Source: Vibrio tritonius (GTDB lineage Bacteria > Pseudomonadota > Gammaproteobacteria > Enterobacterales > Vibrionaceae). Taken from it: a DNA stretch of 64,000 bases. Of the stretch, positions 1 through 64,000 are shown in pieces. The position numbers and the translations under genes were made by a program. Position 1 is the stretch's first letter; each line of letters opens with the position of its first letter. Location of the stretch: contig NZ_AP014635.1 in NCBI RefSeq assembly GCF_001547935.1, positions 2,418,001 through 2,482,000 of the forward strand, given 5' to 3'. The notes beneath the pieces were generated by a model. That model made no database searches, was not told the origin of the DNA, and was given only the letters and a program-made list of their open reading frames with translations.

Positions 1-138
1 CGCATCCGCTAACTGAAGTCCGCCTTTTCTATCGCGCTGTAACAAATGAAAGGCCATACGCTGTGCTGACTTGGGGCCAACCCCAGGTAGACAACGTAAA
101 GCCTCCATCAATTGCTCCAGCATAGGGCTGGTTCGCAT
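1..138 (-). CDS. recR: Recombination protein RecR, N-terminal fragment
   Basis: This is the first 46 codons of RecR; the rest lies beyond the left edge of the window. RecR works with RecF and RecO to load RecA on gapped DNA. The visible residues contain the helix-hairpin-helix segment [20 protein letters not shown], which is near-identical to enterobacterial RecR. It follows ybaB by 18 nt on the same strand, the usual dnaX-ybaB-recR order. The zinc-finger and Toprim domains are not visible. Confidence 0.93.
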
Positions 139-156
139 CAATAACCTTCTTAGAGA

Positions 157-486
157 TTAAAATGGCATTTTCATGCCTGGTGGTAGCTGCATACCGCCAG
201 TCACTGAGGCCATTTTTTCTTTTTGAGTTTCTTCAACACGACGAGCAGCATCGTTAAATGCAGCTGCGATAAGGTCTTCAAGCATCTCTTTGTCGTCTTC
301 CATCAAACTTTCATCAATGTTGACACGACGCACACTGTGGCTACCAGTGATAGTAACTTTAACAAGACCAGCACCAGATTCACCGGTGACTTCCATGTTT
401 GCAATTTCTTCTTGAAGCTTTTGCATGCGATCTTGCATTTGCTGGGCTTGCTTCATTAGGTTGCCCATTCCGCCTTTACCAAACAT
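157..486 (-). CDS. ybaB: Nucleoid-associated protein YbaB/EbfC family
   Basis: This small DNA-binding protein (109 aa, the same length as E. coli YbaB) forms dimers that bind DNA and contribute to nucleoid organisation. It begins [18 protein letters not shown], runs through a helical charged segment (about residues 8-35), and ends in the typical Met/Pro-rich tail ([13 protein letters not shown]). It lies between dnaX and recR, a conserved arrangement in Proteobacteria, and is probably cotranscribed with both. Confidence 0.95.
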
Positions 487-562
487 TCTATTCTCTCTGG
501 TTTCGTCTTGAAATGTTGCACATTAAGTGGGGGTGATTATCAAAAAAACAACCCCACTCCGG

Positions 563-2668
563 TTAAACAGGTCGCACACTATCTTTATCAAGTACCGCTT
601 GAAAACGTTGCTCAATAAAGTGGACATTGGGGTCACTGGCTAAACTGTCCATTGCTTGGGAAAGTTTACCTTGGTACAGACGCTCTCTCAATTCTAGAGG
701 GGTTTCACCATCTTCACCAATTGTAACGGTTAAATGGCACTCCTCTTCAAGTTGGTCATTGAGCGCGTGTAGAAGTTCACTTTGTGCTTTGTCATTATTT
801 AGGTGAGCATGACTTGGGCGTAGAACGAGCTCAATCGAGGAACCATCTTTACGATAAAACGAGTTAAGAGCTAACTGTTCCACAAGTTTTGCTGTATCTG
901 TTTTGGCAATTAGTGCTGCCCATTCATTCTGCTCTATCGACTCTTGAGCGAGTTTTTCAGCCATCGCAGGCGTCTTCTCATGCTCAAGAGCACGCTTTAA
1001 TTGTGTAGGTGTGAGCTCTGATTTTTTCTCAACATGTTTCTCTGGTTGAGAAAAACGCCATTGATAATCACGCTCATCGATAACGTCGTCTTGCTCGGCG
1101 CCTGCCTCATCATAAACGTATTCTGGCGACACCTGAGCAGGTTGGCTGATTTGCCCACGCTGAGCAACACGCTCAATCACTGTGGTTGGCTTATCAGATG
1201 TCGCTTGGCCCTTTTTTGCGCCGTTCTCACCTTTGGCTGCTAGACCTTTACGCTGAGAACGTAATTGGTGACGTAAGCTGCCAATCTGGGAATGACGAGG
1301 CTCCGTCGATGCTTGATTAGGTGCTTGCTGAGACACTGGCGACTCAACAGGTACTGATTGCTGTTCAGGCACTGGTTGAGAGACAGCCCCACCAACATTA
1401 GGTGGTACTGCCGTGTTCGGCATCGGTGTTTTAGCAGGCGGAACATAGGCTGGCTGCTGTGGCGCTGGTGTTGATGGCTGAGTTTGAGCCGGAGCCACGG
1501 ATGACTCAACGCCCGAATTTGACAGCGGCATTGAAGTGACAGCCGCTCGGTCAGGCTGCGCGACAATCGCTTGTGCAGTCACTGATGCTGGCCTAAACGC
1601 CATCATACGCAGTACGATCATTTCAATGCCAATACGAGCCGTTGGTGACAGCGGTAAATCCTGCCGCCCTTTCAATGCAATTTGATAATACAACTGCACA
1701 TCTTGTGGCGAAAGCATATCGGCGATCGCTCGAACTTTATCCGCATCCGGTAACTCTTTATCTAGCGATGACGGCAAAGCCTGAACCATGGCGATACGAT
1801 GTAACTGCGTTGCTAATTGCTGAAGCAAACCATCCCATTCAACGCCATTCTCAGCGAAGGTGTGAATAGTATCCATCACGGTTTGGGTCGAATAAGACCC
1901 AATCGCAACCAGCAGGTTTAACGCTTGGTCAGTATCTAACGTGCCCAACATGTGGGTCACTGTGTCAGCATGAACTTGACCATTACCTAATGCGATAGCT
2001 TGGTCAGTCAAACTCAAGGCATCGCGCATACTGCCATCTGCAGCATGGGCAAGCATTGCCAAGGCGCGAGGCTCACTTGTGATCTGCTCTTGAGTTAAAA
2101 TGTGTTCCAATTGCTGTGAAATGGTCTCCACACCAATTGGTTTTAAATGAAACTGCAAGCACCGGGACAAGATAGTCACCGGTAACTTTTGGGGATCTGT
2201 GGTCGCCAGAAGAAACTTCACATATTCTGGTGGTTCTTCTAGTGTCTTCAATAAGGCGTTAAAACTATGACGAGAGAGCATGTGCACTTCGTCAATAAGA
2301 TAAACTTTAAAGCGACCACGAGCCGGCTTGTATTGTACGTTATCCAGCAACTCGCGCGTGTCTTCTACTTTAGTGCGAGAAGCCGCGTCGATTTCTAAAA
2401 GATCGACAAAACGGCCTTGGTCGATTTCTCGACACGTAGCACACTGACCACAAGGATTGGCGGTAATACCGGTTTCGCAATTTAATCCTTTAGCGAAGAG
2501 TCGAGCAATGGAGGTTTTACCCACCCCTCGAGTCCCGCTGAACAGATAGGCGTGATGAAGCCTATTTTGCGTCAGGGCGTTCTCTAAAGCTGTTAATACA
2601 TGGGATTGACCAACGACTTCATTGAATCGAGTCGGTCTCCATTTACGCGCAAGAGCAAGATAACTCAT
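563..2668 (-). CDS. dnaX: DNA polymerase III subunits tau and gamma
   Basis: The full-length product (701 aa) is tau, the clamp-loader ATPase that also tethers the polymerase cores and contacts DnaB. Visible parts are the Walker A motif GTRGVGKTS near residue 45, a four-cysteine zinc module at about residues 64-79, and the DExH-like LIDEVHML near residue 125. A long Pro/Gln-rich linker spans about residues 370-480, and the tau-specific C-terminal domain follows. A shorter gamma form should arise by a -1 frameshift at codons 485-486 (separate entry). The ATG start begins MSYLALARKWRP, the canonical N-terminus. It lies 21 nt downstream of apt and 76 nt upstream of ybaB. Confidence 0.97.
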   Translation of the reverse strand: MSYLALARKWRPTRFNEVVGQSHVLTALENALTQNRLHHAYLFSGTRGVGKTSIARLFAKGLNCETGITANPCGQCATCREIDQGRFVDLLEIDAASRTKVEDTRELLDNVQYKPARGRFKVYLIDEVHMLSRHSFNALLKTLEEPPEYVKFLLATTDPQKLPVTILSRCLQFHLKPIGVETISQQLEHILTQEQITSEPRALAMLAHAADGSMRDALSLTDQAIALGNGQVHADTVTHMLGTLDTDQALNLLVAIGSYSTQTVMDTIHTFAENGVEWDGLLQQLATQLHRIAMVQALPSSLDKELPDADKVRAIADMLSPQDVQLYYQIALKGRQDLPLSPTARIGIEMIVLRMMAFRPASVTAQAIVAQPDRAAVTSMPLSNSGVESSVAPAQTQPSTPAPQQPAYVPPAKTPMPNTAVPPNVGGAVSQPVPEQQSVPVESPVSQQAPNQASTEPRHSQIGSLRHQLRSQRKGLAAKGENGAKKGQATSDKPTTVIERVAQRGQISQPAQVSPEYVYDEAGAEQDDVIDERDYQWRFSQPEKHVEKKSELTPTQLKRALEHEKTPAMAEKLAQESIEQNEWAALIAKTDTAKLVEQLALNSFYRKDGSSIELVLRPSHAHLNNDKAQSELLHALNDQLEEECHLTVTIGEDGETPLELRERLYQGKLSQAMDSLASDPNVHFIEQRFQAVLDKDSVRPV
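1194..1234 (-). other. Programmed -1 ribosomal frameshift site in dnaX
   Basis: On the coding (minus) strand the heptamer A AAA AAG lies at 1217-1211, in frame with codons Ala484-Lys485-Lys486. A Shine-Dalgarno-like AAAGGTGAG sits at 1234-1226, about 8 nt upstream. After a -1 slip the ribosome would read five codons (G P S D I) and stop at TGA 1196-1194, giving a gamma product of about 491 aa. The heptamer and upstream stimulator match the E. coli dnaX mechanism. I see no convincing stem-loop directly after the heptamer; a short hairpin lies about 40 nt downstream. Confidence 0.8.
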
Positions 2669-2689
2669 GAATACTTCCGTTTTGGGTGT

Positions 2690-3235
2690 TTAGTGGCCTT
2701 CGAATTCACAGATGCTGTAAACGTTTAAGCCTAAACTTTCCAAACGCTTGTCTCCACCAATTTCTGGTAGGTTGATAACAAATGCAGCATGCTCAACTTC
2801 ACCACCTAGTTGGCGGATAAGCTTAGTTGTGGCTTCAATGGTACCACCTGTTGCAAGTAAATCATCAACGACAAGCACTTTATCGCCTGGCTTGATCGCA
2901 TCAACATGGATTTCCAGTGTATCAGTACCGTATTCCAAATCGTAGGTTTGTGCGATTGTTTTCCGTGGCAATTTGCCTGGTTTACGGACAGGTACAAAAC
3001 CCACACCCAATTCAAGCGCCAATGGTGCACCAAATAGGAAACCACGAGCTTCTGTACCCACAACTTTGGTAAAGCCCATTGCTTTGTATTTGTCCACTAG
3101 CAATTGAATTGTCGCGCGGTATGCTTCTGCATCTTCTAGCAGACTAGTCACATCACGGAACAAGATTCCTGGCTTTGGGTAGTCATTGATACTTTTAATG
3201 CTTGATTTGATAAGTGAAAGAGTTTCGGTTGTCAT
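2690..3235 (-). CDS. apt: Adenine phosphoribosyltransferase
   Basis: This cytoplasmic purine-salvage enzyme makes AMP from adenine and PRPP. The PRPP-binding motif [13 protein letters not shown] is present near residue 120, and the N-terminus [16 protein letters not shown] leads into [12 protein letters not shown], as in the family. The open frame extends 43 codons further upstream, but that part looks like leader sequence. The ATG at 3235 gives 181 aa, close to the 183 aa of E. coli Apt. It sits just upstream of dnaX. Confidence 0.95.
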
Positions 3236-3331
3236 AATTACGTTAACTTCGATTGAGACAATGCTCCCGTGAATAATCACAGCATTGCTGTTTAAAATTC
3301 TTCGCCCGTAATCCGAAGATTTCCAGACGCT

Positions 3332-3362
3332 GAAAAAACAAACGCCCACTCGAAGAGTGGGC
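3332..3362 (-). terminator. Rho-independent terminator after ybaN
   Basis: A 7-bp GC-rich stem (GCCCACT/AGTGGGC, 3344-3362) is followed on the minus strand by a T-rich run (GTTTGTTTTTTC). It lies 17 nt after the ybaN stop codon and separates ybaN from apt. Confidence 0.8.
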
Positions 3363-3378
3363 ACACTTCCACATAATG

Positions 3379-3768
3379 CTAGTGATTTTCGCGTCTATTA
3401 GCAACAAGCTCGTGCGTTGGTAGCTTAAGAAACCAGCTCATTAGAATCACAAAAACCACAAAAAGTAGCACTTTAAGCCATAGATTAGGCACAATATAAA
3501 TGGAAAAACAAAAACTTAGCGCAATCATTATCGCACCACGTTGTTTGACTACTTTTGATACAGCTCGCTGTTCTTGCCATGTGACTAGAACGGGACCCAA
3601 CATTTTATGCTGATGTAACCAACGATAACAACGTGGGCTGCTTTTCATAAAACAGTAACTGGCTAAAAGTAAAAATGGCGTGGTCGGCAACAAAGGTAAG
3701 AATATTCCCGCAATCCCTAATAGAACAGCAAGAACCCCCACTCCCAGCAGTGCCCATTTTTTAATCAT
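3379..3768 (-). CDS. ybaN: DUF454 (YbaN family) inner-membrane protein
   Basis: This small membrane protein has no firmly established function. It shows three hydrophobic helices: roughly residues 5-37, with the family's [23 protein letters not shown] motif, then about 75-92 and 93-112. The ATG at 3768 is preferred because a GGTGA sequence lies 6-7 nt upstream; a GTG at 3777 would add three residues. It is transcribed toward apt but separated from it by a terminator. YbaN is often found next to apt in Gammaproteobacteria. Confidence 0.8.
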
Positions 3769-3851
3769 CTGATTCACCGAGATTTATCTGTTAACGATAT
3801 CATGCTAACCAGAGTGTTTTATAAAGTCTTTAGAAGGGAAAAATACCGTTA

Positions 3852-3914
3852 CAAATAAAAGGTAATACAGGGCGAACTCTGAACAATCACTAGCAATTCG
3901 CCATGTATTACCTT
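3852..3914 (-). terminator. Long hairpin downstream of rssB, probable terminator
   Basis: Arms AAGGTAATACA (3859-3869) and TGTATTACCTT (3904-3914) pair perfectly. An inner GGCGAA/TTCGCC pair follows after one mismatch, leaving a 20-nt loop. On the minus strand the stem ends in TTTTATTTG, so it can terminate rssB, whose stop is 7 nt upstream. The stem is longer than the other terminators in the window. Confidence 0.6.
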
Positions 3915-3921
3915 AGAGACA

Positions 3922-5106
3922 TTAGATTTCGTAGAGGTCTTGCTGGGTGAAAATATCGAAACTAAAACTACTTGAACCGATATTGTGCAGAGTTAATTTG
4001 CAACCTTGACCAATTTGCAACTCTTTAGTCATAAAGTTCTTCAAGCATTGATTACCAAGCATCACATCGCCGGAAATATGCATTTTTTTGCGTCCATTAG
4101 ACCACTGACAATCCAGCCCTGCAGGTAATATCGAAAGGCTTGCGTCATTGAAATCAACTAAGCCAAATAACGCAGACACGGGCTCAGTACAATCTGAACA
4201 ACCGATACCACGTTCCAATATGGTCGCTAGGTCTTTCAAATCAACACTCATGCTGCGCAAATTACGCAAGTAATCATGGAACAATGCTCGCACCAACAAG
4301 GTGGTACCGACACCTTTATCTTCTCCACTCGCGGAGTCGATAATGTAAAATGCCATTTGCCCATTCATCAACCATGTGTAATCAAAAACTAACGGCAAAC
4401 TTTCTGTCGATTGCAACAAACGATAGCTACAATGCCAAGCGCCTTGAGAACTGTCATTTTCTGGCAGCAAAGCATGGAGTAACTCTTTGGCAGCATTAGG
4501 ATTTTTGTGTAAATAATCTAGATGCCAATGCAGTTCACGCTCTTCCGGCATATCTCCGCCATCATCAACACGAAACCATTGACTGGAAAAGTCACGCTTA
4601 TCCGCCACGGTGTTTTCTGTGTCTTCTAACGTGCTCTCGATGGCGCAGGCCAAATGCTCATGATTGCTGATAGGCTTGGGCAAAAAGTCTTTAATACCAA
4701 ACTTAAGTGCTTTAGCGACTTCAGACATATCTTCTGTCGCAGAAACCACAATCAACGGAAGTGATGGATAAGCACCGCTTGCTTCTTCAACAAATTCTAT
4801 CCCGTTCAACACCGGCATTGATAAATCGCATAATACAAGGTCTGGTGGCGTTTCTTTTAATTTACGCAAACCGTCTAAGCCATCTTCGGCTTCAATAACG
4901 ATATAACCTTGAGCGACTAAATAGCCACGCGTGATACGGCGAAAGATGGGATCATCATCAACGACCATGATGATCTTGGGTTGAACAGCTTCATGCACTT
5001 GCGCCTTAGCCTCATCATCAATCCGACCCTCTGTTTTATACATAGCTTGAACCTCACTATGCTCTTCCTGTTCACAAATTTTTTTATTGTTATAGGATAG
5101 TTTCAT
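3922..5106 (-). CDS. rssB: RssB-type response regulator (RpoS degradation adaptor homologue)
   Basis: The N-terminal receiver domain (about residues 44-165) contains the acidic pair VVDDDP, the phospho-acceptor Asp94 in LCDLSMP, and the Lys of FLPKPI. The segment VVSATEDMSEVAKALKFGIK strongly resembles E. coli RssB, and the C-terminal half is a PP2C-like domain apparently without phosphatase metal residues, also as in RssB. In E. coli, RssB delivers sigma-S to ClpXP. The protein is longer than E. coli RssB (394 against 337 aa), mainly through about 43 extra N-terminal residues. An in-frame ATG at 5043 is an alternative start; 5106 is kept because AGGT lies 5 nt upstream. It is divergent from the LysR gene. 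Confidence 0.75.
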   Translation of the reverse strand: MKLSYNNKKICEQEEHSEVQAMYKTEGRIDDEAKAQVHEAVQPKIIMVVDDDPIFRRITRGYLVAQGYIVIEAEDGLDGLRKLKETPPDLVLCDLSMPVLNGIEFVEEASGAYPSLPLIVVSATEDMSEVAKALKFGIKDFLPKPISNHEHLACAIESTLEDTENTVADKRDFSSQWFRVDDGGDMPEERELHWHLDYLHKNPNAAKELLHALLPENDSSQGAWHCSYRLLQSTESLPLVFDYTWLMNGQMAFYIIDSASGEDKGVGTTLLVRALFHDYLRNLRSMSVDLKDLATILERGIGCSDCTEPVSALFGLVDFNDASLSILPAGLDCQWSNGRKKMHISGDVMLGNQCLKNFMTKELQIGQGCKLTLHNIGSSSFSFDIFTQQDLYEI

Positions 5107-5148
5107 ACGTTACCTATTAAGGTAGTCTTGAAATAAGATTTATACAAA

Positions 5149-5191
5149 TATTCCGGATTTACGTATAGTTGCATACTATACGTACGGAATA
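5149..5191. promoter_or_regulatory. Extended palindrome in the rssB-LysR divergent promoter region
   Basis: A perfect 9-bp inverted repeat, ACGTATAGT (5161-5169) and ACTATACGT (5175-5183), is flanked by a second pair, TATTCCG (5149-5155) and CGGAATA (5185-5191). The ATAGT-N5-ACTAT core fits the T-N11-A shape of LysR-type operators. It is a candidate autoregulatory site for the adjacent LysR gene; the binding protein is inferred. Confidence 0.5.
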
Positions 5192-5284
5192 TGGCATATC
5201 ATACTAGTCGTTGATATGTCTCAAACTTTGTTATTGTATATGCGTATAAATTACTCCTTCTTGTAAAATAATGTGTCTGGAACT

Positions 5285-6160
5285 ATGAAATTAGATGACC
5301 TAAACCTCTTTCGACTGGTTGTCGAAAATGGCAGCTACACCGCAACTTCACGCAAAACTATGATCCCCGTAGCAACCATTACCCGACGCATTCAAGCGCT
5401 TGAAGATTCTCTGAATCTAAGACTATTGAATCGCCATGCTCGTAAGCTGTCTCTTACTGAAGCCGGTGAGCGTTTCTTCGGTGAATGTTCCCCCCTACTT
5501 GAGCGTCTAGCTTCAATGGCAGAGGAGATCACTGACGAATGCCGCGGTGCTTCAGGGAAAATAAAAATTTCTGCTCCTTCAAACCTAACAAAACGTCTGA
5601 TGATGCCCATGTTTATTGATTTCATGCGTGCTTTTCCCGAAATCAATATTGAACTCACAACCAGTAATCATGCAGACCAACTGGATCCCACAGAATGGGA
5701 CGTCATCTTTCGTGTCGGCCCCCAACGAGATTCAAGCCTCATTGCCCGCAAGATCAGTGAAGTTAAAGACATTTTAGTCGCAAGTCCTGACTATCTTGCT
5801 AAAAACCCAACGCCCACTCACGCTGAAGATCTAACCCAACACTCCTTACTGAAAGGCTACCCACTCATCAAATGGCAACTTACTGATAGTAAAGGTGAAA
5901 CCGTTGTCAACGTAGACAAAGCTCGCTTTCAAGCCAACACCATTGATGTGATACGTCACGCCTGTTCACAAGGTCTTGGTATTACACTAATGCCTGATGT
6001 TATGCTCGAACAGTACATTCAAACTGGCGCACTTGTTCGGGTTCTAAGTGATTGGTCGGCAAACCCCCGAGACATCTACATGCTTTACAATCACAAAGAC
6101 CACCTTCCAGAAAAAGTACGTCTCTTTATCGACTTTGTGATTGGGTACCACATCCACTGA
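5285..6160 (+). CDS. LysR-family transcriptional regulator
   Basis: The N-terminal winged helix-turn-helix (residues 1-60) shows MKLDDLNLFRLVVENGSYTA and RRIQALEDSLNLRLLNRHAR, typical of the AaeR/YafC-like branch. It is followed by a LysR substrate-binding domain ending near residue 290. The ATG at 5285 starts the HTH correctly; a GTG at 5273 would add four residues. It is divergent from rssB and convergent with the nitroreductase gene, sharing a terminator with it. The effector and targets cannot be read from the sequence. Confidence 0.88.
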   Translation: MKLDDLNLFRLVVENGSYTATSRKTMIPVATITRRIQALEDSLNLRLLNRHARKLSLTEAGERFFGECSPLLERLASMAEEITDECRGASGKIKISAPSNLTKRLMMPMFIDFMRAFPEINIELTTSNHADQLDPTEWDVIFRVGPQRDSSLIARKISEVKDILVASPDYLAKNPTPTHAEDLTQHSLLKGYPLIKWQLTDSKGETVVNVDKARFQANTIDVIRHACSQGLGITLMPDVMLEQYIQTGALVRVLSDWSANPRDIYMLYNHKDHLPEKVRLFIDFVIGYHIH

Positions 6161-6182
6161 TCATTTACAGTATGCAACAAAG

Positions 6183-6206
6183 AAAAAGGGCCAATATGGC
6201 CCTTTT
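6183..6206. terminator. Bidirectional terminator
   Basis: The perfect stem AAAAGGGCC/GGCCCTTTT (6184-6192 and 6198-6206) has a 5-nt loop and T-runs on both strands. It serves the convergent LysR and nitroreductase genes. Confidence 0.85.
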
Positions 6207-6209
6207 GCA

Positions 6210-6758
6210 TTATAAATATTCGACAAAATCCCCTAAGGAACGTGTTGGAACTGGCATGGCAGATCCCATAGGTGTCCCAAGATAAAGGAAACCTACAATT
6301 TCATCTTCCCCCTCCACTCCAAAAGCGGCTCGCACTTCTGGATGGAACATCCAATTACCTGAACGCCAAATACCTTGAAAACCTTGTGCTACTGCTGCCA
6401 TTTGCATCGCTTGTACTGCACATCCTGCCGATAGATGCTGCTCAATAGCAGGAACTTTAACGTGAGGTGTTACTTTTGCAATTACGGTAATAACCATGGG
6501 CGCACGAAACGGCGCATTCTTCACTTTAGTAATAACCGCTTCATCACTCTTATCCATTTCGGCGGCTTTGACCAAAATTGCAGACAGCTTCTGCAATCCA
6601 CTACCTTGGGCAATAACAAACCGCCAAGGTGTCAAATTACCGTGGTCTGGAGCCCTTAAACCAGCACGAATAATATTTTCAAGCGCCTTACCTTCTGGGG
6701 CAGGGCCTTCCAGTTTTGCCATTGAACGGCGATTTAACAATAATTCTAGAGCGTCCAT
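6210..6758 (-). CDS. ydjA: NAD(P)H nitroreductase, YdjA family
   Basis: This FMN-dependent oxidoreductase of 182 aa is about the length of E. coli YdjA (183 aa). The N-terminus MDALELLLNRRSMAKLEGPA and the FMN-contact segments RAPDHGNLTPWRFV and FLYLGTP match that subfamily of minimal nitroreductases. The ATG at 6758 is chosen over the one at 6773 because AGGA lies 6 nt upstream and it gives the family N-terminus. It converges on the LysR gene. The physiological substrate is unknown for the family. Confidence 0.88.
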   Translation of the reverse strand: MDALELLLNRRSMAKLEGPAPEGKALENIIRAGLRAPDHGNLTPWRFVIAQGSGLQKLSAILVKAAEMDKSDEAVITKVKNAPFRAPMVITVIAKVTPHVKVPAIEQHLSAGCAVQAMQMAAVAQGFQGIWRSGNWMFHPEVRAAFGVEGEDEIVGFLYLGTPMGSAMPVPTRSLGDFVEYL

Positions 6759-6838
6759 AACCATTCCTAACATCGAGTTACAGTACCAACTGCCGCGTAT
6801 TCAGCCAGTTTCATTCCCCTTATCGTTTTATACCACTT

Positions 6839-6866
6839 ATTGATAAGAATCCTATATCTTATCAAT
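6839..6866. promoter_or_regulatory. Inverted repeat upstream of the nitroreductase gene
   Basis: Ten-base arms ATTGATAAGA (6839-6848) and TCTTATCAAT (6857-6866) are separated by 8 nt. They lie about 80-110 nt upstream of the ydjA start codon, in the position of an operator. The regulator is not identified. Confidence 0.4.
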
Positions 6867-6873
6867 TTCATAA

Positions 6874-6903
6874 CAAAAAAAGCGAGTGATGCACTCGCCT
6901 TTT
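6874..6903 (-). terminator. Rho-independent terminator
   Basis: The stem GCGAGTG/CACTCGC (6882-6898) is followed by seven T residues on the minus strand. It lies 52 nt after the fadJ stop and ends the fadIJ operon. Confidence 0.85.
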
Positions 6904-6954
6904 ACATTCTTTTTCCGATTTAAAGTGACGTTTTTATACACAATAAAGAATAAT

Positions 6955-9072
6955 CTAATAAAACTTCTCCCCTTTTCCTGCGCGATCTAATAACCCGCTA
7001 TAAGGGGCAAATCGAGCTCCATAAAGCTCGCTATAACGGTTCATAATGTCAATTACCTTCGGTAGTCCAATTCGGTCCATATAAGAGAATGGCCCACCAA
7101 GAAAAGGAGGGAACCCTATACCAAATATCGCTCCGACATCACCATCACGAGCAGAAGCAATCACCTGTTCATCTAAACATCGTGCCGCTTCATTAAGCAT
7201 GGGTAATAGGCAGCGTAAAGATATTGTTTTTGGTGTTAAATGCGTTTCGCTCGACAACCCAAACATCCGGTAAACCTTGCGATCCACTTCCTTACGTTCT
7301 CCTTGACGATAAACATAAAACCCTTTGCCCACTTTTCGTCCTAACCGTCCACTGGCAAGTAAGGGTTCAAAAATATCAGGGCCAGAAAATCGCGCTCCTA
7401 AATTCTCCACCAAGTTAGGGATCACTTTAGCACCTATATCAATTCCCACCTCATCTAATAAGGTAATAGGTCCAACTGGAAATCCAAAGTTGACTAACGC
7501 CTGGTCAATCTCATCTATCGGCTCACCATCCATCATCAATTGTGCAGCCTCATTCATGTAAGGCGCCAAAATACGATTGACATAAAACCCCGCACTATCT
7601 TTTACAACGATAGGTGTCTTACCTTGCCGCCTAGCGAAACTTACTGCCAAAGCAATCGTATCTTGCGAGGTTGTGCTGTGTGGCACCACTTCAACCAATG
7701 GCATTTTATCTACCGGACTAAAGTAATGCAGACCAATGATTCGCTCCGGGTTAGCCGCTTTTGCTGCGATAGCATGAATTGGAATAGAAGAGGTATTAGA
7801 AGCAAACACCAAGTTCGCATTGTTTTGGGTTAATGCTTCGACTTCTTGCACCATCTGTTGCTTGAGAGCGACATCTTCAAACACCGCTTCAATCACCAAC
7901 TGACAACGATCCAAGGTATTGAACTCCGTCCCGCCAGACAGACGTGACATAATGTTACGTACTTGATATTGATTCAGCTTGCCACGCTTTTTCTGCGTCT
8001 GTAACCTTTGATATGCATATCGTAAAGCGGACGCCACCCCTTGATTCGCAACATCTTTAATTCGGACATGCATTCCCGCTTTATGAGCGCTAACATAACT
8101 AATCCCAGCGCCCATAAAACCGCCCCCTAACACCAACGCATGGGTTAATCCACCATCACTTGATTTGCCTTGCTGCTCTTTCTTCAGTTGTGTCGTGGCA
8201 AAAAACAGTTTTCTTAATGCCTGTGATTCAGGCGTCATAACCAACTCACCAAATTTGGCTGCTTCTGCTTCTAGGCCTTTCTCAAAGCCCGCTTTACTCC
8301 CCTGCCGAATGACATCCAAAATCGCATCGACCGCTGGGTAGTTACCGCGCCCTTTTTTAAAAGCTTGCGCTTGCGCTTTTTCTAACACCCGATGTCGAAT
8401 CCAATTTGATTTCACCAACACTCTTTCTAGCCAAGGTAGCTGTCGGGCCACTCGTTTGTGCTCTAACCAACGTTGAGCCACATCCAAAAGCACACTATGA
8501 GCGACAATGGCATCCACCACACCAAGCTTTAATGCTTTTTTGGCTACTAGGGTTTTACCAGATAAAATCATATCTAAAGCGGGTAAAAGGCCGATTAACC
8601 TCGGTAATCGTTGCGTTCCACCAGAGCCGGGCAGCAGTCCTAACTTAACTTCTGGTAACCCAAGCACTGTGATGTTCTCTTCCGAACAAATACGATAATC
8701 GCACGCTAATGCCAGCTCTAAGCCGCCTCCGAGACACGTACCATGAATCGCTGCAACGGAAGGGAAAGGTAAAGCCTCAATTCGGCCAAACAACTGCTGG
8801 CCCCGAGCCGCGATTTCTTGCGCTTCACTCGCACTCGAGCAAGCATCAATCATGTTAACGTCAGCGCCAGCCACAAAGTTATCATCTTTGGCTGAATAGA
8901 TAACAAGGCCTTTAATACGGCTTTGTCGTGCTTCAAGTTCTGCGAGAATTTCGTCAAAACGGACAATAGATTCACGTTTCAGCGTATTCATTTTTTCGTT
9001 AGGAACATCGATACACAACCATGCAATAGAATGGTTATCGATGGAAAATTGCAGTCCACTTTGTTCAGTCAT
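6955..9072 (-). CDS. fadJ: Fatty-acid oxidation complex subunit alpha FadJ
   Basis: This multifunctional beta-oxidation enzyme of 705 aa (E. coli FadJ has 714) combines enoyl-CoA hydratase and 3-hydroxyacyl-CoA dehydrogenase. The N-terminal crotonase domain shows the oxyanion-hole segments [12 protein letters not shown] and [19 protein letters not shown]. The NAD-binding domain starts at [12 protein letters not shown] near residue 315, and two 3HCDH C-terminal domains follow ([32 protein letters not shown]). The ATG at 9072 follows a strong GGAGGTGG ribosome-binding site and overlaps the fadI stop (ATGA), indicating translational coupling. The upstream frame extension is not needed. Confidence 0.96.
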
Positions 9073-10385
9073 TCTTCCACCTCCAGTACCATTGCCACAC
9101 CCAAGCCTCCAGCAGCACATGCGCTTGTTAAAGCCAAGCCACCACCACGTTTGCGCAGTGCATACAAGGTTTGAGTCAGCATTCTCGTGCCTGTTGCCGC
9201 AAAAGGGTGACCATAGGCAATCGATCCGCCTTGCACATTAAAGCGTTCCCAATCCACCTCTCCAACTGCAGTTTTACGACCAAGACGTGTTGTAGAAAAC
9301 GTATTACTGCCCAATGCCCGCACATTAGCGAGCACTTGGGAGGAAAAAGCTTCGTGCATATCGATAAGGGTTAAATCTTTAAGGCCAATTCCCGCCCGCT
9401 CAAGAGCTGTGGGAATAGCATAGGCTGGCCCCATTAACATATCCTGCATCACCTCAATCCCCGTAAAGGCATAAGATCGCAGAAATCCCATAATAGGTAA
9501 CCCTAACTCTTTAGCACGGCCTTCTCTCATTAATAGAACGGCAGATGCCCCATCGGTTAACGGTGAACTATTGCCTGCGGTAACCGAACCATAGCGGCGA
9601 TCAAATACCGGTTTGAGCATAGCGTAGTCATCGAGTGAGGCATCGGCTCTTAGCGTGTTATCTCGCTCTAGCCAGTTAGAATAAGGTTCGGGGAATGCCA
9701 CCATGACTTGTTCGTTTAAGCTGCCTTGATCCCACGCTTGCGTTGCGAGTTGGTGAGAACGAAAGGCAAATTCATCTTGGTCGTGCCGACTGATACTATG
9801 GCTTTTCGCCATTTGTTCAGCGATTTGCCCCATAGAAAGGCCCGTGGAATAATCAGCTATAGGCAGTGCGACAGGTAAGAAATCTCGCATATGTAACCGG
9901 CGTAACAAAGAGAGTTTATCTAGCCAAGAACGTTTTTTCGACATGGCCAACAAGGTGGCAGCTAAAGGCTTTGACACACCAATAGGCAGCACAGAACTAG
10001 AATCCGCACCACCAGCAATTCCTGCCTCAATCGACCCTGCAACAATACTTTCGGCGACCGAAGCGACGGCCTGAAAACTGGTCGCACAGGCACGAGACAC
10101 ACTATACGCATCCGTTGTAACAGGCATCCCGGTGCCAATCACTATCTCACGGGCAATATTTGGTGCTTCCGGCATTTGAATAACTTGGCCAAAAACCACT
10201 TGATCAATCCAGCGTGGATCAACATGTGAGCGAAGTAGTAACTCTCGCACCACCATTTTACCTAATTCAACCGCTGGTAGAGCTTTTAGCTCTGTACCTT
10301 GGCGAGCAAATGGCGTGCGTAATCCTGCGACAAAGGCGACACGCTCTCTAGAACATGTCGTCACACAATTCTCTTGATGAGCCAT
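9069..10385 (-). CDS. fadI: 3-ketoacyl-CoA thiolase FadI
   Basis: This thiolase (438 aa; E. coli FadI has 436) performs the last step of beta-oxidation with FadJ. The nucleophilic Cys lies in [14 protein letters not shown] (about residue 95), and the catalytic His and second Cys lie in [11 protein letters not shown] and [15 protein letters not shown] near the C-terminus. The start has GAGGAG 6 nt upstream. It is the first gene of the fadIJ operon, with a FadR-type operator directly upstream. FadI/FadJ is the second (YfcYX-type) complex, distinct from FadA/FadB. Confidence 0.96.
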
Positions 10386-10401
10386 GATAACTCCTCAACA
10401 C

Positions 10402-10418
10402 ATTGGTCTGACCTGAAT
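10402..10418. promoter_or_regulatory. FadR-type operator upstream of fadI
   Basis: The 17-mer ATTGGTCTGACCTGAAT contains the TGGTCNGACC core of the GntR-family regulator FadR. It lies 17 nt upstream of the fadI start, in or just before the 5' UTR, where FadR would repress and long-chain acyl-CoA would induce. The match was found by eye. Confidence 0.65.
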
Positions 10419-10658
10419 AACTTCAAGTGTAATCAGAATGTTACAATTCGCAAATACGGTCAAAAATAAACGTGAGTCATAACGACATTTCCCTTAATAA
10501 TCGAAATAGTCGTTACTTGACCTCTCCATCCATTTTCCATCCACGGCAAAGAATGGCTGCTTATCCGTATCCGCCTGACCATCATAATTGGAGCTTATTC
10601 AGCTTGATTTAATGACACAAAATTTAATTTAATATTAAGCATGATACGAATGAGGAAA

Positions 10659-10717
10659 TATACCTATAGCGGTAATTCTAAGGTTAGAGAATGACGAGGT
10701 AAGGTTACTTGGGTATA
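10659..10717. repeat. Possible short remnant of the 266-bp MITE-like repeat
   Basis: The segment starts TATACC and ends AAGGTTACTTGGGTATA, matching the right terminus of the full copies at 14035-14300 and 22868-23133. Most of the interior is absent. The left end is only weakly similar. Confidence 0.4.
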
Positions 10718-10744
10718 TTAAGCTACAGCAGAAAGTTTTTTAGC

Positions 10745-10908
10745 AAAAAAAAACCACACAAGTCATTGTGTGGTTGGAATTTATAAAGCAATTAACTTAC
10801 GCCAATTGAAAAATAATCAGTTTCCTGATTAGGAGAAAGTAAAGTCAGCCTTCAAAAGGAAGTGTCATCTTGCTCAACACGCTAATCACAAGGACTAACT
10901 AGATGACA
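10745..10908 (-). ncRNA. Candidate small regulatory RNA (FnrS-like)
   Basis: No reading frame is present, but the minus strand carries a promoter, ordered hairpins and an ideal terminator. From the predicted 5' end, TGTCATCT (10908-10901) pairs with AGATGACA (10870-10863). Inside it GTTAGTC pairs with GATTAGC, using G-U pairs. Two more hairpins follow: CTTC/GAAG (10850-10862), and AATCAG/CTGATT (10815-10830) with a GAAA loop. The end is a 9-bp stem (10752-10775) with nine T residues. A single-stranded pyrimidine-rich linker (CTTTCTCCT, 10831-10839) could pair with ribosome-binding sites. The ACTTCCTTTTGAA stretch resembles part of E. coli FnrS. Neither function nor expression is shown by the sequence. 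Confidence 0.65.
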
Positions 10909-10914
10909 AGGTTT

Positions 10915-10955
10915 ACTATAGCCACTTTAGGACAACAAAAATTGAATTAGATCAA
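10915..10955 (-). promoter_or_regulatory. FNR-type box and -10 element for the candidate sRNA
   Basis: On the minus strand TTGATCTAATTCAA (10955-10942) matches the FNR consensus TTGAT-N4-ATCAA at 9 of 10 positions. A TATAGT -10 hexamer lies at 10920-10915. If transcription starts at 10908 the box is centred at about -40.5, close to the -41.5 of class II FNR activation. There is no good -35 element, which fits activator dependence. Confidence 0.55.
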
Positions 10956-11456
10956 TTTTGATGTGATTTATTCGAGGTATGAAATTTAAAATTGATTCAA
11001 AACAATCTCTATGCAGATTGTGCTTTACAAGGATAAAACACCTTTCTTTACGTTTTTCTCTCGTCAACTCTCATTAAAAAAACTAGCATTCTAGCCACTT
11101 CTTTACTATTAATTGAGTCAATATAAACATCAAATATCCATTTTTAATCATTTAAATAAAAATGCAGTATGAATGACCAAGTTAATACATTTAACTTGTT
11201 AAATAAATGGCCCAATTAAAGCGAATGTTTTTAAATAGCACAATAAATAAACACACAACTTTCAGTAGAGTTTTTGCTCTACTTATCCGATTTTTCCGGT
11301 CTATTTACGCCGATTCACCATCATTTCCACAATTTTATCGTATTTTTACCCATTAGTCGGATTGCCAAATGCTAACGTAACGTCTAGTATCAGCGACCCA
11401 CTGAGTAATTGCTCAAGTTAACGCCCAAAAGAGGCGTAAAACCATAGGAAAAACAC
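10956..11456. other. AT-rich gene-free region upstream of fadL
   Basis: There is no credible coding frame. It contains a TTTAAC/GTTAAA inverted repeat (11190-11203) within a run of TTAAT/TTAAC/TTAAA elements that loosely resembles ArcA boxes. A small ACGCC/GGCGT hairpin (about 11422-11439) lies in the fadL leader just before its ribosome-binding site. I could not identify a clear FadR box for fadL here. Confidence 0.4.
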
Positions 11457-12680
11457 ATGAAGAAGACACGTCTATTTAAAAAGACACTAGTTGCATTGAC
11501 CGTTGGTCTCGCGACACAGCAAGCTGCTGCTGCGGGCTTCCAACTCAACGCACAGTCTGCGACGGGCCTTGGCCGTGCTTTTGCTGGCGATGCCGTCATT
11601 GCGGACAATGCATCTGCAATGGCTCGTAACCCTGCCACTATGGCACTATTTGACAAAACCTCGCTCTCTTTAGGTTTTGAAACGATTACCACAAAAATCG
11701 ATGTTAAAGATGCGACTTACAATGGCTCATCCATTGATGACGTAGATAATGTTGGTAGCACTTCTGTTGCACCTAACATTCATCTCATTGTCCCGGTAAA
11801 TGATAAATTTGCATGGGGTGTGGATGCTTACACCAACTTTGGTACTAAAACAGAATTTTCTGATGATTACCCAGCAGCACAATACGGTGGCTTAACCGAC
11901 GTTAAAAGCTTTAACTTTGGTTTGGCTGGTTCTTATCGTCTAAACGAGGCGTGGAGTTTAGGTGCTGGAATTGATGTTATTTATGGTCAAGGCACCATGA
12001 AACGTGCTTACCCAGGCTCTTCAACGTTGAACCTTATTGACGTAGATAAAGCCGACGGTTGGGCTGTCGGTTATAACGTTGGCACTGTGTACGAAGTAAA
12101 CGAAAACAACCGTTTTGGTTTAGCTTATCACCATAGTCCAGAATTCAAAGCAAAAGATGACAATGGTCAAGAGATCACCTTACCGCTACCTGATATCGCT
12201 GAATTCTCTGGCTACCACCGTATTAAAGACACACGTTTTGCCGTGCACTATAGTGTGCAATGGATTGGTTGGAATTCTTTCGACAAAATCGATTTTGACA
12301 ATCTAGACTCCAGCAAGAGCGTACTAGCATTGAGCAGCACTTCTTATGATAAACAGTACAAGTGGCAGAACGGTTGGCACTATGCAATCGGCGGCACCTT
12401 CTACTTAAACAAAACCTGGACATTGCGCGCTGGTTATATGTATGACACCAGTGCTCAAGACTCTGTAACTTCGATTTCAGTTCCAGATTCAGATCGCCAA
12501 TGGTTCTCCACTGGTGTCACTTACCAGATCGATGACAAATCCAATGTCGACTTTGGCTTTACCTATCTGTTAGGTAAAGATGTTAAAGTAAATGAAAATT
12601 CGGTTAGTCCAACTGTACTTAACGCGACCACTCGCGCGGACGCTATCCTGTTGGGTCTACAGTACAGCCGCACATTCTAA
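11457..12680 (+). CDS. fadL: Long-chain fatty-acid outer-membrane transporter FadL family
   Basis: This outer-membrane porin-like protein of 407 aa binds long-chain fatty acids and passes them inward. A signal peptide (about residues 1-25, ending AAAA) is followed by GFQLNAQSATGLGRAFAGDA. That segment includes the N-terminal hatch, with the family's SAMARNPATMALF motif near residue 55. The rest is beta-strand rich and ends in YSRTF, with a terminal Phe for BAM recognition. AGGA lies 8 nt before the ATG. The nearby fadIJ operon makes a fatty-acid role likely. Vibrios often carry more than one fadL paralogue; only one is in this window. Confidence 0.92.
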   Translation: MKKTRLFKKTLVALTVGLATQQAAAAGFQLNAQSATGLGRAFAGDAVIADNASAMARNPATMALFDKTSLSLGFETITTKIDVKDATYNGSSIDDVDNVGSTSVAPNIHLIVPVNDKFAWGVDAYTNFGTKTEFSDDYPAAQYGGLTDVKSFNFGLAGSYRLNEAWSLGAGIDVIYGQGTMKRAYPGSSTLNLIDVDKADGWAVGYNVGTVYEVNENNRFGLAYHHSPEFKAKDDNGQEITLPLPDIAEFSGYHRIKDTRFAVHYSVQWIGWNSFDKIDFDNLDSSKSVLALSSTSYDKQYKWQNGWHYAIGGTFYLNKTWTLRAGYMYDTSAQDSVTSISVPDSDRQWFSTGVTYQIDDKSNVDFGFTYLLGKDVKVNENSVSPTVLNATTRADAILLGLQYSRTF

Positions 12681-12696
12681 TCACGAGCTGTTTGCA

Positions 12697-12723
12697 AAAA
12701 AGGTCGCTATGGCGACCTTTTTT
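12697..12723. terminator. Bidirectional terminator
   Basis: The perfect stem GGTCGC/GCGACC (12703-12718) with loop TATG is flanked by A6 and T6. It lies 16 nt after the fadL stop and can also act on minus-strand transcripts. Confidence 0.9.
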
Positions 12724-12735
12724 ATTGCACCAATA

Positions 12736-12816
12736 CTATCCGCAAGTAACCTCAAGGTGCCGTTTCAGCGAGAATGTAATCGCTCATAGGCAAGGCACGG
12801 ATTTGAATACATAGTA
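12736..12816. repeat. Truncated, diverged copy of the MITE-like repeat
   Basis: From about 12742 (CAAGTAACCTCAAGGTGC) to 12816 the sequence follows the first 80 or so bases of the copy at 22868, including the TTTCAGCGAGAATGTA and AGGCAAGGCAC segments, with scattered substitutions. The other two-thirds of the element is missing. It lies just downstream of the phosphatase gene. Confidence 0.75.
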
Positions 12817-12838
12817 ATTCTGTTGCAAAACAACGTTG

Positions 12839-13300
12839 TTAAAGCGTGGGCAATAGTCGTTCAGCCGCATCTTCTAATAGATCGAGAACATGTTTAAAAC
12901 CAGAGTCACTACCATAATAAGGGTCGGGAATTTCTTGCTCTTCCATTCCTGCCTTAGCCAGTAATAAATCCAATTTGTAATGATAAGCAGTCGGACAATG
13001 CTGACGCAAATAAATAAGATTGTCTTGGTCTGCAGCTAAAATCCAATCAAAATCGACAAAATCCTGATCGCTTACTTGCCTTGCACGCATACCAGCAAAG
13101 GAGTATCCACGTTGCTTCCCAGCACTCTGCGCCCTAGAATCTGGGCCTTCACCTTGGTGATAAGCAATCGTTCCTGCTGAATCGACTCGCACATTCACAC
13201 CCAATTGTGCTGCTTTAGCACGAAACACCGCTTCTGCTGTTGGTGAACGACAAATGTTTCCCATACAAACAATCAATATTGAGCAGCTTTTTTTCGACAT
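12839..13300 (-). CDS. Low-molecular-weight protein-tyrosine phosphatase
   Basis: This 153-aa protein carries the complete LMW-PTP signature. The P-loop VCMGNICRSPTAEAV (C-X5-R-S) lies near residues 10-25, and the general-acid Asp is in PDPYYG near residue 125. The ATG at 13300 is preferred over an extension to 13417 because AAGGAG lies 6 nt upstream and it places the P-loop at the family position. It is divergent from cobO. The capsule or exopolysaccharide genes that often accompany Wzb-type enzymes are absent, so this looks like a stand-alone cytoplasmic member. Confidence 0.92.
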   Translation of the reverse strand: MSKKSCSILIVCMGNICRSPTAEAVFRAKAAQLGVNVRVDSAGTIAYHQGEGPDSRAQSAGKQRGYSFAGMRARQVSDQDFVDFDWILAADQDNLIYLRQHCPTAYHYKLDLLLAKAGMEEQEIPDPYYGSDSGFKHVLDLLEDAAERLLPTL

Positions 13301-13415
13301 CTCGTCTCCTTGCATTGAGTCAATCCTTTTCGTATTCATTTCCCTGAACTTTGCCAGTGTTTGCAGCAATAATATTAGGTTATGATGCAAAAAACCGATT
13401 AAGAAAGGAATAGTC

Positions 13416-14021
13416 ATGTCTGACGACAGTATTAAGCAAGAGCGTCACAAAGCTCGCCAACAAAAAGTGAAAGAGAAAGTTGACGCTAAAATCGCCTCTG
13501 CACAAGAAGTCAAAGGGCTACTGTTAGTCATTACTGGTAACGGCAAAGGTAAGTCCACCTCAGGTTTTGGCATGATTACCCGTGCTATTGGTCACGATAA
13601 ACGTTGTGCTGTGGCTCAGTTTATCAAAGGCACATGGGATAACGGCGAGCGTAATGTATTAGAAAAGCTCGGCGTAGAATTTCACGTCATGGCGACCGGT
13701 TTTACTTGGGAAACCCAAAACAAAGAAACCGACACTGCCGCCGCGCAAGCAGTATGGCAAGAGTGTAAACGGCTTCTGCAAGATGAAACCATTGATGTCG
13801 TTTTGTTTGATGAACTAACCTATATGGTGAACTACGGTTACATTGATTTGGAAGAAGTGATCATCGCACTACAAAACCGACCACACATGCAGTCAGTGAT
13901 CATTACCGGCCGTGCCGCTCACCGAGAATTGGTTGAAATCGCCGATACCGTCTCCGAAGTAAAGAACATTAAACACGCATTTGAGTCTGGCATCAAAGCA
14001 TTACAAGGCATCGATTGGTAA
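13416..14021 (+). CDS. cobO: Cob(I)yrinic acid a,c-diamide adenosyltransferase
   Basis: This enzyme (BtuR/CobO/CobA type, 201 aa) transfers the adenosyl group of ATP to cob(I)alamin or corrinoids, completing adenosylcobalamin. The P-loop GNGKGKSTSGFGM is at about residues 42-54 and the VVLFDELTYMVNYGYI motif near residue 128. The ribosome-binding site is AAGGAA upstream of the ATG. No other cobalamin genes are nearby, so salvage of imported corrinoid is the likely role. A full MITE-like repeat begins 13 nt after the stop. Confidence 0.94.
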   Translation: MSDDSIKQERHKARQQKVKEKVDAKIASAQEVKGLLLVITGNGKGKSTSGFGMITRAIGHDKRCAVAQFIKGTWDNGERNVLEKLGVEFHVMATGFTWETQNKETDTAAAQAVWQECKRLLQDETIDVVLFDELTYMVNYGYIDLEEVIIALQNRPHMQSVIITGRAAHRELVEIADTVSEVKNIKHAFESGIKALQGIDW

Positions 14022-14034
14022 TCTCTACCTCATA

Positions 14035-14300
14035 TATACCCAAATGACCTCAAGATGCAGACTTCAGAGCTTCATCAACGAGCACAGGTCAAGCTCAATG
14101 ACGGCAGGAATGGTCATTCCCTTTCAACGTCATTGAGCGCAGAAATGGGCTTGTTGATGAGCTCCCAAAGGGCGAGTTGTATTCGCTTCTATGCTACGTT
14201 ACCGATTTTCTACGTAGAATAACTATGTATTCAAATCGGTGCCTTGCCTATAAGCGAATACATTCTCGCTGAAACCGCATCTTGAGGTTACTTGGGTATA
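14035..14300 (+). repeat. Full-length 266-bp MITE-like repeat, copy 1
   Basis: The element begins TATACCCAAATGACCTCAAG and ends CTTGAGGTTACTTGGGTATA, giving inverted termini of about 24 bp with two mismatches. It is an inverted copy of 22868-23133, of identical length and very high similarity. Two internal inverted repeats would form two hairpin arms. It has no transposase gene and so would be non-autonomous. It fills most of the cobO-asmA gap. Confidence 0.9.
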
Positions 14301-14309
14301 AAACACCAT

Positions 14310-14344
14310 TAAAAAAGGTCAGTGAACACTCATTCACTGACCTT
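14310..14344 (-). terminator. Rho-independent terminator of the AsmA gene
   Basis: A 10-bp stem, GGTCAGTGAA (14317-14326) and TTCACTGACC (14333-14342), is followed by six T residues on the minus strand. It lies 60 nt past the AsmA stop. Confidence 0.8.
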
Positions 14345-14404
14345 GTAGCTTTACAGGGGGAATACCACTTGAGTAAGCGCCACTTTAAAAATGAGCGCGC
14401 GCTT

Positions 14405-16570
14405 TTAGTGAAAAAGCCCTTTTAGCAAACTATTCACCGCTTTTTTGGTTTTCTCATCTTTGATTTTATCGTCGAGTTTTTTCAAACCACGATCAAGCTC
14501 TTTTTGGGCTTTCTTCTTCATCACATCATCCATTTTCAAACCAAACTTCGGCTGTTCCCAAGTGCCATAAATTCGAAGAGGTATCGTTACGTCGCGTAGA
14601 TCATCAATCGTCTTACCTCCCTGACCTTCTAGTGAGCCAACGATTGATGTTCTAAACAACATATCCATCGTCTGTTTGATGTAATTAGCATGACCTTGAC
14701 CGGCGATACGTAGCAAAGGTGATTGCATTTGCAAGTCCTGTGTGGATAGGTTGCCTTGCGTAAATTTAAGTGTTGCGGATAACGCACTGAAATCCGTTTT
14801 CTTTGTCTCTGAGTCAGGTACTTTTTCACCTTTAATGCGGGCATATGTCGTACGAATCAAATGAGGAATATTAATACCGTTAATCGCGCCATCGGCAAAG
14901 TTAATCGCCACTGTTCCATCAAGATTCTGTTTGATTGCCTGCGTTGTTAACCCGCTACCAGAAAGATCAAACGCAACATTCCCAGTACCTTCTAAGAGAT
15001 CTTTTTTCGCCACATCATGCAACAATGGCAAGACCTTCACGCCTTCCATTGCCCCTTTTGCAACGTAATGCGCTGGCGCTTGACGCGCATCCAGTGTGCC
15101 TTTCAATGTCAGCGAACCTTGGTACAGATTCGCGTTAAGATGGTTAAGTTTGACCTGACCACCTAATATTGCCATATCCAAATCGACATCTTGCAGACTC
15201 ATATTTTGCGCTTTCAACTTAGCGATCTTAACCGAACCGGCAACATCAAGATCATTAAGAGCAGTTAAATTGGGTTCTGGGGTATTCGAATGATTAACCT
15301 CTTTGGTTACTGGCACCATATTCGCGCTACTTTCTGTATCCGTACTGCTCTCTTTTGCAGATTGAGGTTGAGTGTTGCTTGCTGTTTCATTACCCAAAAA
15401 GGCATCTAAATCCAAATTTGGACTTGATAAAGCAAAACGAATTTTCGGCTGCTGGAGTAATTCAACGCTTGCTTGCCCCTGCCACTGTAAATCGTTGGCT
15501 TTGAGGCTATCTAACCACAGTTGGGCCTTACCTACTTTTGCATCGTAGGCGGCTTTGGCTTCAATATTAATGTTTAAAGGCGATTGAGGGAGGTTATTAC
15601 CATCAACGGTCGCGTCCAGCGTTAACTGATCTACATTGGCTTTAGTCAAGCTTTGGTTAATAAGTACCGAAGCCTTCCCTTGAGCATTAAAGTTAAGTTC
15701 TTGTTGTGATCCTTCTACTTGGTAGTTCAATCCACTTGCCTGACCAACGGAAAACGTGGGTAGCGATAACTTCAGCTCTTTAACCGCTACTTGTCCATCT
15801 GAATAACTTGCAGTGATATCCGTCTCTTTTAAAGCCGACATTAACGGCTCCTCAGCCAAGCGAATTTGCGTGGAACCAGACAAAGCAAATTGTTGCTGAT
15901 TATGCTGACCTTTTGCACCAAAACGTAGATTCGACCATTCGCCTACAGCAAACTCGGTTAGGTTAAGCTGCACATCATGTAATTTGGTGTAAGACTGAGT
16001 TTGTTGATTTTGGATATCAAGTAACGCGTTAACAATTTCGATCCCTGCCAAAGAGACGTCCCAGTGGGCTTTGTTCTCACCGACCTTGTCCGTAGGGTTA
16101 CTCTCTTGTGCTGTTTCAACCGTTGCGGAATCTTTGACTGAGACATTGCCGGTATCTGCTTGCGGCTCACTCGATTTTTTCAGTGTCAGCGCATCTATAT
16201 TGGAAGATCCATCTTGCAATGTTTCAATATGAACTTCCGCCCCTTCCACACGCACTTCGCCAATTTCCAATTTGTGGTCCATCAGACCAAGTAAAGAAAT
16301 ATCGATGCCGACCTCATCAACTTTAAACAGGTTCACCGAGGTAAAGCCACTCGGGTTTTTAAGTTCGGTTTTGCCTAATTCAAAACCTATGGCCGGAAAA
16401 AACTGCCAGCTTATATCCCCTTCGATTTTTAGGTCTAACCCTGTTTTCTCTTTCACTTGATTGACTAACAAGGGCTTAAACTGATTAGGGTTAACCAATA
16501 CGACCAAAGCGAATGCACTACCAAACACTAGGACGAAGACGATCAACACAACAAGAGACAATTTTTTCAT
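14405..16570 (-). CDS. asmA: AsmA family protein
   Basis: This 721-aa envelope protein has one N-terminal membrane helix (about residues 4-27) followed by VNPNQFKPLLVNQVKEKTGL, the AsmA N-terminal signature. The C-terminal AsmA domain contains the LDLDAFLG and INGINIPHLIRT segments. AsmA-like proteins bridge the envelope and are implicated in lipid homeostasis of the outer membrane. A low-complexity Ser/Thr/Glu linker occurs near residues 390-430. The ATG at 16570 is preferred over 16621 because AAGGAAG lies 6 nt upstream and it begins a proper membrane anchor (MKKLSLVVLIV). The protein is somewhat longer than E. coli AsmA (about 617 aa). Confidence 0.85.
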   Translation of the reverse strand: MKKLSLVVLIVFVLVFGSAFALVVLVNPNQFKPLLVNQVKEKTGLDLKIEGDISWQFFPAIGFELGKTELKNPSGFTSVNLFKVDEVGIDISLLGLMDHKLEIGEVRVEGAEVHIETLQDGSSNIDALTLKKSSEPQADTGNVSVKDSATVETAQESNPTDKVGENKAHWDVSLAGIEIVNALLDIQNQQTQSYTKLHDVQLNLTEFAVGEWSNLRFGAKGQHNQQQFALSGSTQIRLAEEPLMSALKETDITASYSDGQVAVKELKLSLPTFSVGQASGLNYQVEGSQQELNFNAQGKASVLINQSLTKANVDQLTLDATVDGNNLPQSPLNINIEAKAAYDAKVGKAQLWLDSLKANDLQWQGQASVELLQQPKIRFALSSPNLDLDAFLGNETASNTQPQSAKESSTDTESSANMVPVTKEVNHSNTPEPNLTALNDLDVAGSVKIAKLKAQNMSLQDVDLDMAILGGQVKLNHLNANLYQGSLTLKGTLDARQAPAHYVAKGAMEGVKVLPLLHDVAKKDLLEGTGNVAFDLSGSGLTTQAIKQNLDGTVAINFADGAINGINIPHLIRTTYARIKGEKVPDSETKKTDFSALSATLKFTQGNLSTQDLQMQSPLLRIAGQGHANYIKQTMDMLFRTSIVGSLEGQGGKTIDDLRDVTIPLRIYGTWEQPKFGLKMDDVMKKKAQKELDRGLKKLDDKIKDEKTKKAVNSLLKGLFH

Positions 16571-16593
16571 TGGTTCTTCCTTGCGAATGACGG

Positions 16594-16624
16594 AAAAAGA
16601 AAATGGCACCTTAGGTGCCATTTA
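16594..16624 (-). terminator. Terminator downstream of udk
   Basis: The stem ATGGCACC/GGTGCCAT (about 16603-16621) is followed on the minus strand by TTTCTTTTT. It lies between udk and the AsmA gene. Confidence 0.7.
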
Positions 16625-16668
16625 TCTTAAACAAAATACAATTCTAAATTGCTATTACTGCGTAAAAA

Positions 16669-17310
16669 TTATGATTTTAGCAGTCTAGAAATGTGCGCTT
16701 TTAGCACATCGATCGCAATTCGGTTTTTACCCCCACGAGGAACGATAATGTCCGCATGTTGTTTAGAAGGTTCAATAAACTGCAAGAACATAGGGCGTAC
16801 CGTCTTTTGATACTGTTTCAAAACAGAATCCATTGTACGACCACGCTCTTCCACGTCTCGCTTAACACGACGCAGTAAACAGATATCCAGTGGTGTGTCC
16901 ATAAACACACTCGCTTGAATTAAGCCACGTAAACGAGGATCCGTAAGTAACAAAATACCTTCAAGGATGATCACTTTCTTTGGTGTTAATAAAGTCGTGT
17001 TTTCTGTACGAGTGTGTTCGGTGTAGCTGTACTCTGGGACGTGAACCGCTTCACCACGCAGAAGCTGCTCTAGATGTTCACAAAGAAGATCGTGATCCAA
17101 TGCATTTGGATGGTCGTAATTCGTTTTTACACGTTCTTCCATACTCAGATGGCTTTGGTCTTTGTAATAGCAATCTTCTGTGATCACCCCAATTTGATGA
17201 TCGCCCACTTTCGCGCGTAGCTCGTTATAAATAGTACTTGCGATAAGGCTCTTACCAGAAGCAGAAGCGCCAGCGATACCGATGATGACGCATTGATTAT
17301 TATCAGACAT
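16669..17310 (-). CDS. udk: Uridine kinase
   Basis: This pyrimidine-salvage kinase (213 aa) phosphorylates uridine or cytidine using ATP or GTP. The P-loop [15 protein letters not shown] is at about residues 11-25. Substrate-binding segments [10 protein letters not shown] and [13 protein letters not shown] follow, as in E. coli Udk. It is a single gene with its own terminator. Udp, another pyrimidine-salvage enzyme, is 5 kb away. Confidence 0.96.
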
Positions 17311-17491
17311 GTATGTGTACCCGATACGTGTAAATGTGAGGAATTAAGATAAACCGCCTGATTATAGGGAGATCGCTAGTCAGATACCAGTTTCGAATAG
17401 CCTAAATACAGCAGTTTTCGCCCAATTGATTAAACAAAAAGCAGAGTAAACGATTACATTCACTCCGCCTAAAGTTAGATCCACATCACAA

Positions 17492-18565
17492 CTAGACTAA
17501 GGTCACTCCAATTACATCCGGTTTTACTTTTCCTTGCCAAAACAGAATCGAGCTGATTCGCTCAGCCAAGTCTAAATAATAACCGGCATGCTCACTTTCT
17601 GGCCGACGAGCCACGGTTGGAATGCCTGCATCAATATCTTCACGCATGGCAATATGAAGGGGAATTTGGGCAAGAAGTGCTAATCCATATTCCCCCGCTA
17701 ATTGCGCAGCTCCCCCATGACCAAAAATGTGCTCTTTGGCACCACAGTGACTGCAAACGTGATAACTCATGTTCTCGATCAGTCCAACCACTGGCACATC
17801 CACTTTCTCAAACATAGCCGCCCCTTTACGTGCATCGGCTAAGGCTAAGTCTTGAGGTGTGGTGACAATAACAGCACCTGTAACAGGAATTTGCTGAGCA
17901 AGGGTCAATTGAATATCACCTGTACCTGGCGGCATATCAATCACCAAGTAATCCAAATCTGGCCACTGAGTTTCATTTAAAAGCTGCTCTAACGCTTTAG
18001 AGGCCATAGGACCACGCCAAATCGCCGCTTCCGCTTTATCAACTAAGTAACCGATAGAGTTGGTATATAAACCATGGGCCTCAACGGGCTTCATCCAGCG
18101 CTCATCTGCCACCAGCGGTTTATCACCAACAGTACCAAGCATTAATGGTACTGACGGGCCGTAGACATCAGCATCCAGCAACCCCACTTTGGCGCCAGAA
18201 TGAGCCAACCCCAATGCTAAATTGACCGCGGTGGTTGATTTACCAACGCCGCCTTTCGCTGAAGTCACGGCGATAATGTTCTTCACTCCAGCGATGGTTT
18301 TCGCCACTGGCGCCGCTAAGGTTTTCGTTTTTACCGAGATGGTATAGTCAAATTTCGATACCTCTCCTTTTTGCAGCTGGCTTTGAATCCAAGCCTCCAA
18401 CTCTTTAATTAGTCCATGAGCGGCAAAAGGGAAAGTAATCTGATAAGCCTGAGGACCAGATTCGGTCACGAGATAGGGTTGATTTGCCCAATCTGCAATC
18501 AGATGGGAATGAGAAAATTGATTTAGCCAGGTGCATAAATCATGTTTGGACGTCAACGAAAGCAT
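17492..18565 (-). CDS. apbC: Iron-sulfur cluster carrier protein ApbC/Mrp
   Basis: This ParA/MinD-type ATPase of 357 aa carries or helps transfer Fe-S clusters. An N-terminal domain of about 95 residues precedes the deviant Walker A motif SAKGGVGKSTTAVNLA. DVYGPSVPLMLG and the DMPPGTGD switch follow. The CxxC motif (VCSHCGAKEHIFG) is near residue 265. The ATG at 18565 is preferred over 18595 because GGAGG lies 5 nt upstream. It is divergent from metG, an arrangement conserved in Gammaproteobacteria. Confidence 0.94.
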   Translation of the reverse strand: MLSLTSKHDLCTWLNQFSHSHLIADWANQPYLVTESGPQAYQITFPFAAHGLIKELEAWIQSQLQKGEVSKFDYTISVKTKTLAAPVAKTIAGVKNIIAVTSAKGGVGKSTTAVNLALGLAHSGAKVGLLDADVYGPSVPLMLGTVGDKPLVADERWMKPVEAHGLYTNSIGYLVDKAEAAIWRGPMASKALEQLLNETQWPDLDYLVIDMPPGTGDIQLTLAQQIPVTGAVIVTTPQDLALADARKGAAMFEKVDVPVVGLIENMSYHVCSHCGAKEHIFGHGGAAQLAGEYGLALLAQIPLHIAMREDIDAGIPTVARRPESEHAGYYLDLAERISSILFWQGKVKPDVIGVTLV

Positions 18566-18724
18566 AGGTCCTCCTTTTTGCTGGTATGCTATCACTCAAT
18601 GTGCATAGAAAGAAGCCTGAAAAAGTTAGACATTCACCGTGACTCTGCCTTGGCGTTACTGGCATCATAAGGTAGTATTAACGACCAACCTTTTTATACC
18701 TATCAAGAAAGCGAATTATTAAGT

Positions 18725-20776
18725 ATGGCAACTGAACCAAGAAAAATTTTGGTAACTTGTGCCCTTCCGTACGCTAACGGTTCTATTCACTTGGGTCATA
18801 TGCTTGAGCATATCCAAGCGGATATTTGGGTACGTTACCAACGACTACGTGGCAACACTATTAACTTCATCTGTGCTGACGATGCTCACGGCACGCCAAT
18901 CATGCTTAAAGCGCAACAGATGGGTATCACGCCAGAAGAAATGATCGCAGAAGTAAGCAAAGAGCACCAAGCTGACTTTGCTGGCTTTGATATCAGCTTT
19001 GACAACTACCACAGCACTCACAGTGATGAGAACCGTGAATTAGCGTCAAGCATCTACCTAGAATTGAAAAAGAACGGTTTTATTTCAAGCCGCACCATTT
19101 CTCAGTTGTTTGACCCTGAGAAAGAGATGTTCTTGCCAGACCGTTTTGTAAAAGGTACTTGCCCGAAATGTAAATCTGAAGACCAATACGGCGACAACTG
19201 TGACGCCTGTGGCGAGACTTACAGCCCAACTGAACTTATCAACCCTCGTTCAGCAGTATCTGGCGCAACTCCTGTTCTTAAAGATTCAGAGCACTTCTTC
19301 TTCGACCTGCCTCAATTTGAAAGCATGTTGAAAGAGTGGACTCGTTCAGGTTCTCTACAATCTGAAACCGCAAACAAAATGCAAGAATGGTTTGAATCTG
19401 GTCTACAACAATGGGATATCTCACGTGATGCGCCGTACTTCGGCTTTGAGATCCCAGGCGAGAAGAACAAATTCTTCTACGTATGGCTAGATGCACCTAT
19501 CGGCTACATGGGTTCATTCAAAAACCTATGTGACAAACGTGACGACCTAGACTTCGCAGAATACTGGAACAAAGACAGCTCAGCAGAGCTTTACCATTTC
19601 ATCGGTAAAGACATTGTCTACTTCCACAGCCTATTCTGGCCAGCCATGCTCGATGGCGCAGGTTACCGTAAACCAAACAACGTATTCGTACACGGCTACG
19701 TCACGGTTAACGGCGCGAAAATGTCGAAATCTAAAGGCACGTTCGTTAAGGCCAGCACGTACCTAAAACACTTGGATCCTGAGTGCCTACGTTACTACTA
19801 CGCTGCAAAACTCAATAGCCGCATCGACGACCTTGATTTGAACCTAGAAGACTTCACTCAGCGTGTAAACGCAGATGTAGTGAACAAAATCGTGAACCTT
19901 GCGTCTCGAAATGCAGGATTCATTACTAAACGCTTCGAAGGTAAGCTGTCAGATACCTTTGCAGAACCAGCTCTATACCAAGAGTTTGCTGATGCAGCAG
20001 AGCGCATTGCTAACCTATTCGAAACACGTGAATTTGGTCGTGCAATCCGTGAAATCACCGCGCTTGCAGATAAAGCAAACCAATACGTGGATGAAAAAGC
20101 CCCTTGGGTTGTAGCGAAAGAAGAAGGCCGCGATCAAGATCTACAAGACATCTGTACTGTGGGCATTAACTTGTTCCGCGTATTGATGACTTACTTGAAA
20201 CCTGTCATGCCTGCGCTGGCACAGCGCACTGAAGCATTCCTAAACCAAGAACTGACTTGGGAAGGTATTGCAACCCCTCTAACTGGTCACGAAATCAGCA
20301 AATTCAAAGCGCTGTTCAATCGTATCGACCCTAAACATGTGGAAGAGATGATTGAATCGTCAAAAGAAGAAGCTGCAGCAGAGAAAGCGAAACTTGAAGC
20401 AGCAGCACCAAAAGCGGCTGAAACTGAATTGGATAAAGATCCAATCGCAGACGAAATCGAATTTGATGATTTCGCTAAAGTAGACATGCGTATTGCCAAA
20501 ATCATTTCTTGTGAAGAAGTGCCTAAGGCAAACAAACTACTTAAATTCCAATTGGATATCGGTGGTGAAACTCGCCAAGTATTCTCTGGAATTAAAGCAG
20601 CTTACAAACCAGAAGACTTGGTTGGTAAATACACTGTGATGGTGGCAAACCTAAAACCTCGTAAGATGAAGTTTGGTATGTCTGAAGGCATGATTCTCGC
20701 AGCAGGACCTGGCGGCGACCAATTGTGGATTCTTGAACCACATGAAGGTGCTCAACCTGGCATGCGCGTTATGTAA
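18725..20776 (+). CDS. metG: Methionyl-tRNA synthetase
   Basis: This class I synthetase has 683 aa. The HIGH-type motif is HLGH near residue 25, and the zinc knuckle has paired CPKC and CDAC near residues 145-162. The KMSKS motif is intact ([10 protein letters not shown], about residue 335). A C-terminal tRNA-binding OB-fold domain (about residues 580-683) follows an Ala/Glu-rich linker, as in the long dimeric form. It is followed by its own terminator. Confidence 0.97.
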
Positions 20777-20794
20777 TCGGCGACGAATATTGCT

Positions 20795-20829
20795 AGCCCT
20801 CATAGCCTATGGTTATGGGGGCTTTTTTA
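20795..20829 (+). terminator. Rho-independent terminator of metG
   Basis: The stem AGCCCtCATA/TATGgGGGCT, with one wobble, is followed by TTTTTTA. It lies 18 nt after the metG stop. Confidence 0.85.
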
Positions 20830-20977
20830 TGCTCCTTTCCCTCGCAAACGCACCAAAAAAGTGCGTTAATAATGGTGGGCTTAATTTAACCCATTGATTT
20901 TAAGTTACTCTTACTTTGGCATTATCTCTGCATGGTTATACAGACTGTTGGGTATGACTAACAAGGAGGAGTTGGTT

Positions 20978-21790
20978 ATGTTTGTACTGCTATCTATGAT
21001 CATCTCTCTGGCCATTTTAGGGCTAATGTTTTTCTATTCCAAACAGCGTGAATCTTCCTCGCAGCGTAAATACGAACTGATCGTCGATTTACGTCAATTG
21101 CTCGCTCTGTGTCGACAACATCGTAATGCAACACATCTCGCACTAATGTTTGATGAAGACCGTCGTACTGAACTTAATGAACTGCAACAAGCCCTCTTGA
21201 ACCAATCACAACACTTGATTGGTATTGCCCATTTCGATAACAAGCCCATGTATCGAATTTTGCAGCGTAAACTCGAAAGTCTCACCAATGAATGGCAAGA
21301 ACGCTCCGTTGCTCGTAATCAAATCGTGCACGGCAAAGCCATTCGCCACTGTATGTTTTTGCTTGATGAGGTGATGTTGGCATGGCTGGTCGAATCTGGG
21401 CGTGAAGCACTTAGTGATGAATACCATATCAACTGGCAGCAGATTATTGATGCGATGGATGCGCTAACCCAAATGCGCATCTGTATTGAAGAGCTCGACA
21501 CAATGGAAGGACAACGTCGTTTTACCCACTACGTCGCCACCGTACAAAGAAAAATAAATCAGTTATCGATTATTAGTGCTTTAACAACCGATTCTCCTGC
21601 ATGCTCACAAGCGCTAGAGAAATTAAAAAAATGGCAGGACATGCAGCAATCACTCAGTAGCCAAGACTTATATGCCATATCATCAGCCCTCTCGTTGACC
21701 ATTGCTCACACCTATGATCACATGCTGAGTGAATTGTTAGAGACACTTTACCAACCGCTTCCCAAATTGCACTTCGTCGAAACCAGTTAA
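20978..21790 (+). CDS. Membrane-anchored helical protein of unknown function
   Basis: I do not recognise this 270-aa protein with confidence. It has one N-terminal hydrophobic helix (about residues 2-22), then a long, mostly alpha-helical cytoplasmic or periplasmic part with no catalytic motif that I can see. The segment with LLALCRQHRNATHLALMF and later RNQIVHGKAIRHCMFLLDEV has a faint likeness to nitrate/nitrite-sensing (NIT) helical bundles, but this is a guess. The ATG at 20978 has AAGGAGGAG upstream; an ATG at 20954 lies before that ribosome-binding site. It converges on udp with a shared terminator. Confidence 0.75.
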   Translation: MFVLLSMIISLAILGLMFFYSKQRESSSQRKYELIVDLRQLLALCRQHRNATHLALMFDEDRRTELNELQQALLNQSQHLIGIAHFDNKPMYRILQRKLESLTNEWQERSVARNQIVHGKAIRHCMFLLDEVMLAWLVESGREALSDEYHINWQQIIDAMDALTQMRICIEELDTMEGQRRFTHYVATVQRKINQLSIISALTTDSPACSQALEKLKKWQDMQQSLSSQDLYAISSALSLTIAHTYDHMLSELLETLYQPLPKLHFVETS

Positions 21791-21819
21791 TGCATTTAAC
21801 TCATTATTAAACATTAGAT

Positions 21820-21854
21820 AAACACAAGGCCGCTCAAAAAGCGGCCTTGTGTTT
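21820..21854. terminator. Bidirectional terminator
   Basis: A perfect 15-bp stem, AAACACAAGGCCGCT and AGCGGCCTTGTGTTT, has a 5-nt loop. It lies between the convergent unknown gene and udp. Confidence 0.9.
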
Positions 21855-21869
21855 AAAATTTAATTCGCA

Positions 21870-22628
21870 TTACAGCAACTTGCGAGCAGCTTCAACAACC
21901 ACCTTAATCGAGCGAGTTTCTGCCAGTTTTAGCGTTTCATGATCTGGCGTCTCTTTTTGGGTACGGTTAATGATAACACCCGCCACACAACCTGCTTTCA
22001 AGCCTGAGCTTGCACACATGGTCAGCAAAGTTGCCGATTCCATTTCGAAGTTAAGCACGCCCATATCCTGCCACTCTTTCATCGAGCCTTGGAAACGACG
22101 CACAACACGACCAGTAAAGGTGTCGTAACGCTCTTGACCAGGATAGAAAGTATCACTCGACGCTGTAACACCCGTATGAACAGTCGCGCCACTTTCAACT
22201 GCAGCCGCCTTCATTGCTGTCGCAACATCAAAATCCGCTACAGCTGGGAATTCCATTGGCGCAAAATGCAGGCTTGCACCATCAAGACGCACAGAACCTG
22301 TTGTTACAATCATATCGCCTACATTCACATGTGGCTGGATTGCACCTGTTGTACCTACGCGCAAAAACGTACGCACACCAAGTTGTGCTAATTCTTCAAC
22401 AGCGATAGAGGTTGATGGACCACCAATACCGGTTGAACAAACCACAACAGATTGACCGTCTAGCTCAGCACGGTACACCGTGTATTCACGATGGCTGGCT
22501 AAAAAGGTAGGGTTGTCCATCAAGTTGGCAATTTTTTCTACACGCGCAGGGTCACCAGGAATGATGGCCAGTGTTGCGCCATTAAGGTCGTCTTGAGTTA
22601 CACCAAGATGGAACACAGATTGAGTCAT
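21870..22628 (-). CDS. udp: Uridine phosphorylase
   Basis: This pyrimidine-nucleoside salvage enzyme (252 aa) converts uridine and phosphate to uracil and ribose-1-phosphate. The phosphate-binding segments [12 protein letters not shown] and RVGTTGAIQ and the nucleoside-binding [12 protein letters not shown] are intact, matching E. coli Udp closely. A CRP-type site lies about 135 nt upstream, in keeping with the known CRP/CytR control of udp in enteric bacteria. Confidence 0.96.
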
Positions 22629-22761
22629 AGATACTCCTATTACGGCTTGTTCAGCTCTCTAATTTATATTGGGTACGGGGTTACTTTATCCGACCACGCA
22701 AATTATAAAGCCGACGATTATCACAAAAACTGCAGTAACATTTTTCAATATTACACAATAA

Positions 22762-22777
22762 CGTGATTTAAATCACA
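22762..22777. promoter_or_regulatory. CRP-type site upstream of udp
   Basis: CGTGATTTAAATCACA contains a perfect GTGA-N6-TCAC core, 134-149 nt before the udp start codon. It may act alone or with CytR; no second clear CRP site was seen. Confidence 0.6.
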
Positions 22778-22807
22778 ATAAACCAGCGCATACGAACAAT
22801 ATGGCTA

Positions 22808-22837
22808 AAGAAAAAGGTGCTGCTAACAGCACCTTTT
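22808..22837 (-). terminator. Terminator, probably of zntA
   Basis: The stem GGTGCTG/CAGCACC (22816-22833) with a CTAA loop is followed on the minus strand by TTTTTCTTT. It is the first minus-strand terminator after zntA, but a 266-bp repeat lies between them. Confidence 0.75.
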
Positions 22838-22867
22838 CAGTATAGAAAAATCAGCTGAACTTGGGTT

Positions 22868-23133
22868 TATACCCAAGTAACCTCAAGATGCGGTTTCAGC
22901 GAGAATGTATTCGCTTATAGGCAAGGCACCGATTTGAATACATAGTGATTCTACGTCGAAAATCGGTAACGCAGCATAGGAGCGAATACAACTCGCCCCT
23001 TGGGAGCTCATCAACAAGCCCATTTCTGCGCCCAATGACGTTGAAAGGGAATGACCATTCCTGCCGTCATTGAGCTTGACCTGTGCTCGTTGATGAAGCT
23101 CTGAAGTCTGCATCTTGAGGTCATTTGGGTATA
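22868..23133 (-). repeat. Full-length 266-bp MITE-like repeat, copy 2
   Basis: This is the inverted counterpart of 14035-14300, with the same 266-bp length and TATACCC...GGGTATA termini. One internal palindromic arm pairs GCGAG-x-TGTATTCGCT with AGCGAATACAACTCGC and, inside it, ACCGATTT with AAATCGGT. The other pairs GAGCTCATCAAC and CAATGACG with CGTCATTG and GTTGATGAAGCTC, closing on GGAAT/ATTCC. Its right end overlaps the 3' end of zntA. Confidence 0.9.
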
Positions 23134-25412
23134 TAACGAAGCAATCGTAGCGCGTTGAGTGTAACTAAGGCGGTTGCCCCACTGTCTGCCAATACCGCAA
23201 CCCACAACCCTGTAATTCCTAATAAACTGGTCACCAAAAAGACAGCTTTCAATCCTAAGGCAATCGTGACGTTTTGCTTGATATTACGCATCGTTGCTCG
23301 GGACAACGCAATCATATTCGGCAATTCAATCAGCTGATTGTGAGTAATCGCTGCATCGGCCGTTTCCAAAGCGACATCCGAACCACCACCCATGGCAATA
23401 CCAATATGCGCTTCTTTCATGGCAGGCGCATCATTAATACCATCGCCAACCATTGCGACATTGTGTTGTTTCGCCAACGTTCGAATACCCGCCACTTTAT
23501 TTTCGGGTAAAAGCTGCGCTTGGAAAGTTATGCCCAATTTGCCTGCAATGGCAGCAGCGCTGCGCTGATGATCGCCAGTCAGCATAATGCTCTCAACGCC
23601 AAGTTCTTTCAGTTTGGCGATGGCACTGAGTGCATCGTCACGCAGGGTATCTTGCCATGCTATCACCCCCGCTATTTGGTCATTAACCGTCACATAAACC
23701 GCGGTTTTCCCTTCACTTTGCAAGGTTTTAACCAAGGCTTGAGCCTGGTTCGATGCATTATCATAATGGTTTGGTGCGATTAAGGTGACTGTCTGATGAT
23801 CCACTTTACCACTAACGCCCCGTCCTACCATTGCACTGCGCTGTTGAGCGGGCTCTATGATCAATCCACTGTGCTCAGCTTTTTGAATCACCGCTTGAGC
23901 TAGGGGATGGCTTGAGCCAACTTCCACGGCAGCAGCCACGGCTAATATGCGTTCCTCAGACCAAGCATCAAAGCCAATAACATCAGTCACATGAGGTTTG
24001 CCCTGCGTTAACGTCCCCGTTTTATCCAAAGCAAGGTGGTCAACATGCGCCAACTTTTCTAATGCAGCCCCACCTTTAATGAGCACACCCAATCGAGCAG
24101 CCATTGCCAACCCAGATGTGATCGCCGCTGGTGTTGAAATCACCAAAGCGCATGGACAAGCAATCAGTAACATCGCCAAACCACGATAGACCCACGTTTC
24201 CCACGGCTGGGCGAACAACATCGGTGGAATGGTCACCACAAGTAAAGCCACCACCATCATCAAAGGTGTGTACCAACGGCTGAATTTTTCCAGAAACCGT
24301 TCTAATGGTGCTTTGCGTGACTCAGCCTCTTCGATCATGTGCAAAATACGATCAATCGCATTTTCCCCTTGGCGCGATGTTACTTTAATCTGCACCACTT
24401 TATCGATGACCACAGTGCCTGCAGATAAAGAGTCCCCTTGCACATGTTCAACCGGAATCGACTCTCCCGTTAAAGCACTTTCGTCAATACTAGCTGAAGC
24501 ATCCGTTAAATAACCATCAGCAGGTAAACGCCCTCCAGGGCCGACTTCGACAATATCTCCAACAGCCAACTGGGCGATTTCGGTTTCAACACGCTGTCCA
24601 TCAACAATTTTGATCGCTTTTTCTGGTAACAAAGCCATCAAAGCTTGAACGCCACTGCGAGCTTTTTCAGCAGCAAAGCCTTCTAACCGCTCACCAATTA
24701 AAAATAGCCACAATACCATTGCCGCCTCAGCGGTTTCTCCTAAGTAAAGGGCACCGAAAGCGGCAACTGTCATCAACATTTCGATAGCGAAAGGTGTACC
24801 CGCTCTCGCCAATTTAAACGCCGATACGGCAATAGGAAGTAATCCAGCCAAACAGGTTAAAACATAAAGCCATTGAGCAACAGCATCTGAGAAAAAGCTC
24901 GCCACAAAGGCCGCTAACATCCCCACACCTAACCCAATAAGTCTGAGGTTATCTGATTGCTGGTACCAAGGTTGAGTTAACGTCTCCGCTGAAGTGGGAG
25001 CACTAAGTGAAACGATCTTAAATCCAGAGCGGCCAACGGCCTGCTCAACGGCGGTAATCGTCTGCTCATGGTCATGATCGACGACTAATTTTTCCGTACT
25101 AAACACGACTTTTGCCGCAACAATATCGGAGAGTTGCCCAACGGCATTTTCAATTTTACGCGCACATGATGGACAATCCATCCCAATAACACGCCAACTT
25201 GAGCGATATAGACTGCCTCGCCGGGCAGGTTCTTCATCGTCTCCACCGCCACCTTCTAGCGACTGGGCATCCATGGTTAACGCGCCAGATACCGCGCTCC
25301 CAGTGGCAGGACGAATAGAGAGAATTTTAGGTGAGACATGAGCACAAGATTCCTGATGTTTCTCCGGTTTTGCGCTGCGATTTGAGCAGCAATCTGTATG
25401 TTTGGTACACAT
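23121..25412 (-). CDS. zntA: Zn/Cd/Pb-exporting P1B-type ATPase
   Basis: This inner-membrane metal exporter has 763 aa. A Cys-rich N-terminus (TDCCSN, CAHVS) precedes a heavy-metal-associated domain with GMDCPSCARKIE (about residue 78). Then come the TM region, the phosphatase loop TGESIPVE, the metal-site motif ACPCALVIS, the phosphorylation motif DKTGTLT, and the hinge GDGINDAPAM. The CPC motif and HMA type fit Zn/Cd/Pb rather than Cu. The promoter has a ZntR-like 20-bp spacer palindrome. The stop codon and last three residues (IPK) come from the MITE-like repeat at its 3' end. Confidence 0.93.
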   Translation of the reverse strand: MCTKHTDCCSNRSAKPEKHQESCAHVSPKILSIRPATGSAVSGALTMDAQSLEGGGGDDEEPARRGSLYRSSWRVIGMDCPSCARKIENAVGQLSDIVAAKVVFSTEKLVVDHDHEQTITAVEQAVGRSGFKIVSLSAPTSAETLTQPWYQQSDNLRLIGLGVGMLAAFVASFFSDAVAQWLYVLTCLAGLLPIAVSAFKLARAGTPFAIEMLMTVAAFGALYLGETAEAAMVLWLFLIGERLEGFAAEKARSGVQALMALLPEKAIKIVDGQRVETEIAQLAVGDIVEVGPGGRLPADGYLTDASASIDESALTGESIPVEHVQGDSLSAGTVVIDKVVQIKVTSRQGENAIDRILHMIEEAESRKAPLERFLEKFSRWYTPLMMVVALLVVTIPPMLFAQPWETWVYRGLAMLLIACPCALVISTPAAITSGLAMAARLGVLIKGGAALEKLAHVDHLALDKTGTLTQGKPHVTDVIGFDAWSEERILAVAAAVEVGSSHPLAQAVIQKAEHSGLIIEPAQQRSAMVGRGVSGKVDHQTVTLIAPNHYDNASNQAQALVKTLQSEGKTAVYVTVNDQIAGVIAWQDTLRDDALSAIAKLKELGVESIMLTGDHQRSAAAIAGKLGITFQAQLLPENKVAGIRTLAKQHNVAMVGDGINDAPAMKEAHIGIAMGGGSDVALETADAAITHNQLIELPNMIALSRATMRNIKQNVTIALGLKAVFLVTSLLGITGLWVAVLADSGATALVTLNALRLLRYIPK

Positions 25413-25442
25413 AAATAAGACTCCTTATCAGTTACATTACCA

Positions 25443-25474
25443 AGCATACACTTTGGAGTTAACTCCAAGGTCAA
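25443..25474 (-). promoter_or_regulatory. MerR-family (ZntR-type) promoter of zntA
   Basis: On the minus strand -35 TTGACC (25474-25469) and -10 TATGCT (25448-25443) are separated by an overlong 20-bp spacer. The spacer contains the perfect palindrome TTGGAGTTAACTCCAA (25453-25468). This is the classical layout for activation by a MerR-type metal sensor such as ZntR. The regulator gene is not in the window. Confidence 0.8.
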
Positions 25475-25492
25475 GCAGTTTTTCACTCCCCA

Positions 25493-25519
25493 AGAAAAAG
25501 GAAAGGGGCTTACGCCCCG
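25493..25519 (-). terminator. Terminator after the CBS-domain gene
   Basis: The stem GGGGC/GCCCC (25505-25518) is followed on the minus strand by TTTCCTTTTTCTT. It lies a few bases after the CBS-protein stop codon. Confidence 0.7.
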
Positions 25520-25524
25520 ACACC

Positions 25525-25941
25525 TTATACTGGATGTTTAAAACAATTCACCAGATTTTTTTCTACTGCTTTGAGCACTTCCGTTCGCGAGATCAAACCA
25601 ACCAATTTTTGGTTGTGCACCACTGGATACACCTTGGGTTTACCGACTTGCATTAAATCCGCTAGTTCAATAATACTCATATCGGGTTCCACCGTAAGCA
25701 CTTCGGTGTGCATGCAATCCGAGACAAGATGAGAATCTTGGCAAAAATAACTCGCTTTAACCATTTTATCGAGCAAGTCCTGCTCTGAAATAAAGCCTAT
25801 TACATGTTCTTGTTTATCTATGACAGGACCTCCGGGCCGATTCGCTTTCAACAATTTAGCTAGAGCAGCAGTCAGCGGCATGTCGGGGGTGAACGTAACA
25901 GGCTGATACGTCATGTAGTCTTTAACTTGTATTGAGTCCAT
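25525..25941 (-). CDS. CBS-domain pair protein
   Basis: This 138-aa protein consists almost entirely of two CBS motifs. The first covers residues 7-60 (VKDYMTYQPVTFTPDMPL ... GFISEQDLLDKM) and the second residues 75-130 (VSDCMHTEVLTVEPDMSI ... LVGLISRTEVLKAV). Such stand-alone pairs bind adenosine nucleotides and act as energy or ligand sensors; the partner is unknown here. The ATG at 25941 has AAGGAGG 9 nt upstream. The frame extends to 26106 without a better start. It is separated from moaE by a terminator. Confidence 0.88.
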   Translation of the reverse strand: MDSIQVKDYMTYQPVTFTPDMPLTAALAKLLKANRPGGPVIDKQEHVIGFISEQDLLDKMVKASYFCQDSHLVSDCMHTEVLTVEPDMSIIELADLMQVGKPKVYPVVHNQKLVGLISRTEVLKAVEKNLVNCFKHPV

Positions 25942-26052
25942 AGCAAATCGCCTCCTTAGCGAGAAACCGACCATTGTGGTTACTGTAAGTGTTGACCAGT
26001 TTTGGCGTTTTGCTAAATGGAATTCATCAATTAATGTGATAGGTTTTACCAA

Positions 26053-26079
26053 TAAAAAGGCCAAGTTATTCACTTGGCC
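26053..26079 (-). terminator. Terminator of the moa operon
   Basis: The stem GGCCAAGT/ACTTGGCC (26059-26079) is followed on the minus strand by TTTTTATT. It lies 34 nt after the moaE stop. Confidence 0.85.
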
Positions 26080-26112
26080 TATATAACACTGAGATTTTTC
26101 CAACACTTATTG

Positions 26113-26568
26113 CTATTCATTCCAGCGCAGTGCTGCCTTTTGATCGCTTTCTCTTGACTCAATCCAACGATTTTCACTGGTTGTGCGCTCTTTCTTCCAA
26201 AATGGCGCTTGGGTTTTTAAGTAATCCATAATGAACTCAGAGGCAGCAAATGAAGCACTGCGATGCGCACTAGTCACTCCAACCATCACTATCTGATCAC
26301 CCAAATCCATGTCACCAACACGATGGATGATGCAAACCCGTAACAAAGGCCAGCGCTGTGCAGCTTGATGGGCGATATCGGTGAGCGACTTTTCAGTCAT
26401 GCCTGGGTAGTGCTCAAGATGCAACCCTTGCACTTCATCGCCTAAATTCATATCTCGAACTTTGCCAACGAAGGTGACAATCGCGCCCGCGTCAGTACCT
26501 TGTGCAAGGGCATCGTATTCTTCCGCTAAAGAGAAATCCTGCTCTTGTACTGAAACTTTAAGCTCCAT
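26113..26568 (-). CDS. moaE: Molybdopterin synthase large subunit MoaE
   Basis: MoaE (151 aa) binds cyclic pyranopterin monophosphate and, with thiocarboxylated MoaD, inserts the dithiolene sulfurs of molybdopterin. It contains GAIVTFVGKVRD, LHLEHYPGM, IIHRVGDMDLGDQIV and the catalytic-lysine region APFWKKE near the C-terminus. The start codon lies one base beyond the moaD stop, indicating tight coupling in the moaABCDE operon. Confidence 0.96.
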   Translation of the reverse strand: MELKVSVQEQDFSLAEEYDALAQGTDAGAIVTFVGKVRDMNLGDEVQGLHLEHYPGMTEKSLTDIAHQAAQRWPLLRVCIIHRVGDMDLGDQIVMVGVTSAHRSASFAASEFIMDYLKTQAPFWKKERTTSENRWIESRESDQKAALRWNE

Positions 26569-26569
26569 T

Positions 26570-26815
26570 TTAACCTCCTGTCACCGGCGGGAAAAACGCC
26601 ACTTCATCCCCATCACATAGACCTTGAGTCATAGGAACAATCGATTGGTTCACTGCGGCTAGCAATTTGCCGGCCTCCATCGCTAAAGACCACTTTCCCG
26701 GTTGTTCAGATAAATAAACACGCAAATCATCTACCGTAGAAAATTGGTTCTCAAGTTCAAGGCTATCACGGCCAACCAACTCACGAGTTTGGGCGAAAAA
26801 TAGCACTTTAATCAT
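26570..26815 (-). CDS. moaD: Molybdopterin synthase sulfur carrier subunit MoaD
   Basis: MoaD (81 aa) is the ubiquitin-like sulfur carrier of molybdopterin synthase. The essential C-terminal Gly-Gly, which becomes the thiocarboxylate, is intact (FFPPVTGG). Its start overlaps the moaC stop (ATGA-type, 26812-26815) and moaE begins one base after it ends. Confidence 0.96.
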
Positions 26816-27291
26816 AATTCCGCCTTAAAGTGACCAGACTTACCACCGGTTTTTTCCAATAAACGGACATGTTCAATCACCATGTCTTTTTGCACCGCTT
26901 TACACATATCGTAGATAGTGAGGGCAGCGACCGATGCGGCCGTTAACGCTTCCATCTCAACGCCTGTTTTACCGGCCAACTTGCACACTGATTCAATGCG
27001 AACTTTGTTTTCTGCTGTTATTGCCTCTAAGTGCACTTCGACTTTAGAAAGCAACAAAGGATGGCACAGAGGAATCAAGTCCCACGTTTTCTTCGCCGCT
27101 TGAATCCCGGCAATACGTGCCGTCGCAAACACATCACCTTTGTGATGCTGACCAGAAACGATCATAGCCAATGTTTCTGGTGCCATTTGGACAAATGCTT
27201 CAGCGCGCGCTTCACGAACCGTTTCGGCCTTCGCTGACACATCAACCATGTTTGCTTCGCCAGAAGCATTAATATGTGTAAATTGGTTCAT
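26812..27291 (-). CDS. moaC: Cyclic pyranopterin monophosphate synthase MoaC
   Basis: MoaC (159 aa) converts the 3',8-cyclo-GTP product of MoaA into cyclic pyranopterin monophosphate. Conserved segments include [15 protein letters not shown] near residue 73, [25 protein letters not shown], and the final [14 protein letters not shown] lies 7 nt before the ATG. It is the third gene of the operon, between moaB and moaD. Confidence 0.96.
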
Positions 27292-27303
27292 CCCATGCTC
27301 CTC

Positions 27304-27810
27304 TTATAGGTGAGGCATGAAGTTACATGGACGATGAGTCGCATCCAACTGATCTTTAATAATTTTCGTCCAACCAGTACGGCAAGCTCCAGTGGAACCT
27401 GGCATGGCAAAAATAACCGTGTGGTTGGCAAAACCTGCGACAGCACGAGACTGAATCGTTGAAGTGCCAATTTCTTCATAAGAGATAGCACGGAACAACT
27501 CACCAAACCCTTCGACTTCTTTATCAAACAGCGGCTTAATTGCTTCAGGAGTGCTATCACGAGAAGTAAAACCTGTTCCGCCTGTAATCAATACCACTTG
27601 TACGTTTTCATCTGCAATCCACTGTGAAATCACAGCGCGAATCTGATAGATGTCATCAATAACTATTTTTTTGTCTGCAAGATGGTGACCAGCGTCTTTA
27701 AGTTGTTCGACAAAATACTGGCCAGATGTATCGTTTTCTTCAGTACGAGTATCAGATACAGTCAGAACGGCGATGTTCGCCGGTTGAAATTCGCTAGCTG
27801 CGTGACCCAT
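27304..27810 (-). CDS. moaB: Molybdenum cofactor biosynthesis protein MoaB
   Basis: MoaB (168 aa) is a MogA-like protein thought to act in adenylylation of molybdopterin or to be dispensable, depending on the organism. VLTVSDTRTEENDTSG, VLITGGTGFTSRDSTPEAI and the loop AMPGSTGACRTGWTKII match the MPT-binding fold. AGGTGA precedes the ATG. It lies 65 nt after moaA and 12 nt before moaC. Confidence 0.95.
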   Translation of the reverse strand: MGHAASEFQPANIAVLTVSDTRTEENDTSGQYFVEQLKDAGHHLADKKIVIDDIYQIRAVISQWIADENVQVVLITGGTGFTSRDSTPEAIKPLFDKEVEGFGELFRAISYEEIGTSTIQSRAVAGFANHTVIFAMPGSTGACRTGWTKIIKDQLDATHRPCNFMPHL

Positions 27811-27875
27811 AAGTTCACCTTTAATTATTCAGATTATTCCACGGTGCTTTTGCCTCAAACAAAAGCATCAATTTG

Positions 27876-28865
27876 TTAGCCGCCAATAGACGCCAAATGA
27901 GGTGTCATACCAGTATTTCCATCATGCAGAAAATGGCTCACCGACTTGGTTTGTAAGTGTGATTGGATACGTTGAATCAGAGCATATTGCTGCTCATCGG
28001 CTTGCATTAGATCGCGTAATTCCACGCCTTCTTCACCAAATAAACACAAGTGAAGCTTGCCCATCGCTGAAATTCTTAAACGATTGCAGCTTTCACAAAA
28101 GTGCTTTTCGTAAGGCATAATCAAGCCAATTTCGCCTTGATAGTCTGCATGGACAAAGACTTGCGCAGGACCATCGTTATGACCACGTGCTTTAAGAATC
28201 CAACCATTAGCGATCAAAAAGTTTCGTATTGATGTACCAGAAACATGATGCTGGTTAAACAGATCATCCATCTCGCCTGTTTGCATCAACTCAATAAACC
28301 GCAACTGAATAGGACGTTGTTTTATCCATTGCAAAAATTGCGGTAACTCTTGATGATTGAGGTGCTTCATCAAGACAACATTGACTTTAACCTGCTGATA
28401 CCCAACTTCAAACGCTCGGTCAATACCAGCCATCACTTGGTGAAAGCGGTTTTGACCAGTGATTTGATGGAACATTCTCGGGTCGAGACTATCTACGCTG
28501 ACATTAATGTGGGTTAAACCCGCTTCGCGCCATTCTCCAACCTGTTTTTCCATTCGGTAACCATTGGTCGTGGTCGCCACTTTTTCGATACCTGGCGTCT
28601 GAGCGACGACATCAATAATATCGGTAAAATCTTTCCGTAAAGTTGGCTCCCCTCCGGTAATACGCACTTTAGACGTACCACAGTTAGCAAACGCATGAAC
28701 CACACGTTTGATCTCTGGTAGAGTAATAAAGGATGAGTTACGCTGGCCCGAAGGCTGATAGCCATCAGGAAGACAGTAAGTACATTTAAAGTTACAGACA
28801 TCTGTAACAGACAAACGCAAATAATAGAATTTACGTTCAAATCGATCTTGAAATTGTTGCGCCAC
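27876..28865 (-). CDS. moaA: GTP 3',8-cyclase MoaA (radical SAM)
   Basis: MoaA starts molybdenum-cofactor synthesis by rearranging GTP with radical SAM chemistry. The N-terminal [4Fe-4S] cluster motif CNFKCTYC is at about residue 24, and the C-terminal cluster cysteines lie in [21 protein letters not shown]. The C-terminus ends in a Gly-Gly tail (HLASIGG), which is required in this family. The GTG at 28865 is chosen because GGAAAGG lies 6 nt upstream and it gives 329 aa, the length of E. coli MoaA. The leader looks like a Moco riboswitch that includes this ribosome-binding site. Confidence 0.95.
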
Positions 28866-28966
28866 GAAACACCTTTCCAAACACGGGAGGCACCATCATT
28901 TCTCATCGTGCCCTCGTGGCATTATTGCCACTGGCTGCAGCACCATATCAGCGTTAGACTTAGGTG
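28866..28966 (-). promoter_or_regulatory. Probable molybdenum-cofactor (Moco) riboswitch leader
   Basis: On the minus strand the moaA leader shows a perfect GTGGCA/TGCCAC hairpin, then a GGCAC/GTGCC stem, then CCTCCCGTGTTTGGAAAGG running into the GTG start. The CCTCCC...GGAAAGG block is, from memory, characteristic of gammaproteobacterial Moco RNAs upstream of moaA. Outer boundaries are approximate. The GGAAAGG is also the ribosome-binding site, so control of translation is likely. Confidence 0.6.
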
Positions 28967-29171
28967 ATGAAGCTCGGAGTTATGGCAACTGATTGCACAA
29001 CATGAACAGTCACACAAAAAGTAGCTGCGGCTAAAATACTTAAAATCTGTATATCTTTCCACCCTTTAAACGAAAAAAAGATCGCCCCTACCTCACTTTT
29101 TTGGCAAAGCGATACCGCTTGTTAAAGAAATGACCTACATTGTGCTCACCTTCGTTAACCAAGCAGAATCA

Positions 29172-30062
29172 ATGACCTTACATCGTAGTTACAAAGTCGT
29201 CGCGATTGGCGGTGGCCATGGTCTTGGCCGTGTGTTAGCGGCACTAAAAAGTTTTGGCGAAAATGCCACTGGAATAGTCACCACTACCGATAATGGCGGT
29301 TCGACGGGACGAATTCGAAACTGCCAAGGCGGTATCGCTTGGGGTGATACGCGTAATTGTATTAATCAGTTGATTACCGAACCTTCGATAAGCTCAATGA
29401 TGTTTGAATATCGCTTCAAAGGTTCTGGTGAACTTAATGGTCATAACCTAGGTAACCTGATGCTGACAGCACTCGATAACCTGTCGGTAAGACCACTTGA
29501 CGCCATTAATCTTATTCGGAATATGCTGAAAGTTGATGTACGCATCGTGCCAATGTCAGAACACCCATCCGACCTAACAGCTCTATCTAAAGAGGGTCTT
29601 CGTGTAACAGGTGAGACGAATGTTGATGAAATGGAGGGGGATTTAATTCGTCTTGATCTTGAACCGGAGGTTCCTGCAACCAAAGAAGCGACTTTGGCGA
29701 TCAGTGAGGCGGATGCCATTATATTAGGACCAGGTAGCTTCTTAACCAGCTTGATGCCACCGTTACTGTTGCCAGAAATTGCTAATGCGATTGCGACTAA
29801 TCATAACGCCAAACTGATTTTTATTGAAAATTTGTCGCCTGAGTTTGGCCCTGCAGGCCGAATGTCACTCAAGCAAAAATTAGAGTGGTGTGAACGTTCG
29901 TTCAGAGCACGTAAAATCGATGTGGTCATCGGTGAAACAGCCCATCCAGAATTGGATACTCTTTGGAATTGTGTAACTCGCGAATTAGCCTCACCCAACC
30001 GAGCTTGGCGCCATGACAGAACCAAGCTACAAGAGGTGATTGAAGAACAATTAAGGCAATAA
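29172..30062 (+). CDS. yvcK: YvcK/YbhK family gluconeogenesis factor
   Basis: This 296-aa protein of the CofD/YvcK family is related to 2-phospho-L-lactate transferases. It contains VVAIGGGHGLGRVLAAL, TTTDNGGSTGRIR, GGIAWGDTRNCINQLI and ILGPGSFLTSLMP. Homologues bind UDP-sugars and affect cell shape and growth on gluconeogenic carbon, but no enzymatic role is settled. An ATG at 29130 would add 14 residues; neither start has a strong ribosome-binding site, and 29172 better matches homologue lengths. It is divergent from moaA and overlaps the 3' end of luxU by 12 bp. The genomic link to luxU/luxO is typical of Vibrio. Confidence 0.88.
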   Translation: MTLHRSYKVVAIGGGHGLGRVLAALKSFGENATGIVTTTDNGGSTGRIRNCQGGIAWGDTRNCINQLITEPSISSMMFEYRFKGSGELNGHNLGNLMLTALDNLSVRPLDAINLIRNMLKVDVRIVPMSEHPSDLTALSKEGLRVTGETNVDEMEGDLIRLDLEPEVPATKEATLAISEADAIILGPGSFLTSLMPPLLLPEIANAIATNHNAKLIFIENLSPEFGPAGRMSLKQKLEWCERSFRARKIDVVIGETAHPELDTLWNCVTRELASPNRAWRHDRTKLQEVIEEQLRQ

Positions 30063-30389
30063 CTGCTGATAACGCGTAAAGGTCGCTTTTAGCAACTCCA
30101 ATACAGACTCGGCTTCTACATCAACATCGAAGTCTAAGCCGAGTTTAACCATACCATCTATTTCTACCGCTTTAGCACACAAGCGATCTGCACCAAAACT
30201 GGCGGCACTGCTCTTTAAAGCATGGCTAATCTCTTTTAGATATTCATATTTTTCAGCACCACTAATTTGGCTAAGTTGCTGCTCATAACTGGTTAATTCA
30301 CCAAGAAAAATTTCCAACAACACAGGAACATTTTCTTGACCAATTTCCTGTGCTAAACCATCGATTTTACCTTGATTTAGAAAGTCCAT
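30051..30389 (-). CDS. luxU: Quorum-sensing phosphorelay protein LuxU
   Basis: LuxU (112 aa) is a single-domain histidine phosphotransfer protein that relays phosphate from membrane autoinducer sensors to LuxO. The phospho-accepting His56 lies in EISHALKSSAASFGA, the HPt signature. It is encoded 6 nt after luxO and is translationally linked to it. At low cell density phosphate flows to LuxO, and at high density it is drained back. Its stop codon lies inside the convergent yvcK coding end. Confidence 0.96.
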   Translation of the reverse strand: MDFLNQGKIDGLAQEIGQENVPVLLEIFLGELTSYEQQLSQISGAEKYEYLKEISHALKSSAASFGADRLCAKAVEIDGMVKLGLDFDVDVEAESVLELLKATFTRYQQLLP

Positions 30390-30395
30390 AAGTGA

Positions 30396-31805
30396 TTATT
30401 TTTCCTTCTCTTTTTCTTTTTCATTCCAGCTTTGTAACTTGCGGTAAATAGTTGATGGACTGACATCCAAATACCCCGCAGCTTTAGGAATATTGCCATC
30501 ACAAGCTTCAATCGCTTTCTCGATAGCCTGTTTTTCTGTTAACCATAACGGAAAAATATCGTGTACTGATAATGTGCCGCTTTCTACTTTTTCAGAGATC
30601 ACTTCTACGCGAGGTTCTATGGGACGGTTTAACGGTGGCGGTAACATATTGAGGGTAATTTCACGACCCTCATTTAATACCACCACATTTCGTAATACGT
30701 TTTGCAACTGCCGCACGTTACCTGGCCAACCATAATGCTGGAATCGCTCGACAACTTCTGATGAAAGACGAACAAACCCTTTGCCCTCCTCTTTTGACAT
30801 AAAGCCAAGCAATGAGTAAGCAATTTCAATCACATCATCACCACGTTCGCGCAGTGGTGGTAAGTGCAACGGGATAACGTATAAACGATAGTACAAATCT
30901 TCTCGGAAGCGACCTTCTTGGACCTCTTTCCATGGGTCACGGTTAGTTGCACAAACAAAACGCACATCAACGCTCTTCATTTTAGAAGAGCCTACCTTCT
31001 GGAAGGTGCCAGTTTGGATAAAGCGCAGTAATTTGGTTTGCAGATCCAAATCCATTTCGCACAATTCATCCAAAAACAGCGTACCACCATCGGCAGCCTC
31101 TGCCGCCCCTTGGCGATCCGTTGCAGCGCCAGTAAATGCGCCTTTCACATGACCAAACAGTTCACTTTCGATCAAGTCTTTGGGAATCGCTGCACAGTTA
31201 ATCGCAATAAAAGGTTTATCGCCCCGTTTACTCGCCGCATGAACAGCCTCAGCACACACTTCTTTACCAGTACCACTTTCACCCGTAATAAAGATACTTG
31301 CCTTACTCGATGCCGCAGAGTCGATAGTTCGGTAAACTGCTTGCATGGTCTGACTACTACCGATAAAACCTTGGTAATTTTGTTCACGCGGGTCATCCGT
31401 TTCATTCTTAAGCTTACTTGCTTTACGAATTGCGTTGTTCACTGTGACACGTAAGCGGTCTGCTTCGCAGGGTTTGATTAAGAAGTCTTTTGCGCCATGT
31501 CGCATTGCTTCTACAGCAGTATCTATCGAGCCATGCGCCGTCATAAAGACCACTGGCACATCTGGATGCTTGAGTTTTACTGCATGTAATACGTCCATAC
31601 CAGTCATATCCGGTAAACGTAAGTCAAGAAGGATCAAGTCCGGCTCTCGTTGAGCAATACTTTCGATAGCTTCTCGTCCAGTCCCTACCACCTTAATATC
31701 AATTTCTAAAGGCAATAGATAAGAACGGTACAGTGCCGCTACCGATGCGGTATCCTCAACCATGAGCAGATATTTTGCTTTTTGAGTTGGGTATTCTAAT
31801 TGCAT
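30396..31805 (-). CDS. luxO: Quorum-sensing sigma-54 activator LuxO
   Basis: LuxO (469 aa) is an NtrC-type regulator. The receiver domain has phospho-acceptor Asp61 (ILLDLRLP), equivalent to Asp47 when numbering starts at the internal Met15 used for V. harveyi. The AAA+ domain has Walker A GESGTGKE and the sigma-54 contact loop GAFTGA. A Fis-type HTH closes the protein ([22 protein letters not shown]). Phosphorylated LuxO activates qrr genes with sigma-54. Qrr1 lies directly upstream on the opposite strand, and the LuxO sites between them allow autorepression. Confidence 0.97.
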
Positions 31806-31827
31806 AACCTAGCCGTTACTGTTTTAT

Positions 31828-31872
31828 TTGCATTTTGCTCATAATAATCGCATTAAGAATTGCATTTTGCAA
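31828..31872. promoter_or_regulatory. LuxO-binding sites between luxO and qrr1
   Basis: TTGCATTTTGCAA (31860-31872) is an exact match to the TTGCA-N3-TGCAA LuxO consensus. A second element, TTGCATTTTGCTC (31828-31840), matches one and a half arms. They lie about 90-130 nt upstream of the qrr1 start, as an enhancer, and at the luxO 5' end, consistent with autorepression. Confidence 0.8.
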
Positions 31873-31933
31873 ATCGCAATTCCATTTTTGACCATTTATC
31901 GCAATATCATCACATTTTTTAGTGATTTAAAGT

Positions 31934-31949
31934 TGGCATAGGTTATGCA
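31934..31949 (+). promoter_or_regulatory. Sigma-54 promoter of qrr1
   Basis: TGGCATAGGTTATGCA has the -24 GG and -12 GC exactly 10 nt apart. The GC is 12 nt upstream of the first base of the Qrr1 5' hairpin (31960), the standard sigma-54 geometry. Confidence 0.9.
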
Positions 31950-31959
31950 TTAATATAAT

Positions 31960-32056
31960 TGACTCGCAAGAGTCACCTAGCCAACTGACGTTGTTAGTGA
32001 ATTTATTATTCACAGAATTAAAGCCAATAGAGCCTATTTCTATTGGCTATTTTTTT
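31960..32056 (+). ncRNA. qrr1: Quorum-regulatory small RNA Qrr1
   Basis: This sRNA of about 97 nt begins with a perfect hairpin GACTC-GCAA-GAGTC. It continues CACCTAGCCAACTGACGTTG and TTAGTGAA, the core that pairs with luxR/hapR, aphA and other mRNAs with Hfq. It ends in a terminator (AGCCAATAGA/TATTGGCT plus seven T). The position next to luxO is the conserved Qrr1 locus. It is activated by LuxO-P and sigma-54 at low cell density. Confidence 0.96.
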
Positions 32057-32086
32057 GCCTGCGCGGCGCCACATTAAACACAATTT

Positions 32087-34117
32087 TTAACTATTGGCGA
32101 TAAATTTTGTCCGCAATGCTTCAATTTCATCACGAATTTGAGCAGCCAGTTCAAATTCTAAATCTTGTGCATGCTTATACATCTTCGCTTCAAGTTTACC
32201 AATCTCTTTATCCAACTGTTGTGGCGTTAATATGTCGTAGCTTCCAGATGTTTCTGCAACTTTGTTCAACGGCACCAATTTCTGCGATTTTTGCTGCCGT
32301 GATTTAGTCACGTCACCAAGTTCCATGATGTCTTTAACGTTGCGTTTTAAGGCTTGTGGGACAATACCCATTTTTTCGTTATACGCTTGTTGCTTTTCAC
32401 GACGGCGATCCGTTTCATCCATCGCCTTGCGCATCGATTTAGTCACCTTGTCGGCGTAAAGTATTGCTTTACCTTTAATATTACGCGCAGCACGTCCAAT
32501 AGTCTGAATCAAAGATCGTTCAGAACGTAAAAAACCTTCTTTGTCTGCATCAAGGATAGCCACTAAAGAGACTTCTGGCATATCCAAACCTTCTCGTAAC
32601 AAGTTGATGCCCACCAGCACGTCAAACTCACCAAGGCGCAAATCACGAATGATTTCAACACGTTCAACCGTATCTATATCTGAATGCAAATAACGCACTT
32701 TTACGTCATGTTCATGCAGATATTCTGTTAAATCTTCTGCCATACGTTTCGTTAATGTGGTCACCAAGACTCGCTCATCTTGTGCCGCTCGCAGGCGAAT
32801 CTCAGACAATAAATCATCTACCTGCGTAGCCACAGGGCGAACTTCCAATATCGGATCAAGCAAGCCGGTAGGACGCACCACCTGATCGACAATATCGCCG
32901 CCCGATTTCTCTAACTCATAATTGCCTGGCGTTGCCGAAACAAAGACAGTTTGAGGAGCTAACGCTTCAAACTCATCAAATTTTAATGGCCGGTTATCCA
33001 GCGCTGAGGGTAAACGAAAGCCGTATTCCACTAGGGTTTCTTTCCGAGAACGATCCCCTTTAAACATCGCGCCGATTTGGGGCACAGTCACGTGAGATTC
33101 GTCAATGACCAACAATCCATCATGGGGCAAATAGTCAAATAGCGTTGGAGGCGGCTCACCTTCAGCTCGTCCACTGAGGTATCTCGAATAGTTTTCAATT
33201 CCAGAACAAAAGCCCAATTCATTCATCATTTCGATATCAAATTGCGTGCGCTGACTGATTCGCTGCTCTTCAAGTAGCTTGTTGTTATCGAGCAGGTACT
33301 TCTTGCGCGCTTCCAACTCGACTTTGATATTTTCTATCGCTTCAAGGATACGATCACGTGGCGTAACGTAATGGGTCTTGGGATAGATAGTATAGCGTGG
33401 TAAATCACGCTGCTTCACCACCCCCGTTAATGGGTCAAAAACGCTAATGCAGTCCACTTCATCATCAAACATCTCAATGCGCACCGCATCTTGTTCAGAT
33501 TCTGCAGGGAATATATCGATGACCTCACCACGGACACGAAATTGGCCACGTTCAAAACCGATATCGTTACGAGAATACTGCAGCTCCGCTAACCGTCTGA
33601 GCATATCTCGCTGCTCAACTACATCGCCACGACGTAAATGCAACATCATCTTTAAATAAGAGTCGGGATCGCCTAGACCATAAATAGCGGAAACTGAAGC
33701 CACAATGATCGCATCTTTACGTTCAAGTAGGGCTTTAGTTGCCGATAAACGCATTTGTTCGATATGCGCATTAACCGAGGCATCTTTTTCAATAAAGGTG
33801 TCCGTGGTCGGCACATAAGCTTCTGGTTGATAGTAATCGTAGTAAGAGACAAAATACTCAACCGCATTTTTAGGGAAAAAGCTTTTCATCTCTCCATACA
33901 ATTGGGCGGCAAGTGTTTTGTTGGGAGCGAGCAATATTGTCGGCCGCTCTGCTTGAGCAATCACATTCGCTAAGGTAAAGGTTTTACCCGATCCTGTGAC
34001 CCCGAGTAAGGTTTGATGGGCCAATCCAGCATCCAACCCTTCTAATAAAGCTTGAATCGCTGTAGGTTGATCCCCCGACGGTTGATAGTCAGAGACCAAC
34101 TCAAACGCTTTATTCAT
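32087..34117 (-). CDS. uvrB: UvrABC system protein B
   Basis: UvrB (676 aa) is the damage-verifying helicase-like subunit of nucleotide excision repair. Walker [13 protein letters not shown] lies near residue 40, and the beta-hairpin region [12 protein letters not shown] near residue 95. Helicase motifs include [17 protein letters not shown] and QTIGRAARN. The C-terminal UVR motif ([17 protein letters not shown]) contacts UvrC. It ends 30 nt beyond the Qrr1 terminator on the opposite strand. I found no good LexA box upstream. Confidence 0.97.
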
Positions 34118-34673
34118 AGTTCCTAACTCTCTTTTATTCGCTTATCACTATTGTCGCTGTTAGTCTCCATTTATGGCAAGTTGTTCTTTCGCCAAACGGA
34201 TAAGAACAAAAAATAGTCAAGAAAACCGCACAGAAAAACAGTGACAAAAATAGTTTTCAATATTGGCAAAAAAAAGCCTCGAATAGACCTAGATTAATAA
34301 AATCATGTCTGTTATTATCCGTGCCCCTCTGCGGTTTCCCCACCTAAAAATCACATAAAACAATCCACGGTTTTTCCCCAATTTTTCTAAAATTGACATT
34401 TTCATAACATTTTCGATCCAACACACCCAACCTTGAATTAATTGTGGTTAAGTAAGATAACAAACTAAATAACAACAACTTAGGTGTAAAAATAGCGTTA
34501 ATTGTCAATTTACTCACAAGTCACATTTTAATCAAAAGCTAATTACCCAAAAACAATTAACATGGTTATCCACAATTTTAGTGGATAAGTAAACCTAGCT
34601 CAGATGGGATAAGGGCTACAGAAAAGTAAAGCTTTTATTTAAGAAAAAACTTTAAATTTTTCAATAGCAATTG
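34118..34673. other. AT-rich gene-free region between uvrB and tRNA-Asn
   Basis: There is no convincing coding sequence. It must contain the uvrB promoter on the minus strand. The one ordered element I can see is the DnaA-box pair at 34566-34588. The stretch 34430-34560 is rich in AAT/TTA motifs. Confidence 0.5.
34566..34588. promoter_or_regulatory. Inverted pair of DnaA-box sequences
   Basis: TTATCCACA (34566-34574), a perfect DnaA box, faces AGTGGATAA (34580-34588), one base off consensus on the other strand. The pair also forms an 8-bp inverted repeat with a 7-nt spacer. It lies 85 nt upstream of the tRNA-Asn promoter. Confidence 0.5.
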
Positions 34674-34702
34674 TTGACATCGCCAAGTGGTATCGTTAAG
34701 AT
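34674..34702 (+). promoter_or_regulatory. Promoter of tRNA-Asn
   Basis: A perfect -35 TTGACA (34674-34679), a 17-nt spacer and -10 TAAGAT (34697-34702) are followed by a GC-rich discriminator (CGCTCCGC), as expected for a stringently controlled stable-RNA promoter. Confidence 0.8.
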
Positions 34703-34721
34703 TCGCTCCGCATTAAGTAAT

Positions 34722-34797
34722 TCCCCCTTAGTTCAGTCGGTAGAACGGCGGACTGTTAATCCGTATGTCGCAAGTTCAAGTCTTGCAGGGGGAGCCA
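34722..34797 (+). tRNA. tRNA-Asn (anticodon GTT)
   Basis: This 76-nt gene encodes CCA. The acceptor stem is TCCCCCT/AGGGGGA with discriminator G. The D-arm contains AGTTCAGTCGGTAGAACG, the anticodon GTT is at 34755-34757 and the T-loop is TTCAAGT. The sequence is very close to E. coli tRNA-Asn. Confidence 0.98.
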
Positions 34798-34810
34798 AAT
34801 TTAAGAAGAA

Positions 34811-34835
34811 AGACGTCCTAGGGCGTCTTTTTTTG
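34811..34835 (+). terminator. Terminator of tRNA-Asn
   Basis: The stem AGACGTCC/GGGCGTCT (one G-T wobble) is followed by a T-run, 14 nt after the tRNA 3' end. Confidence 0.85.
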
Positions 34836-35063
34836 TATCTGCGTACGACTCGCTACAAAATCCAAATAATACGCAACAAATCTTCTTTCGTTATCCTTTC
34901 CCCCTACCCAGTTCATTCTTGCCACCGCCTAAATTGCTCATATTTTCAAGTCAACGACACTAACTATCCGATATTTATCAAATTTATAAGATATTTAACT
35001 AAGTTATTGCTCAGGTATCGTGATATTTTTTCAATCAATATTAAACAATTTGCAATGGAAAAT

Positions 35064-35732
35064 ATGAAAGTATTGATCGTTGACGATAGTCCCAACGTCA
35101 TTGAAACCATCGGTGATTATCTTGAAATGATGGGGGTTATTGTTGATTGCGCCTACCACGGTGAAGCCGCTATCCACATGCTTAAAGAGAATCACTACGA
35201 TGTCATTATCATGGATGTCATGATGCCCAAAATGGATGGCATTAAAGCGGTAAAAACATTGCGAGCAGAGCTGCTCTGCCACACTCCAACACTATTTTTA
35301 ACTGCCAAAGACACGCTAGAAGACAAGATGGCAGCGTTCAAAGCTGGCGGTGATGATTACTTGTTAAAGCCATTTGCCATGGAAGAACTCTATCTGCGCC
35401 TACAAGCACTATCTATTCGGGGGCCAAGACTGGATACAGGCAAACTCACCTTTGCGGATATTGAATATTGTACGCAAACAGAAACGGTCACCCGCTCAGG
35501 TCGCGCTATCAAATTGAGTCGAATTCAATTGCAGATTCTCAAGCTATTACTGCAAAACTCGGCATCGATAGTCAGTCGCCAACACATCATTACGGCTATT
35601 TGGGGAGATGAATTGCCCAACAGTGATGCGCTAAGAAGCCACATTTACGGTTTACGCACCTCTTTAGACCGAGGATTTGAACACTCACGACTGGAGACGA
35701 TTCATGGCCAAGGCTACCGACTTAAGCACTGA
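35064..35732 (+). CDS. OmpR/PhoB-family response regulator
   Basis: This 222-aa two-domain regulator has a receiver domain with VDDSPN, phospho-acceptor Asp51 (IIMDVMMP), Thr in FLTAKD and Lys in LLKPF. A C-terminal winged helix (about residues 125-222) ends SHIYGLRTSLDRG ... ETIHGQGYRLKH. The ATG at 35064 begins directly with MKVLIVDD; the ATG at 35055 would add three residues. The open frame upstream runs through the tRNA and is not coding. It overlaps the kinase gene by 29 bp, so the two are a couple. The target is probably the adjacent outer-membrane protein gene. Confidence 0.92.
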   Translation: MKVLIVDDSPNVIETIGDYLEMMGVIVDCAYHGEAAIHMLKENHYDVIIMDVMMPKMDGIKAVKTLRAELLCHTPTLFLTAKDTLEDKMAAFKAGGDDYLLKPFAMEELYLRLQALSIRGPRLDTGKLTFADIEYCTQTETVTRSGRAIKLSRIQLQILKLLLQNSASIVSRQHIITAIWGDELPNSDALRSHIYGLRTSLDRGFEHSRLETIHGQGYRLKH

Positions 35733-36945
35733 GAAAAAAATCAGTATCTATCGCACCATTCGTCTTAGTTTTGGTGTTGTCACCTTTGCCATGTTTCTGT
35801 TGTTTTGGACCGTTATCTATGTGGCTGAATTTCAGCTCGAACGAATCAGTTTACATCACTGGTTAGATACAGAAGCAACCGCTTATGTCCAGCTTTATCA
35901 TCAACAAGGAGAGCGTGCACCACTGCCTAACCCAAAAGAATTCAAAACCTATTGGAATCAACAAGCCCTACCTGATTGGTTAAACCAATATCAACAACCA
36001 GGATTCTACGAACATCTTCTCGGTAAAGAAGATAAACACTTTATTGTATTCCTTCATCCTTCCGGACAAGGTTTAATGTATCTACTGTTTCAAGACGATG
36101 CAGATGACTACTTAGATGAATATGAAGATAATTTACATCACTACACCTTTCTTATCGGCAGCCTCTTATCCATCATGATATTTGGTTATGGTAGTTACAT
36201 GGTACGAGCAATATCCAAACCGTTATTGCAGGTGGAAGACAAAATCGCACAAATGTCTCCCGATCATGATGATTTTTCTATCGATACCCACTTCGTAGAA
36301 ACGCGTAAGATTGAGCAAGCATTGCTACAGAGTAAGCAAAATATTGCGCATTACTTTCAGCGCGAGAAGGAGTTTAGCCGTTTTGCTTCCCATGAACTTC
36401 GAACCCCTATCATGGTGATTCAGGGCTCGGCGGAACTGCTCGACAAGGTCCCTGACCTGCCGAAAGTTGCCCATAAAGCGATCAAAAGAATCGAGGATGC
36501 CAGCGACGAAATGAAGATACTCACTGAAGCCTTTCTCTTATTAGGCAAGGAGACTATCGAGCGCTGTAGCTATGGCAGCCATTCACTTACACAGACATTA
36601 ACCTCCCAATTGGCACAACTTGAGCCGCTATTTTTAAAACAGAATGCAGCTTATCAACTCAACATAACAACAAACACCCCTCATATTGTTGAAGCACCAT
36701 TCGCATTCATTGTTATTGTCATCAATAACTTAGTAAAGAATGCTTTCAGTTACAGCATGGGCGATGTGGATATAGTGTTAAATCAATCTCAATTGCGCAT
36801 AGCGAATTTTCACGCTGGCAACGGGACTTACCAAGCGGGTTATGGCTGTGGATTAGCTATCGTTGAAAGAATTTGTGAACGTATGCAATGGGATTTCAGC
36901 ACCCATAACGATGGCCAACATTTTGTATCTACTGTTAATTTTTAA
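35704..36945 (+). CDS. Sensor histidine kinase with atypical ATP lid
   Basis: This 413-aa membrane kinase is paired with the preceding regulator. It has TM1 at about residues 21-43, an acidic periplasmic domain of about 100 residues (including DDADDYLDEYEDN), TM2 at about 147-170 and a short HAMP-like linker. The HisKA phospho-acceptor His230 lies in FASHELRTPIMVI, and a HATPase domain follows with N-box VINNLVKNAFSYS. The usual DxGxG box is replaced by ANFHAGNG, before GCGLAIVERICERM. The ATG at 35704 has GGAG 7 nt upstream. The signal sensed is not evident; the acidic loop suggests a cation or cationic peptide. Confidence 0.88.
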   Translation: MAKATDLSTEKKISIYRTIRLSFGVVTFAMFLLFWTVIYVAEFQLERISLHHWLDTEATAYVQLYHQQGERAPLPNPKEFKTYWNQQALPDWLNQYQQPGFYEHLLGKEDKHFIVFLHPSGQGLMYLLFQDDADDYLDEYEDNLHHYTFLIGSLLSIMIFGYGSYMVRAISKPLLQVEDKIAQMSPDHDDFSIDTHFVETRKIEQALLQSKQNIAHYFQREKEFSRFASHELRTPIMVIQGSAELLDKVPDLPKVAHKAIKRIEDASDEMKILTEAFLLLGKETIERCSYGSHSLTQTLTSQLAQLEPLFLKQNAAYQLNITTNTPHIVEAPFAFIVIVINNLVKNAFSYSMGDVDIVLNQSQLRIANFHAGNGTYQAGYGCGLAIVERICERMQWDFSTHNDGQHFVSTVNF

Positions 36946-37011
36946 AATAGCTCTATAGCCAAAAGACGAGTTGTATTCACTGAAAACGCACATGTATATG
37001 TGAGTAAAAAC

Positions 37012-37028
37012 TTCACGATTATTTCACG
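37012..37028. promoter_or_regulatory. Direct repeats upstream of the beta-barrel gene
   Basis: TTCACG occurs at 37012-37017 and 37023-37028, 11 bp apart, the spacing bound by OmpR/PhoB-type dimers. A TTCACT lies at 36976-36981. The repeats are 49 nt before the start codon. This is a candidate site for the upstream response regulator. Confidence 0.45.
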
Positions 37029-37076
37029 TTTGGTTGCATAAGATTCTCAGCAACAACAACTACTTGAGAATCTAAA

Positions 37077-37724
37077 ATGAAAAAAACGTTACTTGCTGTA
37101 TTACTGATTAGCCCTATTTCAGCTACCGCTGCGCCCTACATCGGCCTTGAATATGGTTTTGGTTCCGTAGACCACGATTATGAACCTCAATTTTCAGCAG
37201 ATAATGTCACTCTTAATCCTGATCTTGAAGAAAACTTCACGGGTATATTAGTCGGTTACGCGTTCAATGATACTTGGGCTATCGAACTGGGTTATCAGCA
37301 ATATGAACTCGAAGACAGCCGTTCAAGCAACTTAGGCGTTGTTGACCGTAATGGACAAAATTATACCCATGAAATGGATTGGGATTCCTCGATTAAGGCA
37401 AAACAGTTCTCTCTAACCCCCGTTTACACGTTTGCAATGAACGACAAATGGAGCCTCAAATTGAAAACTGGAGTGACGTATACCGAGTACAAATCCAATG
37501 CAAGTAAATCAGAAGAGTTAGAGTTAGTGACCAATGACGATGTAGAAATCAATAACTCATTATCTTACCAAGCCGCTAGCACTAAAGAATGGGGTGGCTT
37601 GGTAGCTGTGGGCACTGAATATAAAGTACTCCCTCAACTGAGTGTCGGTGCCAACGTCAAATATCAGATAGATAGCTTCGCCAATGCAGCCTCATTAAAC
37701 GTATCAACGGCTTACTATTTTTAA
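37077..37724 (+). CDS. Outer-membrane beta-barrel protein (OmpA-like/AcfA-like)
   Basis: This 215-aa precursor has a signal peptide at residues 1-18 (cut after ATAA) and then APYIGLEYGFGSVDHDYEP. Amphipathic strands alternate throughout and the protein ends TAYYF, with the aromatic C-terminus needed for BAM assembly. The size and N-terminal motif fit the eight-stranded porin-family barrels that include AcfA and OmpW-like proteins; a function cannot be read. It follows the kinase gene by 131 nt with a possible regulator site between. Confidence 0.85.
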   Translation: MKKTLLAVLLISPISATAAPYIGLEYGFGSVDHDYEPQFSADNVTLNPDLEENFTGILVGYAFNDTWAIELGYQQYELEDSRSSNLGVVDRNGQNYTHEMDWDSSIKAKQFSLTPVYTFAMNDKWSLKLKTGVTYTEYKSNASKSEELELVTNDDVEINNSLSYQAASTKEWGGLVAVGTEYKVLPQLSVGANVKYQIDSFANAASLNVSTAYYF

Positions 37725-37763
37725 TCGTTTTTACGTTTAACGAGTAAATCACCATTTCAACAT

Positions 37764-37843
37764 GAGCAGTAGGGAGTTTTATGTCTCTCTATTGCTCGAT
37801 ATCACAACCGCATTCTCCTACCATTACAGGCTTCAGCCTGTAA
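37764..37843 (+). other. Two hairpins in the gap before rsxA
   Basis: The 344-nt gap 37725-38068 holds GAGCAGTAGGGAG (37764-37776) pairing with CTCTCTATTGCTC (37785-37797), which is complete only if G-U pairs are allowed and so would fold as plus-strand RNA. It also holds the perfect TTACAGGCT/AGCCTGTAA repeat (37824-37843), followed by a TTCTTTTT tract, which may terminate the beta-barrel transcript. The rest is AT-rich, with no credible gene. Confidence 0.5.
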
Positions 37844-38068
37844 CGTATCTTCTTTTTATACCACGTTCTTTCATATCTCCCGCTCGTTACTTTTGCTTGC
37901 GGCATAGCCATTCCTATTTACATTTAACCTTTTGTTTAACTATGATCATATTTGATCACGTATGTGGCTGGTTTTTATCCTGCCATATAAAACCTTATCT
38001 TTCCTTGGTTGTTATTGAGGTGACAAAACTGGATAATGCGGGGATCGGAATAACACTCTTAAATAACT

Positions 38069-38650
38069 ATGACCGAATATGTGTTGTTGTTAATCGGTAC
38101 TGTGCTGGTTAACAATTTTGTACTGGTAAAATTCTTGGGCTTATGCCCTTTTATGGGCGTGTCGAAAAAGCTGGAAACAGCAATAGGTATGGGGTTGGCA
38201 ACCACGTTTGTCTTAACTCTCGCTTCCGTGTGTTCGTATTTAGTAGAAACCTACATCCTCCGACCACTTGGGATAGACTATCTTCGTACCATGAGTTTCA
38301 TCTTGGTGATTGCCGTTGTTGTGCAATTTACTGAAATGGTCGTGCACAAAACAAGTCCGACTCTCTATCGTCTGCTTGGTATTTTCTTGCCGCTGATCAC
38401 CACCAACTGTGCGGTGCTTGGGGTAGCGTTATTGAACGTCAACGAAAACCACAATTTTATCGAATCGATTATTTATGGATTCGGCGCAGCCGTCGGCTTC
38501 TCCCTCGTGTTGATTTTATTTGCCTCAATGCGTGAAAGAATCAATGTTGCCGATGTGCCAGCACCATTTAAAGGTGCTTCTATCGCAATGATCACTGCCG
38601 GATTGATGTCGCTAGCCTTTATGGGCTTTACCGGGTTGGTGAAATTGTAA
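38069..38650 (+). CDS. rsxA: Electron transport complex subunit RsxA/RnfA
   Basis: RsxA (193 aa) is a polytopic inner-membrane subunit of the Rnf/Rsx complex. About six hydrophobic helices are visible, with the paired [14 protein letters not shown] and [14 protein letters not shown] motifs shared with RsxE and NqrD/E. In many bacteria the complex couples electron transfer between ferredoxin and NAD to ion transport. It is the first gene of rsxABCDGE; its stop overlaps the rsxB start (TAATG). The ribosome-binding site is weak. Confidence 0.96.
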
Positions 38651-39237
38651 TGAATACCATCTTAATTGCCGTCATCGCTCTCGCTGTTCTCGCCGCGATA
38701 TTTGGAGCGATTCTAGGTTTTGCATCGGTGCGATTCAAAGTCGAAGCCGACCCTATCGTTGATCAGATTGACGCTATTTTGCCACAAACCCAATGTGGTC
38801 AGTGCGGTTATCCTGGCTGTCGCCCTTACGCTGAGGCAATAGCCAATGGTGATCAAATAAACAAATGCCCTCCAGGTGGACAAGCGACGATTGAAAAACT
38901 CGCCGACCTAATGGGGGTAGAGGTGCAAGAATCGGCACACGACCTCTCAGAAAACGTCAAAAAAGTTGCCTTTATTCATGAAGACATGTGCATCGGTTGT
39001 ACCAAGTGTATCCAAGCATGTCCTGTAGATGCCATTGTGGGTGGGACCAAAGCCGTGCACACCGTCATTAAAGACGAATGTACCGGTTGTGATTTATGTG
39101 TAGCCCCATGCCCTACCGATTGTATTGAGATGATTCCACTGTCCGTTACAACCGATAGTTGGAAATGGCAGTTAAATGCAATTCCTGTTGTTAATGTTAC
39201 CGATACTGAGCAGCACGCTCAGAAAAGCGTGAAGTAA
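38650..39237 (+). CDS. rsxB: Electron transport complex subunit RsxB/RnfB
   Basis: RsxB (195 aa) is an iron-sulfur subunit. An N-terminal membrane helix (residues 3-25) precedes the Fe-S motif [17 protein letters not shown] ... NKCPPGG. Two ferredoxin-type [4Fe-4S] motifs, [12 protein letters not shown] and [12 protein letters not shown], lie at about residues 115-155. It passes electrons within the Rnf/Rsx complex. It overlaps rsxA and is followed by rsxC after 8 nt. Confidence 0.96.
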
Positions 39238-39245
39238 GGGCTGGT

Positions 39246-41975
39246 ATGTTGTCATTAATCGAACAGATCAAATCCGGTAAATTATGGGACTTTCCCGGCG
39301 GTATTCACCCACCAGAGAATAAAACCCAGTCGACTCGAGATAACTTAGTCCAAGCTAAGATTCCGAGCGAATTAATTCTGCCCATCAAACAACACATTGG
39401 TAAAGCAGGCGATCTAATTGTTGAGCCTGGCAGCTATGTGTTGAAAGGCCAGCCTCTGACTAAGTGTAACACGGCATTTACGGTACCCGTTCACGCCCCA
39501 ACCTCTGGCACCGTCGTTGCGATAGAGCAACGTACCGTTGCCCACCCATCGGGCTTAACAGAACCTTGCATCATCATCGCACCTGACTTTAAGGATACGT
39601 GGTGTGAACGTAACCCGATGCCCGATTACACCCAAACATCGCCAGAAGATCTCATTGAAAAGGTTCGCCAAGCAGGGATCTCAGGTATGGGTGGTGCAGG
39701 TTTCCCGACCGCGCGCAAAATAGAATCTGGTCAGTCAAAAATAGAGATGCTGGTGGTGAATGCTGCCGAATGTGAACCCTACATTACTGCCGATGATATG
39801 TTGATGCGCGAACATGCCGAAGAGATCATTGCTGGAATCAAAGTCGTAGAGCACATTTTGGCCCCAAAAATGTCGATCATTGGCATTGAAGACAATAAAC
39901 CACAAGCGATTGCCGCTCTGCAAAAAGCAGCAGAACACGAAGAAAACATTGTCATTCGCGTGGTGCCAACCAAGTACCCTTCCGGTGGCGCTAAACAACT
40001 GATCAAAATTCTCACCAACTTGGAAGTACCGAGCGGTGGTCGCTCGACCGACATCGGCCAGATGGTGTTAAACGTTGGTACAATTCAAGCGATTAAACGT
40101 GCAGTGATTGACGATGAACCATTGATTCGCCGTGTGGTTACCTTAACCGGCAAAGCGTTTAAGCGCCAACGTAACGTATGGGCACTATTAGGTACACCAA
40201 TTCAATCGTTATTAGACGAATTTGGTCATAAAGCCGACAGAAAAATGCCTCGCCTTATTATGGGTGGGCCACTCATGGGCTTCACGTTGCCACATGCACA
40301 AGTACCCATTACCAAAATCGCGAACTGTATTTTGGCTCCGACACGTCGTGAGATTGCGCCAGCACGCCCAGAACTTTCTTGCATTCGCTGTAGCGCCTGT
40401 GCCGATGCCTGCCCGGTCTCCTTACTGCCCCAACAATTGTACTGGCACGCCAAGGCAGAAGAATACGACAAGTGTGAAGAACTTAATTTAAAAGAGTGTA
40501 TTGAATGTGGTGCATGTGCTTATGTGTGCCCAAGTGACATACCTCTCGTTCAATACTACAGACAAGCCAAAGCAGAAATTCGTTCACGCCGTATCGAAGC
40601 GGAAGCTGCCGAGCGTGCGAAACAGCGCTTTGAAGAGAAAAAAGCTCGCCTTGAACGAGAAAAAGAAGAACGCGAAAACCGCTTCAAAAAAGCCGCGGAA
40701 AATCGTCGTTCAGAAATGAAAAAATCATCTGGTGGTGATGATGCCATTGCTGCTGCTATTGCTCGTGTGCAGGCGCAAAAAGCACAACCAGCAGCAGAAA
40801 AAACCGTGAAACCAGCTGTTGCAGCCGCGATTGCTAAAGCGAAAGCAAAGCAAGCTCAAGCGATGCAATCGGGGGCACAAGAACCAGATAACAGTGAAAT
40901 GGCCAAATTACGTGAAGAACGTAAACGCCAAGCCAGAGAGCGCAAAGCACAGAAGGCCGCTGAAGAAGCAACAAACGCTGATGTTAGCAATCCAGACGAA
41001 GATAAGAAAGCGTCTGTAGCCGCTGCCATTGCTCGTGCTAAAGCGCGTAAAGCCGCTCAGCAAACCGAGCCATCCGATGATAACGCAGTAACACAAACGC
41101 CGACTCAACCTGAAGCGGAAGATCCGAAGAAAGCTGCCGTCGCCGCAGCTATTGCTCGCGCTAAAGCGCGTAAAGCCGCTCAGCAAACCGAGCCATCCGA
41201 TGATAGCGCAGTAACACAAACGCCGACTCAACCTGAAGCGGAAGCAGAAGATCCGAAGAAAGCTGCCGTCGCCGCAGCTATTGCTCGCGCTAAAGCGCGT
41301 AAAGTCGCTCAGCAAACCGAGCCATCCGATGATAGCGCAGTGACACAAACGTCGACTCAACCTGAAGCGGAAGCAGAAGATCCGAAGAAAGCTGCCGTCG
41401 CTGCTGCCATTGCTCGTGCTAAAGCGCGTAAAGCCGCTCAGCAAACCGAGCCATCCGATGATAGCGCAGTGACACAAACGTCGACTCAACCTGAAGCGGA
41501 AGCAGAAGATCCGAAGAAAGCTGCCGTCGCTGCTGCCATTGCTCGTGCTAAAGCGCGCAAAGCAGCTCAGCAAACCGAGCCATCCGATGACAGTGCAGTG
41601 ACACAAACGCCGACTCAACCTGAAGCAGAAGATCCGAAGAAAGCTGCCGTCGCCGCTGCCATTGCTCGTGCTAAAGCGCGTAAAGCCGCTCAGCAAACCG
41701 AGCCATCCGATGACAGCGCAGTGACACAAACGCCGACTCAACCTGAAGCAGAAGATCCGAAGAAAGCTGCCGTCGCCGCTGCCATTGCTCGTGCTAAAGC
41801 GCGTAAAGCCGCTCAGCAAACCGAGCCATCCGATGACAGTGCAGTGACACAAACGCCGACTCAACCTGAAGCAGAAGATCCGAAGAAAGCTGCCGTCGCC
41901 GCAGCTATTGCTCGCGCTAAAGCGCGTAAAGCTGCCCAAAAACAACAAGATAATCAATCTGAGGAGAACGACTAG
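39246..41975 (+). CDS. rsxC: Electron transport complex subunit RsxC/RnfC with expanded repeat tail
   Basis: RsxC (909 aa) is the peripheral NADH- and FMN-binding subunit. The flavin/NAD region contains [15 protein letters not shown] near residue 145 and [14 protein letters not shown]. Two [4Fe-4S] motifs, [12 protein letters not shown] and [12 protein letters not shown], lie at about residues 378-430. The core ends near residue 450 in a charged coiled coil ([20 protein letters not shown]). About 310 further residues form an Ala/Lys-rich repeat tail, seven full copies and a partial one. Repeat tails on RnfC are common in Gammaproteobacteria, but this one is unusually uniform. The stop overlaps the rsxD GTG start. 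Confidence 0.95.
41004..41941 (+). repeat. Tandem minisatellite within rsxC
   Basis: Seven complete units of 40-42 codons and a final partial unit share the pattern [20 protein letters not shown] followed by [20 protein letters not shown]. Three units carry an extra EA dipeptide and two have Ser for Pro. Neighbouring units are almost identical at the DNA level, differing in small synonymous blocks (for example GCCGCAGCTATT against GCTGCCATT), which implies recent duplication or gene conversion. Confidence 0.95.
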
Positions 41976-43021
41976 TGGCCTTTTTTATAGCTAGTTCGCC
42001 GCATACCCATGTTAAGCGTCGCACCGCTGACATCATGAAGTGGGTAGCACTTTGCGCTCTACCTGGTCTTGGTGTGCAAACTTACTTCTTTGGTTACGGT
42101 ACTTTGATTCAAGTCGTTTTTGGTATTTCGGTTGCGTTAGCAATCGAAGCCATTGTGATGAAATTGCGACGTCGACCTATTGCTGCATCGTTAGGGGATT
42201 TTAGTGCTCTAGTGACTGCATGGTTATTAGCTATCGCCATTCCGCCACTCTCTCCTTGGTGGGTGATCTTTATTGGTCTACTTTTTGCGATTCTCATCAG
42301 TAAACAGTTATACGGCGGATTAGGTCAAAACCCATTTAACCCTGCGATGGTCGGTTATGTGGTCTTGCTTATCTCATTTCCAGTACAGATGACCAGTTGG
42401 ATGTCACCGACTCAACTTGCCCCTGAAAGCGTATCGTTGAGCGATTCACTATCATTGATCTTTACTGGTTTCTCCGTTGATGGCCTGTCACTACAACAAA
42501 TTCGTACCGGTATCGATGGCATCACAATGGCAACACCTTTAGATGCGATCAAAACGTCAATCAAAGCGGGTCACAGCATGACTCAAGCACTTAACCAACC
42601 ACAATTTAGCCAGTTAGCCGGTCTCGGTTGGGAATGGGTCAATATCGCTTACTTAGTCGGCGGGTTAATTTTGCTGCGTCTGCGCATTATCAATTGGCAC
42701 ATTCCAGTCGCTTTCTTAGGTGGTGTGCTTGTCACCAGTATTATTGCAACGTTCGCCACACACGGAACGACCGCCTCGCCGCTCATTCACCTATTATCTG
42801 GTGCAACGATGCTCGGCGCTTTCTTTATCGCGACTGACCCAGTGACGGCATCAACCACCAATAAAGGTCGCCTGATTTACGGAGCCTTTATCGGCGCTAT
42901 GGTAGTCATCATTCGCAGTTGGGGAGGTTTCCCTGACGGCGTGGCGTTCGCCGTGTTGCTCGCCAACATGTGCGTACCCATGATCGATTATTACACCAAA
43001 CCAAGAACTTACGGGCACTGA
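41975..43021 (+). CDS. rsxD: Electron transport complex subunit RsxD/RnfD
   Basis: RsxD (348 aa) is a polytopic membrane subunit of the NqrB/RnfD family that carries covalent FMN on a Thr, here in [17 protein letters not shown] near residue 275. The GTG start at 41975 overlaps the rsxC stop (TAGTGG) and has GAGGAG about 9 nt upstream. Nine or so hydrophobic helices are visible, beginning at about residue 20. It lies between rsxC and rsxG in the operon. Confidence 0.95.
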
Positions 43022-43029
43022 GAACATTC

Positions 43030-43659
43030 ATGTTAAAAGCGATTAGCAAAAACGGTTTAACCCTCGCCATTTTCGCCTGTCTTTCAACAGGCGTGGTTGC
43101 GCTAACCAATTATCTAACGTCAAGCCAAATAAAAGAACAAGAAAAAGCTCAGCTTTTGTCTGTTTTGAATCAGGTGATTCCACCAAAGCTTCACGATAAT
43201 GAACTCGCCAATACCTGTACTTATGTATCCGCACCAGAACTTGGAACCGCAGATTCTATGCCGGCATACATCGCAACATTCCAAGGTAAACCTACGGGTA
43301 TTGCCATCGAATCAATCGCTCCAGATGGTTACAGCGGCGCGATTAAAATCATTGTCGGTATCAATGCTCAAGGTGTTATCACTGGCACTCGAGTTCTTTC
43401 TCACCAAGAGACACCAGGACTTGGCGACAGAATCGATCTTCGAGTCAGTAATTGGATTTTAGGTTTTACTGGTAAACAAGTGACGCCGGAAAACCTAGAC
43501 TCATGGAAAGTACGTAAAGATGGCGGCCAATTCGACCAATTTACTGGAGCAACCATCACTCCTCGAGCAGTAGTCAAAGCGGTGAAAAATACGGTACAGT
43601 ATGTCAATGAGCATCGTGATGAACTGTTTAGCCAAGCACAACACTGTGAGGTGAAATGA
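43030..43659 (+). CDS. rsxG: Electron transport complex subunit RsxG/RnfG
   Basis: RsxG (209 aa) has an N-terminal membrane anchor (about residues 8-27) and a periplasmic FMN-binding domain. The covalent FMN attachment motif is [11 protein letters not shown] near residue 172, with [14 protein letters not shown] upstream. The ATG at 43030 ([15 protein letters not shown]) matches the family N-terminus; the frame extends 20 codons further upstream into rsxD. It is followed by rsxE after one base. Confidence 0.95.
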
Positions 43660-43660
43660 G

Positions 43661-44356
43661 ATGAACGACAATAGAATGCTAATGAAAAATGGCATGTGGG
43701 ACAATAACCCAGCATTGGTTCAATTGCTTGGTTTATGCCCACTGCTCGCCGTGTCGTCCACCATCACTAACGCGCTTGGTTTAGGTTTAGCTACCTTATT
43801 GGTCTTGGTAAGCTCAAACGTTGCTGTTTCATTGGTTCGTGAGTATGTTCCTAAAGACGTACGTATTCCTGTTTTCGTGATGATCATTGCGGGACTGGTG
43901 ACTTGCGTTCAGTTACTAATGAACGCCTATGCTTATGGCCTTTACCTATCACTGGGTATTTTTATCCCACTCATAGTGACCAACTGTATCATCATTGGTC
44001 GTGCTGAAGCATTTGCCTCCAAAAATGACGTATTGCCTTCCGCCTTAGATGGCTTTTGGATGGGGTTAGGTATGACCTCTGTACTTGCCGTACTTGGCGC
44101 ATTACGTGAAATCATTGGTAAAGGCACACTCTTTGATGGTGCGGACCTGTTACTCGGCAGTTGGGCGAAAGTCTTGCGTATTGAAGTCTTCCACTTTGAT
44201 AGCAGCTTTTTATTGGCTTTATTGCCACCCGGCGCCTTTTTTGGTGTGGGTTTCCTAATTGCTGCAAAAAATGTTCTCGACAAAAAAATGGCAGAACATC
44301 AACCCAAGACTGAGAAGCCTGCAATTGAACGGGCTCGCGTAACCAACGCACAATAA
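43661..44356 (+). CDS. rsxE: Electron transport complex subunit RsxE/RnfE
   Basis: RsxE (231 aa) is the second NqrD/RnfA-type membrane subunit. It shows [20 protein letters not shown] and [17 protein letters not shown], the pair of motifs mirrored in RsxA with opposite topology. GAGGTGA precedes the ATG. The last gene of the rsx operon, it is followed by nth after 73 nt, a common arrangement in Gammaproteobacteria. Confidence 0.95.
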
Positions 44357-44429
44357 AACACAATAATGACGAAGTTAACCTCACTCATGATATTTGAGTG
44401 AGCGTTAAACGCACTGGAAGCAGCCTCAA

Positions 44430-45071
44430 ATGAACAACACAAAGCGCAGAGAAATTCTCGAGCGGCTTAGGGAAAACAATCCCCATCCGCAAACCGAGCT
44501 CAATTGGTCAACACCATTTGAACTCTTGATAGCCGTGTTACTGTCCGCTCAAGCAACCGATGTTAGCGTGAATAAAGCAACGGATAAACTTTACTCCGTA
44601 GCAAACACGCCACAAGCACTGCTTGATTTAGGAGTAGATGGCGTCAAGCAGTACATCAAAACCATCGGCTTATTTAATTCAAAAGCAGAAAACGTCATCA
44701 AAACCTGTCGTATTCTGGTTGAACAACATGGTGGCGTGGTACCTGAAAATCGTGAAGCCCTTGAAGCACTTCCTGGTGTGGGGCGCAAAACGGCGAATGT
44801 GGTGTTAAACACCGCATTTGGTTGGCCAACGATTGCAGTCGACACACACATTTTCCGCGTTTCGAACCGAACAAAATTTGCAATGGGGAAAAATGTTGAT
44901 GAAGTCGAACAAAAGCTGCTGAAAGTCGTCCCTGCTGAGTTTAAAGTGGATGTACACCACTGGTTAATTTTACATGGTCGTTATACATGTATCGCGCGTA
45001 AACCACGCTGTGGTAGCTGTATCATTGAAGACCTATGTGAATATAAAGAGAAAGTCTACCCTGAAAATTAG
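44430..45071 (+). CDS. nth: Endonuclease III
   Basis: This DNA glycosylase/AP lyase (213 aa) removes oxidised pyrimidines. The helix-hairpin-helix [14 protein letters not shown] contains the catalytic Lys near residue 120, and the catalytic Asp lies in [11 protein letters not shown]. The C-terminal [4Fe-4S] cluster motif is complete (C-X6-C-X2-C-X5-C, in [17 protein letters not shown]). It may be transcribed with rsxABCDGE. Confidence 0.97.
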
Positions 45072-45079
45072 GAGCAATT

Positions 45080-45496
45080 ATGTCTAACAGCCGAATTCTT
45101 CACACAATGCTGCGCGTCGGTAACCTCGATACGTCGATTGCCTTTTATACCGACATCATGGGTATGAAACTACTGCGTAAAAGCGAAAATGCTGAATACA
45201 AATACACATTAGCCTTTGTAGGTTACGGCGACGAATCTGAAGGTGCGGTCATCGAGTTAACTTACAACTGGGGTGTAGAAAGCTACGATCTAGGCAACGC
45301 ATTTGGTCATATCGCTATTGGTGTTGACGACATCTATACCACTTGTGATGCAATCAAAGCAGCAGGAGGTAATGTCACTCGCGAACCAGGTCCAGTTAAA
45401 GGTGGAACCACTCACATTGCTTTTGTTGAAGACCCTGACGGTTACAAAATCGAACTGATCCAAAACAAACAAGCAGGTGCAGGTTTGGAAGGTTAA
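45080..45496 (+). CDS. gloA: Lactoylglutathione lyase (glyoxalase I)
   Basis: Glyoxalase I (138 aa) isomerises the methylglyoxal-glutathione hemithioacetal to S-lactoylglutathione. The metal ligands are in place: His in ILHTMLRV, Glu in AVIELTYN, His in FGHIAIGV and Glu in GYKIELIQ. It matches the Ni-type bacterial enzyme in length. GGAGC precedes the ATG and a strong terminator follows. Confidence 0.97.
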
Positions 45497-45521
45497 TTCA
45501 CCACAACCCCAAACTGAACAT

Positions 45522-45551
45522 AAAAAACCGCTATTTTTTAGCGGTTTTTTT
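45522..45551 (+). terminator. Terminator of gloA
   Basis: The stem AAAACCGCTA/TAGCGGTTTT is followed by T7. It lies 25 nt past gloA and can also act on the minus strand. Confidence 0.9.
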
Positions 45552-45592
45552 ATACACTGCGATAACCAAAATTCACCAGACTTATATTTACA

Positions 45593-45607
45593 TGATAATA
45601 GTTATCA
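45593..45607. promoter_or_regulatory. Fur box upstream of the small TPR-like gene
   Basis: TGATAATAGTTATCA matches the 7-1-7 Fur consensus TGATAATNATTATCA at all but one position. It lies 43 nt before the start codon at 45650, within reach of the promoter. Iron repression is therefore likely. Confidence 0.65.
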
Positions 45608-45649
45608 TTTAATCTAGTCACCTAATTGAGTCTTTAGGAGAGTGAACTC

Positions 45650-46087
45650 ATGTCCATGAAAGAGTGGGAAAAGCACACTTTGCTGGCGGATAGCGCCATG
45701 CAACAAGCGGATCATCTGCGCGGCATTTTACACTATCAACAAGCGCTAACCTTGAGTGAACGCTTAAGTGACTATGATGAGATTGAATTAGATGACCGCT
45801 TATTTATTTCTGTTATTTCTTGTCATAATTTGGCCGATTTTTGGCGGCAGATGGGCGATGAGCAATATGAATTGAAATATTTGGAGCTTGCTTCGGAGCG
45901 AATTCTTACACTCGTACCTCAGTGCCATAACAGCAGCTGTGAAGCCTTTATCGACTCATTGGGATGCTGCAAAAAAGCATTAATTGAATTTATGAAGCGC
46001 CATCCCAACCCCAAAGTTGCCCAAGCGGTGAAAGATGTCGACAGTGCCACTAGCTGTAACCTCATAGCCCGTTTCCGCTTAAACTAG
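45650..46087 (+). CDS. Small TPR-like protein (DUF2753-like)
   Basis: This 145-aa helical protein is rich in Cys and His, without signal peptide or membrane segment. The N-terminal half (residues 1-80) looks like two TPR-type helix pairs (ADHLRGILHYQQALTLSERL, ISCHNLADFWRQMGDEQYEL). The middle has clustered cysteines (PQCHNSSCEAFIDSLGCCKKA), suggesting metal or redox binding, but this is not established. It resembles a Vibrio-restricted family of unknown function. AGGAG lies 9 nt before the ATG. A near-perfect Fur box upstream points to iron regulation. Confidence 0.8.
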   Translation: MSMKEWEKHTLLADSAMQQADHLRGILHYQQALTLSERLSDYDEIELDDRLFISVISCHNLADFWRQMGDEQYELKYLELASERILTLVPQCHNSSCEAFIDSLGCCKKALIEFMKRHPNPKVAQAVKDVDSATSCNLIARFRLN

Positions 46088-46120
46088 CCCACCAGTAACA
46101 ACGCACAGATAAGTACAACA

Positions 46121-46138
46121 GGGTGGTAACCACCACCC
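46121..46138. other. GC-rich hairpin between convergent genes
   Basis: GGGTGGT pairs with ACCACCC around an AACC loop. It lies between the DUF2753-like gene and motY. Neither side has a strong T-run, so a terminator role is possible but weak. Confidence 0.4.
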
Positions 46139-46170
46139 TTAATCACTGCAATAGAAGAACATCGAAAAAA

Positions 46171-46216
46171 TAACTATGTTTTGAAATCAGCACCTTGCCT
46201 AACTTGAGGTGGCTTA
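46171..46216. repeat. Internally deleted remnant of the MITE-like repeat
   Basis: TAACTATGTTTTGAAATC and AGCACCTTGCCTAACTTGAG correspond to the interior of copy 1 (around 14220) joined directly to its right terminus (CTTGAGGT...CTT). It lies 15 nt past the motY stop. Confidence 0.6.
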
Positions 46217-46230
46217 AATACGACTAGTAG

Positions 46231-47121
46231 TTAGTAGTACATTTCACTGCGCCCTAGTGATATCACAACACGACGGTTTTTCTGCTTTCCTATTGGTGAT
46301 GCGTTATCGGCAACAGGCCGACGTTTACCGTAACCTTCGACTTGAATTCTGTCTTGAGCAAGTCCGAGCGATTCAAAATACTTACGCAAAGATTCCGCAC
46401 GTTTTTCGGATAGATCTTGGCTTACATCTTTAGTTTCACTTGAATCGGTGTATGTCGATACCAGAACGAGATCAATATCTTTGTTGTAGCGGATATATTC
46501 AGCAACTTGAGCTAAGCGTTTTTGCGATGCCTTGTTCAGCTCTATGCTGTCACCCCGGTCGTAGTGCAAAATTGTGAATGAGATATCTTCAAAGCTGTAG
46601 GGTAACAACCTCGATATACAAGCGTTAAAGGCGTTATACGGCGCTTGAAACAACACTGACGACAGTCCTATTTCAATACGTCGATCCGAGCTTTGCCATT
46701 CGTTATAACTGAACGTTGGGTAACTTCCTTTTTCTAACTCGCTTAACATAGTCCATGCTGTTTGCCCGCCGACATAACCATCAAACTGCTTAAAAAACTT
46801 CAATGTCGTTAAACGATTAGCACTTTCCCCTGGACGCCATGCTGGCGGCATGGAGACCAAACTCACATCGCGAGTCTCCCCCATAGGGCGCAACATTTTC
46901 AGTTCAAAATCGAGGTTGATTTTTTTCCCTGCATGAGACGAGAATTCCGCATCGCCAAAATTTGGAATCGTATGAATAAGGCGGCATTCTAGCGGTGTAT
47001 CCGTTGCTAGATTCCATGTTGACTGTTCTGGTTTTGCTACGTAATGCATTTCAAATGCATTGGCAACACTAGGCGCCAAACATATTGCCGCCCCCAGATA
47101 TAACGCAACCTTTTTATTCAT
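46231..47121 (-). CDS. motY: Sodium-type flagellar motor protein MotY
   Basis: MotY (296 aa) forms the periplasmic T-ring with MotX in the Na+-driven polar flagellum of vibrios. A signal peptide (residues 1-22, ending ANA) precedes an N-terminal basal-body-binding domain. The C-terminal OmpA-like peptidoglycan-binding domain (about residues 180-290) shows [32 protein letters not shown] and [13 protein letters not shown]. The gene stands alone. A sigma-54-type promoter lies upstream, as expected for the flagellar cascade. Confidence 0.96.
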
Positions 47122-47194
47122 AAGAATTTTTCTCTATTTAATAGCTTTTATCAAAGGCAAATACTTGCCATACAACATGAGACTAGCTTAACAA

Positions 47195-47211
47195 TGCAAA
47201 AATCCCGCCAA
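47195..47211 (-). promoter_or_regulatory. Sigma-54-type promoter of motY
   Basis: On the minus strand TTGGCGGGATTTTTGCA has GG (47209-47208) and GC (47197-47196) exactly 10 nt apart. The predicted start near 47184 gives a 5' UTR of about 63 nt. A short remnant of the MITE-like repeat terminus (CTTGAGGTGACTTG) lies further upstream near 47295. Confidence 0.6.
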
Positions 47212-47414
47212 TATTCGTATAACTGTAGGTAACTCTACCGCTATCATGAACATGTCTCTCATTATATCGCTATGGATGAATCAAGCGTCACTATCTTGAG
47301 GTGACTTGAGTAGAGGATGAAAGCTAATTAATTCCCTATAAAACCGTCAGTTTGGTTTTTCTTATCTGCAGAATCTGTAATAATGCTGCCCCTGTCACAC
47401 ATACTAGGGTACAC

Positions 47415-48074
47415 ATGAAAGAAGTAGATGAAGCACTCACCCTGAAAAAACGCTTTCGTGGCTATTTTCCAGTGGTTATTGATGTAGAAACAGCCGGATT
47501 CAATGCACAAACTGACGCTTTGTTGGAAATATGCGCAGTCACCCTGCGTATGGACGAACATGGCGATCTCCATCCTGCCTCGACTATTCATTTTCATGTT
47601 GAGCCATTTGAAGGCGCTAATATCGAAAAAGCGGCATTGGAGTTCAACGGTATTTATGACCCATTTAGCCCACTTCGCGGTGCAGTTAGCGAAGAGCACG
47701 CGCTAAAAGAGATCTATAAACAAGTGCGAAAAGAGCAAAAAGCGGCTGATTGTAGTCGCGCTATTATCGTTGCTCACAATGCTACCTTTGATCACAACTT
47801 TGTGATGGCAGCGAGTGAACGCTGCAAAATGAAACGCGTTCCATTTCATCCTTTCGCTACCTTCGATACAGCAACGCTTGCAGGGCTTGCTTATGGTCAA
47901 ACTGTCTTAGCTAAAGCTTGTCGTACTGCAGGGATGGATTTCGATAATCATGAAGCTCACTCAGCCCTTTACGATACCGAGCAAACGGCTCAATTATTCT
48001 GTGGTATCGTCAATAAATGGAAAGCCCTTGGCGGCTGGCCTTTATTAGCTGACGACGAAGAAGACAACGCATAA
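47415..48074 (+). CDS. rnt: Ribonuclease T
   Basis: This DEDD-family 3'-5' exoribonuclease (219 aa) trims tRNA and other stable RNA ends. The exonuclease motifs are visible: [11 protein letters not shown] near residue 21, [12 protein letters not shown] near residue 118, and [17 protein letters not shown] near residue 180. The ATG at 47415 has AGGG 6 nt upstream and matches the E. coli length (215 aa). An in-frame extension to 47352 is unlikely. It is divergent from motY. Confidence 0.95.
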
Positions 48075-48165
48075 AAATACTTACAATGTCTTTTGATTCC
48101 ATTTAACGAGAATCACTCCCTCCATTTCGGTGAGAAAATAAAAGACGTAAACGTTCGAGAAATAT

Positions 48166-49491
48166 ATGAATCCTGTAGTTATTTCTGTCTGCATAATGCT
48201 GGTGCTAGCATTAATGCGAGTCAATGTAGTGGTAGCGCTCACCTTTAGTGCTATCGTGGGTGGATTGGTATCGGGCATGAGCCTACCCGATTCGGTTGCC
48301 GCATTTGAAAGCGGCCTTGGTGGTGGTGCGACTATCGCACTGAGCTACGCTATGCTAGGAACATTTGCTGTAGCTATCTCTCGCTCCGGCATCACAGATT
48401 TGCTTGCGCAATTTGTTATCAAAAAGCTGCATGGCAAAGAGAACAACGCCCCCACCACTGGGCTAAAGTATGGCGTTCTAGTGGCTCTACTATTGATGGC
48501 AGTTTCATCACAAAACGTCATTCCGGTGCATATTGCCTTCATCCCGATTTTGATTCCACCTTTGCTAGGTGTATTTGCCAAACTCAAACTTGACCGTCGC
48601 CTTGTGGCTTGTGTCCTGACCTTTGGTTTGATTACACCATACATGGTTTTGCCAATCGGCTTTGGCGGTATCTTTCTCAACAATATTTTGCTGAAAAACT
48701 TACATGATAACGGGCTAACAGATGTGACGGCAGCGCAAGTCCCAACAGCAATGTTATTACCCGGTGCGGGTATGCTTTTCGGTCTGTTAATCGCAGTATT
48801 CTTTACTTACCGTAAACCACGCGAATATCGAGCAACTGAACACACTTCGACAGAACAAAAAGCCATTACCATCAATAAAAAACACATTGCCATTGCAGCC
48901 CTTGGCATCATTGCTGCTCTAGCCGTTCAACTAGTGACAGGATCAATGATCATTGGTGCATTAGCTGGCTTTATGGTGTTTACCTTTGGTGGTGTGATTG
49001 CGTGGAAAGAGACACACGATGTCTTTACCCAAGGTGTCCATATGATGGCAATGATTGGCTTTATCATGATTTCAGCTGCCGGTTTTGCTGCCGTAATGAA
49101 AGCAACTGGTGGTGTAGAATCTTTGGTTCACGCCTTGTCGACTGGCATTGGTGACAACAAACCCCTTGCAGCACTTCTGATGTTAGTTGTTGGCCTACTG
49201 GTTACGATGGGGATTGGTTCTTCTTTCTCAACGATTCCTATTATTGCTACCATCTATGTTCCACTGGCGTTGGCATTTGGCTTCTCACCAATGGCAACAA
49301 TCGCGCTAGTGGGTACGGCGGCGGCGTTAGGCGATGCTGGCTCACCGGCTTCAGACTCCACCTTAGGCCCAACCTCAGGCTTAAACGCAGACGGTCAGCA
49401 CGAACACATTTGGGAAACCGTGGTTCCTACGTTTATTCACTACAACGTACCTTTGATTATCTTTGGTTGGATTGCGGCAATGGTGCTGTAA
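48166..49491 (+). CDS. NhaC/YuiF-type Na+/H+ antiporter family transporter
   Basis: This polytopic transporter (441 aa) has about eleven hydrophobic helices. It carries [21 protein letters not shown] and [21 protein letters not shown], motifs of the ion-transporter/Na+:H+ antiporter superfamily that also includes amino-acid permeases. The substrate is not certain: annotation as an antiporter is by family, and a histidine- or amino-acid-carrying relative is possible. It is a single gene between rnt and purF, with its own terminator. Confidence 0.88.
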
Positions 49492-49526
49492 CCATTCAAA
49501 CTGTGGTAATCATTCAAACTAAAGTC

Positions 49527-49554
49527 AAAAGCAGCGCACTAGCGCTGCTTTTTT
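49527..49554 (+). terminator. Terminator of the transporter gene
   Basis: The stem GCAGCGC/GCGCTGC (49531-49548) is followed by TTTTTT, 36 nt after the transporter stop. Confidence 0.9.
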
Positions 49555-49583
49555 GTATCTTGAATTTTTTTGTATCTTGAATT
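49550..49583. repeat. Short tandem duplication after the terminator
   Basis: The 17-mer TTTTTGTATCTTGAATT occurs twice head to tail (49550-49566 and 49567-49583), duplicating the terminator tail. It looks like a replication-slippage product. Confidence 0.85.
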
Positions 49584-49593
49584 GAGGTCCAAC

Positions 49594-49624
49594 AAAAAGG
49601 GCTTGGAAAATCCAAGCCCTTTTT
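49594..49624. terminator. Bidirectional terminator downstream of purF
   Basis: The stem GGGCTTGG/CCAAGCCC (49599-49619) is flanked by A5 and T5. It lies 22 nt after the purF stop. Confidence 0.9.
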
Positions 49625-49646
49625 CATTGTTCGGTAAACGAAGCTA

Positions 49647-51161
49647 TTAAGCCCCTTCGTTATACAACTCTAGGTTAGCGAGATCTTGCTTTAGCTCTTG
49701 AATCTCTTTGGCGTCATCGTTACGCATTGCATCCAAGTGGTCCAAATAAGCTTGGTCGATATCACCTGTTACGTATTGGCCATTGAACACAGCTGTTTCA
49801 AATTGTTCAATATCAGGATTTCCTAGACCAACGGCTTCAACCAAATCTTCTAACGTTTGGAAAATTAATGCATCAGCGCCGATTTGCTTACAAATCGCAT
49901 CGTTATCACGACCATGCGCAATCAACTCATTCGCACTTGGCATATCAATGCCATACACGTTAGGGAAACGAATCTCAGGAGCCGCAGAAACCATGTATAC
50001 CTTCTTCGCGCCTGAATCTCGAGCCATCTCAATGATCTGCTCAGATGTGGTACCACGAACAATAGAGTCATCTACTAACAATACGTTCTTGTCTTTAAAC
50101 TCAGAGCGGATTGCGTTCAACTTACGGCGAACGGATTTTTTACGTTGTTGTTGGCCCGGCATAATAAACGTACGGCCAACATAACGGTTTTTCACAAAAC
50201 CTTGGCGGTATGGTTTATCAATCGCTTGTGCAATACGTAACGCGATATCATTAGACGTTTCTGGGATAGGAATGACCACATCAATATCTAAATCAGAAAA
50301 TTCATTCTTGATACGCTCACCTAATTTAATGCCCATTTCAACACGAGCACTGTACACAGAAATTTTATCGATAAATGAGTCTGGACGAGCAAAGTAAACA
50401 AACTCGAAAATACATGGGTTCAATTGTGGGTTATCAGCACATTGCTTAGAAAATAGCTGACCATCAAATGTTACATAAATTGCTTCGCCTGGTGCGACAT
50501 CACGAACAAAATCAAAACCAACCGCATCGAGCGCAACAGATTCAGAGGCTGCCATGTATTCAGTACGACCATTAACAACACGCTTGCCAAGACATAAAGG
50601 GCGAATTCCGTGCGGGTCGCGAAATGCGATCATACCGTGACCGATAATCATAGCCACAACCGCGTAAGCACCTTTGATAGTACGGTGAACGTTAGCTACC
50701 GCGCGGAATACATCGTCTTCGTTCACATTGCCGCGAACAGTATCAATTTCATGAGCAAGAACGTTCAAAAGAACTTCTGAATCAGATGTGGTGTTTACGT
50801 GGCGGCGGTCTTTATCAAACACGCGTTGACGAACTTCACTTGCATTGGTGAGGTTACCGTTGTGTGCCAACGTAATACCGAAAGGAGAGTTAACATAGAA
50901 AGGTTGAGCTTCAGAAGCGCTTGAGCTGCCTGCTGTTGGGTAACGAACATGACCAATACCCACTGTACCCTGCAGTCTTTGCATGTGTCTTGCTTCGAAC
51001 ACATCCTTAACTAAACCGTTCGCCTTGCGCAGACGGAAACGATTGCTTTCTATGGTACAAATACCCGCGGCATCTTGGCCACGATGCTGCAATACCGTTA
51101 ATGCGTCATAGATAGACTGGTTTACAGGCGTTGTGCCCACGATTCCAACAATACCACACAT
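49647..51161 (-). CDS. purF: Amidophosphoribosyltransferase
   Basis: PurF (504 aa) makes phosphoribosylamine from PRPP and glutamine, the first step of purine synthesis. The N-terminal Ntn glutaminase begins with the catalytic Cys after Met removal (MCGIVGIVG), with [11 protein letters not shown] near residue 73. The C-terminal PRTase domain holds [18 protein letters not shown] near residue 365. It follows cvpA by 36 nt, so a PurR operator upstream of cvpA would govern both. Confidence 0.97.
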
Positions 51162-51197
51162 GTGCTAATCCTCGATTTGCGACAATAACTGGCGCGG

Positions 51198-51686
51198 TTA
51201 AGCGCCAGACATAAAACTTGATGATGACATTATGTGCTCAAAGAACGGCTCTATAATCGGTTTAAATTTAGGCACGAGTTCTGAATTTTGCCACCAATCA
51301 GCGGCGGCAAAGTTAGTGAACGTGTCAATAAAGACTAAAGCGGCTGCAACGATTAAAACGCCACGCAACGCACCAAACACCACACCTAAAACTCGGTCTG
51401 TACCAGATAGGCCCGTCTTCTGCACTAATTGTGCTATCACATAGTTAACAATGGCTCCGACAATCAATGTGGCAACAAACAAAATACCAATTGCTGCCCC
51501 ATCGCGGAATGTCTCATTTTGGATGTTGGTTAAGTACACTGCCAAACGGGAGTAATACTGCGAAGCAATAAAAAATGCTCCAAACCAAATCACTAACGAC
51601 AATGCTTCCTTAGCAAAGCCACGAATCAAACTGATCAAAGCAGATAGCCCGATCACACTTAAAATGACGATATCTAACCAATTCAT
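51198..51686 (-). CDS. cvpA: CvpA family inner-membrane protein
   Basis: CvpA (162 aa) has four hydrophobic helices, the first starting MNWLDIVILSVIGLSALISLIRGF. It is needed for colicin V production in E. coli and for envelope tolerance in several species, with no assigned biochemical activity. It is the first gene of cvpA-purF, and a PurR box lies 49-64 nt upstream. Confidence 0.93.
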   Translation of the reverse strand: MNWLDIVILSVIGLSALISLIRGFAKEALSLVIWFGAFFIASQYYSRLAVYLTNIQNETFRDGAAIGILFVATLIVGAIVNYVIAQLVQKTGLSGTDRVLGVVFGALRGVLIVAAALVFIDTFTNFAAADWWQNSELVPKFKPIIEPFFEHIMSSSSFMSGA

Positions 51687-51734
51687 GAGTTTTTACATCT
51701 TAAGTTGGCGCGCATTTTAACAGAAAAACGCACG

Positions 51735-51750
51735 ACGCAAACGTTTTCTT
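51735..51750. promoter_or_regulatory. PurR operator of cvpA-purF
   Basis: ACGCAAACGTTTTCTT matches the PurR consensus (ACGCAAACGTTTTCNT) and the E. coli cvpA operator type. It overlaps the last two bases of the dedD stop codon, so the operator is embedded at the upstream gene's end. Confidence 0.85.
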
Positions 51751-52285
51751 ATGGGTTTAGTGGTTTAAATTTAAGCAATTGACCTTTTGCACCGGTGATT
51801 TTTTCCAATTCACCGAGTTGACGCTCCAATTTGCTCTTTGACACATCAGGGCCGACAATTACTCGTGTAAAACCATTTTCTTGTTTCGTATGAGCTTGAT
51901 AGCCTCTTTTCTGCAAGTCTTTTACTAAAGTTTTAGCGTTATCTGCATTCTTCAAAGCCATCAGTTGAATCAACCAAGCATCATCTTGGTAAGCATTCGT
52001 ATCAGGTGTCTCTTGAACTTCCGTTTTTAACGGCTTATTGGCTGATGCTTTCGTTTGCTCTTCCGTCACCGTTACGGGTGTCTTGGGCAAAGTGGCTTTA
52101 TCTTCAACCGGGTCAAGTACCTCAAACTGTTCAGCTTGGCTGTCTAGCTCTGGCTTAATTGGAATACTGGCAACATCATCTTTGTAATGTGTTTTTTGTC
52201 CATCCAACACATCCGGTAAAATAATTACACCAAACGCAACTAAGACGATGGTACCTACCAAACGGCTTTGAAACTTGCTCGCCAT
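51749..52285 (-). CDS. dedD: SPOR-domain division protein DedD
   Basis: DedD (178 aa) is a bitopic inner-membrane protein recruited to the septum. The membrane helix is at residues 9-26 (VGTIVLVAFGVIILPDVL). A Pro/Thr/Glu-rich linker follows, then a C-terminal SPOR domain (about residues 100-175) that binds denuded peptidoglycan, with AWLIQLMALKNADNAKTLVK and GFTRVIVGPDVSKSK. Its start codon immediately follows the folC stop, indicating one transcript. Confidence 0.92.
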   Translation of the reverse strand: MASKFQSRLVGTIVLVAFGVIILPDVLDGQKTHYKDDVASIPIKPELDSQAEQFEVLDPVEDKATLPKTPVTVTEEQTKASANKPLKTEVQETPDTNAYQDDAWLIQLMALKNADNAKTLVKDLQKRGYQAHTKQENGFTRVIVGPDVSKSKLERQLGELEKITGAKGQLLKFKPLNP

Positions 52286-53563
52286 TTATTCTCCTTTACT
52301 TTGCCAATGCTCCAGCACCTCACCAACGGTGTGGAATGAACCGGCGACGACTATGACATCCTCAGCAGATACTTGTGTCAACGCTGCTTCAAAAGCCTCA
52401 ACTGGTGTATTAAATTGCTGTAGAGATTCTTCTGTATGAAGTTGGATGTTTTCCACCAGCTCCTTTGCGGTAGCGGCTCGAGGCCCGGTAAGAGAAGCTG
52501 GATACCAATGTTCCACAATAGGAGCCAAAATCGACATCGTCGAAGTAATGTCTTTATCGTGTAACATGCCGACCACTAAATGAACTTTTTGGTTTGGATA
52601 ACGGGCTTTAAGTTGATTAACCAAATATTGTGCAGAGTGAGGGTTATGTGCCACATCAAGCAGAATCAAAGGAGCAGTATGGATTTTCTGCATACGACCC
52701 GCTAATTGAGCGTTATTCAAACCATTAACAATATCAACGTCAGTGATCTCAAGCCCTGCGGTGCCTAATGCCATCAATGCTGTTGCCGCATTGGGTAATG
52801 GCAATGTTGGAATGGGTAAATGGTCTAAATCAAAACTGCCATTGTGCCAACGCCAAGTTGTCTCTGAAGTCACCTCATAATCAAACTGAATCCCCACTTG
52901 ATAGAACTCAGCACCAATATCATCTGCATGGGCTGCAACCGTGGCTGGCGGCTTCGGTTGACCACAAATTGCGGGTTTGCCACCTCGGTAGATGCCGGCT
53001 TTTTCATAACCAATCACATTGATGTCATCACCCAGCCAATCAACATGGTCAACAGCAAGACTGGTAATGACTGACACATCATGGTCAACAACGTTGGTCG
53101 CATCCAGGCGACCACCTAACCCTACTTCCAGTAGCAGGATTTCGACTTTTTCGGTCTGAAAAATTCTTAATGCTGCTAACGTGCCAAACTCAAACAAGCT
53201 TAACGACACATCACCGCGTTGTTCTTCGATATACGCGAATGCATCAGTGTGTTTTTCATCGGATAGTTCTTGACCATTGATACGAACGCGCTCGTTGTAA
53301 CGAATCAAGTGAGGGGAGCTGTAAACACCAACCTTGTATCCCGCAGCCAAAAGAATAGCTTCCATGAGCGCACAAGTGGAGCCTTTGCCGTTAGTGCCAG
53401 CAACTGTGATGATAGTGGGTGCCGGTTTGGTCAATCTTGCCTTTTCAGCGACTTTTGACACGCGCTCAAGACCAAGATCGATAGCAGAAGAGTGAATATG
53501 AGTTAAATAATCAAGCCACACCGCTAGTGGGGATGTGGCTTGAGGAATAAGGATATGTTTCAT
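52286..53563 (-). CDS. folC: Dihydrofolate/folylpolyglutamate synthase
   Basis: FolC (425 aa) adds glycine-linked glutamate to dihydropteroate and folates. The P-loop VAGTNGKGSTCALMEA lies near residue 56. LLEVGLGGRLDATNVV and SLAVDHVDWLG follow, then the C-terminal Mur-ligase-type domain with LILLDVAHNPHSAQ and VVVAGSFHTVGEV. It lies between accD and dedD, the conserved accD-folC-dedD-cvpA-purF cluster. Confidence 0.96.
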   Translation of the reverse strand: MKHILIPQATSPLAVWLDYLTHIHSSAIDLGLERVSKVAEKARLTKPAPTIITVAGTNGKGSTCALMEAILLAAGYKVGVYSSPHLIRYNERVRINGQELSDEKHTDAFAYIEEQRGDVSLSLFEFGTLAALRIFQTEKVEILLLEVGLGGRLDATNVVDHDVSVITSLAVDHVDWLGDDINVIGYEKAGIYRGGKPAICGQPKPPATVAAHADDIGAEFYQVGIQFDYEVTSETTWRWHNGSFDLDHLPIPTLPLPNAATALMALGTAGLEITDVDIVNGLNNAQLAGRMQKIHTAPLILLDVAHNPHSAQYLVNQLKARYPNQKVHLVVGMLHDKDITSTMSILAPIVEHWYPASLTGPRAATAKELVENIQLHTEESLQQFNTPVEAFEAALTQVSAEDVIVVAGSFHTVGEVLEHWQSKGE

Positions 53564-53606
53564 CTAACGTGTAACCATATTTCCGTTGGTTTAGTTAGTG
53601 CCTACT

Positions 53607-54530
53607 TTACCCTTTTTTATCCGCTTCTGGTACAGAATATGATTCTTCTTGTTCTGCATCTTCTTCAGTGACTAGCGGAGTTTCGTGGTGAGTCATTTTA
53701 GCCAATAGACCAGCAACACGTGTGCGCATTTCGCGGCGATCAACGATCATGTCGATTGCTCCGTGCTCTAGTAAGAACTCACTGCGTTGGAAACCTTCTG
53801 GTAAATCTTCACGCACAGTTTGTTCGATAACGCGACGACCAGCAAAACCAATTAGTGCTTTCGGTTCACCAATATTGATATCACCTAGCATCGCCAGACT
53901 TGCAGATACACCACCCATCGTTGGGTCAGTCAGCACAGAAATAAAAGGCAGGCCTTTTGCTGATAAGCGCTCTAAAGCAGCACTGGTTTTCGCCATTTGC
54001 ATTAGAGACATGAGGGCCTCTTGCATACGTGCACCACCACTTGCTGAAAAACACACCAAACCACAGTTGTGTTTGATAGCTTCTTCAACAGCTTGTACAA
54101 AACGAGCACCGACAACAGAGCCCATAGAACCGCCCATGAAAGAGAACTCAAATGCACACGCCACAACAGGTACAGACATTACTTCGCCTTTCATTGCGAT
54201 CAATGCGTCTTTTTCACCACTGTTTTTTTGCGCTGCAGCAATACGTTCTTTGTAGCGTTTAGAGTCTTTAAACTTCAATTTATCTTGAGGTTCAAGTTCT
54301 GCTGCAATTTCGTAACGACTGCTATCATCTAAGAATGTTTCTAGACGACGACGCGCCTTCATTCGCATATGATGATTACACTTAGGACAGACTTCCAAGT
54401 TGCGCTCTAGCTCTGCGTAATACAGAACCTGCTCACATGAAGTACATTTCGTCCACACCCCCTCAGGAATGTTTGCTTTGCGAGAACTAACAATATGGGT
54501 TTTGTCTAAAATCTTTTCGAGCCAACTCAT
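53607..54530 (-). CDS. accD: Acetyl-CoA carboxylase carboxyltransferase subunit beta
   Basis: AccD (307 aa) forms with AccA the carboxyltransferase that makes malonyl-CoA. The N-terminal zinc finger is intact ([13 protein letters not shown] then CPKCNHHM, about residues 29-52). The crotonase-like core shows [15 protein letters not shown] and [19 protein letters not shown]. The C-terminus is an acidic tail of about 20 residues ([19 protein letters not shown]). Confidence 0.97.
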
Positions 54531-54704
54531 GGAAGACCTTTTACTCTAACTCTCCCGCACCATCGCGAAAGATACAAATCGAATATTAATGCGTGAGGAT
54601 TAAACCACATAAGTTACTATCTTTGCACAAAAAACTGGTTGTACCTATTTTTTCGTACCGTTTCACGCATATCTCTTTGGAGTTTTTGATGCAATTTTAT
54701 CCAA

Positions 54705-55499
54705 CTAGTTCAGGTTGTCCGGTAAAAATAACGGACCAACTGGAACTTTAGGTAAATCAAACTCCTGTGGATAATCCACTTCCACTAAATACAGACCTTC
54801 CGCTTTAGCAGTTGGTCCTGCCAAATTACGGTCTTTTGCCTGCAATAACCATTGAATCCATTCTGTTGGTTGTTCACCGCGACCAACCACGATCAAACTA
54901 CCAACGATATTACGCACCATATGGTGTACGAAAGCATTTGCTTTAATATCAACCACAATAAAATGCCCATGTCGAGAGACATTTAAATGCATAACGTTAC
55001 GCCAAGGGCTTCGTGACTGACAGTGCGCAGCACGAAATGACGTGAAATCATTTTCGCCTAATAAATATTGACCAGCGAGATGCATTTTTTCTGCATCTAA
55101 ATCGCCGTGGTAATGGCTAATGCCTTTGTCCAAAATAGCCGGACGGTAAGCATGATTGTAAATAATATAGCGGTAGCGACGCGCTGTTGCACTAAAACGA
55201 GCATGAAATTCTTCCGGAACTTCTTTCGCCCAACGCACAGCAATGTCTTTGGGCATGTTCGCATTTGCGCCCATAGTCCATGCCACCATTTTACGAGTTG
55301 CAGTTGTATCAAAATGCACAACCTGCCCCGTACCGTGAACCCCCGCATCAGTGCGGCCAGCACACTGAACTTCTATCGGGTGATTTGCAACAACACTTAG
55401 CGCCTTTTCTAACGATTCTTGGACACTTTTCACTTCCCGTTGTCGTTGCCAACCAAAGTAATGAGCGCCATTATACTCAATACCTAAAGCGATTCTCAT
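54705..55499 (-). CDS. truA: tRNA pseudouridine(38-40) synthase TruA
   Basis: TruA (264 aa) modifies U38-U40 in tRNA anticodon stems. The catalytic Asp is in [15 protein letters not shown] near residue 52, and the N-terminus [20 protein letters not shown] is diagnostic. It lies between fimV and accD on the same strand, as in other Vibrionaceae and Pseudomonas. The 174-nt gap to accD shows no strong terminator. Confidence 0.97.
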
Positions 55500-55568
55500 G
55501 ATGTTCTCTCGTTAAAAATGGGGCGAGAAGTATAATATCAATTAGCCACAATTTCTAATTACTCAACG

Positions 55569-55593
55569 AAAAAGGCAGGAATTCCTGCCTTTT
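55569..55593 (-). terminator. Terminator of fimV
   Basis: The perfect 16-bp palindrome GGCAGGAATTCCTGCC (55574-55589) is followed on the minus strand by TTTTTCG. It lies 8 nt after the fimV stop. Confidence 0.85.
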
Positions 55594-55600
55594 CTTTACT

Positions 55601-58600
55601 TTACGCGCGCCCATTAAGAACATCGATTAGGTGTTTCGCTTGACGACGAATTTCGTCATCTCCATCAACAATCGCTTCTTCTAGAAGCTTTATCGCACCT
55701 TTATTATCGTTCATTTCAACGTACATTTTGGCGAGATCCAGTTTTCCTGCAGCTTCTGCGTTTAGATCGACATCAACATTAGATATCGCGCCAATCACAT
55801 CAGGAAACTCATTTAAACCGACATCCAATTTGAGATCTTCATCATCTGGATTAAAGCGTTCATCGTCTTCTTCCACTTGAGCCATCAACTCATCGATTGT
55901 CATGTACTTTTTATTCGGTTCATAATTTTCGATGTTTTCTTGTTGGCCCCAATTCTCTTCAGCCACTTCTGGTGATTGATTCTGAATTGTGTCATTCCAT
56001 ACCGCTTCTTCTTCTGCTGGTACGTCATCTGGAATCTCAGCCTGTTGCTCTGGAGTGAGATTAAAACCATTCCAATCTTCTCCTCCCACTTCCAACATAG
56101 CGTCGAGGTCCATACCTGCACTATCAATCGTACGCGCGTCGATAGGCTGGTCAAAACGGAATGGAGCTTGTTCACTTTGCGTTTCATCTAACCAGTTATT
56201 GAGAGATTGTTCTTGGTACTCTTGTTCAATCTCTCCAGCAGATTTTGCAACTTTCTCTTGTGAGGGCTCAGAATCCGCTTCACCAAGCTGATCATTAGAT
56301 AACACTTGTTCGTCATCTAAATCTGCATCATTCGATAGAACATTATTGTCATCCGCTTGAGCGGCATGTTCATCTGACTCGCCAAATGCAGCAGCTAAGG
56401 CATCTTCTTCAGTGAATTCAGGAAGCTCATCCTCACCAACTTCAAAGTCCGCTAATTCAAACTCATCATCTGTAATCGGATCTTCCGTTAAAGTTTCTCC
56501 AGGCTCGTCTGCTACTGAAGCTAATGCATCCTCTTCGGTAAATTCAGGTAACTCTTCATCACCTAATTCAAGATCGCCTAGGTCAAAATCGTCGTCTAAC
56601 GCGAACTCATCTTCCGCTACTTCCGATTCAGCAGGTGCGGCGGTCTCTACTTGCTCTTTAGCCTCAACAGGTGTTTCAGCGATTTCTGCTGGCTCATCTG
56701 CCGCTGCAGCTAATGCATCTTCTTCGGTAAACTCAGGTAACTCTTCATCACCTAATTCAAGATCGCCTAGGTCAAAGTCGTCTAACGCGAATTCATCTTC
56801 CGCGACTTCCGATTCAGCAGGTGCGGCAGGTTCAACTTGCTCTTCTGCTTCAACAGGCGATTCAGCGATTTCTGCTGGCTCATCTGCCGCTGCGGCTAAT
56901 GCATCTTCTTCGGTAAACTCAGGTAGCTCTTCGTCACCTAATTCAAGCTCGCCTAAGTCAAAATCGTCGTCTAACGCGAATTCATCTTCCGCCACTTCCG
57001 ATTCAGCAGGTGCGGCAGGCTCAACTTGCTCTTCTGCTTCAACAGGCGCTTCAGCGATTTCTGCTGGCTCATCTGCCGCTGCAGCTAATGCATCCTCTTC
57101 GGTAAACTCAGGTAACGCTTCATCACCTAATTCAAGCTCGCCTAGGTCAAAATCGTCGTCTAACGCGAATTCATCTTCCGCCACTTCCGATTCAGCTGGT
57201 GCGGCTGGCTCAACTTGCTCTTCTGCTTCCACAGGCGTTTCAGCGATTTCTGCTGGCTCGTCTGCTACTGAAGCTAATGCATCTTCTTCAGTAAATTCAA
57301 GTAACTCTTCATCACCTAATTCAAGCTCGCCTAGGTCAAAATCGTCGTCTAACGCGAATTCATCTTCCGCCACTTCCGATTCAGCAGGTGCGGCAGGCTC
57401 AACTTGCTCTTTAGCCTCAACAGGCGTTTCAGCGATTTCTGCTGGCTCATCTGCCGCTGCAGCTAATGCATCTTCTTCGGTAAACTCAGGTAGCTCTTCG
57501 TCACCTAATTCAAGCTCGCCTAGGTCAAAATCGTCGTCTAACGCGAATTCATCTTCCGCTACTTCCGATTCAGCAGGTGCGGCAGGCTCAACTTGCTCTT
57601 CTGCTTCAACAGGCGCTTCAGCGATTTCTGTTGGCTCATCTGCCGCTGCAGCTAATGCATCCTCTTCGGTAAACTCAGGTAACGCTTCATCACCTAATTC
57701 AAGCTCGCCTAGGTCAAAATCGTCGTCTAACGCGAATTCATCTTCCGCCACTTCCGATTCAGCAGGTGCGGCAGGCTCAACTTGCTCTTTAGCCTCAACA
57801 GGCGCTTCAGCGATTTCTGCTGGCTCATCTGCCGCTGCAGCTAATGCATCTTCTTCGGTAAACTCAGGTAGCTCTTCGTCACCTAATTCAAGCTCGCCTA
57901 GGTCAAAATCGTCGTCTAACGCGAATTCATCTTCCACCACTTCCGATTCAGCAGGTGCGGCAGGCTCAACTTCCTCTTCCGCTTCCACAGGCGCTTCAGC
58001 CACATCTTCCAGTGGTTCAGGAATAACTTGTTCATCTTCAACAACGCTAGGAGTGTCTACCTCATCCAGTTCAACTCCGTCCGGAGCAACTTCATCTTCT
58101 TGTTGTTCCTCGGGCTGTTGATGAGCAAGGACTGACTCTTCTTCATGCTCTATTTCAGGCGAAGATTCTGCGTCTTCCTCCGCATCAGAATCCAAATCAA
58201 CTTGCGGTTCAAGAGTTTCCAATTCTGGCTGAGGTTGGCTCTCGCTCTCTTCTAATTCGTCTCGGTCACTGTTTTCAGGCAGCTCTTGCTCAGCCAAATC
58301 AAAGATGGCATCTTCTTCAAGAGGCGCGATTTCGTCCTCGTCATCGATTAACCAATCGTCTGCTTGAGGGACACCAAATTCGTTGGCCACCGGCTCTGGT
58401 GTACTAGAATCCGTCCCTTCAATTTCAGGATTGAAATCAAACTCATCATCTGAACGAGCCTGTTCTGAATCCGCGGCAAAATCAAACTCACCTAGCAGTG
58501 GATCTTGCTCGGGAACGTTACTAATCAAATCATCAATAAAGTGTTCGCTATCAAAAGGCTCTTCTGGATCTTCTGATTCTTCTAATTGTTCCGGCTCTTC

Positions 58601-60694
58601 TTGTTCTGCCGTCGATTGTTCAATCTCAAGCAATTCATCAAACAGATCTACGCCATCGGTATCCTCACCCGCTTCCGGAGACTCTTTCTCCATCGCCAAG
58701 AGATCAGGATCTTCGGCCAAATTCAAATCATTACTAGAAGACTCTTCATCAATAAACTCATCTAAAAGCTCAATACTGTCATCGGATAGATCGAAATCCT
58801 CTTCCGCATCATCTTCATTTAGAAGCTCATCAAGTGTCTCGCCGGTCTCGAGCTTGGCGAGAAGATCATCATCCTCTTCAGCATGCTGTAGATCTTCCGG
58901 CTCTTGTAATAGCTCATCAAGCAGTGCGACACTATCATCTTCTACGATTGGCGCATCTGAGCCACCAGCTTCTTCATCAAGTAACTGATTTAGTAACTCC
59001 TCTTCCTCAGATGTTGCCAATTCAGCACTTAATTCACTTTCATCAAGAGCTTCTTTTTCTAACGTCTCAAGATCTGCTTGTGATTCTATGTTGTCGAATA
59101 ACGAATCTAATTCATCGTCAGACGCTAAGCTGTCACTTAAGTCGAGATCGTTATCATCATCTAATGCAACTTCGCCTAAATCCAATTCATTGGTAGTAGC
59201 TGCATCATCGTCGTCAAGGAAAGAGCTAAAGTCGACCTCTTCATCACTTGGGTCACTCTCTCCGCTTGCTAGTAATTCATCAAGCAGAGATTGATCCAAT
59301 GAGTCGGAGTCTAAATCTTCTCCCTCATCCGTATCACCAGCTAACAGGTCTTCAATGTCATCTTGAGATATTGCTGAATTATCATCGTCATCGGATAGGT
59401 CGAAAATATCTGAACCAGCCTCATCAGCTTCTTCATCCAGCGTACGCTGCATTTCATCCAAACCAATTGCAGGTTCATCTTCTAGAACAGAATTCGACAA
59501 GTCATCATCAAGGTCGCCATCATCACCAATTCCGGCAAAGAGGTCTTCCCCGTCTTCATCCCCTAAATCAAAGTCAATGTCATCAGTACTCAGCTCAGAG
59601 AGCAGGTCTTCCTCTTCGTTCTCATCCGTTACTGAATCATCAAAGAGCGCTTCTTCTCCAAGATCATCTGAATCACCGAACAAATCTTCATCCAACTTGA
59701 GATCATCATCATCCATATCCATTGGTTCATCACCAAGGGTAATTGGCTCATCAGTGACGGGAGCTGGCTGCTCAAGTATTTCTGTTTCTTCTTCTTTTTT
59801 ACCTGCACGACGATTCAGCAGCATCACAATCAGTAACGCAATAAGTACGCCAGGGATAAGTGCCAAACCGGCCACCAGCCAAGTATTGGATAACAAACGA
59901 TCCATTGACGACGGTGCTAAACGAGCCGCTTCTTCTCGCTTCAGTTTTTCCTCTGCTAGCAGTTTTTCAACTTCGCTACGAATACGGTTTTCATCACCTA
60001 ACTGCTGTTTTAGATCGGTCACTTCTGTTTGAACATCGCTGAGCATTAGGCGTAAACGATGGTTCTTTTCTTCCAGAGCCAACAATTCACTTTGAGAGCT
60101 TGTGAGTTCTTTTTGTAAAATGGCCGCTTCTTTATTCGCAGTATTTTCAACTTGAGTTTGAGTTGACGCAGCTTTTGTCGTGGTATCAACTGCACTTTTT
60201 GGTGTTTGTGTTACTGGCGTTGACGGCGCAGTCGTTGGTGCCGGAGTCCTCGTCTCATTTGCTAAGCGAGCTTGATGCGCTTGCATTACACGCACCGCTT
60301 CTTGAGTCGTTGCTCTTTGGACTTGAGCTAATGATGGAATCCGTAAAGTACTCCCCGGTATCAGGGTGTGGATATTCTGATTTTCAAACGCTTGAGGATT
60401 AAGACGATAAATCGCTAGGAGCGTCTGTTGAACAGACACTCGAGTTGAAGGTCGTAACTCTGTCGCAATTGACCATAAAGTATCTCTGGCCGTCGTTGGA
60501 CCAAAAAATCGAGCTGGCTGATTTTCAGCAGCGACAGCTTGCGTATTACGCACGACTTCACTGTTATATTGAGGGGCTGATTGAACTTGGCCTGACGGCC
60601 CGAGAAGACGAATCCCCTCCGCACTCACAACAGAAGTCTGAGTCACGGCTGCTACTGCAACGGGCAATAGCAAACGCTTAAAAAATTGACGCAT
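55601..60694 (-). CDS. fimV: FimV/HubP-type polar landmark protein with acidic repeats
   Basis: FimV/HubP homologues organise the cell pole in vibrios and pseudomonads (chromosome origin, chemotaxis, flagellum or pilus machinery). This 1697-aa protein has a signal peptide (about residues 1-26), then EGIRLLGPSGQ. A LysM-like domain lies at about residues 70-125 (DTLWSIATELRP...IPGSTLRIPS), a coiled coil at 190-250 and one TM helix near 275-297. A very acidic cytoplasmic region of over 1200 residues follows, and the C-terminal FimV/TPR domain ends KAIKLLEEAIVDGDDEIRRQ-like. Eight near-identical 63-residue repeats lie in the acidic part. The ATG at 60694 is chosen because it starts the signal peptide. 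Confidence 0.93.
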   Translation of the reverse strand: MRQFFKRLLLPVAVAAVTQTSVVSAEGIRLLGPSGQVQSAPQYNSEVVRNTQAVAAENQPARFFGPTTARDTLWSIATELRPSTRVSVQQTLLAIYRLNPQAFENQNIHTLIPGSTLRIPSLAQVQRATTQEAVRVMQAHQARLANETRTPAPTTAPSTPVTQTPKSAVDTTTKAASTQTQVENTANKEAAILQKELTSSQSELLALEEKNHRLRLMLSDVQTEVTDLKQQLGDENRIRSEVEKLLAEEKLKREEAARLAPSSMDRLLSNTWLVAGLALIPGVLIALLIVMLLNRRAGKKEEETEILEQPAPVTDEPITLGDEPMDMDDDDLKLDEDLFGDSDDLGEEALFDDSVTDENEEEDLLSELSTDDIDFDLGDEDGEDLFAGIGDDGDLDDDLSNSVLEDEPAIGLDEMQRTLDEEADEAGSDIFDLSDDDDNSAISQDDIEDLLAGDTDEGEDLDSDSLDQSLLDELLASGESDPSDEEVDFSSFLDDDDAATTNELDLGEVALDDDNDLDLSDSLASDDELDSLFDNIESQADLETLEKEALDESELSAELATSEEEELLNQLLDEEAGGSDAPIVEDDSVALLDELLQEPEDLQHAEEDDDLLAKLETGETLDELLNEDDAEEDFDLSDDSIELLDEFIDEESSSNDLNLAEDPDLLAMEKESPEAGEDTDGVDLFDELLEIEQSTAEQEEPEQLEESEDPEEPFDSEHFIDDLISNVPEQDPLLGEFDFAADSEQARSDDEFDFNPEIEGTDSSTPEPVANEFGVPQADDWLIDDEDEIAPLEEDAIFDLAEQELPENSDRDELEESESQPQPELETLEPQVDLDSDAEEDAESSPEIEHEEESVLAHQQPEEQQEDEVAPDGVELDEVDTPSVVEDEQVIPEPLEDVAEAPVEAEEEVEPAAPAESEVVEDEFALDDDFDLGELELGDEELPEFTEEDALAAAADEPAEIAEAPVEAKEQVEPAAPAESEVAEDEFALDDDFDLGELELGDEALPEFTEEDALAAAADEPTEIAEAPVEAEEQVEPAAPAESEVAEDEFALDDDFDLGELELGDEELPEFTEEDALAAAADEPAEIAETPVEAKEQVEPAAPAESEVAEDEFALDDDFDLGELELGDEELLEFTEEDALASVADEPAEIAETPVEAEEQVEPAAPAESEVAEDEFALDDDFDLGELELGDEALPEFTEEDALAAAADEPAEIAEAPVEAEEQVEPAAPAESEVAEDEFALDDDFDLGELELGDEELPEFTEEDALAAAADEPAEIAESPVEAEEQVEPAAPAESEVAEDEFALDDFDLGDLELGDEELPEFTEEDALAAAADEPAEIAETPVEAKEQVETAAPAESEVAEDEFALDDDFDLGDLELGDEELPEFTEEDALASVADEPGETLTEDPITDDEFELADFEVGEDELPEFTEEDALAAAFGESDEHAAQADDNNVLSNDADLDDEQVLSNDQLGEADSEPSQEKVAKSAGEIEQEYQEQSLNNWLDETQSEQAPFRFDQPIDARTIDSAGMDLDAMLEVGGEDWNGFNLTPEQQAEIPDDVPAEEEAVWNDTIQNQSPEVAEENWGQQENIENYEPNKKYMTIDELMAQVEEDDERFNPDDEDLKLDVGLNEFPDVIGAISNVDVDLNAEAAGKLDLAKMYVEMNDNKGAIKLLEEAIVDGDDEIRRQAKHLIDVLNGRA
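56503..57984 (-). repeat. Eight tandem 189-bp repeats within fimV
   Basis: Eight units of 63 codons (one of 62) encode EQVEPAAPAESEVAEDEFAL, then DDDFDLGELELGDEELPEF, then TEEDALAAAADEPAEIAE and a short PVEAE/K linker. A ninth, decayed unit follows (DEFELADFEVGEDELPEFTE). DNA identity between units is very high, with variants (GDEAL/GDEEL, AEAP/AETP) distributed in mosaic fashion, which suggests gene conversion. Confidence 0.95.
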
Positions 60695-60875
60695 ATAAGG
60701 CTCAGCTATGTGCTTGGATAAATTAAAATGAGATCTGTTAAATATATCGGAATCATGGGACAAAACTACAGAAAGAAACGCAAAAAATGTGTGTAGCTAC
60801 TAATAATCGCATAAATCTCACACTAATTTGTTTCAAACGTCCACCTGACCTACAACAGCGTATGTAATCTTGAAA

Positions 60876-60906
60876 CAAAAATAAAGCCAGCATTAACGCT
60901 GGCTTT
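60876..60906 (-). terminator. Terminator of glnS
   Basis: The stem AGCCAGC/GCTGGCT (60885-60904) is followed on the minus strand by TTATTTTTG, 23 nt after the glnS stop. Confidence 0.8.
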
Positions 60907-60928
60907 AACATTTTCTTACTGCAACAGG

Positions 60929-62599
60929 TTACGCTGCATCAATTTTGGCCCAAGTATCACGCAGACCAACTGTGCGGTTGAAGACCAAAGCATCGGCTTT
61001 AGAATCTTTGTTATCTGCGCAGAAGTAACCAATTCGTTCAAACTGATAACCAAACTCAGGTTTTGCTTCCGCAAGGCTTGGTTCGACAAAACCTTGAACT
61101 TTAACCAATGATTCAGGGTTAATCGTATCAGCAAAGTTCGCCGCTGCAGCAGGGTTAGGTACAGTAAACAAACGTTCGTAAAGACGAATTTCAGCAGGAA
61201 GTGCTTTAGCAACAGATACCCAATGAATAACACCTTTCACTTTACGACCATCCGCAGGGTTAGCACCTAGTGTGTCGGCATCGTACGTACAGTAAATAGT
61301 GGTGATATTACCTTGCTCATCTTTCTCGATGCGCTCAGCTTTGATCACGTATGCACCACGTAGACGCACTTCTTTGCCTAAAACCAAACGTTTGTATTTT
61401 TTGTTTGCTTCTTCGCGGAAGTCGTCACGCTCAATCCAAACCTCACGAGTGAATGGCACTTCGCGATCGCCCATTTCAGGCTTATTTGGATGGTTATGGA
61501 TGTTTAGCATCTCAACTTTATCGGCATCGTAGTTTTCAATAACGATTTTAACTGGATCTAGCACAGCCATTGCGCGTGGAGCACGTTCATTTAGGTCATC
61601 ACGAATACAAGATTCCAGTGAGCCGTACTCAATCATGTTGTCTTGTTTAGTAACACCAATACGCTTACAGAACTCTCGCATAGACTCTGGAGTAAAACCT
61701 CGACGACGTAGGCCAGAAATCGTTGGCATACGAGGATCATCCCAGCCGTTAACCAATTTTTCAGTCACCAACTGGTTAAGCTTACGCTTAGACATCACTG
61801 TGTATTCTAGGTTTAGACGACTGAATTCGTACTGACGGGGATGACAATCAATCGAGATATTGTCTAAAACCCAATCGTAAAGACGACGGTTATCTTGGAA
61901 CTCTAGTGTACACAAAGAGTGAGTAATGCCTTCCAACGCATCTGAAATACAGTGAGTAAAATCGTACATTGGGTAAATGCACCATTTATCACCGGTTTGA
62001 TGATGGTCAGCAAAACGAACGCGGTAAAGAACTGGATCACGTAAAACGATAAAAGAAGAAGCCATATCGATTTTTGCACGCAAACATGCCGTACCTTCAG
62101 CAAAACCACCTGTACGCATTTTTTCAAACAACGCGAGGTTTTCTTCTACGCTACGGTCGCGGTATGGACTGTGTTTACCTGGTTCAGTTAATGAACCACG
62201 GTACTCACGAATCTGCTCAGGACTTAGCTCTTCAACATACGCTAAGCCTTTGTTAATCAATTCAACTGCATATTCGTATAGCTTATCAAAGTAATCAGAA
62301 GAGTAATGAGGCTCTCCAGACCATTCAAAGCCTAACCATTTTACATCTTGTTTAATCGACTCAACGTATTCGAGATCTTCTTTTTCTGGGTTAGTGTCAT
62401 CAAAACGAAGGTTACACTGTCCCTGATAGTCCTGAGCAATACCAAAGTTCAAACAGATAGATTTAGCGTGCCCAATATGCAGATAACCATTTGGTTCTGG
62501 TGGGAAACGAGTATGCACGCTATTGTGTTTACCATCCGCTAAATCTTTGTCGATGATTTGGCGAATGAAGTTCGATGGACGAGCCTCAGCTTCACTCAT
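60929..62599 (-). CDS. glnS: Glutaminyl-tRNA synthetase
   Basis: This class I synthetase has 556 aa (E. coli has 554). The HIGH motif is [15 protein letters not shown] near residue 40 and the KMSKS-type motif is [12 protein letters not shown] near residue 268. A C-terminal anticodon-binding beta-barrel is present. The N-terminus [20 protein letters not shown] is typical. It lies beside nagE, as in other Vibrio and enteric genomes. Confidence 0.97.
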
Positions 62600-62795
62600 C
62601 TATAGCACCTCTAGTTTATTTAGTATTGTCAGTATGAAAAATTTCTTCGTGCGGTTTAGCCAATTTAACTGGCTTTCTACTCACATCAAAGATTATTGCA
62701 GCTAATGATCCACAATTATGAAGTATTGCACAATAAAAAGTGCGGCTTTCTTATGATTATTTATCGTTACTGGTCGAATATCCTACATCCCAGCG

Positions 62796-62821
62796 ACAAA
62801 AAGCCCTCCAAAAGGAGGGCT
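62796..62821 (-). terminator. Terminator of nagE
   Basis: The perfect stem AGCCCTCC/GGAGGGCT (62802-62821) is followed by TTTTT on the minus strand, 22 nt after the nagE stop. Confidence 0.9.
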
Positions 62822-62843
62822 GAATAGTATGCTTGATTGCTCG

Positions 62844-64000
62844 TTATGGCAATGTCACATTAGATAAGTCTTCATTTGGATCAATAGATTTCATCTCACC
62901 AGCCACAATTTCAGCTAGTGGGCCAAGCACCACTTGAAGATTGTTATTACCTAATTTCACCACGCCCATCGCACCTAACGATTTCAATGTTTGTTCATCA
63001 ATAACGCTCATGTCGTTCACGGTCAAACGCAAGCGTGTAATACACGCATCGATATTTGCTAGGTTTTCATGGCCGCCAAGTGCTTTAAGATACTGTTTTG
63101 CTAAACCATCTTTGGACTGTTTAGCAACCGAAGCTGATGACTCCGATGCAGTATCATCTTCACGGCCTGGCGTTTTCAACTTAAATACTTTGATAGCAAA
63201 CGAGAACGTAACAAAGTAGATGAAGAAGAATACAATACCGATAACCAATAAAGTGACAGGCTTAGTCGCTAGACCCCAGTTAAGTACAAAGTCAATTAAA
63301 CCGGCTGAGAAACCAAATCCATCTAACGTGCCAAACATATTGGCGACCACGAGAGAAAGACCAGTAAACACAGCATGCAATGCATAGAGCGCTGGAGCTA
63401 AGAAAACAAATAGAAACTCTAGCGGCTCTGTAATACCCGTTAGGAACGCACAGAAAGCCACAGAAAATAACACACCACCCACTTGGCTGCGTTTCTCTGC
63501 TGGCGCTGCTAGATACATTGCCAATGCCGCACCAGGCAGACCAAACATCATTACAGGGAAGAAACCATTCATGAATTTACCAGCACTTAAATCACCGCCA
63601 AAGAAGCGGTTTAAGTCACCGGTTTTCACGGTTTCGGTCACTTGATTCACCACAGCGGTCACTTCTGGCGTCACGACATTATTAAATTGGAAAGTATGTT
63701 CCTGACCAGCCACTAGCGATTTCGCCAACGTTGGGTCTACACACAACTTAGTCAATGCTGGTAGCGCCTGCCCCATTGAATGAGCACCAGAAACCAACAC
63801 TTCCTGACAGCTGCCCATACCAAACCAGAAATAAGAGTTCAGTACATGGTGTAATCCCACCGGAATCAAGGCTCGGTTTAACAAGCCGTATGCAAACTCA
63901 CCAATAGAACCAGAGTTAGCGATACCATGCGCCAAACTGTCTAGACCCGACTGAATGCTAGGCCAAATTTGTCCCAAAATTGCACCCGCGATAACAGAAA
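62844..64000 (-). CDS. nagE: PTS N-acetylglucosamine transporter, IICB part (5'-truncated by window)
   Basis: The reading frame is open through the right edge, so the N-terminal membrane helices are outside the window. The visible 385 codons contain the rest of the EIIC membrane domain (VGLHHVLNSYFWFGMG and the substrate-site FLTGITEPLEFLFVF). The C-terminal EIIB domain has the phosphorylatable Cys in NIDACITRLRLTV. No EIIA domain follows, so IIA must come from elsewhere (for example the glucose IIA), as for NagE of vibrios. Uptake of N-acetylglucosamine fits chitin use by marine vibrios. Confidence 0.92.
   Translation of the reverse strand, partial: SVIAGAILGQIWPSIQSGLDSLAHGIANSGSIGEFAYGLLNRALIPVGLHHVLNSYFWFGMGSCQEVLVSGAHSMGQALPALTKLCVDPTLAKSLVAGQEHTFQFNNVVTPEVTAVVNQVTETVKTGDLNRFFGGDLSAGKFMNGFFPVMMFGLPGAALAMYLAAPAEKRSQVGGVLFSVAFCAFLTGITEPLEFLFVFLAPALYALHAVFTGLSLVVANMFGTLDGFGFSAGLIDFVLNWGLATKPVTLLVIGIVFFFIYFVTFSFAIKVFKLKTPGREDDTASESSASVAKQSKDGLAKQYLKALGGHENLANIDACITRLRLTVNDMSVIDEQTLKSLGAMGVVKLGNNNLQVVLGPLAEIVAGEMKSIDPNEDLSNVTLP

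Follow-up and report, generated by a model that had tools for sequence, protein, structure and literature searches.

A conserved Vibrionaceae small RNA gene with an FNR-type promoter, most likely orthologous to Vcr043 of Vibrio cholerae

On the evidence of sequence conservation, the window (the whole stretch of 64,000 nucleotides of Vibrio tritonius DNA that was analysed) encodes a conserved small RNA gene with an FNR-type promoter. We consider it quite probable that the product of this gene is a widespread trans-acting small RNA of the Vibrionaceae, the orthologue of V. cholerae Vcr043, which would be switched by FNR, assisted by Hfq and similar to Escherichia coli FnrS in kind but not descended from it. 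The likely role of such an RNA is to adjust genes linked to oxygen once oxygen becomes scarce. The transcript itself is most likely already known from V. cholerae as Vcr043, and the aspect that is new here is the link to oxygen suggested by its FNR-type promoter.

Architecture, conservation and distribution of the gene

The minus strand of positions 10745-10955 carries an FNR-type box, a -10 element, a two-part 5' stem, two hairpins, an invariant core and a terminator (Table 1), so that all of the elements named in the preliminary description of this unit, including the nested stem and the CUUUCUCCU stretch, were recovered. A covariance model built from 30 relatives (R1, match limit E 0.01) matches positions 10745-10908 of the window over 164 nt with 185 bits. 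A unit of 164 nt starting at U10908 had been proposed earlier; the unit itself is retained, but its start is placed more likely at G10907, which gives 163 nt, because in the alignment of 30 loci T, C and G all occur in the first column, and the following G is invariant and opens the helix.

Table 1. Positions of the small RNA gene, its parts and promoter, the neighbouring genes and other RNA elements of the window
Feature	Position	Strand	Basis or remark
fadI (thiolase)	9069..10385	-	Pfam Thiolase_N, Thiolase_C; downstream, ~360 nt past the terminator
Small RNA gene	10745..10907	-	163 nt if the invariant G10907 is +1 (earlier: 10908)
Intrinsic terminator, nine U, 10 pairs	10745..10775	-	Fold and terminator scan
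Hairpin CAAUUGGC...GUUAAUUG	10789..10808	-	Fold and alignment; altered in some distant members, e.g. L083
Hairpin UAAUCAG-GAAA-CUGAUUA	10814..10831	-	Fold and alignment
Invariant core CACUUCC...CUGAUUA	10814..10864	-	Column identity and exact 22-nt matches; partly single-stranded
Putative anti-Shine-Dalgarno stretch CUUUCUCCU	10831..10839	-	Pairing with the grxA ribosome site
10-mer ACUUCCUUUU common to E. coli FnrS	10854..10863	-	Local alignment with MG1655 fnrS
5' two-part stem	10863..10907	-	7 pairs plus nested 7-pair stem; covariation
-10 element TATAGT	10915..10920	-	Comparison of promoter segments
FNR-type box TTGATCTAATTCAA	10942..10955	-	9 of 10 consensus positions; centre -41.5 from G10907
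fadL	11457..12680	+	Pfam Toluene_X/FadL; divergent neighbour in the window
Molybdenum/tungsten cofactor riboswitch	28854-28991	-	Rfam search of the window
Qrr quorum-sensing small RNA	31960-32056	+	Rfam search of the window

The two-part 5' stem includes many G-U pairs when read on the minus strand, consistent with an RNA made from that strand, and the terminator is the sole terminator-like match between fadI and fadL. A terminator with nine U is the type of 3' end that is bound by Hfq. The fold energy of the 164-nt RNA is -41.2 kcal/mol as compared with -29.5 kcal/mol for shuffled sequences (z -3.13; 2 of 200 as good). No Rfam family covers the locus at the gathering cut-off, and the matches up to E 10 are weak and belong to unrelated families alone. 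The peptide MTLPFEG was considered as a conserved coding function of the RNA and was rejected, as a change of AUG to ACG in 10 of the 30 loci breaks the frame.

A DNA search of 61 genomes returned the locus from 34, which comprise 34 of the 37 members of the window's genus and none of the 24 other genomes, and 30 of the returned loci were aligned. Mean column identity across these 30 Vibrio loci is 0.97 for the box, 0.98 for the -10 element and 0.999 for the core (48 columns); it drops to 0.58 in the upstream DNA, to 0.55 in the spacer and to 0.48 past the terminator. Half of the pairs of the 5' helices (7 of 14) change on both sides yet stay paired in some sequences, with A-U replaced by G-C in 10 of the 30 loci. 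Double-sided changes over the whole RNA number 36 cells against 9.6 in shuffles, with none of 500 shuffles reaching 36; kindred sequences may exceed shuffles even in the absence of structure, and the slid-structure control, in which 20-45% of cells are paired as compared with 99.3% for the true structure, agrees with covariation. The two middle hairpins hardly vary, and covariation therefore neither supports nor opposes them. Hairpins and an FNR box that were not conserved even in close relatives would, by the preliminary description, have refuted the unit, and the alignment of the 30 loci shows otherwise. As far as sequence alone can tell, it is conservation, and not the rarity of the box, that shows the locus to be real.

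Model R1 matches 252 of 296 Vibrionaceae genomes, representing 8 of 13 genera. In 295 genomes sampled across the order it has 21 matches, of which 19 are inside the Vibrionaceae; the two outside are weak (E 0.003 and 0.005), and the one inspected (L081) is a terminator that has neither the box nor the core. At least 117 stretches of named genomes contain 22 nt of the core without a mismatch, and the 80 stretches listed with this piece all come from the Vibrionaceae (Vibrio, Photobacterium, Aliivibrio, Enterovibrio and Grimontia). When 20 of the 44 unmatched genomes of the family were searched again with lax settings, 10 yielded a match at E 5 or better, and the three matches examined were a diverged relative with the box (L112, in G302), a tRNA region (L113) and a sequence without the box (L114). 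Box and core are both degraded in two Vibrio genomes, G227 and G312 (loci L108 and L109).

Three Vibrio loci (L110, L111 and L112) keep the FNR box, the -10 element and the terminator around an RNA body that is largely different. These divergent bodies possibly represent re-targeting of the small RNA.

The FNR-type promoter and the probable relation to Vcr043

With the predicted +1 taken as G10907, the centre of the FNR-type box falls at -41.5, which replaces the value of -40.5 given earlier, and the promoter has class II FNR geometry with the box at -41.5 ahead of the -10 element. A class II FNR promoter does not need a good -35. A consensus promoter scan detected no promoter at the locus and no -35 is recognisable; the blank result is expected for that reason. 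The sequence TTGATCTANTTCAA is found in all 30 aligned Vibrio loci. Among the 117 stretches of named genomes in the matches listed, 109 carry the exact box TTGATCTNNTTCAA, seven others depart from it at one or two positions of its second half, and one is cut too short. The spacing was examined in 122 distinct promoter segments, which were selected for a TTGATCT box followed some 17-25 nt later by a -10 element; the distance from box to -10 is 21 nt in 121 of these segments, the -10 sequence is TATAGT in 111, TATATT in 10 and TATAAC in one, and a GUC-type start follows the -10 at 7 nt in 112.

A box arising by chance was also considered. FNR-like sites with at most one mismatch number 9 in the window against 4.5 expected, and 2 of 100 shuffles give 9 or more; rarity in one window is not significant, and conservation settles the question in favour of a real box. 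An FNR protein with 83-88% identity to that of E. coli was found in 26 of 28 genomes tested, that of the window included, and the two genomes without FNR at E 1e-60 are of ~1 Mb each and hold no convincing copy of the RNA. From this promoter we infer that the RNA is FNR-dependent and induced at low oxygen.

According to the searchable text of PMC8545128, Vcr043 is an RNA of ~160 nt located between VC1045, a divergent sigma-70 gene, and VC1046. V. mimicus was used as a stand-in for V. cholerae. Its locus (L165) has a Sigma70_r2 ORF at 1722-2288 (minus strand), the RNA at 2467-2627 (plus strand) and a thiolase (fadI) ORF at 2684-4081 (plus strand), which places the RNA beside a divergent sigma-70 gene, as for Vcr043. 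The RNA is 161 nt long in V. mimicus and 164 nt in the model match of the window, and R1 scores 177.2 bits in V. mimicus and 177.9 bits in V. metoecus. The window keeps fadI, but its RNA adjoins fadL on the opposite side, whereas the neighbour of Vcr043 is the sigma-70 gene. Position, size and neighbours make the window RNA most likely the orthologue of Vcr043, and the likeness extends from the divergent sigma-70 neighbour (as in V. mimicus) and the length of ~160 nt to an association with Hfq, which is predicted for the window RNA, and the conserved grxA pairing site.

This assignment connects the window RNA with a body of work on V. cholerae, the one species covered by the descriptions found in searchable text. 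As far as that text goes, Vcr043 was recovered by Hfq RIL-seq, was termed "uncharacterized" by the authors in 2022, and has four targets validated by GFP reporters, among which grxA, vc0036 and sdhC have electron-transport roles (PMC9732341); its stability depends on Hfq (cited in PMC5089854), and it forms several stable intermediates with maturation by RNase E (PMC7398697). An FNR or oxygen link for Vcr043 was not found in the searchable literature text, where the FNR mentions of PMC9438474 are unrelated to it. The earlier suggestion of an undescribed relative is partly right: the likely V. cholerae counterpart, Vcr043, has been described as an Hfq-associated small RNA with targets, though with no FNR or oxygen link in the texts searched. 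The targets validated in V. cholerae would be expected to hold in the species of the window.

The V. cholerae work also supplies the alternative that survives best. In the portions of PMC8545128 available as searchable text, Vcr043 raises rpoS ~3-fold and its level is alike at all growth phases in LB, and the latter result weakens the case for a strict oxygen switch. The RNA could then be a real small RNA with stress control through rpoS, or the control of other genes, as its main job, and FNR would merely tune a largely constitutive promoter. We regard this as unlikely, though worth serious consideration, because an FNR-type box at fixed spacing together with the lack of a recognisable -35 points to an activator-dependent promoter, and because the electron-transport roles belong to three of the four validated targets (PMC9732341, searchable text).

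Ownership of the box and comparison with FnrS

A different role for the box is suggested by Ravcheev et al. (2007), whose predictions for the Vibrionaceae include Fnr sites ahead of fadIJ and of fadL (PMC1805755, accessible text). The box might serve these genes, and the RNA would then be a 5' leader of fadI or a by-product of its transcription; fadI does lie downstream on the same strand, and Vcr043 is one of 14 V. cholerae small RNAs counted as possible 5' UTRs in the accessible text of PMC5089854. We judge this improbable. The nine-U terminator lies ~360 nt before fadI, and the Hfq-dependent stability of Vcr043 suggests a function in trans (PMC5089854, accessible text). The spacing of the box to the -10 element and start is fixed, while the distance from the core to the beginning of the fadI match ranges from 189 to 651 nt in the 109 stretches, out of the 117 among the matches listed, that show this match (six of the remaining eight end too early, and L211 and L246 show no fadI). 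The start of fadL is mostly distant, at 1.5-2.2 kb in 70 of the 86 stretches in which it was found and at less than 0.8 kb in 16. The region upstream of fadI was also checked in 20 Vibrio genomes with no or a poor RNA match, of which 19 were evaluable (L321 is incomplete). In 16 of the 19, the 700 nt before the fadI match contain no FNR-type box, and the other three retain the box alongside an RNA with a diverged body. This joint absence, the fixed box spacing and the variable distances to fadI and fadL all link the box to the RNA and not to the fad genes.

Several features of this neighbourhood are of separate interest. In the window, fadL is less than 0.6 kb from the small RNA (gap 10956-11456); V. 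mimicus has a sigma-70-like gene and a DUF3379 gene in the interval from the small RNA to fadL, a module that is missing in the window. The fadI of the window (9069-10385) has only about 62-71% identity to the fadI matches of the 78 named loci compared, Photobacterium included, and may have an unusual history. Directly upstream of it, at 10404-10414, TGGTCTGACCT differs by one mismatch from the palindrome AGGTCTGACCT, which we take to resemble a FadR site, and similar palindromes precede fadI in many Vibrio loci.

The regulator that uses the box could also be another protein of the CRP/FNR family, as the second half-site reads TTCAA rather than ATCAA in 30 of 30 aligned loci. This is very improbable in our view, given a first half-site, TTGAT, that is canonical for FNR, the presence of an FNR 83-88% identical to that of E. 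coli, and the requirement of a CRP site for TGTGA.

The preliminary description had viewed the RNA as a counterpart of FnrS or a relative of it, and had proposed a search with the FnrS model. At the cut-off of 60 bits, none of 150 Vibrionaceae genomes passes this model (RF01796); the RNA is not Rfam FnrS, and at the locus in the window the model gives no match up to E 10; as a positive control, it scores E. coli fnrS at 134.8 bits. Sub-threshold matches occur in 58 of the 150 genomes with a best score of 35.2 bits, and the four best are terminators without an FNR box. Model R1 in turn scores 5.9 bits on E. coli fnrS (E 0.076 in 801 bases). The neighbours differ as well, being zntB and ynaL/dbpA in MG1655 as compared with fadI and fadL in the window. 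The two RNAs are alike in having an FNR-type box upstream (TTGAGCGAAGTCAA from 49 nt before the annotated 5' end of E. coli fnrS), a 5' stem followed by ACUUCCUUUU, and a terminator, and they are unlike in length (122 nt for FnrS, 163 nt here), in the lack of a family-level match of sequence or structure and in the CUUUCUCCU stretch, which fnrS does not have.

The 10-mer ACUUCCUUUU follows the first stem in both RNAs and corresponds to positions 50-59 of E. coli fnrS; as evidence it is weak, with 33 of 1000 shuffles (80 of 1000 if the terminator is included) aligning equally well. Pairing mutants of E. coli fnrS were made at 57-59, inside ACUUCCUUUU, and at 47-49, just before it (PMC8595263, accessible text). 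Membership of the FnrS family was rejected on the RF01796 scores below the cut-off, the low R1 score on fnrS and the differing neighbours. A true but diverged member of that family, inherited from an ancestor shared with the enterobacteria, is scarcely credible. An FNR-type box, a comparable size class, a terminator and ACUUCCUUUU placed after a 5' stem speak for it; against it stand no match above the cut-off in 150 genomes, best lesser matches that are terminators without the box, 5.9 bits for R1 on fnrS, 19 of 21 R1 matches in the sampled order falling in the family itself, other neighbours, and a gain of FnrS placed in the Enterobacteriales by the accessible text of PMC4114697.

What is retained of the original proposal is a real small RNA gene, a class II promoter of FNR type and a likeness in kind to FnrS, while descent from FnrS is given up. 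The best reading would be a functional counterpart of E. coli FnrS that has a separate origin. FnrS acts on aerobic functions. Fantappie et al. are also said to have described in 2011 an FNR-controlled, Hfq-dependent small RNA of Neisseria meningitidis under oxygen limitation, and the likeness to the RNA of the Vibrionaceae (FNR control, Hfq, oxygen limitation) is taken from the title of that work.

Predicted targets and biological meaning

The invariant core is presumably the region that pairs with mRNAs. To evaluate targets, the core of the window was used against every genome, rather than the RNA of each genome itself. The sequence ACUUUCUCCU, which is CUUUCUCCU with one flanking base, forms 10 pairs with AGGAGAGAGT, the ribosome site of grxA in the window genome, at -18.3 kcal/mol. 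Of 50 gene starts in the window one pairs as well, and so does one of the 362 other starts in the background, from which fadI starts were left out; this comparison used unbroken helices. Over 30 genomes, grxA reaches -15.27 kcal/mol in 10 (6 of 362 background starts do so) and -13.6 kcal/mol in 19 (27 of 362). The same levels are reached in none and in two, respectively, of four genomes in which the RNA is absent or diverged (G087, G137, G235 and G314). We regard the predicted pairing with grxA as well supported in silico.

The predicted pairing with sdhC is weakly supported in silico, and the published reporter is the main ground for this target. In 11 of 30 genomes, all of them Vibrio, the core forms a long duplex with interruptions that spans the ribosome site and first codons and has -26 kcal/mol or less; in other genera the duplex is weak. 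Energies as low are found for 2-3 of 47 window genes, for 12-24 of the 321 starts in the background and for 13-39 of the 300 cores that were shuffled. One of the 11 positive genomes is G227 (L264), in which the RNA itself is degraded. The duplex of the window has -24.5 kcal/mol, with 8 of 47 window genes pairing equally well, and the sdhC starts of the 30 genomes form no long unbroken helix with the core.

Two strict seed-complement patterns were counted in the window genome and gave 14 and 7 sites as compared with 11 and 0 for their reversed controls. The RNA itself accounts for one place in each list and few places are at gene starts; inspection by eye found a plausible adjacent start for one CheY-like gene and one GNAT-like gene alone. 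In the duplex-energy comparison, seven of the 15 best partners of the core among 321 starts are fadI starts, with AAGGAGAAA before the ATG (L157, L136, L142, L153, L144, L175 and L186), and fadI starts are over-represented among the loci of that background. The small RNA may also regulate this downstream neighbour.

In the mechanism that we propose, low oxygen would allow FNR to bind at -41.5 and switch on the RNA by class II activation. The RNA would act with Hfq, and its invariant core, mainly CUUUCUCCU and ACUUCCUUUUGAAGG, would pair with mRNAs linked to oxygen and redox functions, grxA and sdhC among them, in their ribosome-binding regions. This pairing would keep ribosomes off the grxA and sdhC mRNAs, and both genes would be repressed; rpoS would be raised by way of its leader. 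A broader view, which we offer tentatively as a possibility, is that the Vibrionaceae evolved their own FNR-driven master small RNA independently of FnrS, with the same exposed ACUUCCUUUU plus an anti-ribosome-site stretch, through which the oxygen sensor would be connected with genes of redox and TCA functions (grxA, sdhC), with the general stress factor RpoS and perhaps with the adjacent fatty-acid gene fadI.

This nearly invariant small RNA is carried by most of the sampled Vibrionaceae and has validated targets in V. cholerae, with no signal stated for it in the searchable literature text. Its promoter suggests that the signal is oxygen acting through FNR, which would turn an orphan regulator into the basis of a testable anaerobic regulon. 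If this is true, the RNA would account for part of FNR control in bacteria that give no match to the FnrS model, an FNR site that had earlier been attributed by prediction to fatty-acid genes would be reassigned to a small RNA, and the circuit of FNR and small RNA would represent a case of convergent evolution.
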